The notes under the pieces were generated by a model. It did not search any database and was not told where the DNA came from. It was given only the letters and a program-made list of their open reading frames with translations. Of a stretch of DNA of 25,913 nucleotides, positions 1-25,913 are shown piece by piece. Positions within the stretch are counted from its first letter, which is position 1, and each line of letters starts with the position of its first letter. Origin of the DNA: a virus. The stretch lies in the IMG/VR virus record IMGVR_UViG_3300013126_000211, positions 1 to 25,913 of that record; one strand, written 5' to 3'. A program made the translations under genes and the position numbers.

Positions 1-1
1 A

Positions 2-910
2 AACTATGTCACGCAGGACAGAGCAGTGACCAAGGAAGACTACAGAAACATTCTTTTGAAAGATTTTTCTCAACTTGAAGATGTAATATGTTGGGGTGGA
101 GAGGACAACGATCCAATTCAGTATGGAAAGGTATTCATATCAGTAAAACCAAAAGAGGGTGTATTTCTTTCATCAGAAGAGAAGACAAAGATAATACAGA
201 CAATAACCAGAACAAGAAATGTGGTCGGTGTTCTGGTGGAATTCGTCGATCCAGAGGTTCTCTACCTGAACCTTACAGTAAATGTTAAAATAGATCCTAT
301 CAATCTACCACAGGGAACCAATCAACTCGTTTCCGATATTCAAGAAGCGGTATATGCGTTTACCGATGAGTATCTTAATAAATTCGATAAGGACTTCTAT
401 TCTACCGAACTATCGACGGAGATACAGTCTCTCGATCCACACATCATAAGCAACGATATATTAGTTTCTATTGAGAAGAGATTTGTCCCCATATTCGATG
501 CAAAAGCACACAACTATACATTCAAGTTCAACAACAAATTGTTCCATCCTCAAGATGGATATAAGAGCATACTTTCTACCAATCTTTTTGGTTATCTAGA
601 TAGAAATGGCGTAGACAGAGATTGTGAACTGGAAGATGATGGTTATGGTAAGATAAAATTGTTCTATAGACAAAACGATTCCAAGGTAGTCATAAGTTCA
701 AACATAGGAACAATCGACTATGATAATGGAATCATAAATTTGAAGAACTTCAAACCATCGTCCTTAATCAATGATTTCCCCATCGCTATGTTCTGCGTAC
801 CAGATGAAATTGATATAATTGCCAAGCAGAAGATGTTCCTTGTACATGAAAATCCAAGCGCCGTTTCTCTGGTAGTCAATCCAACACTAGTACCATATAA
901 GAACAGATGA
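2..910 (+). CDS. 6: Baseplate wedge subunit gp6, C-terminal part (5' truncated by window edge)
   Basis: This is the C-terminal ~300 residues of the T4 gp6 family (T4 gp6 is 660 aa). In T4, two gp6 chains with gp7 and gp25 form the core bundle of the baseplate wedge and link neighbouring wedges into the ring. The frame is open from base 2 with no stop, and it reads NYVTQDRAVTKEDY, the conserved stretch in gp6/J-like proteins just before the C-terminal domain. The GTG at 26 therefore lies inside the gene and is not the start. The segment beginning at VVGVLVEFVDPEVLYL, followed by a helix-rich stretch, fits the gp6 dimerisation region. The stop overlaps the start of gp7 by 4 nt (ATGA), and gp7 and gp8 follow as in T4. 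The family call rests on motif plus synteny and is strong. Confidence 0.9.
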   Translation, partial: NYVTQDRAVTKEDYRNILLKDFSQLEDVICWGGEDNDPIQYGKVFISVKPKEGVFLSSEEKTKIIQTITRTRNVVGVLVEFVDPEVLYLNLTVNVKIDPINLPQGTNQLVSDIQEAVYAFTDEYLNKFDKDFYSTELSTEIQSLDPHIISNDILVSIEKRFVPIFDAKAHNYTFKFNNKLFHPQDGYKSILSTNLFGYLDRNGVDRDCELEDDGYGKIKLFYRQNDSKVVISSNIGTIDYDNGIINLKNFKPSSLINDFPIAMFCVPDEIDIIAKQKMFLVHENPSAVSLVVNPTLVPYKNR

Positions 911-2736
911 TTACACTAAAAAGTCCATTCGAAGGTTCCACGGTCTACTCCAACAAGGTGTATGTCGATTATTCTGTAGCAGAAAATTCCAAATTTACGG
1001 ACAAAGTTGTATTTGTTCTTGATGGAATAAAATTAGAAAAAACAGAACTTAATGGCACCTTCACCTACGATAATCTTACAGAAGGACAGCATCTTCTTCG
1101 TGCATATCTTGTAAACAAATCCAACAAGATAATTGTTGGATCCGAGAAGAAAATAAAGTTTACAGTAAATCTCGATGTGATCTACCTGAAGAACAAAGTA
1201 TCAGATGTTGTCTCTTCAAGAATTCCAAGTTTTATCAGAGAAGACTATCAAACCTTTGTTACATTCATAGAACAATACTACAAATTCTTGGAGCAATCAA
1301 ACGAACCATCCAAGGTTCCGTTTTCTCAAGCGGAATTTAAGGATGTGGACTTTACTCCAGAGATACTTCTTGATAAATTCAAGAAATTATTCTTACCTGA
1401 CTTTCCAGAGGAACTGACAAAGGATCGTCAAACAGGTACGAGTATAAACATAAAAACACTGATAAAAAGAGCAAAGCAGTTCTATCAGGCAAAAGGAACC
1501 GAAAAGTCATATGAGTTTCTGTTCCGTGTTCTTTTTGATACGGATGTAGAGGTATTCTATCCAAGAACAGAAATGATGATAGTCTCTGGTGGTCTTTGGG
1601 TAGAAAGAAAAACTGTAAAGATATTCAGTTTGGATAACGATAAAGCAAGAGCATTGATAGGGAATATAATTTATCAATTAAATGGTCAAGGACAAAAAAT
1701 AAACAGAGCAAGAGTTACTGCATGTAGAATACACATGGAGAGTCCATATAAAATTGCAGAATTGGATCTATCGGAAATAAGCGGATCTTTTGTAGATGGT
1801 AACATTTACTGTGACTTAGTATACCAAGATTCTGAAGAAACATTTAGTTTTCCCGTGAAGAGAGGAATGCAGGATATAATAATAACATCTGGTGGAAGTA
1901 ATTATAAAATTGGAGATACTGTAAAATTAATAAAAATAGGATCAGCAAGTGGTTCTGGTTATGTTGGTAGAGTCTCAAAAATAGATACAAATGGATCTAT
2001 ACTGGAAATAGAAACTGTCAATTTTGGTGTAAATTACGAATCAGCACCGAGTGCTTTATACACCATACAAGTAATCACAGTCGGAGGAACTGGTGCCAAT
2101 GGATACCCATTAAGTACAGTTTTGATGGAATATACTGGTTATTACAAAAATTCAAATAGTGTTTTAGGTGCGAAGAATTTCATACAGGATAATTATTACT
2201 ATCAAACACATTCATATGAACTCAGAAGTTCCATTCCTATGGAATTGTATAGAGATAGTATAAACAGATTGGTACATCCTTCTGGATATAAGATGTTTGG
2301 ACTTCTTTCTCTTAGAAGTAATATCCTTCTTTCGCCCACTACACTTAATAACAAATCTCAATTAATAAGTAATTTTATAGGAAATTACTTGCCATATAGA
2401 TTAGAATCCTCTATAAATCTTAGACAGGAAACTAATGATCTTTTCCCAGAAGGATTCAATCCAGAAGAACCCATACCTCCACAAACAGGTGAAGGGGAAT
2501 TTATACACGATCCAGTTAATAATCCAATAAAAACCAGCGTCAAGAGGGCTTTCTATTCAAACGAAAGAGAGTTACCAGATGTTGCGGATATATATAAAAA
2601 GAACAATTATTGGGTAGTGTTTCCACATCCAAATTTTAATCTAAATACAAATGAAACTATAAATTCTTTCTTAGATCTAACCATAGCAGATCTTGCTGTG
2701 ATTGATGATACAGTAACAACAGGGGATGTATTTTAA
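907..2736 (+). CDS. 7: Baseplate wedge protein gp7-like, rearranged
   Basis: This 609-aa protein sits between gp6 and gp8, where T4 has gp7 (1032 aa), the wedge initiator that binds gp6, gp8 and gp10. Residues ~105-215 carry the recognisable module: RIPSFIREDYQTFVTFIEQY, then a helical stretch ending FYQAKGTEKSYEFLFRVLF at 192-210. This matches the extreme C-terminus of T4 gp7 (FYSTKGIEASYKFLFKVLY). Residues 1-95 look like an Ig-like beta-sandwich (SPFEGSTVYSNKVYVDYSV, later EGQHLLRAYLVN). Residues ~320-380 contain glycine-rich GGSNY/GSGY motifs. The module is C-terminal in T4 but near the N-terminus here, and T4's large N-terminal part is absent. The start gives a 4-nt ATGA overlap with gp6, suggesting translational coupling. 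Assignment combines motif and synteny; the Ig fold is inferred. Confidence 0.8.
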   Translation: MITLKSPFEGSTVYSNKVYVDYSVAENSKFTDKVVFVLDGIKLEKTELNGTFTYDNLTEGQHLLRAYLVNKSNKIIVGSEKKIKFTVNLDVIYLKNKVSDVVSSRIPSFIREDYQTFVTFIEQYYKFLEQSNEPSKVPFSQAEFKDVDFTPEILLDKFKKLFLPDFPEELTKDRQTGTSINIKTLIKRAKQFYQAKGTEKSYEFLFRVLFDTDVEVFYPRTEMMIVSGGLWVERKTVKIFSLDNDKARALIGNIIYQLNGQGQKINRARVTACRIHMESPYKIAELDLSEISGSFVDGNIYCDLVYQDSEETFSFPVKRGMQDIIITSGGSNYKIGDTVKLIKIGSASGSGYVGRVSKIDTNGSILEIETVNFGVNYESAPSALYTIQVITVGGTGANGYPLSTVLMEYTGYYKNSNSVLGAKNFIQDNYYYQTHSYELRSSIPMELYRDSINRLVHPSGYKMFGLLSLRSNILLSPTTLNNKSQLISNFIGNYLPYRLESSINLRQETNDLFPEGFNPEEPIPPQTGEGEFIHDPVNNPIKTSVKRAFYSNERELPDVADIYKKNNYWVVFPHPNFNLNTNETINSFLDLTIADLAVIDDTVTTGDVF

Positions 2737-5621
2737 TGGCAGACATACTAACATACTCTATGAGATCCACTTTTGCTAAAGAATTTTATCAAAGTTTGAT
2801 TGATCCGGCATCCAATGATCGTTATTACATGTTTTTTGGAAGAGCAAAACCTTGGGATGGTGATACTCCTGTTTTGAAAGACACAATAAAAGAACAAAAC
2901 GAAGCAAAAAGAAATTGTGTTTTTTATCAACAAATAATTCCTTCAGATGTCTCGTTGATCGTTCCAAGGTATAATTGGACATCTGGTGAGATATACGATC
3001 AGTACGAAGACGACGAGGAACTGTGGAAAAATAATAAAAAATTCTATGTTCTTGTACAGGATTTAGAACAATATAGCGTTTACTTGTGTCTTTCAAACAA
3101 CGGTGGTCTACCATCTACAGAAGTACCATCTGGAACAGACACGGAAGAAATATTCACAGCGGATGGATATATTTGGAAGTACCTGTATACTCTTACTAAT
3201 GAGATGGAGCAGTTCCTGACCAGTACATATATTCCAGTTGTCATCTTGGATAAGTTAGTATACACGGATGAAAGAGCAACTGCATTAAATGTAAAGGCAA
3301 ATGCGAGCAACGGAACTATAGAAAAGATTGCTGTTGATACTAAAGCAATATTTACAAATCTTGTAAATAGCAATTTTTTATCCAATTCATATGAAGTTCT
3401 TACAGTGGATCCAACCGATCCTCTGACATTTAGCATATCTCTTTTATCTCAGCATTCTTCCACCAATAATTTTTATAATACAAATTACATAGTTTATTTT
3501 CAAAATGGAAAAGTAGGTACAATAGACACATATAGTGTAAATGCAGACGGAACTGCGACTATTTCTCTATGTGAGATTTATCCAGATGACGGTACTAATA
3601 TACAGTCAGGTGATGTGTATAGTATTCTACCAAAAGTTAATGTCGTGGGAAATGGAACTGGTGCTGTTTCTGTCCCAGTTTTTGATTCTAACTCAGAATT
3701 ACAAGAAATAACGGTTTTAAGTGGAGGATCTGGATATAATTTTTGTGAAGCATTTTTCTTAATTGAGACTAGTGCAGTTTTGAGTGCAATTATACCACCA
3801 GACGGAGGACATGGATTTGATTTTTCTAATGAATTGAAACCTACCAATATTCTAATAAGAAAACAAACTACATTCGGTGCTATACCAGACGATCAAGAAA
3901 AATATTTTGGTGCTGGTAGTTATATTCGTCAATATGGTATAGTAAAAAACATAAAAACAATAACTGATCAAAATCCTGATCAGATCAGTAATGAATATGA
4001 TATGGTTTTGAAGTATGACGGTCTTGCTATTTATGGAACAATATACGGAGATAAAGAGGAATACACTTTACCATACTTCAGAACTATCAATAAAGTTCAG
4101 GTTAGTGCAGATGACAGTAGTAAATATAATAATTTTTACAGAATTGGTGATTTTTTTCAGTCAACAGATCGCTCGGCGCCTGAAAAAATATGGACAGGTC
4201 AATTGGTGGCAAAAGAACCAATAAATACCAACCCAAACCATTATATTCTTTATTTTTCTCAAGATTCTCAAAGTGGTTCTTTATATAGTGGGGATGGAAC
4301 ACTTACAAATGTAACTCAAACAACTGAACAATCTGAAGGTAGTGTTACAACTGAGATTGTATACACAAATTTATTTCAAGGTATTCAAGTTAGTGAATTG
4401 GAGGCATATTTATGCCTAAGTAATTTTGACAACAATCAGGGTCAGTTATTAGGAGCGTTTGACTTCGTCTATCCATCTAATACTTATACATTTAATGTAA
4501 ATGATGTGCTAAATTTACAAAATAAAACTTATGGATCTATAGGTACATACAAAATATTAGAAATAATTACGCCTGGTTTTTCTTCAATTTTGCCATTTAA
4601 TGCAACCCCATTACCTTCCAATAGAGTTTCGACTACATTAAGATTGGAACCACAGACTCTAGATTTAAATTTCTTACAAAATACTCAAAGTTCCCCTGTT
4701 CCAGATGTTATTCAAAATATAACACAGAATAATAGTTTGGATTTATTGGCAAATTCGAATTTTTTCTTCTCTAATCCTGTAAATTTTTTATATTATAAAG
4801 ATAAACAAACCAGATTTTTAATTGAATTTGATTCATCCGATATTGTATTTTCCTCTCAACAAACAGCCCCCGCAACTGCACCTACTCATATTATTGGAAA
4901 TGATACTTTAGCAATTTCTACTATAAAATCTTTGTCTGTGGATCCTAATGATACTTTTAAATTTAATATGAAAATAATGTCACCTACGGAAGACTACGAG
5001 CAGGCAACTATAAGTAATGGAAATGTTATTTCTGGCGAAGCAGTGACTTTACTCAGACAAGAAACATATAACGGATTTACTAACAGATTCGCTAAGATAG
5101 GCGAAACTAAAAATCTATATGTTTTGTCTGAAAATTATGATGTAAGTTCTCCTGTCAATTTACCAGAAACCATAACATCTTCTGTTGTATCGAAAATTAC
5201 ATTAAGTAGAACAGGTTCTGTTGTTTTAAATAATGGAATAATTCCAATAGGATCTTATTTATACAGAGAATCTACAGAAACCGTGGATTCTGCTGCTGGT
5301 TATGTGGTATCCATAGACACATCTACAGATAGTGGAGGAAATGCTACAAATTATGCTTATGTACAGATGGAAAAAGGAACATTCTTAACAGGAGATACCA
5401 TCAAGTGTGTAGTAGATCCTTTTGTGAAGAATATTTCTTTGTTCAACAACACATGTGCCGGTAATACAGGAGTAACTGTTACAGTTTCTGCTCCCGAGCA
5501 GAGATTCAATTCTCTTTTCTTGAATAAATATTCTGGAGAAGTTCTCTATATACAAAACACAGATCCTATACAAATGGCAACAGACACAAACTTTACGACC
5601 AGAATTCTTCTGGGATTCTGA
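2736..5621 (+). CDS. 8: Baseplate wedge protein gp8 with large internal expansion
   Basis: Both ends match T4 gp8 (334 aa), the dimeric wedge protein that joins gp7 to gp6. The N-terminal part has YYMFFGRAKPW at about residues 31-41, then IPRYNWTSGEIYDQYEDD and DGYIWKYLYTL. The C-terminus, YSGEVLYIQNTDPIQMATD and on to the final ILLGF, parallels T4 SGEMIYMENRPPIIMAMD and its end. Between these lie roughly 600 extra residues, beta-rich and Asn/Ser/Thr-rich, including a GGSGY motif at 330-334. This middle is far more AT-rich than the ends: a spot count at 4741-4800 gives 12/60 G+C, against 25/60 at 2941-3000. The start overlaps the gp7 stop by one base (TAATG). The gp8 identity is well supported; the origin and role of the expansion are unknown. 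Confidence 0.87.
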   Translation: MADILTYSMRSTFAKEFYQSLIDPASNDRYYMFFGRAKPWDGDTPVLKDTIKEQNEAKRNCVFYQQIIPSDVSLIVPRYNWTSGEIYDQYEDDEELWKNNKKFYVLVQDLEQYSVYLCLSNNGGLPSTEVPSGTDTEEIFTADGYIWKYLYTLTNEMEQFLTSTYIPVVILDKLVYTDERATALNVKANASNGTIEKIAVDTKAIFTNLVNSNFLSNSYEVLTVDPTDPLTFSISLLSQHSSTNNFYNTNYIVYFQNGKVGTIDTYSVNADGTATISLCEIYPDDGTNIQSGDVYSILPKVNVVGNGTGAVSVPVFDSNSELQEITVLSGGSGYNFCEAFFLIETSAVLSAIIPPDGGHGFDFSNELKPTNILIRKQTTFGAIPDDQEKYFGAGSYIRQYGIVKNIKTITDQNPDQISNEYDMVLKYDGLAIYGTIYGDKEEYTLPYFRTINKVQVSADDSSKYNNFYRIGDFFQSTDRSAPEKIWTGQLVAKEPINTNPNHYILYFSQDSQSGSLYSGDGTLTNVTQTTEQSEGSVTTEIVYTNLFQGIQVSELEAYLCLSNFDNNQGQLLGAFDFVYPSNTYTFNVNDVLNLQNKTYGSIGTYKILEIITPGFSSILPFNATPLPSNRVSTTLRLEPQTLDLNFLQNTQSSPVPDVIQNITQNNSLDLLANSNFFFSNPVNFLYYKDKQTRFLIEFDSSDIVFSSQQTAPATAPTHIIGNDTLAISTIKSLSVDPNDTFKFNMKIMSPTEDYEQATISNGNVISGEAVTLLRQETYNGFTNRFAKIGETKNLYVLSENYDVSSPVNLPETITSSVVSKITLSRTGSVVLNNGIIPIGSYLYRESTETVDSAAGYVVSIDTSTDSGGNATNYAYVQMEKGTFLTGDTIKCVVDPFVKNISLFNNTCAGNTGVTVTVSAPEQRFNSLFLNKYSGEVLYIQNTDPIQMATDTNFTTRILLGF

Positions 5622-5633
5622 ACGGAGATATAG

Positions 5634-7628
5634 ATGACTTTCAAGAACCCTGACATTCTTTCCAATGCACCATATTATGATGACTTTAATGAAGCAAAGA
5701 ATTTTCTTAGAACTTTGTTCAAGCCAGGATATGCCGTACAGGCAAGAGAACTGACACAATTACAGACGGTATTGCAGTCTCAAATTTCTAGATTTGCAGA
5801 TCATATCTTTGCCGATGGTTCTCAGGTATTTGGTGGAAAGGTGTTCGTTACAAACACCAATTTTGTCCGTGTAGAACAGTTTGTGTATAATATAAGTGGA
5901 ACGGTTTCCGCAGTTACCTCAGAATCCATACTTGAAGCAAATGTGTCGGAAATAGTAGACGAAACTGTTTCTAACGATGACACCTACACATCAAATAGAC
6001 TTACAGGAACTCTCGATAAACTATCTGTCCAGATATTCAGGGGTGGAGTTAGCACTGGAACTATAATTCTCAATCATTATATTCCTTCTTTTGATAACGG
6101 AGTCGATGACTATCCAGTAATATTCTTTGCAGATGTTACTGGAAATGAAGGTATTCTTCCTGGCGATCTTTTGAAAATCAACGATACTACATGTTTCAAG
6201 GTCATAACACCATCTACACAAGCACAGAACATCTATACGATTTCACCAACTGGTTCCGCTTCTCTGGTAAAGGTAGATGCTGGAATCTACTATGTCGATG
6301 GAATGTTTGTAAGAAACCGCTCGCAGATACTTGTTCCATACGACATTTCTATTGCAGGACAAGCAGAGGAAAGTTACGAGTCTGGAAACTACAATTATAC
6401 AAATGTTGAGGCAAATGTAAGATTGTTCACCGCTCCTTCTGTTAGAGTTGGTTTGTATTTGAATAGACAGGTGGTATCGGTTGATGAAGACAATACACTA
6501 AGAGATCCTTCGAATGGAATATACAATGCAAATGCACCTGGCGCAGATCGCTATAAGATAAGTTTAGATATAAAGCAATATCCATACGATCCGCAGGATG
6601 TGAGTGTTGCAAACTATGCAAATGAAGATTTCATTCAGTTGGCAAGAATAGTTAAGGGTAGATTGGATTGGATTCGTATACTTCCCAACTATTCCCAGAT
6701 ACTAGATTTGTTTGCTAGAAGAACATTCGATGAATCTGGTTCATATACTGTCAGACCATTTGGTCTTGAAGTAAAGAATCACTTGAGAAACGATGTTTAT
6801 TCGTATGTCGTAGAATCCTCTCCAGATGTAACAACATCCGAGCAATATATCGAAGTTGGTTCGTATGTCTGGACAAATCAAAACATAAGTGATCCTAGAC
6901 AATCTGGATTTGATTTTGATGCTCAAGCGATAGGTATTGGTGAAATAGTCGGAGTCGTACCATTCAAAGAATTGGCGGTAGGTACTGCACAGCAGACTCA
7001 AGGTTCTACATCCAAGATTGTTTATGTAAAATTAAAGAACGATAAGAGAATAGATCTAGGATCTTTGGATCCAAATTCATTCGGTGTGGTGAAATTTGCA
7101 AGACCTAGTCAGTCTTTCAACACCAGTACCCTGAAACTAAGATTCCAAAATTTTATAATAGACAGCACTGGTACATATTCTGTTTTCGATCTTCCTGTAG
7201 GTGATGCTAATCTAATGAATCTTGCAGTTCAGCCTGGAAAAGCATATGTGTACGGTTATGAAACGGAATTGACCTATCCTAAGAATATTGATTATGATAA
7301 GGGTTTGGATTTAACAAAGAATACACAATCTCAGACGGTAAATCTAAATTCTTCTTCTATTTTGGGTAACTATCTAGTCTGTAGTTTTGCCAATGATCCA
7401 GTTACGGCAGTTCCTGATTGGGAGAAGTTGCCAAAATTTGAACTACAGACTTCAGATATATTTACTCTAGTTTTGGAAGAAACAGATCTAGTACAGGCAA
7501 ATGCCGAAATACTATATTGGAGTCCCTATAAATATTGGTCAGATACATCGACTAACTATATGATCGGATTACCAACAGGGTTAGAAGAAGAGAAATACGA
7601 AAGCGTTATCTTCATAGCAGATCAATAA
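5634..7628 (+). CDS. DUF4815-family virion structural protein (N-terminal-type half)
   Basis: This 664-aa protein begins with the typical DUF4815 signature of T4-like marine phage structural proteins: YYDDFNEAKNFLRTLFKPGY, then QARELTQLQTVLQSQI (residues 14-51), followed by a FADHIFADGS segment. Further motifs I associate with the family are GIYYVDGMFVRNRSQ, APGADRYKI (~301-309), FDESGSYTVRPF (~365-376) and GKAYVYGYETEL (~535). The domain is found in large baseplate/fibre-associated proteins; the exact position in the particle is not established to my knowledge. It follows gp8 by 12 nt with an upstream CGGAGA ribosome binding site. It ends in TAA, and a second in-frame TAA lies at 7641-7643. 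The next gene is in the same frame and carries the motifs that usually follow DUF4815, so the two may be halves of one ancestral gene. Confidence 0.75.
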   Translation: MTFKNPDILSNAPYYDDFNEAKNFLRTLFKPGYAVQARELTQLQTVLQSQISRFADHIFADGSQVFGGKVFVTNTNFVRVEQFVYNISGTVSAVTSESILEANVSEIVDETVSNDDTYTSNRLTGTLDKLSVQIFRGGVSTGTIILNHYIPSFDNGVDDYPVIFFADVTGNEGILPGDLLKINDTTCFKVITPSTQAQNIYTISPTGSASLVKVDAGIYYVDGMFVRNRSQILVPYDISIAGQAEESYESGNYNYTNVEANVRLFTAPSVRVGLYLNRQVVSVDEDNTLRDPSNGIYNANAPGADRYKISLDIKQYPYDPQDVSVANYANEDFIQLARIVKGRLDWIRILPNYSQILDLFARRTFDESGSYTVRPFGLEVKNHLRNDVYSYVVESSPDVTTSEQYIEVGSYVWTNQNISDPRQSGFDFDAQAIGIGEIVGVVPFKELAVGTAQQTQGSTSKIVYVKLKNDKRIDLGSLDPNSFGVVKFARPSQSFNTSTLKLRFQNFIIDSTGTYSVFDLPVGDANLMNLAVQPGKAYVYGYETELTYPKNIDYDKGLDLTKNTQSQTVNLNSSSILGNYLVCSFANDPVTAVPDWEKLPKFELQTSDIFTLVLEETDLVQANAEILYWSPYKYWSDTSTNYMIGLPTGLEEEKYESVIFIADQ

Positions 7629-7646
7629 TCAACGGAAAAATAAAAA

Positions 7647-10600
7647 ATGGCATTTAATTCAACAATCTACGAGCCTAATCTTCAAGACACTACAGCGTGT
7701 AATAATAGAAATTCGCCATTTAATTATGTGGCTGGAGATGTATCTCGTACATCTTACCAGATGAGATTGGTTTCGGACAGTAAAACCAGAATAGTTAATG
7801 CTGCATTTGCACAGATTATTCAGCCAAATTTTCCACAAGCATATGATCCAAGATTGACTAAGGGATCATATCCATCTGGTGTTGGATTTATTGATAATTA
7901 TTCTTCTAATAATCTTTATACAGTAAGACAACTCAACAAAGATGGAACTGTTACTGGAGTAGGTAAAACAGTAAGATGGGTTCCTTCCACAGAAGTAGAC
8001 AGCGAAGCATCTCTGTTTATACAGGTGACATCTGCAAATTCTTTTATTTCTCCTTATGTTGGAACGACTTACAACGCAACAAGTGCATTAGATAGTGGTA
8101 TCATATTCTCAGAACAATACACTTCGGATGCTGAATTAGTGTCAACTGGTTGGGGAAGTAGTGTAAAATCCATAGAAAATGTGAATGAAGTTTGGGAATT
8201 TACTTTAACAACGGACACGACTCATACTGGCGGAACCATAGATGCAACTGGTGTCCTTACTGCAATAAATCTTAAAAATGCAGTAGGAACGCAACTAAGT
8301 CAAGGTTATATTTTTAGAACAGAAACACAAAGTGGTTTGCCAATAGTCACTGTTCACCTTTTTACCAATATTAGTAATGTGGATCAAGGGTTTATTTTAC
8401 AATCTCAACAATTAACCGATGGTTTACCTTGCTTTTCTTATCTGATAAATTCTTCACAAGAACTGACATCTCTTGGATTTGTTAGAATAGAATTTAATGA
8501 CAGAAATGAATCTAAACTTCCTTTCAACAACAGCGCAATCGAAACCACTACCAGAAACATATACCAATGGAGATGGGATACTCTCACTGGAAACTCCGCT
8601 GCAAAAGCACAAGGAGTTTTCTATGCATGGGTTCCTAGTCAAAAAGCACTTTATGTTGGAGAGTGTGACGAAAACAATACATTCGCTGTAAAGTACGGAC
8701 CAGTGTATCAATCTGGTGGAATAGTATGGGGAAACGAAGGTTTCACCACTAATACTAATTTCACGGAACGATCTGGTAGATTTGTAAATATTAAGCATAA
8801 CGAAGAAAACAATTATTCCGATACTAAGGAATATATTCAAGGCGAAACTCTTCTACAGACACTTTCGAGAGATTTCTCCTATGATACAAACTACAACTTC
8901 ATACCAGGCGAAAAAGTATTCCAGATTCAGGAACCGAATACAAATGGAGATCCAGATAGTTCCGTAAATTACGAATACTCCTCTGCTACTGTAATATCTT
9001 GGTCTTATCCAGATCAGACAAATCCTGCGGATACCTCTCCGATGATTTTGGTTGCAAGAATAGACAGATATGGACCAGATCAGCCAGGTGCATTCTCTTC
9101 CACTACCAATCCATTTGCAGAATTGAATGATTTTACCGTGGGTGATACTGTTGGAGTTTCTGATTTTGCGTTTGCTGGTAAGATAGTTCCTTACAGAGTT
9201 CTTATTGGTTCTCTAACAGGTATTCAGTCTTGGCCATACGAAGTAAACAGTGCTAATGTTTATTTCACCGATAACAGAGAAACAAGAGCCATCAAATCCT
9301 CCACTCCAGTAAATTCCACAATAGGAACTACAAGAGTGAGAGCGGTTACTCCATATTCTTCCATTCAAGAAGGAGAAACTGGACCTCTGTATAAGTTCTT
9401 CATATTCGATACAGAATTGACAGAACCTGATTCTTCTTTTAAGAATGTTTCTGGACTTGTATACAAATCAGGAGATGTTAGAAAGAAGATCTCCACGGTT
9501 GCTCCTTTTAGTGGCAAAAAGAGAGTTCTACAGTCATTTGGAAACACCAATCAGACGATAGAAACATACGACACTGTTGTGTTTGAGCCAGGTAAAGACA
9601 AGAATATATTCAAGTTACCTGTTGGAACTGTGTTTGAAAATGTCATGTCTGGTGATAGTCTTTCCGTAGAAATACAAAAAGTATTCAATACTAGATTTGA
9701 AAATTCATCTTCAACAGTAACCATAGCACCAAACAGCGGTTCGTCTCCATTGAGTAATTTGACATTCTTAACAGCAGATGCAAATACAAATTGGTTCGTT
9801 GTCAATACAGCAACTGGTGAAAAGTATACTCTGGTAACTGGCCAAGCACCACAGGCAAACTCAGATCAACTTTCATACGAAATACAGGGAGATAGTTTGG
9901 TTTTGAACAGAGCAGCATCCGAGACTGCACAGGAAGATATAACTGTTTTTGCAAAAATGGATGCGACATTTACTGTTGATACCATCAAGAAGAAGAGACT
10001 TTATTCTCAAACAAAGACTGTGACAAGTCTTGCTCTTCAGACTACGGGTAAACATAAAGGCAAGTATACTGCGATCATAGATGCAGATGGTATAGTTGCA
10101 AAACTAAACTCTATCTACGCAGTTACTTCAACAGGTCAACCAATAACAGGAACCGCAAAACTCGATGCCTATTTCAAGATAGATGTTGGAGTCACTGATC
10201 AGAAGATAGTAAAACCACAACTTGTCTTGAATCCAGGCTATAGCAATCCAGACGGAACACTGAAAGGAGAAGTTTTCTCTACACCAGAGAGCAGCGTTGC
10301 GCCAGAATCTGTGTTCTTAGAGGTATCATATGATTACTATGGATATGATACCATAGATGTGCCAGGAATTGCGGCAAGAGAATCTTTCAAGGATTCGGAT
10401 GGTACTCAATCTAGCGTTGCTGATGTTCCTTTCTACATCAGTCCAAACGACGGTATGATGTACCACGAATCCTCTATAATAGACTTCAGACCTAATGCTT
10501 TGCAACCTGGCAATAATGGATTTGATATGGGCAATACAAAGATAGTTCCTCACCCAGATTGGGCGGATTCCATCAATGTGTCATTCTATCTTCCAAGAAG

Positions 10601-13406
10601 AGACAAACTGATTCTCAATGCAAGAGGCGATTTTGAAGTTTTATATGGAACTCCTTCTTTGACTCCAACATATCCTCAAGATAAACTAAAGTCCATGACT
10701 TTGTATCTTTTGGATAAAGCAGATTATATCTTCAATCCAACCGACATCAAGTATAAGATGTTGGAAAATAGAAGATATACCATGCGTGATATCGGTAAGA
10801 TAGACAACAGAGTTAAGAAACTTGAATATTACACCACACTTTCTCTTTTAGAGAAATCTGCTGAAGATTTGTTGGTTCTTGATGCGAATGGAAATGATAG
10901 ATTTAAGTCTGGTATTTTGGTCGATACTTTTACTGGTCACAGAATAGGCGATGTGGTAAATCCAGACTACAACATCGCAATGGACTTCAACGAAGGTTAT
11001 GCCAGACCTCCATTCAGAACAGAAACAACAAGACTTATTTCTCTTACAAATGGAAGCACCACTTTCGTCAAGATAGGTGATAATGGAATAGATTCAGAGA
11101 CGGATAGAGGAGACTATAGAGACAACATCTATATGTTCCCATATACAAGAGAGGTGTTTGTCGCACAACCACTTGCCACAAGATCAATATCCGTACAACC
11201 ACACGAAGTAACGGTATTCGAGGGAACTGGAAACATGTTCCCTCCTTTGGATAACTGGGTTGATCGTGAATTCCGTCCTGCTTTAAATGTAAATTTGGCA
11301 GGAGATAATGATGCATGGCAAATGATGGTTGCTTCATTCAACAATAACAATCTCGCACCATTCGGTACACAGTGGAATGAATGGCAAACTCTATCCTCTG
11401 TTGGTATCAATAGCGAAAGCGAAACACAGACTACCTCCGAAGTTATTGCACAAGGTAATAGAAACAGAGGAGAGTTTCCAACAGGCACTCCAGATATACA
11501 AATAGGTTCTGCAAATAGATGGCTGTGGAGAGATACCGCAATAACTACTCTGACCACAACGACTATAACAGAGCAACTTTTACAAGAAAGAACAGGACTA
11601 CTCAATACTCTCAGCACTTCGACTTCCGAAGTATCGTTGGGTAACAGAATTGTAGATGTTTCTCTACAACCATATATGAGAGAAGCAATATTGAGGGTTT
11701 GGGGAGTTGGACTAAAGCCAAGATCCAAGATGTATGTCTTCTTTGATGGTATAAATGTTGCGGAGTATTGCTACAAGTATAACTCGCTAAATGATCTTTT
11801 CCAAGATGTTGCTGGAGATATACCAACACCACTTCATTTTGCAACAGCAGATATATCGGATCTGAAGACAAACGATAATGGTGCTGCTTTCATTGAGTTT
11901 AGATTACCAGGCGGTACATTTAGAACTGGAGACAGAAAGTTTGAAATCACCGACGATCCTAGAAATGACAGAAATAAAGCGTCTAGTTATGCATCTGCAA
12001 TCTATTCAGCGAGTGGCCTGAGAACAGTTTCTGAAGAAACAATAGCAACTACTAGAAACTTTGAAGTAACCAGATCAGATCTTCCAAGTGAACAAAGAAC
12101 CATAGAGAATACCAGAGTAGAGACGGAATCAAGCACCGTAATTCAAAGAAATAACTGGGATCCTCTTGCACAGACTTTCTTCGTAGATCCCGTTCTATAC
12201 CCAGAAGGTATATTCTTGGAAAGCGTAGATATATTCTTTGCAAGAAAACCAACAGAGAATGTTCCAGTTCACATACAAGTAAGACCAGTTGTGAATGGAT
12301 ATCCAGATTCTGTCAGAATCTATCCAGGCGGAATAGTGTTCAAGCAAATGGACGAAGTAAATGTGTCAGATACTCCAAATGCAAATGACAGTTCAACTAT
12401 AACAAAGTTTGCATTCAGCAGACCACTGCATCTTCTTCCTGGCGAACACTCCATAGTAGTCAAGAGTCCAAGCAGTGAATATGAAGTTTATATTGCCACT
12501 CTGGGAGACTTCTTACTAGGAACGCAAAGCAAAGTTACGAATCAACCATATGTCGGTGTATTCTTCACATCTGCAAATGCCAGCACATGGACTGCTGATC
12601 AAAACAGTGACATAATGATGATTCTGAATAAGTGTGTATTTACCACAAATCAAGTTTATGATGTGGAACTACAGAATGAACAAAGAGATGATATCGTTGT
12701 ATACGAAACCATAAACCTTACTGGTTCTTATGTGGATTTTGCTTCTTGCAGAACACAATGGGAGTTTACTGGTGTGCCAATTACAAACACAACATTTGCT
12801 CCGATAGGCATTGAACCAAACGAAAACAAGCAATTGAGATTGTCGTGCAGTTATGGTAAAGATGCAAACAAGACTTGCAGAATAAGCGTGTCTGCATCTA
12901 CAACAAACAGAGATGTATGTCCTGTTATAGATCTTGATGTAATGGATCTGTTTACGGTTCAGAATCTCTTGGAGTCCAACAGCACGGTGAGTGCAAATGG
13001 AGAACTGAATCCTTATGCGGCTTCCACCCAACAAGGTAGCATAGCCAGAGCAAGATATGTTTCCAGAGTAGTGACTTTGGAGGATGGTTTCGAATCCAAC
13101 AATCTAAAGTGTGTTCTTACATTGCATAAACCAGAAAATACAAATATTCAGGTATTTGCCAAAGTACAAGAAACATATTCTACTGGAGAATTCCACCAGA
13201 ATTCTTATGTACAGATGACTCCAAATATCACCAATTTCGACTCGTTCTACACCACAAATCCAAACGAATTTGTTGAAGTAGAATTCGATCTACCGTCCGA
13301 TACCTCTTCTTCCTTCAACAGATTCTGCATCAAGATATGCATGTACAGCACAAATACCGCATATGTTCCAAAGATTAAGGACATGAGAGCGATGGCCGTT
13401 CTATGA
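7647..13406 (+). CDS. Giant DUF4815-associated baseplate/tail-fibre structural protein (1919 aa)
   Basis: This is the largest gene in the window. Its C-terminal half carries motifs I recognise from large structural proteins of T4-like marine phages: YLPRRDKLILNARGDFEVLYG near residue 980; the helical NRRYTMRDIGKIDNRVKKLE block around 1045-1065, followed by RFKSGILVDTFTGHRIGDVV; DPLAQTFFVDP near 1505; VPVHIQVRPVVNGYP; and the stretch ending NASTWTADQNSD near 1640. The N-terminal ~950 residues are beta-rich and not recognised. The first ~280 are coded by more AT-rich DNA than the rest. No signal peptide or membrane segment is visible. The gene lies 18 nt after the 664-aa DUF4815 gene, in the same frame, and overlaps the next gene by 4 nt. 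A role as a baseplate-attached fibre or fibre-anchor protein is inferred from position and family; catalytic residues were not seen. Confidence 0.7.
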   Translation: MAFNSTIYEPNLQDTTACNNRNSPFNYVAGDVSRTSYQMRLVSDSKTRIVNAAFAQIIQPNFPQAYDPRLTKGSYPSGVGFIDNYSSNNLYTVRQLNKDGTVTGVGKTVRWVPSTEVDSEASLFIQVTSANSFISPYVGTTYNATSALDSGIIFSEQYTSDAELVSTGWGSSVKSIENVNEVWEFTLTTDTTHTGGTIDATGVLTAINLKNAVGTQLSQGYIFRTETQSGLPIVTVHLFTNISNVDQGFILQSQQLTDGLPCFSYLINSSQELTSLGFVRIEFNDRNESKLPFNNSAIETTTRNIYQWRWDTLTGNSAAKAQGVFYAWVPSQKALYVGECDENNTFAVKYGPVYQSGGIVWGNEGFTTNTNFTERSGRFVNIKHNEENNYSDTKEYIQGETLLQTLSRDFSYDTNYNFIPGEKVFQIQEPNTNGDPDSSVNYEYSSATVISWSYPDQTNPADTSPMILVARIDRYGPDQPGAFSSTTNPFAELNDFTVGDTVGVSDFAFAGKIVPYRVLIGSLTGIQSWPYEVNSANVYFTDNRETRAIKSSTPVNSTIGTTRVRAVTPYSSIQEGETGPLYKFFIFDTELTEPDSSFKNVSGLVYKSGDVRKKISTVAPFSGKKRVLQSFGNTNQTIETYDTVVFEPGKDKNIFKLPVGTVFENVMSGDSLSVEIQKVFNTRFENSSSTVTIAPNSGSSPLSNLTFLTADANTNWFVVNTATGEKYTLVTGQAPQANSDQLSYEIQGDSLVLNRAASETAQEDITVFAKMDATFTVDTIKKKRLYSQTKTVTSLALQTTGKHKGKYTAIIDADGIVAKLNSIYAVTSTGQPITGTAKLDAYFKIDVGVTDQKIVKPQLVLNPGYSNPDGTLKGEVFSTPESSVAPESVFLEVSYDYYGYDTIDVPGIAARESFKDSDGTQSSVADVPFYISPNDGMMYHESSIIDFRPNALQPGNNGFDMGNTKIVPHPDWADSINVSFYLPRRDKLILNARGDFEVLYGTPSLTPTYPQDKLKSMTLYLLDKADYIFNPTDIKYKMLENRRYTMRDIGKIDNRVKKLEYYTTLSLLEKSAEDLLVLDANGNDRFKSGILVDTFTGHRIGDVVNPDYNIAMDFNEGYARPPFRTETTRLISLTNGSTTFVKIGDNGIDSETDRGDYRDNIYMFPYTREVFVAQPLATRSISVQPHEVTVFEGTGNMFPPLDNWVDREFRPALNVNLAGDNDAWQMMVASFNNNNLAPFGTQWNEWQTLSSVGINSESETQTTSEVIAQGNRNRGEFPTGTPDIQIGSANRWLWRDTAITTLTTTTITEQLLQERTGLLNTLSTSTSEVSLGNRIVDVSLQPYMREAILRVWGVGLKPRSKMYVFFDGINVAEYCYKYNSLNDLFQDVAGDIPTPLHFATADISDLKTNDNGAAFIEFRLPGGTFRTGDRKFEITDDPRNDRNKASSYASAIYSASGLRTVSEETIATTRNFEVTRSDLPSEQRTIENTRVETESSTVIQRNNWDPLAQTFFVDPVLYPEGIFLESVDIFFARKPTENVPVHIQVRPVVNGYPDSVRIYPGGIVFKQMDEVNVSDTPNANDSSTITKFAFSRPLHLLPGEHSIVVKSPSSEYEVYIATLGDFLLGTQSKVTNQPYVGVFFTSANASTWTADQNSDIMMILNKCVFTTNQVYDVELQNEQRDDIVVYETINLTGSYVDFASCRTQWEFTGVPITNTTFAPIGIEPNENKQLRLSCSYGKDANKTCRISVSASTTNRDVCPVIDLDVMDLFTVQNLLESNSTVSANGELNPYAASTQQGSIARARYVSRVVTLEDGFESNNLKCVLTLHKPENTNIQVFAKVQETYSTGEFHQNSYVQMTPNITNFDSFYTTNPNEFVEVEFDLPSDTSSSFNRFCIKICMYSTNTAYVPKIKDMRAMAVL

Positions 13407-13615
13407 TACCTTTCTTGGACAGAACGGATATAGTCAGAGATCCTTATTCCAAAGCGATACTTTCCAAGGATAAGGCAGGATTTCTTGCTGCCAAGAAAAA
13501 GAAGGAAGAAGAATCTAGATATATAAAATTAGAAAAACAGGTTAATCAACTTAAGAATGACACCATACAAATAAAACAAATGTTGCAAGAGTTGTTGAAC
13601 AGAGGAAATAAATGA
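13403..13615 (+). CDS. Small coiled-coil protein (possible fibre adaptor or chaperone)
   Basis: A 70-aa protein. The N-terminus reads DRTDIVRDPYSKAILSKDKA, then comes a lysine-rich stretch (AAKKKKEEE, residues 29-37) and a C-terminal heptad-like helix (KLEKQVNQLKNDTIQIKQML) predicted to form a coiled coil. Both ends overlap neighbours by 4 nt (ATGA), so it is wedged between the 1919-aa and 1479-aa structural genes and is probably translationally coupled to both. Small coiled-coil proteins near fibre genes can be structural linkers or trimerisation helpers (T4 gp57A, 79 aa, is such a chaperone), but no sequence match to gp57A is claimed. That the ORF is real is well supported by packing; its function is inference. 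Confidence 0.65.
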   Translation: MIPFLDRTDIVRDPYSKAILSKDKAGFLAAKKKKEEESRYIKLEKQVNQLKNDTIQIKQMLQELLNRGNK

Positions 13616-16600
13616 GCACAAATACAGACGATATCATCTCTGGTGGGTTGTTTGCTCCTATAGAGCCACTTAAACTTAATGATACTTTTTATACATGGTA
13701 CAACACTACCAATATCATAATTGATGCGCTAAATCCTCTCGCCATCTACGATGTAGCGGCTGGACCTGGTATAACTGTCACCAAAATATCTGGTGGTGTG
13801 GGTGTTGTTAGTGTAAATGCTGGTTGTGGTTTAAAATTCGATACCAATATCTCTTTGACTCTGGATATATCGGGAACTCAGGAATCCTCGACTGTTCAAG
13901 AAGAAGATTACTATATTTTTGAACAATATGGTGGGACTAACATCACTACTGATAGTGGTGATTGTGAGACACTTTTTAAAGTTCAAGCAACTAACATACT
14001 TCCATATTTTGTTTCAGGTGATCACGATTTCTTAGGTGGCGATACTTCTCTATTCAAGGTATCTTCTACTAATTTTGAAATAGATTCTAATAATGTAGAA
14101 TTCAAGACAACCAACATCTATCTAAACAACAATCCAACGACAACAGATGATGGGTACGAAGATAGACAAAACATTGCTTTTGTAGGTTTTACCGTTCACG
14201 CTGGAGATGAAGAACCAACCTTTGGTTATGATGGTTCTATTCTTGCTTGGAAGAGTAATCAAAACTTTGCAGTGACATCCGACAGATCTTATGTTTCGGA
14301 CTCGGCAGGTTCTGATGCTTCTTTCCGTTTCAGTACAAAAACCGCATCACAGCAGAATGTTTCGCTTAAATTATTGACTGGCTCCAGAGAGTCTGACATA
14401 GATGCTGGTAAGATCTTTAGAATGGAAGCAATCGACAGTATTAATAAGATTTCTTTTCATTTTGATGATGAGAATACAACATTCGGTGAAGTTTCCATGT
14501 TCTCTGCTTCCTACAACCAGGCTCTTGATAGAACAGAGTTTCAAATTCAAGGAACTGCGTATATTAGAGACATAGAGGATTCGTCACAGTTTTTGACTGT
14601 ATCCGATAGTACAGCATATAAAGTTCCAATCACCAATACAAATGGAGTGTTGGACTATAAGTTTACAAACAGATTCGTATCCAGCAATTATTCGCCTACT
14701 TTGGTTGTAGGTGATGTTGTTCGTTTTGAGTATTCAGATAATACAAACACCACAGAAGATATTGATGTAGTGGCAGCGCAAGCAGACACAGAATCAAATT
14801 CCAGAACAGTCGGTGTAGTAGAATCTATTTCTGGTGGAAAGATTACCGTAGCACTTAATGGTGTCTGCAACAGAACGAGTGTCACATCTGGACAGGTTTA
14901 TTACCTATCACAAACTCTAGCAGGAAAAGTAACAAGCACAAAACCAACAAGCGGAATAGTAAAAGAAGTATTTGTTGGAGTAGATACATCCAAAGTATTG
15001 ATATTTGGAACATCAACTCTTCAAACACCTAACTTTGGTAGTGTGTTGGTAGACGGTGGAGACACAGTAGAATCCACGACATATGGTGATACTCTATCTC
15101 TTGTTGCTGGATCTAACATAAGTCTTTCGACAAATACAAGCAATGAAATTATAATAACTGCTGGTGCTTTAATTGATGCAGATTACTGGACAACCATATC
15201 CACAGACACTGGTGCTCCAAACGAAATTGCAGCAAGTGGACCAGGACAGCAAGCGTTTATTCTTGGTGGAAATGGTGCTTCAACGGAAGCAACAGGACCA
15301 GATACAATAGTGGTAAATGCTCCCAATTCATATGGAATCATAGAAATAGTCGGCGAAAATACAGATGAATTGGATTATACTCTAACCGCATCTTCTGGTT
15401 CCGATACTCTTACAATTCGTTCTGGCGTTGGTATAAACATAACTTCTTCCACAAACAACGATATTGTGATCGAGGCAACGGGACTTTCGGTTCCAGCAAA
15501 TAGATCAATCACCAATCAAAAATTGGCTCTAATGGAATCGTATAGCGTCAAGGGAGCGCAACTAAACGGCGAACCTATCGACATATATCAACAAGAAGAA
15601 GTTCATGAAATAACATATCCAGTTCTTGCGTCATATTATGATGTATATTATGGAACAGATGGAGAAAGAGTATACAGAGATCCTGTAACCTTAATAGAAT
15701 ATCCATCTCTTACAAGTGAAGTTTTGGAAAGCAGCACTCCAGTAGGAACTCCTAATGCAGTCTCTGGATTTGTAATTGGTAGAGTTGTTGATGAAGAAGG
15801 AAATGTATCCGATCTAAAGACACTAAACAGAAAAGAACTTCGTCTAATATTAGGTGCATCTTCCACTGGTTTCTTGGAAGAAAACAACAAACTGTTTAAT
15901 GCTTGGCAATTATATGACTATAGCGACATACTAACTTCTATAGATTCTGAGACTGCTGAAGGTAAGTCTGGAACTTTGAGATTCGTTGCTGGACCTGGTA
16001 TAGAACTAGAAGGTATAGAAGGAGTCGCTGGTAGCACATCTAAGTCCATAAAGATAACAGCAACTGGCGATGCCGCGGCGTTCTCAACCATCACGAATGT
16101 TACAACCGCAGAGAGTCTTCTGGCCGCTGGTGTTGGTTCTACACTAAACATCTCGGAAAGAGATGCTGTTGGTATTGATGTAACCAGTAACAACGAACTG
16201 GATTTCTATATCAAATCTGGTGGTATTACAAACGATATGTTGACAGGAATGCCAGAAAACAGTGTAAAGGTAAACACAGGCGGAACAAACGACACGACAC
16301 CTGTTGATCTCTATATTGATGAAAATCAAATTCTAGGTAGACTTGAAGATGGTTTTGTTAAAGCACTTTCTGGATCTGAAGTTCGTCAAATAATAGGACT
16401 CACATCTTCAGACTACTACAAGGCAATCAGTTGCTACACAGGAGCCACTCTATCTGGTACAGCAAATGCCGCAAGCACAGAAACATTGATTCTGCGTGGT
16501 GGAACTAATATAAGTCTTACTGTTCTTGGAGACAGTAGCATCAGAATTGATGCCACTACAGATTCTTCTATGTACGGAATCAAGACGATTTCGTTCTCAG

Positions 16601-18051
16601 AAACTGGACAAACATATACACCAACCCATTTAATCATGGATGAGGTTTATCTCTCGTCTTCAAGTGGTGTCTATAACAATATTGATGTAATTACTTCTTA
16701 TTCCTCAAGTACCGATACTTTGACTACAAGTTTTGATCTTGGTGTTATGCCACAAAGATCAGTTAAAGTCGCTGGGTCTGCTTACAACAACGGTAGAGGT
16801 GGTTACTTAGCCAGCAATCTGATTCTGCAACAAGGTCATGTTCTTGGTGTAACTACAACTGGAACTGCTGTATCGAGCATACCATTCTCCACTGTAGTTC
16901 AGAATTCTGGTCTTAGTTACTACTATTCCGCTAGTGTAGATGGTTACAACATCTATTCTTCGGGAGCAAGTCAACTGAAGTTTGTTTCTGGTGGAAATGT
17001 ACAACTGTCCTATGATGGAACCAACATCGTAATAACTTCAAACACAGATGTGCAGAGCGATACTACTCCTACTTTGGGTGGAAATCTGGAACTAGATTCC
17101 AAGTTCTTCACACAGGGAGCCAAGAAATCTTTAGGACTTACCAATTCTCTGACATATACCACAAATCATTATCTTAATGTTAAAAATGCTGTAAATAAGA
17201 TAGAACTTGAAGTCATAAGAGACACATCAGTTGCCACTGGTATAGACATAGTTATGACTCCATATGGTACAGGTTCTGTGGTGTCTCCAAGATTCTCTTC
17301 TGATGCCATAAACAATTTGACTCTGAAGACAGGAACCAGTGATGGTAAAATAGTGGTGGATGGTAATGCTTCTACATCTACAACAATATCTGCTACTGGA
17401 AGTAAAGCACTTTACCTTGCTCCTGGCACAAGTTCAAACGACATAGCGTTACACTTCGATAATGGTGTTTCCGCTAGAACTATTATTGCAAGAAGATCGA
17501 CTAACGATCTTGGTGTTCTCCACACGAGTCCACTTGGAAACTTGGTGCTGGCAGCAGGACACATCTCAACTGGAATTTCAACTGGAGCGAATTATATTCA
17601 AATGAATTCCAGCGTTCTGATGAACTCTAGCAAGACAATAGGTTCTCAAGATAATGTGATTAAGATTAACGCCACTGATAGTGGTTATCTAAAACTATCT
17701 GGAACCAACAAATCAGTTTCTCAGAAAGTTTCGTCCACCAGCATGATTACTGCGACTAGCAGAATCATCGACACATTCAAGATTTCCAGTATAGGGACCA
17801 GCATGAAGTATGTGGTGAGAGGAGAAAATCCTTCTACAGCCACAGATAAATTCCTATTGGAGTTTAATTTGATTATTTCTGGAACTGAAGTTGTAAGTGA
17901 AGTTATTTCCAGAATATATCCTGCTGCTGCGACAGGAACCACAAAAGGTGTAGTTCCATCCGTAGTTTCGGACGGAACCGATGTGGAAGTGTCCCTAAAT
18001 ACGATAGACGGAAACTATACCGTAACTGTTTACAGAACAGCACTACTATAA
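13612..18051 (+). CDS. Repeat-rich tail fibre protein (1479 aa)
   Basis: The N-terminal segment LNDTFYTWYNTTNIIIDALN (about residues 23-42) is the short helical anchor common at the start of fibre and gp10-like proteins in T4-like marine phages. The body is built from beta-rich repeats of the type 'GpGI...S..I.I.A' (GPGITVTKISGG, GSNISLSTNTSNEIIITAG, GVGINITSSTNNDIVIEA, GPGIELEGIEG, SGGNVQLSYDGTNIVITS). A larger repeat, 'SVK...LG...', recurs about three times near residues 630-750, 870-930 and 1045-1100. The motif TPTLGGNLELDSKFF is typical of phage fibre shafts. The C-terminal ~60 residues (GTTKGVVPSVVSDGTDVEV and on) resemble terminal domains of other marine phage fibres. It occupies the slot of T4 genes 10-12/wac, upstream of gene 13. 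An AGAGGAAA ribosome binding site precedes the start, inside the previous gene. The receptor is unknown. Confidence 0.8.
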   Translation: MSTNTDDIISGGLFAPIEPLKLNDTFYTWYNTTNIIIDALNPLAIYDVAAGPGITVTKISGGVGVVSVNAGCGLKFDTNISLTLDISGTQESSTVQEEDYYIFEQYGGTNITTDSGDCETLFKVQATNILPYFVSGDHDFLGGDTSLFKVSSTNFEIDSNNVEFKTTNIYLNNNPTTTDDGYEDRQNIAFVGFTVHAGDEEPTFGYDGSILAWKSNQNFAVTSDRSYVSDSAGSDASFRFSTKTASQQNVSLKLLTGSRESDIDAGKIFRMEAIDSINKISFHFDDENTTFGEVSMFSASYNQALDRTEFQIQGTAYIRDIEDSSQFLTVSDSTAYKVPITNTNGVLDYKFTNRFVSSNYSPTLVVGDVVRFEYSDNTNTTEDIDVVAAQADTESNSRTVGVVESISGGKITVALNGVCNRTSVTSGQVYYLSQTLAGKVTSTKPTSGIVKEVFVGVDTSKVLIFGTSTLQTPNFGSVLVDGGDTVESTTYGDTLSLVAGSNISLSTNTSNEIIITAGALIDADYWTTISTDTGAPNEIAASGPGQQAFILGGNGASTEATGPDTIVVNAPNSYGIIEIVGENTDELDYTLTASSGSDTLTIRSGVGINITSSTNNDIVIEATGLSVPANRSITNQKLALMESYSVKGAQLNGEPIDIYQQEEVHEITYPVLASYYDVYYGTDGERVYRDPVTLIEYPSLTSEVLESSTPVGTPNAVSGFVIGRVVDEEGNVSDLKTLNRKELRLILGASSTGFLEENNKLFNAWQLYDYSDILTSIDSETAEGKSGTLRFVAGPGIELEGIEGVAGSTSKSIKITATGDAAAFSTITNVTTAESLLAAGVGSTLNISERDAVGIDVTSNNELDFYIKSGGITNDMLTGMPENSVKVNTGGTNDTTPVDLYIDENQILGRLEDGFVKALSGSEVRQIIGLTSSDYYKAISCYTGATLSGTANAASTETLILRGGTNISLTVLGDSSIRIDATTDSSMYGIKTISFSETGQTYTPTHLIMDEVYLSSSSGVYNNIDVITSYSSSTDTLTTSFDLGVMPQRSVKVAGSAYNNGRGGYLASNLILQQGHVLGVTTTGTAVSSIPFSTVVQNSGLSYYYSASVDGYNIYSSGASQLKFVSGGNVQLSYDGTNIVITSNTDVQSDTTPTLGGNLELDSKFFTQGAKKSLGLTNSLTYTTNHYLNVKNAVNKIELEVIRDTSVATGIDIVMTPYGTGSVVSPRFSSDAINNLTLKTGTSDGKIVVDGNASTSTTISATGSKALYLAPGTSSNDIALHFDNGVSARTIIARRSTNDLGVLHTSPLGNLVLAAGHISTGISTGANYIQMNSSVLMNSSKTIGSQDNVIKINATDSGYLKLSGTNKSVSQKVSSTSMITATSRIIDTFKISSIGTSMKYVVRGENPSTATDKFLLEFNLIISGTEVVSEVISRIYPAAATGTTKGVVPSVVSDGTDVEVSLNTIDGNYTVTVYRTALL

Positions 18052-18055
18052 GGAG
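18051..18055 (+). promoter_or_regulatory. Strong Shine-Dalgarno that favours the second of two tandem ATGs
   Basis: AGGAG begins at the last base of the fibre stop codon. It is 3 nt from the ATG at 18059 and 6 nt from the ATG at 18062, so 18062 has the better spacing and is preferred as the start of the following gene. Confidence 0.6.
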
Positions 18056-18061
18056 TTTATG

Positions 18062-18418
18062 ATGAAGGTTAGTTTAGGTGAAATCTATATGTCCACTTCG
18101 ACAATGAATAAGTTGATCGACGCTTCTCTTCCTGCCAAATTGTCCTTTAGATTGGTTAGAGCCATGAGGGAAATGAACGATGCACTTAAGAATCTGGAAG
18201 AAGAACGAACCAAATTAATCAAAAAATACGGCAAGGATAACGGAGATGGAAATATTACTGTTTCCGAGGAAAATAAAAGTCAGTTTTTAGAAGAATTTAG
18301 CAATCTATTGACCGAAGAAATAGAAATACAATGGGAGCCAGTAGATCCAGATACACTTGGAGATATGACTCTCAGCGTAGGTGATATTGCAAAAATTGGG
18401 TTCCTCTTCAAGCAGTAA
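18062..18418 (+). CDS. Small conserved-type phage protein of unknown function (DUF1617-like)
   Basis: A 118-aa protein (119 if the upstream ATG at 18059 is used). It has an N-terminal KVSLGEIYMSTSTMNKLIDA helix, a basic/acidic helix (REMNDALKNLEEERTKLIKK), an acidic middle and a short C-terminal domain ending LSVGDIAKIGFLFKQ. The pattern of LPAKLSFRL, followed by a Lys-Lys-Tyr-Gly turn and an EEN/EE-I-E-I segment, recalls small DUF1617-type phage proteins. That resemblance is from memory and not certain. It has a strong ribosome binding site and sits between the fibre gene and the gp13 promoter, so it appears to be the last gene of the upstream transcription unit. No membrane segment or signal peptide is seen. 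The role is unknown; an assembly or virion accessory function would fit the context. Confidence 0.65.
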   Translation: MKVSLGEIYMSTSTMNKLIDASLPAKLSFRLVRAMREMNDALKNLEEERTKLIKKYGKDNGDGNITVSEENKSQFLEEFSNLLTEEIEIQWEPVDPDTLGDMTLSVGDIAKIGFLFKQ

Positions 18419-18425
18419 CTTTTCA

Positions 18426-18459
18426 TCTCCTCAATTATAAATAATAGAAATTGAGGAGA
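18426..18459 (+). promoter_or_regulatory. Hairpin that can sequester the gp13 ribosome binding site
   Basis: A perfect 11-bp inverted repeat: left arm TCTCCTCAATT at 18426-18436, right arm AATTGAGGAGA at 18449-18459, loop of 12 nt. The right arm contains the Shine-Dalgarno GAGGAG (18453-18458), 5 nt before the gp13 ATG at 18464. In RNA reading through from upstream, the hairpin would hide this site. No T-tract follows, so it does not look like an intrinsic terminator. The repeat is seen directly; the RNA effect is inferred. Confidence 0.7.
18436..18443 (+). promoter_or_regulatory. T4-type late promoter (TATAAATA) driving gp13 onward
   Basis: An exact match to the T4 late promoter -10 consensus TATAAATA (cyanophage late motif NATAAATA), in one of the few intergenic spaces of the window. 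With T4 geometry (-13 to -6), transcription would start at about 18449, the first base of the right arm of the surrounding inverted repeat. The transcript would then lack the left arm and leave the gp13 ribosome binding site open. It is the only exact TATAAATA I found on the + strand outside coding sequence. Confidence 0.75.
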
Positions 18460-18463
18460 GAAA

Positions 18464-19279
18464 ATGACACCAACATCGAGAGAACAACTCAAACAGTATT
18501 GCCTAAGAAGACTTGGGTATCCTGTCATAGAGATCAATATAGACGATGCTCAGATAGAGGATCGTATAGATGATGCTTTGCAGTTTTTTGCAGAGTACCA
18601 TTTCGATGGTGTCGAAAGATGTTATCTCAAGAAGCAAATAACCCAAGACGACATAGATAACCGTTATATTGACTTATTGGAACCAACTGTAGCGGATCCT
18701 GCCAATGGTATAGAAGCCGCACCCGCTTTGGATCCTGATGGTAAGTCGATCATAACGGTTATTCGTTGTTTTCAATTATTTGATACTCTAGGTGGAACGG
18801 GTATGTTTGATGCTCGCTACCAGATTGCGCTCAACGATTTATATGGTTTGAGAACCAACACCTACAGTAATTCTCTGATTGGTTACAACTACACTCGTTC
18901 TCATATGCAGTTGTTGCAGGACATGCTTACTCCAGAAAAAGCAATAACATTCAGCAGAGTAACCAATAGAATATATGTCGATATGGATTGGACTACACAC
19001 GCAACCATAGGAAACTATATGATGTTCGAAGCATATAGAGTTCTTGATCCAGAGACATATGGTGAAATATACAATGATCGTTTGTTGAAACTCTATACTA
19101 CTGCCAAGATAAAGGAACAATGGGGAGCAAATCTGTCCAAGTTCTCTGGCATATCTTTGGCAGGCGGAATCACTTTGAATGGACAGGAAATATATTCAGA
19201 TGCTAGACAGGAAATAGAAAAATTAGAGAACGAAGTCCAGAGTAAGTACGAAGCACCACCAAACTTCTTCGTTGGATAA
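18464..19279 (+). CDS. 13: Neck protein gp13
   Basis: A 271-aa member of the T4 gp13 family (T4 309 aa). gp13 forms part of the neck that joins the DNA-filled head to the tail, with gp14 and the tail terminator gp15. The N-terminus shows the family hallmark: TSREQLKQYCLRRLGYPVIE, then INIDDAQIEDRIDDALQFFA and EYHFDGVERCY (residues ~3-55). Later segments include MFDARYQIALNDLY and RIYVDMDW. gp14 follows after 3 nt, exactly as in T4. The start at 18464 is fixed by a GAGGAG ribosome binding site and a late promoter just upstream. Confidence is high from both sequence pattern and position. Confidence 0.92.
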   Translation: MTPTSREQLKQYCLRRLGYPVIEINIDDAQIEDRIDDALQFFAEYHFDGVERCYLKKQITQDDIDNRYIDLLEPTVADPANGIEAAPALDPDGKSIITVIRCFQLFDTLGGTGMFDARYQIALNDLYGLRTNTYSNSLIGYNYTRSHMQLLQDMLTPEKAITFSRVTNRIYVDMDWTTHATIGNYMMFEAYRVLDPETYGEIYNDRLLKLYTTAKIKEQWGANLSKFSGISLAGGITLNGQEIYSDARQEIEKLENEVQSKYEAPPNFFVG

Positions 19280-19282
19280 TAA

Positions 19283-19975
19283 ATGGCAACAAATCCTTAT
19301 TTCAACAATACCAAGTATAAACCATCTCAGGATCTAATGGAAGATCTAATGATCGAATCTATAAAGACCAAGGGATTGGATGTATACTATCTACCGAGAA
19401 GATATGCAAATAAAGACATAGTTTTTGGAGAAGATCCTATGTCTTATTTTGATATTTCCTTTCCTATTGAAATGTATCTGGACACATTCAACGGATTTCA
19501 AGGTGAAAGAGAAATAGTATCTAAGTTTGGTATAGAGATACAGGACAATATGACTCTTACAGTTGCCAAGAAAAGATTTGAACAAGAAGCAGCAAAACTT
19601 CCAGCAATGAGTGATCGTCCGATTGATATAGATGCTCCTGCGATGGGAGATCTCATATACTTTCCACTATCCAAAGGTTTGTTTGAAATCAAGTATGTGG
19701 ACAATAAACAAGTGTTCTTTCAAGGTGGAAAATTGTACACATATAAACTCGAATGCGAACTCTTCAAGTATTCTATGGAAGAACTGAATACAGGAAACAG
19801 CGACATAGATGTAATCGAAGACAACATAGTTGGTACTGGTGATTCGGATGGTGATGGAACACCAGACTTCATAAAGGATATCAAGGGTGTCGATGATTCC
19901 ACTGATCTGCAACTAGAGGGATTGGATATCATAGATTTCACAGAAGTAGATCCTTTTTCCGAGGGTAACTACTGA
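19283..19975 (+). CDS. 14: Neck protein gp14
   Basis: A 230-aa member of the T4 gp14 family (T4 256 aa), which with gp13 completes the neck after DNA packaging. The start NPYFNNTKYKPSQDLMEDLM, the following ESIKTKGLDVYYLPRRY, and the later GDLIYFPLSKGLFEI and LYTYKLECELFKYS segments are characteristic. The C-terminus is acidic and contains DSDGDGTPD at residues 187-195, a loop with the spacing of calcium-binding DxDGDGxxD motifs. I do not know this to be a usual gp14 feature. It follows gp13 by 3 nt, and its TGA shares a base with the gp15 ATG. Confidence 0.92.
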   Translation: MATNPYFNNTKYKPSQDLMEDLMIESIKTKGLDVYYLPRRYANKDIVFGEDPMSYFDISFPIEMYLDTFNGFQGEREIVSKFGIEIQDNMTLTVAKKRFEQEAAKLPAMSDRPIDIDAPAMGDLIYFPLSKGLFEIKYVDNKQVFFQGGKLYTYKLECELFKYSMEELNTGNSDIDVIEDNIVGTGDSDGDGTPDFIKDIKGVDDSTDLQLEGLDIIDFTEVDPFSEGNY

Positions 19976-20649
19976 TGTTTACAAATTTCTATCATGGACT
20001 TATAAGAAAAACTGTAATTTCCTTTGGAACACTGTTCAACAATCTGTACATAAACAGAACCGATGGACAGGGAAGAAATCAAAAGATAAAGGTTCCTTTG
20101 GTCTATTCTCCCAAGGAAAAGTTTATGCAAAAACTTTCACAAAGTTTTGCAGATCTAGAAAATCAAGCCACACAGATAACTCTACCCAGAATGTCTTTCT
20201 CGATATCAAACATGCAGTATGATCCAGAGAGAAAAAAGAACAGCATTCAGAAAAGATATAAGGAAACTGTGACTACCAGCGGTGACATGGAGTTTTCATA
20301 CCATCACTGCAATGTTCCTTACAATCTAGAATTTACCTTGTCTTCTTATGTCCGAAACATGGACGATGGACTACAGATCGTCGAGCAGATACTTCCTTAC
20401 TTCACTCCAGAATTCACGGTCACGATAAAGCCAGGTGTTCTTGGTGATTCTTATGAAAAACTCGATATACCTATAGTGCTTACTTCGGTCACTACCGAGG
20501 AAAAGGCAGAGGGATCTTTATTGACCGAATCTACTAGATTCATAACATGGGATATGGTTTTTGCTGCAAAAATGATGATCTATGGACCGGTCAAGACATC
20601 ACCCCTTATTCAGAACATCGACGCAAACATATTCAGGTTGGAGGATTAA
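19975..20649 (+). CDS. 15: Tail sheath stabiliser/tail completion protein gp15
   Basis: A 224-aa homologue of T4 gp15 (272 aa), which forms the ring that caps the tail tube and sheath and provides the docking site for the neck. The N-terminal FYHGLIRKTVISFGTLFNNL, then KVPLVYSPKEKFMQKL, and the middle QIVEQILPYFTPEFTVTIKP are close in pattern to T4 gp15 (VPITYASKEHFMMKL, QIVEQILPYFQPHF). It is about 50 residues shorter than T4 gp15, lacking the proline-rich T4 tail. It overlaps gp14 by one base and the next small gene by one base (TAATG). Confidence 0.9.
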   Translation: MFTNFYHGLIRKTVISFGTLFNNLYINRTDGQGRNQKIKVPLVYSPKEKFMQKLSQSFADLENQATQITLPRMSFSISNMQYDPERKKNSIQKRYKETVTTSGDMEFSYHHCNVPYNLEFTLSSYVRNMDDGLQIVEQILPYFTPEFTVTIKPGVLGDSYEKLDIPIVLTSVTTEEKAEGSLLTESTRFITWDMVFAAKMMIYGPVKTSPLIQNIDANIFRLED

Positions 20650-20909
20650 TGGCGCACAAATGGTCACATATCAACATAGCACCAGTAGTCTACGACAAGG
20701 ACACCAATAGCGATTATATCTTGAACACCAACGGAGACAGGACAGTTCTGAACGATCAATACAACGAAATAGCATCGACCGATGAGTATACAGCAAAGGT
20801 TGAGATAGAAGAATATCCATATTGGGAATTCACTAGTCAGGATCCAGGTCCACAATATACGCTACCTTCAAAGAAGTCTGTGTTCGAGTTGTATATAAAT
20901 CTACAATAA
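20649..20909 (+). CDS. Hypothetical 86-aa protein
   Basis: The start is at 20649, overlapping the gp15 stop as TAATG, with a good GGAGG-like ribosome binding site a few bases upstream (20640-20644). The same frame is open upstream to 20547, but that stretch lies within gp15. The protein begins MAHKWSHINIAPVVYDKDT, is acidic and aromatic-rich (EEYPYWEF, then QDPGPQYTLPSKKS), and has no membrane segment or signal peptide. The G+C of its DNA (25/60 at 20701-20760) matches the structural genes rather than the AT-rich genes that follow. I do not recognise it. It may be a small virion or tail-completion accessory protein given its coupling to gp15. Confidence 0.6.
   Translation: MAHKWSHINIAPVVYDKDTNSDYILNTNGDRTVLNDQYNEIASTDEYTAKVEIEEYPYWEFTSQDPGPQYTLPSKKSVFELYINLQ
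20894..20901 (+). promoter_or_regulatory. Weak candidate late promoter (TATAAATC)
   Basis: A one-mismatch version of TATAAATA, 20 nt upstream of the 639-aa gene at 20922, which also has an AAAGGA ribosome binding site. The motif overlaps the last codons of the 86-aa gene, so it could be coding coincidence. The placement would give the inserted gene pair its own late promoter. Confidence 0.3.
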
Positions 20910-20921
20910 AAGGATTAAAAG

Positions 20922-22841
20922 ATGAGATATAGAAGAGTAGGTAGTTTGTTTAAAAGAAACATCAATGTTTCCGAAGAAATAGGTCAAAATAAAAGAATAG
21001 TCATACCAAATCCAGTTACTTATACCGAAGCGGAAATAGCAGAGGAAAAGAAAAAATTAGATAGATTCTCCATATCTTCTGGTTCTGCCGTAATCCCAGT
21101 TGAGCCAGAAATAATATTAAATAAGATGAGTTATTTTTCAGATGATGGTTCTAAAATAGCATATTATACAAAAGGATCATCTGGTAAAAATATAACAATA
21201 TACTCTTTCAATTCTTCTACTTTAGTAAAAACATTTATTACACAGATATCAGTAAATTCTATACCATTCGAGTGTAGAACCACCGAAAAGTGTTTTGTGT
21301 CTAATGATGGTAAATATGTTTTATTGTCTGTTCCTTCAGTTAGTTCTTTATATTTTTACAGCACAGAAACTGGTTTTTTGATACAAACAATAACAGATGA
21401 TCAGACTAATTTTGGATCTATTATAGCGGTAGATTGTGATTTTAAAAGTATGGTAGTATCTACTTCTGATTTAAAAAGAGATCCTTTAATTACCGATACC
21501 AGATCTGTAGGTAATTCTGTATCGAGCATAATATGTGTATATAAAAGAAACTATAATAGTTCTGCTACACAAAAATTTATCAAAATACATAGTAGAACCG
21601 CATATGCTCCAATAATAGACAATTCTAGTAATGTATTACCATATCCATTTCCTTATGCTCTTGGATATGCTTTAGAAGTAATAGAACCTAATGTTTATTA
21701 TTTCCAAGGAGTTCATAGAACATCTGATATATGTTGCAAAGGAAATGTTTTTTCTTTAAGTTGTCTAGGGTTGAAAAACGATCAGTTAAATTATAAATGT
21801 AGATTTTGGAATTACGACTCTCCTAGATATTATTCACTAAGATCTTCTTTAACATCTTCTCAAGATAATTATTATTTAAAATTTAGTAAAGACTATGTGC
21901 CTGGAAGTGGTTTTTTAAGTAATATAAAAAATGATAGTTTTTATAATAACCAAACATATAAAAGCGTCAATAATATATCTTGCAAAATATTTAAAGTAAT
22001 AAATTCTATAGAGAACAAAGATAAAATAGACGGATCTGCATATTCTTCTTCTCCTATACCTCCAAATATGTTCATATCAGATATAGAAAATACTTCTAAT
22101 GTTTTTGATGATAATCTAAACAAAAAACACGAAATATACGCTTTGTATAATTACAGTTTATTTGATAATTTGTATAAATCTTTTGATAATTATGAAACAA
22201 TTTTTGATATTAGATCTGAGGAAATTGTTCACAGTAAAAATATATTAAATGATAATTATTGTTATTATATTACCGTTGTGATGACGAATGATATTAAAAA
22301 TATTAGAATACATCGTTATCCTATACACAGTTCAGATAATTTAAATATTTTTAATTATATTGATTATGTTTATAATGGTTTGGACTATGATATTTCTCCT
22401 AATGATCCATCAATCGGTTTGGTTAAAATTATTTTTAAATCTTCTGATAGAAATAATTTAGAAAATTGTTTTCTTTCTAACGATGATGTTAATAATATAT
22501 CTGGATATTCATTAAATATAGTAGGATATAATAAACCATTTTTAAGCAATCCGAGTTTGTGTTCGAATTGTGAATTTGATTTTGAATCAAATATCATGGA
22601 TGAAACTTTGCACAATTGTTTTGTGTCTAATCATTATATGTTTTTAAATTTTAATACAAAAACTATTATATTTAAAATAGAAAACGATGTATGTAAATCT
22701 TTAAAGTTTGTGACAGAAATAGACACTCTGAAAGAGTATACTTTTAATTATAATGAAAATGGTGAATTTTTTGGTAAATTGAATAAAATATATAAATTCA
22801 ATAGACAAACTAACGAAATAATAGAGAAAGTTAATTTATAA
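20922..22841 (+). CDS. Unrecognised 639-aa protein with beta-propeller-like repeats, AT-rich insertion gene 1
   Basis: No family is recognised. Residues 1-65 form a charged, helix-prone N-terminus (MRYRRVGSLFKRN, then EAEIAEEKKKLDR). After that come repeated beta-strand units with a turn: FSDDGSKIAYY at 72-82, FVSNDGKYVLLSV at 125-137, then VDCDFKSMVVSTS near 170-183. The ~45-55 residue spacing suits blades of a beta-propeller. The protein is rich in Asn, Ser, Tyr and Ile, with no signal peptide or membrane helix. Its DNA is markedly poorer in G+C than the neighbours (10/60 at 22321-22380; 15/60 at 21781-21840), suggesting separate acquisition. It shares one base with the start of the hydrolase gene (TAATG), so the two are likely co-expressed. 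A binding or structural partner of the hydrolase is a reasonable guess. Confidence 0.6.
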   Translation: MRYRRVGSLFKRNINVSEEIGQNKRIVIPNPVTYTEAEIAEEKKKLDRFSISSGSAVIPVEPEIILNKMSYFSDDGSKIAYYTKGSSGKNITIYSFNSSTLVKTFITQISVNSIPFECRTTEKCFVSNDGKYVLLSVPSVSSLYFYSTETGFLIQTITDDQTNFGSIIAVDCDFKSMVVSTSDLKRDPLITDTRSVGNSVSSIICVYKRNYNSSATQKFIKIHSRTAYAPIIDNSSNVLPYPFPYALGYALEVIEPNVYYFQGVHRTSDICCKGNVFSLSCLGLKNDQLNYKCRFWNYDSPRYYSLRSSLTSSQDNYYLKFSKDYVPGSGFLSNIKNDSFYNNQTYKSVNNISCKIFKVINSIENKDKIDGSAYSSSPIPPNMFISDIENTSNVFDDNLNKKHEIYALYNYSLFDNLYKSFDNYETIFDIRSEEIVHSKNILNDNYCYYITVVMTNDIKNIRIHRYPIHSSDNLNIFNYIDYVYNGLDYDISPNDPSIGLVKIIFKSSDRNNLENCFLSNDDVNNISGYSLNIVGYNKPFLSNPSLCSNCEFDFESNIMDETLHNCFVSNHYMFLNFNTKTIIFKIENDVCKSLKFVTEIDTLKEYTFNYNENGEFFGKLNKIYKFNRQTNEIIEKVNL

Positions 22842-24925
22842 TGCCTATTTTTAATACTCCATCTACTGGAATATACTCTACAGATCAACAAAGTGTAGGA
22901 ATATCTCCATTTATTTTTTCCGATAGTTTGAGCACTAGGGATGATATTTTTTTCTGCTCAGATCTTTCTTTTTTAAATTTTATCAGAATAAGGGCTGGTT
23001 TGTCTATTATAAATGATGTTTCATTAAATGAATATTCTTTATTGGTTTTTGTATGCGATGATGTAATTGATACAAATTTTGTCAATATATATTCTATTAA
23101 AACATTAAATTTAAATATAGTATCTAATTACTTAAATGCTAAAATAAATTCTAGTATGCCTAATCACGAAACTATGTGTGACACGATTTCTTATGATGAA
23201 GTTTTATCTTTGTGTAAAGAATATAAAATAATATTCAGAATAACTAATAATATTTCAAAAGATAAAGATATATTGAGTTTAAAAAATGGAGACATTTTAA
23301 ATAATTTTAAATTAATTTTAGACGGTTTGGACAGAGGACCTTATAGTGTAAAATTAGAACATATTGATATTTTAAGTCCTTTAGAATTTAATGATACTGA
23401 GCGTTTGAATGTATATACAAATACTCTGAGTATTTTTGGTTATGAAGGTATCAGAACTTTTTATCCAGAAGAAATATTGAATAGCAATAATCTTATGCCC
23501 ATGATCTGCATACAGCATGGTGTAGCACATGAACACCAAGGATATGACATATATGCATCTAAACTAGCATCTTATGGATATTTTGTTTGTATGTTACAAC
23601 AAGAAACATATGCTGGAAATTCTACAAAATTTGGAAATTATCATATTTTAGGAAAACTTAGACATTTAAAAAATAATATTAGTAAAATAAATTCAGGAAA
23701 GTTTAATAATAAAATTAATTTTAATAAAATAACATTAATTGGTCATAGTCAGGGTGGAGACAAAGTGTATAGTGCTTGCACAGAAGTTGGTATAGATCCT
23801 GACTCTGGAATAGATATAAACGATATAATGTGTCTTGTTTTGATAAATCCAGCAATTGCGTTTGAATTTTCTTTGGCTGGATTCAGAACATCAGCAGCAA
23901 CTCCAGAATCAACTTTTAGATTTGCCGCAGATGTTCCTTTACTTTGCCTTGCATCTGATCGTGACGATGCAGTTAAAAATATAACTTATGATTTTTTTGC
24001 TAACTATGGAATGGATGATAATTTTCGAAATAAAAATTACAAAAGAATAATTTCTTTTAGAAATACTCTACATGGAGGACCTATATTAGATTTTTCTTAT
24101 TTAAATTACATAGATGCCACTTTCGATCAAAATTTTGACAATAGAACTTATTATACTAAAAATTCCAAAGCAAATTCTATAAATTATGCAGCATCTTATG
24201 TTTTATATTTTTTAAGTATGTGCTTAAAACAAAAAATAAACTCATCGTCTATCATTACAAGCAATTTTAATATTGTTGAGAATGAAAATAAAATTAAACA
24301 ATGCATTTATACAATAGATCACGAAAAATCTTCAAATATACACACAATAATAGATGAATATAACAATTTAAGCCCAGATTTGACACACAGTGGATTGGAT
24401 TTTTTATTCCAGGCAACCGATGCACGAGATGTGTATCAGTCTTTTGATAATTTTGATGGTATTTTTACTAGAAGATCAAATGAAAACAGTGGAGGTATCC
24501 GTTTATCCTATACTGGTGATAGTTTTATTAGATATGATTCTGAATATGATTTTACAAACTGTAGATACTTAGAAATATATTCAGCACAAGTGCTGGATTA
24601 TAGCGGCACATATAATGATTTTTCTACAGATAAGAATTTTTGTTTACAGATTGTAGACGGCAGGGGTAATGAAGTATTGATGAGTAGCAAATTATACAAC
24701 AATGGTATACCAGTTCATATGAACGACACTCAGAATCACACAATTACTAAAAATCCTTTTAGTGTTACATGTCCTATTCCAATACGATTTAATATGCAAC
24801 ACATACAGCAAATAAATCCAGAGTTAGATCTGTCGGATATAAGAAGTATAATATTAAAATTTGGTCCTTCTTTTGGATCATCTACTGGTAGGATAGCAAT
24901 TTACAGAATACAAACAATCAATTGA
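22841..24925 (+). CDS. Alpha/beta serine hydrolase (esterase/cutinase/PAF-acetylhydrolase-like) with C-terminal beta-sandwich
   Basis: A 694-aa protein with a clear alpha/beta hydrolase core at about residues 200-420. The oxyanion-loop motif is QHGVAHEHQGYD (225-236), and LASYGYFVCML follows. The nucleophile elbow is GHSQGG with Ser303. The acid is probably one of Asp373/375/376 (ASDRDD), and the base is His411 (NTLHGGP). Order and spacing fit cutinase/PAF-acetylhydrolase/dienelactone-hydrolase relatives that cut esters. Residues ~490-694 resemble the galactose-binding-like beta-sandwich seen at the end of some bacterial hydrolases (FCLQIVDGRGNEVLMSSK, PELDLSDIRSIILKFG). Residues 1-195 are unrecognised. 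No signal peptide is visible, so delivery may be as a virion part or by lysis. The DNA is strongly AT-rich, like the upstream gene. Substrate is unknown: O-acetylated or ester-linked surface polymers, lipids and polyesters are all possible. Confidence 0.78.
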   Translation: MPIFNTPSTGIYSTDQQSVGISPFIFSDSLSTRDDIFFCSDLSFLNFIRIRAGLSIINDVSLNEYSLLVFVCDDVIDTNFVNIYSIKTLNLNIVSNYLNAKINSSMPNHETMCDTISYDEVLSLCKEYKIIFRITNNISKDKDILSLKNGDILNNFKLILDGLDRGPYSVKLEHIDILSPLEFNDTERLNVYTNTLSIFGYEGIRTFYPEEILNSNNLMPMICIQHGVAHEHQGYDIYASKLASYGYFVCMLQQETYAGNSTKFGNYHILGKLRHLKNNISKINSGKFNNKINFNKITLIGHSQGGDKVYSACTEVGIDPDSGIDINDIMCLVLINPAIAFEFSLAGFRTSAATPESTFRFAADVPLLCLASDRDDAVKNITYDFFANYGMDDNFRNKNYKRIISFRNTLHGGPILDFSYLNYIDATFDQNFDNRTYYTKNSKANSINYAASYVLYFLSMCLKQKINSSSIITSNFNIVENENKIKQCIYTIDHEKSSNIHTIIDEYNNLSPDLTHSGLDFLFQATDARDVYQSFDNFDGIFTRRSNENSGGIRLSYTGDSFIRYDSEYDFTNCRYLEIYSAQVLDYSGTYNDFSTDKNFCLQIVDGRGNEVLMSSKLYNNGIPVHMNDTQNHTITKNPFSVTCPIPIRFNMQHIQQINPELDLSDIRSIILKFGPSFGSSTGRIAIYRIQTIN

Positions 24926-24934
24926 GAAATATTT

Positions 24935-25384
24935 ATGAGCGATAATATATACGATAAAATGGAAAAAATATTTGATTTAGAAGTACCTACAATACCAACA
25001 TCGGTTGGTGATATTCTTCCAGTAAAGGAAGTGACTGTAGACAAGGAAGATGTGGACAAAGATTATACCACCGTCAGAGAAAATCTGAAGGATATAGTCA
25101 AGAGAGGAACCGAAGCGATAGACGGCATCATGTTGGTGGCTTCTGAATCACAGTCACCAAGAGCATACGAAGTCGTTGCTACCTTGATCAAGAGTGTTGC
25201 GGATGCAAATAAAGATCTGCTGTCTCTCCACAAGCAAATCAAGGAAATAAAGAGAACTGAAGTAGACAATTCCTCCACTACCATAACAAACAACTCTTTG
25301 TTTGTTGGCAGCACATCCGAACTACAGAAACTAATAAAAGGTAAGATGAAGGAAATAGACGAAACGAAGATCGTAGATGAGTAA
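24935..25384 (+). CDS. 16: Terminase small subunit gp16
   Basis: A 149-aa member of the T4 gp16 family (T4 164 aa), the small terminase subunit that recognises DNA and stimulates the gp17 motor and nuclease. The central helices (ENLKDIVKRGTEAIDGIMLV, then SQSPRAYEVVATLIKSVAD) and the C-terminal ITNNSLFVGSTSELQKLI segment are typical of the family. The start has no obvious strong ribosome binding site, and only 9 nt separate it from the hydrolase stop. The first ~20 codons are still AT-rich, and G+C rises after about 25000 (28/60 at 25081-25140). The right edge of the foreign-looking segment may therefore fall inside the 5' end of this gene. It overlaps gp17 by 8 nt. Confidence 0.88.
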   Translation: MSDNIYDKMEKIFDLEVPTIPTSVGDILPVKEVTVDKEDVDKDYTTVRENLKDIVKRGTEAIDGIMLVASESQSPRAYEVVATLIKSVADANKDLLSLHKQIKEIKRTEVDNSSTTITNNSLFVGSTSELQKLIKGKMKEIDETKIVDE

Positions 25385-25913
25385 CAGTTATCTCGGAAAC
25401 GAAAATCTAAAAGCCGCTGGTGTTAAAGTTTCTTGGACACCAGAGCAGATCGAAGAGTATGTAAAATGCTCTCAGGATCCTGTCTACTTCATTAGAAAAT
25501 ACATCAAGATCATCAACCTAGACAAAGGTCTGGTGAACTTTGATATGTACAAATTCCAAGAAGATATGGTGACGAAGATACACAACAACCGCTTCACCAT
25601 AGCCAAGTTACCTCGTCAATCTGGAAAATCGACCACAGTTGTTTCTTATATTCTTCATTACATTCTGTTCAATCCAGAAGTAAATGTGGCAATATTGGCA
25701 CACAAGCAGGAAATTGCTCGTGAACTATTAGGTAAACTGAAAGTAGCATATGAATATCTGCCAAAATGGCTACAGCAGGGTATTCTGGAATGGAATAAAG
25801 GTTCTATTGTCCTTGAAAACAAATCAAAGGTAAAAGCATCAGCAACCTCATCTAGTGCCATCCGTGGTGGTTCTTTCAACCTGATCTTTTTGGACGAGTT
25901 TGCGTATGTCCCT
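25377..25913 (+). CDS. 17: Terminase large subunit gp17, N-terminal part (cut by window end)
   Basis: The first 179 codons of the packaging motor ATPase/nuclease (T4 gp17 610 aa). The start ATG at 25377 overlaps the end of gp16 by 8 nt and gives MSNSYLGNENLKAAGVKVSW. Walker A is RQSGKS at residues 80-85 (T4 has RQLGKT). A helix with HYILFNPEVNVAILAHKQE follows. Walker B with the catalytic Glu is LIFLDEFAYVP at 169-179, parallel to T4 IYIDECAFIP. Walker A lies at ~80 rather than ~160 in T4, so the N-terminal extension is shorter. The nuclease domain lies beyond the window. The identification is firm. Confidence 0.95.
   Translation, partial: MSNSYLGNENLKAAGVKVSWTPEQIEEYVKCSQDPVYFIRKYIKIINLDKGLVNFDMYKFQEDMVTKIHNNRFTIAKLPRQSGKSTTVVSYILHYILFNPEVNVAILAHKQEIARELLGKLKVAYEYLPKWLQQGILEWNKGSIVLENKSKVKASATSSSAIRGGSFNLIFLDEFAYVP

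Follow-up and report, generated by a model that had tools for sequence, protein, structure and literature searches.

A late promoter nested in a predicted Shine-Dalgarno-sequestering hairpin upstream of the neck gene gp13 in uncultured T4-like phages

In the 25,913-nucleotide viral sequence analysed here (the window), gp13, which opens the neck operon, is preceded by a T4-type late-promoter motif, TATAAATA, nested in an inverted repeat whose 3' arm carries the gp13 Shine-Dalgarno sequence (SD) (Table 1). The arrangement is conserved in relatives, with covarying arms, and the predicted accessibility of the SD differs between RNA reading through from upstream and RNA begun at the nested promoter. 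The element is probably a start-site-gated translational block that ties gp13 to its own late promoter and insulates it, by a mechanism that is already known in kind from T4. Polymerase arriving from upstream would transcribe both arms, and the read-through RNA would fold and bury the SD together with the first base of the AUG, leaving gp13 poorly translated. The late holoenzyme at the nested motif would produce an RNA with its 5' end at about 18449, lacking the 5' arm and with an open SD. In this way gp13 expression, together with that of gp14 and gp15 if they are coupled to it, would be bound to gp13's own late promoter, and gp13 would be insulated from transcription of the variable fibre and structural cluster upstream. 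That only RNA begun at the late promoter would be freely translated is well supported by the sequence.

Table 1. Coordinates of the gp13 leader element and the flanking genes in the window
Feature	Position	Strand	Remarks
119-aa ORF, phrog_1401, function not known	18059-18418	+	stop codon 18416-18418; directly upstream
Lower 5' arm of predicted RNA stem, UUUUC	18420-18424	+	from the fold; bulged A at 18425
5' arm (anti-SD), TCTCCTCAATT	18426-18436	+	upstream of predicted late +1
Late-promoter motif, T4 gp55 type, TATAAATA	18436-18443	+	exact sequence match
3' arm, AATTGAGGAGA	18449-18459	+	carries SD GAGGAG, 18453-18458
Predicted late transcription start	18449	+	T1+13, T4 geometry; inferred position
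Lower 3' arm of predicted RNA stem, GAAAA	18460-18464	+	from the fold; contains A of AUG
gp13, head-tail adaptor Ad2/neck protein, 271 aa	18464-19279	+	phrog_211, E = 7e-38
gp14, head closure Hc2	19283-19975	+	phrog_679
gp15, tail sheath stabilizer	19975-20649	+	phrog_227; start overlaps gp14 stop

The motif and the 11-bp perfect inverted repeat lie exactly where an earlier note on this DNA had placed them, and the right arm contains the gp13 SD as that note had said. Its description of the motif as lying in the hairpin loop was accurate as to nesting within the repeat, but the left arm ends on the first base of TATAAATA; similarly, the 11-bp arms were correctly drawn but the predicted RNA stem is longer, comprising 11 + 5 bp (18420 to 18464) with a UUUUC/GAAAA extension and one bulged A. 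Because this extension reaches 18464, the first base of the gp13 ATG in the window sequence, the A of the AUG is also predicted to be paired, so that in read-through RNA the stem would engage both the SD and this base. The T4-type late TATA box lies about one helical turn 5' of the start, positions -13/-12 being its first bases (PMC2988020), and it is the +1 predicted from this geometry that would remove the 5' arm from late RNA. The repeat is the sole perfect inverted repeat of at least 11 bp with a gap of at most 30 in the 25.9-kb window; first-order Markov simulations (n = 20) gave a mean of 0.3 such repeats and a maximum of 1. Folding of 18419 to 18466 yielded -17.2 kcal/mol (z = -5.1), and none of 200 shuffles was equally stable. 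The motif itself occurs in the window at chance frequency, with 3 observed versus 3.09 expected and thus no enrichment, and the case therefore rests on position and conservation. The other two TATAAATA sites, at 7527-7534 (+) and 5256-5263 (-), are within ORFs, which fits that frequency. An Rfam search returned two matches only, both far under the gathering score, and a tRNA search returned nothing relevant. Promoter and terminator scans likewise gave nothing relevant; the terminator scan was limited to loops of 3 to 8, and gp13-type stems are therefore invisible to it.

Conservation was assessed with 173 unique 70-nt gp13 leaders, taken from loci found by six viral-contig scans. Among the 54 unique leaders with tblastn bits of at least 390, NATAAATA was present 17 to 60 nt 5' of the ATG in 51; the other three (L294, L305 and L307) have no suitably placed NATAAATA, and by eye their stem is still present. 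In the whole set, 69 of the 173 leaders were left out because they had no NATAAATA at a suitable distance. The arms of the relatives diverge yet stay complementary, as in CTCCTCAATT/AATTGAGGAG, CTCCTTGGTT/AACCAAGGAG, CTCCCGAAAA/TTTTCGGGAG and CTCCGAAAAA/TTTTTCGGAG. When arms were swapped between clusters, the mean score was 18.8 for native versus 12.2 for swapped pairs, with only 23 of 63 clusters individually at P = 0.05, because the SD and anti-SD cores are common to clusters. Since these shared cores blunt the swap, covariation of the non-core pairs was counted instead, using a CTCC/GGAG anchor picked from sequence alone and scoring the six inner pairs beside the SD core. The 47 window-type leaders, less two without the anchor (L202 and L191), gave 45 leaders and 33 distinct arm sets, in which 87.4% of the inner cells were paired versus 52.9% in shuffles and 73 cells were compensatory versus 25.6 +/- 4.7; none of 2000 shuffles matched either value. 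Kinship among the sequences inflates shuffle tests of this sort, and the leaders were collected by searches that started from the window and its relatives. Pairing at the inner positions was poor in a few arm sets (L290, L296 and L201). Alignment of relatives, which the earlier note had proposed as a check, thus revealed compensatory changes that preserve the stem. A MAFFT alignment of this first geometry (30 of 39 distinct leaders) had its arms out of register and was dropped from the counts.

A second geometry is seen in other relatives, including L331, L061, L348, L359, L366 and L378: here the 5' arm and TATAAATA overlap, this arm stops close to the predicted -1, and its 3' partner adjoins the ATG. 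In the 16 of 24 listed leaders that were aligned, 86.1% of cells were paired versus 77.3% in shuffles, and both-side changes occurred in 6 of 9 pairs. None of 500 shuffles matched the paired cells, the both-side changes or the covariation score, and the signal was destroyed when the register was slid. Further pair types, on the other hand, were no more numerous than in shuffles (495 of 500 at least as high). Some second-geometry leaders (L348 and the L378 set) lack a clear SD; in these it is the start region, and not a good SD, that the 3' arm covers. The chance frequency of TATAAATA in the window would fit a fortuitous inverted repeat, but covariation in relatives, in both geometries, refutes that explanation, the fold z score of -5.1 also speaks against it, and we give it practically no credence.

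Predicted opening costs of the SD were consistent with the proposed block. In the window, opening the SD would cost 15.8 kcal/mol in read-through RNA versus 2.2 in RNA begun at the predicted +1, in line with the earlier note's expectation that read-through RNA would fold and block the ribosome-binding site (RBS) and that late RNA would be open. Costs were scored for 62 of 63 clusters, L348 being dropped for want of an SD. Across the 28 clusters with bits of at least 390, the medians were 11.7 for read-through versus 1.0 for late RNA, compared to 1.7 versus 1.3 in 77 control pairs of late motifs and ORFs other than gp13 (Mann-Whitney P = 4e-14). A difference of at least 5 kcal/mol was predicted for 23 of these 28 clusters, for 5 of 22 at 300 to 390 bits, for 1 of 12 below 300 bits and for 3 of the 77 controls, which indicated a property of gp13 within a clade, shared neither by late promoters in general nor by gp13 genes at large. 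A best-stem search run independently of promoter position on the 63 clusters placed 60% or more of the 5' arm upstream of the +1 in every one of the 28 clusters with bits of at least 390. The same held for all 21 clusters (of 35) below that bit score whose stem score was 14 or higher; in none of the 49 clusters (of 63) at that stem score was the 5' arm wholly inside the late RNA. Window-type late RNA is too short to hold the whole stem, and this comparison is therefore informative mainly for the second geometry. A null of random leader lengths was uninformative as to promoter position, the +1 falling strictly between the arms in 17 of 28 clusters versus a null mean of 15.9.

The TATAAATA sites in the records of the window and 22 relatives (140 distinct sites) were also scored for stems; 22 reached at least 18 and 10 reached at least 22, and 7 of these 10 belong to gp13. 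At the level of 22 the frequency was 7.1% for TATAAATA versus at most 1.4% for six compositionally similar control motifs or variants, apart from ATAAATA[ACG] (5.9%), in which most of the real motif is included. By this whole-contig search, nesting of late motifs in stems is thus not a general rule of these phages. In L088 (minus strand, 9600) and L090 (minus strand, 16014), a late promoter is nested in the SD hairpin of another gene, which encodes a collagen-like (GPP-repeat) fibre-type protein.

The isolates nearest by gp13 are the Pelagibacter phages Mosig and HTVC008M and the Methylophilales phages Melnitz, at 45 to 47% identity. By eye, none of 12 isolate leaders had a strong nested stem. 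The Mosig gp13 leader has a weak one, which ranks second at 3.5 kcal/mol, and in a scan of 138,800 of the 141,461 Mosig bases none of 22 late-motif/ORF pairs reached 5 kcal/mol. No strong nested stem precedes T4 gene 13; its leader (L455, 590-625) contains a GGGGCC-GCAA-GGCCCC hairpin just 5' of the SD, without a late motif.

The same scan applied to T4 served as a positive control, with 6 of 27 late-motif/ORF pairs reaching 5 kcal/mol. By the record annotation these precede e, I-TevI, I-TevII, 49, 26 and 51, of which e, I-TevI, I-TevII and 49 are published cases (PMC2988022, PMC3014915); e and I-TevI, to which the earlier note had likened the element, were thus both recovered. The divergent T4 genes 26 and 51 (NC_000866, about 116430-116478; L475) have one palindromic leader in common; it contains two late-promoter motifs, around which the SD of either gene is also the anti-SD of the other. 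The I-TevII leader resembles that of the window in having a short stem, a 5' arm immediately before or at TATAAATA and a 3' arm that contains the SD, with opening costs of 11.3 in read-through versus 0.3 in late RNA, but it belongs to an intron-borne homing endonuclease gene in nrdD rather than to a neck gene behind structural genes. In e, for which the published effect is about 100-fold (PMC3014915), and in I-TevI, the late RNA lacks the 5' arm, as predicted here, but the late promoter overlaps the arm, which ends at the predicted -1; this is the second geometry of the relatives and not that of the window, and the genes and their neighbours differ. RBS-sequestering hairpins like that of the window have also been described for T4 49, soc and segB and for Aeh1 mobE, on long late-gene transcripts (PMC2988022, PMC3014915); the genes again differ, and of these four only 49 was recovered by the T4 scan.

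Published accounts describe the transcripts bearing the T4 cases as early or middle (PMC2988022, PMC3014915), and the annotated neighbours or hosts of these cases are nudE, td, nrdD and pin. We considered a timing switch of the kind known from e and I-TevI, in which early or middle read-through is silenced until late promoters fire. The gp13 element shares its anatomy with e, I-TevI and I-TevII, whose upstream or host genes are nudE, td and nrdD, and in Mosig gp13 is preceded on the same strand by oxygenase and bilin-reductase genes. In the window, however, the same-strand genes upstream of gp13 encode baseplate wedge proteins, phrog_358 and phrog_877 proteins, a fibre-like protein of 1479 aa with no family match and the phrog_1401 protein; those with functional matches are structural (virion) genes, and a crude scan of 17900-18700 detected no plus-strand sigma-70-like promoter. 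A timing switch appears less likely than insulation. Since the recognisable upstream genes are virion genes, read-through RNA meeting gp13 would be mostly late RNA. The earlier note's suggestion of strict late timing for gp13 to gp15 and perhaps everything downstream is not supported, as worded, by this gene content; moreover, the effect of the hairpin would be local, silencing gp13 and any cistrons coupled to it and not downstream cistrons with their own RBS.

A phrog_1401 homologue adjoins gp13 in all seven long records, the window included (matches 39 to 90% identical), while only 4 of the 21 pairs of these records have related genes in front of phrog_1401. Virion genes upstream and a variable gene before phrog_1401 favour insulation over early silencing, and we infer that insulation is the purpose of the element. 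Homologues of the small and large terminase genes lie beyond gp15. Between gp15 and gp16, a 694-aa ORF (window 22841-24925) has by eye the sequence GHSQGG, which we take to be a serine-hydrolase-like motif; it has no PHROG or Pfam match, and neither has the 639-aa ORF that precedes it.

Under translational coupling, gp13 would depend, via the stem, on ribosomes finishing the phrog_1401 ORF. The window stop lies 7 nt 5' of the 11-bp arm and 1 nt 5' of the lower stem, and a ribosome terminating at 18418 could partially open the stem. It would probably free just part of the SD pairing, however, and in L142, L165, L146, L282, L331, L061 and L336 about 20 nt or more separate the arm from the stop codon and the stem is kept; coupling also leaves a late promoter inside the stem unexplained, and we judge it improbable.

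Another reading holds that the stem is chiefly a transcription terminator, with the next promoter in its loop and the SD overlap incidental. In 15 of 104 unique motif-bearing leaders, a run of at least six T follows the 3' arm just 5' of the ATG, which suggests a possible additional terminator role for the stem of those lineages. Terminator-like stems with TATAAATA in the loop exist in L120 (2117, +) and L117 (8990, -), where the stem is of 12 bp with a terminal T-run and the SD is not covered; that in L120 is located 5' of the head scaffolding gene (phrog_237). In the window, though, the stem is followed by GAAAATG, without the T-run of an intrinsic terminator, and an anchor search located [CT]TCC before the motif and GGAG after it in 45 of the 47 window-type leaders. 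A role chiefly as terminator is thus hardly to be expected, and the start-site-gated block is the reading that we prefer.

In a search of open-access papers, with subscription journals mostly outside its reach, no start-site-gated hairpin was found for gene 13 or any other neck gene, consistent with the earlier note, which knew of no such description. The text consulted in PMC2988022 and PMC3014915 does not report that the T4 cases insulate one late gene from other late transcription. More tentatively, the promoter-gated hairpin might be a compact insulator at a fixed border between a hypervariable fibre/host-recognition cluster and the neck-terminase operon, such that gp13 would be made only from its own late promoter whatever is inserted upstream, with the stem of some lineages also terminating incoming late RNA.

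Together, these results extend to a virion-assembly operon a switch described for a small number of T4 genes with roles in lysis or encoding nucleases and homing endonucleases, and the combination of a late motif with a difference in opening cost provides a simple scan that recovers the T4 cases. The covariation indicates that selection keeps the switch across uncultured T4-like phages. The predicted rule is that gp13 is made solely from RNA begun at its own late promoter, and neighbouring genes of the variable cluster could therefore be exchanged without altering the supply of neck protein.

Follow-up and report, generated by a model that had tools for sequence, protein, structure and literature searches.

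The question raised by this locus is why, in a T4-like bacterial virus, the interval separating tail genes from DNA-packaging genes holds a gene for a large multidomain serine hydrolase together with a second, adjacent gene. Within the window (the whole stretch of DNA that was analysed, 25,913 nucleotides) all features described here lie on the + strand. The left edge of the insertion site is gp15, the tail sheath stabilizer (19975..20649; phrog_227, 2e-64), followed by an 86-aa ORF (20649..20909) that has homologues in many relatives and whose start was placed from the sequence at 20649, not 20547. The pair itself consists of ORF639 (20922..22841) and the 694-aa hydrolase gene (22841..24925), whose ATG overlaps the ORF639 stop as TAATG. 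The right edge is gp16, the small terminase (24935..25384; phrog_445, 6.9e-41), and a partial gp17 large terminase (25377..25913; phrog_5989, 6.5e-62) runs off the window. Matches to the late-promoter motif TATAAATA were no commoner than chance, sigma-70 promoter-like sites were likewise at chance level, and psbA was not found in the related fragments, which neither shows nor excludes a cyanobacterial host.

The 694-aa ORF is regarded as a real gene because six homologues were found in IMG/VR at 29–46% identity and the dN/dS value between the L016 and L011 hydrolases was ~0.2. Translated searches (tblastn) with the hydrolases of the window, L087 and L095, with the L087 partner and with both partner N-terminal segments returned no match among 50,697 phage records. 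No assignment of the hydrolase was obtained from PHROGs, PADLOC or NCBIfam, the last giving only a far sub-threshold match to a terephthalate-ester hydrolase. The cyanophage 'carboxylesterase' T4-GC438 was considered as a counterpart of this gene and rejected, as it is far too short at 135–429 bp (PMC3037559).

The preliminary description had proposed a cutinase/PAF-acetylhydrolase-type alpha/beta hydrolase, and sequence profiles and fold both bore this out. A profile of the seven family members searched against the PDB matched GlacPETase at 1.8e-7, other PETases at ~2e-4 and PAF-AH at ~1e-3. The structure prediction and fold search suggested for the hydrolase region recovered an alpha/beta hydrolase fold, with a Foldseek match of the AlphaFold model to IsPETase at 1.9e-8 and VIA-align matches of model residues ~115–471 to chlorophyllase 8fjd (Z 17.1) and GlacPETase 8x6v (Z 16.6), the range over the matches being Z 15.7–17.1 with 206–226 residues aligned. 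An AlphaFold prediction from the single sequence, with a pLDDT of just 30, was rejected. The window protein scored under the Pfam gathering thresholds of both the PETase family PF12740 (17.8 bits, gathering 28) and PAF-AH_p_II, PF03403 (14.3, gathering 20), and the L087 homologue is the only member above the latter (24 bits vs 20). The nucleophile lies in the GHSQGG of an alpha/beta hydrolase core, not in a GDS(L)-type block I near the domain start as in SGNH enzymes. Profiles and model together support a serine alpha/beta hydrolase of cutinase/PAF-AH-like type, with predicted esterase activity.

The catalytic residues could be followed across the family. The nucleophile elbow GHSQGG (23741..23758) holds Ser303 (23747–23749), and His411 (24071..24073) follows the last core strand as the catalytic base, both residues being invariant in all seven members; the elbow reads G(H/Q)SxG throughout, with GQSFGG instead of GHSxGG in L095. 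A complete Ser-Asp-His triad had been proposed with three alternative acids, of which Asp376 was ruled out because L016 and L011 have Glu at that position. Asp375 (23963..23965), after strand beta7, is most likely the acid on sequence grounds, with Asp373 as second choice, and both are invariant solely within the window protein, L016 and L011. No Asp stands behind beta7 in L091 and L095, and in the clade of L086, L087, L091 and L095 an invariant Glu, E343 in L091, follows strand beta6, where the window protein has Asn. The catalytic acid of PAF-AH lies after strand beta6. Model residues 372–446, the Asp/His region, have a pLDDT <50, too low for reading triad geometry. Of the HG-type oxyanion loop described earlier, Gly227 proved invariant and His226 did not, being replaced by Arg in L011.

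This variation can also be interpreted as that of a non-catalytic binding protein, in which the alpha/beta hydrolase scaffold serves for recognition only. The shifting acid position, the lost oxyanion His of L011 and the altered elbow of L095 would all be in keeping with it, but we consider this improbable, since Ser303 and His411 persist even at 29% identity, and every member without the beta7 Asp has a possible substitute acid in the Glu that follows beta6.

The family shares with the PET hydrolases and bacterial cutinases of PF12740 (GlacPETase 8x6v, IsPETase, Cut190) the alpha/beta hydrolase fold, the GHSxGG elbow and, in the window clade, the Ser-Asp-His order with the acid after beta7; it differs in its 13–18% identity to them and in being multidomain, with extra N- and C-terminal domains. 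Its resemblance to PAF-AH isoform II (PF03403) lies in the L087 score and in the acidic residue after beta6 of the other clade, whereas that residue is Glu rather than Asp in the phage homologues, and the window protein has neither an acid there nor a score above the cut-off.

Outside the catalytic core, the N-terminal ~195 residues (22841..23425) form a confident beta-rich domain (pLDDT mostly 70–90; 35–44% identity across all members) that occurs in this hydrolase family alone and has no PDB sequence match; the preliminary description had noted this N-terminus as unrecognised. The hydrolase domain (~196–470; 23426..24250), placed by the PETase/PAF-AH profile matches, Foldseek and VIA-align, is joined by a linker of residues ~471–550 to a C-terminal domain (~551–694; 24491..24925) that is variable, with 23–36% identity. 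This last part had been called a galactose-binding-like sandwich, a label that stays tentative: the model strands predict a beta-rich domain, and sequence searches yielded no convincing match to a CBM, galactose-binding-like or other family. A NosD match in one of six members (E 0.0013, below cut-off) was taken as chance. The C-terminal domain is a candidate substrate-binding part. No collagen, trimer or beta-helix signature was found in the hydrolase.

The pair is an AT-rich island, with a GC content of 25.6/27.9% vs 37–41% in the flanking genes, and among the 12 close relatives with a readable gp15–gp16 interval (the window included) it was present in three, an unrelated 1157-aa protein occupied the site in one (L006) and neither was present in eight. 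The 1157-aa protein has an unrelated body after the same N-terminal segment (~1–48) as ORF639; it was considered as an SGNH esterase and rejected, its would-be DxxH being missing in the homologue L010. Homologous pairs were found at other positions in other T4-related phages, where the partner carries a different N-terminal segment, a type of ~115 aa in L086, L087, L091, L093 and L095. An ORF639 homologue lies directly upstream of the hydrolase in all seven cases, and the one further partner homologue, that of L093, is itself truncated where its contig ends. The ORF639 body is weakly suggested to be propeller-like, from a PD40 match below cut-off (E 0.63) and repeats otherwise judged by eye, and no recognised virion-anchor family was found in this protein.

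The partner N-terminus may alternatively be a capsid-targeting propeptide, in which case the pair would be packaged in the head and injected, and the enzyme would act inside the cell like the internal proteins of T4. An [IV]-x-E motif at residues 16–19 of the ORF639 homologues (VSE, INE, ISE; window, L016, L011 and L006) falls within the 10–19 residues of T4 internal-protein propeptides (PMC9026906). In the other clade an [LI]-x-E occurs around residue 45–52, and among the neighbouring genes are some whose products begin with an MKxFxxFLxE-like N-terminus. Against this, the motif comprises three residues spotted by eye, without a chance estimate, and the site in the second clade lies far beyond 10–19 residues. 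Furthermore, the segment was not found on any other protein of the same phages and the N-terminus of the hydrolase is not of this kind, so that we give this proposal little credence.

Evidence of exchange came from the near-identical phages L087 and L091, whose flanking proteins are 97% identical and whose hydrolases are only 34% identical. DNA identity of 92.7% breaks off near codon 245 of the partner and returns, at 88%, directly beyond the hydrolase stop, so the partner body and hydrolase have been replaced as a sharp-bordered allele between ~90–97%-identical flanks. Tail-fibre and receptor-binding genes typically show such swapping. Given this pattern, the constant pairing and the exchangeable partner N-termini, the pair behaves like an adsorption module. 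It is important to note that location among structural genes alone proves nothing, because the gp15–gp17 stretch of relatives also carries metabolic cargo, including 2OG oxygenases, ferrochelatase, zwf, gnd and PTOX, and gp16–gp17 is a hot-spot for metabolic genes in related phages (PMC3037559).

That cargo raises the prospect of a soluble hydrolase, intracellular or released at lysis, degrading host esters (lipids, storage polyester or ester-linked polymers) late in infection and outside the virion. Lipids and polyesters are indeed the substrates of its cutinase, PETase and PAF-AH relatives, and the preliminary description had noted that a signal peptide is absent. We nevertheless regard this as rather unlikely, as a constant partner whose N-terminus varies by phage lineage, a family-specific N-terminal domain and allelic replacement are all atypical of metabolic cargo, and as no cellular relative was found in genome contigs queried with family-specific peptide patterns.

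The reading that we prefer, and hold to be fairly probable from sequence and model, is that of a host-surface esterase forming the enzymatic half of a two-protein virion appendage with ORF639. The earlier proposal of a virion-attached surface esterase thereby gains indirect backing from the pairing, the exchangeable N-termini and the allelic swapping, the host-surface function being argued mostly from the resemblance to tail-fibre and receptor-binding genes. Weighing against it are the missing fibre-type signatures of the hydrolase, the lack of a recognised anchor family in ORF639 and of its N-terminal segment on other proteins of these phages, the low confidence of the modelled Asp/His region, the beta7 Asp missing from L091 and L095, and a propeller reading that depends on repeats seen by eye and a sub-threshold match. 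In such an appendage the ORF639 N-terminus would dock onto the virion, its propeller-like body may hold or present the hydrolase through the hydrolase N-terminal domain, and the variable C-terminal domain would bind substrate. A Ser303-His411-Asp375 relay would then cleave ester-linked groups on the host envelope during adsorption, with acyl or O-acetyl groups and polyester or lipid esters as candidate targets.

Most of the receptor-related enzymes known from phage virions are either glycan depolymerases or deacetylases of the SGNH type. SGNH esterases of the virion include coliphage G7C gp63.1 and Klebsiella prophage fibres (PMC13123978) and Acinetobacter phage Aristophanes gp41 (PMC8471582), to which the present enzyme may be likened in the proposed removal of ester-linked host-surface groups at adsorption; it differs in its alpha/beta hydrolase fold and in being split over two genes, so that the presumed anchor is a protein of its own. 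Virion esterases are thus already known, and this family would represent an alpha/beta hydrolase version. Cellulophaga phages have predicted virion-associated lipases, described as experimentally unvalidated (Pires et al. 2016, cited in PMC5380687), and by that description are alike in the idea of a virion lipase or esterase. Lysin B of the mycobacteriophage type is another alpha/beta hydrolase encoded by phages that attacks esters of the envelope, but it is a lysis enzyme, whereas the hydrolase gene here lies in a neck/terminase cluster; Lysin B of Rhodococcus phage Finch appeared in the viral fold list as a poor match (rmsd 22).

A broader and more tentative proposal, which we think possible though doubtful, is that the pair is a mobile adsorption module that crosses distant T4-related lineages by changing the N-terminal adaptor of the partner and diversifies by allelic swaps, built on an alpha/beta hydrolase in place of the usual SGNH esterase, with the acid moved between a beta7 Asp in the window clade and a beta6 Glu in the other. 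If so, the swappable cassette with its cutinase/PAF-AH-like enzyme would bring to adsorption a different chemistry, possibly directed at lipid or polyester esters, and would be a marker of host-range switching in uncultured T4-like phages. How a catalytic acid can shift from one strand to another could also be studied in this one hydrolase family, as a compact experiment of nature.

The T4-like phage DNA of the window (25,913 bases; IMG/VR virus record) is ordered as baseplate genes, long fibre-like ORFs, orf119, gp13, gp14, gp15, an 86-aa ORF, ORF639 (20922-22841, plus strand), the 694-aa hydrolase (22841-24925, plus strand), gp16 and gp17, and the best matches of its gp17 part were from marine Kyanoviridae at 66–68% identity. 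The 86-aa ORF had been listed as a mis-started 120-aa ORF (20547-20909), and homology together with TAATG coupling to gp15 placed its true start at 20649. The hydrolase start overlaps the ORF639 stop as TAATG, and both genes are therefore probably translated together.

Searched as a single sequence, the hydrolase matched PETase, chlorophyllase and PAF-AH below threshold only, and its PDB match to GlacPETase reached 2.3e-4. Sister phages collected via terminase yielded two homologues at about 45% (L016 and L011; L-numbers denote related virus loci from IMG/VR) and iteration with alignments added L086, L087, L091 and L095, a family count that rests on peptide-pattern scans, which can miss members. 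The seven-member profile improved the GlacPETase match to 1.8e-7, followed by PETases and PAF-AH, and L087 was the sole homologue above the Pfam PAF-AH cut-off. An AlphaFold model built on the alignment (mean pLDDT 60, pTM 0.57; confident at approximately residues 21–195 and most of 201–310) matched PETase, cutinase and chlorophyllase structures in Foldseek and VIA-align, these fold searches being dominated by the hydrolase domain. Because profile matches and model placement agree, the alpha/beta hydrolase assignment of the preliminary description is firm.

That description had also proposed a triad of Ser303 (GHSQGG), His411 and an acid at Asp373, Asp375 or Asp376. Ser303 and His411 are invariant in 7/7 family members, and this invariance disfavours a non-catalytic binding role for the protein, a reading that we consider improbable. 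Asp373 and Asp375 are retained in the window, L016 and L011, unlike Asp376, which was rejected as the catalytic acid. Asp375 is the preferred predicted acid because its downstream sequence is similar to the acid loop of PETases. Directly behind strand beta6, the acid position of PAF-AH, there is a Glu in L086, L087, L091 and L095 (LEG, LEG, LEH and LED) and Asn336 in the window; an Asp after beta7 is also present in L086 and L087 and absent from L091 and L095. That the catalytic acid may have moved from one strand to another within this family is a reasonable interpretation of these alignments.

An ORF639 homologue directly precedes the hydrolase in all seven cases, and a further partner, the eighth, is cut off by the contig end in L093. 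ORF639 resembles a beta-propeller by eye and has no more than a weak PD40 match. In L086, L087, L091, L093 and L095 the pair sits in another gene neighbourhood than in the window (the L091 contig holds a T4-type DNA polymerase), and the partners there carry an N-terminal segment of ~115 aa that differs from that of ORF639.

Close relatives were defined by terminase at least 92% identical and a readable gp15-gp16 interval (n = 12 including the window; L008 and L014 look like near-copies, so that the independent count is slightly lower). The pair was present in 3/12, a 1157-aa protein took its place in one (L006:6077-9550; homologue L010:2-2926) and neither was found in eight. The first ~48 residues of the L006 protein are 58% matched to ORF639 and its body is unrelated; the 1157-aa protein gave no match in family, PDB or phage searches. 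GC content is 25.6% in ORF639 and 27.9% in the hydrolase (GC3 0.155 and 0.170), 37–40% in gp13-gp15 and gp16-gp17 (GC3 0.33–0.41) and 41–44% immediately 5' of the pair, which is likewise AT-rich versus its neighbours in L016 and L091. L087 and L091 belong to near-identical phages whose flanking proteins share 97% identity and whose hydrolases share 34%; DNA identity of 92.7% upstream breaks off at about codon 245 of the partner and returns, at 88%, immediately after the hydrolase stop. Exchange of a distal portion together with an enzyme, while the flanks stay conserved, is the way in which tail-fibre and receptor-binding genes evolve.

The N domain of the hydrolase (1–195) is 35–44% conserved across the family, about equal to the catalytic core in distant members, was restricted to family members among the loci examined and had no sequence match in the PDB; the acid/His region, linker and C domain fall to 13–38% identity. 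This pattern points to docking or a structural function for the N domain and to a part in specificity for the C domain.

We lean towards a predicted two-protein particle appendage, in which ORF639 would anchor to the phage particle via its lineage-specific N-terminus and hold the hydrolase, which would strip ester-linked groups off the host envelope during adsorption. Analogous functions are documented for the SGNH esterases of G7C and Klebsiella prophages (PMC13123978) and of Aristophanes (PMC8471582), although these have a different fold. The main competing explanation, a soluble late enzyme, is unlikely but draws on the metabolic genes that relatives place in the gp15-gp17 stretch (PMC3037559). 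Injection of the pair into the host is a distinctly weaker candidate: its basis is an [ILV]xE motif, spotted by eye in the partner N-terminus, that resembles T4 capsid-targeting propeptides (PMC9026906).

Neither the catalytic fold, which is well known, nor a surface esterase on a virion is unprecedented; the novelty lies in joining the alpha/beta hydrolase fold to a two-gene cassette and a swapping pattern. The hydrolase and ORF639 had no counterpart in the phage records or family libraries searched. The phages compared here are represented by genome fragments.

Several further features were observed. The 18–19-residue N-terminal stretch of ORF639 (residues 1–19; 20922-20980), L016:5511 and L006:6077 closes with [IV]-x-E (VSE, INE or ISE), and partners of the other clade carry [LI]-x-E near residue 45–52. 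The latter also contain a WW-like motif, PFGIFYYNxxxxxWMNSFG (residues 80–110 in L087, 5717 onward, and homologues), which in one member matches Pfam WW at E 0.97. Close to the pair, or elsewhere in genomes that carry it, are genes for very long proteins with RCC1-type repeats (Pfam RCC1_2; L093:2514-7538; L109:11516-17023), and the C-terminal part of the L093 protein recalls heparinase/alginate-lyase proteins by eye. Genes right after the portal gene have Cys-rich starts (L115:14289-15878; L117:15872-17785), the former with a collagen-like stretch matching tail-fibre families. In L107 and L108, which neighbour the L091 pair, a number of genes begin with MKxFxxFLxE or similar (e.g. L107:19677, L108:3362), which is suggestive of packaged internal proteins. 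In the window, TATAAATA at 18436-18443 is a T4 late-promoter consensus 20 bases 5' of the gp13 start, total matches being at chance level. Preceding gp13, a Ser/Thr-rich (12% each) 1479-aa ORF (13612-18051) without a match in Pfam or PHROGs probably encodes a fibre belonging to the host-recognition region that has been described for pelagimyophages (PMC7029224).
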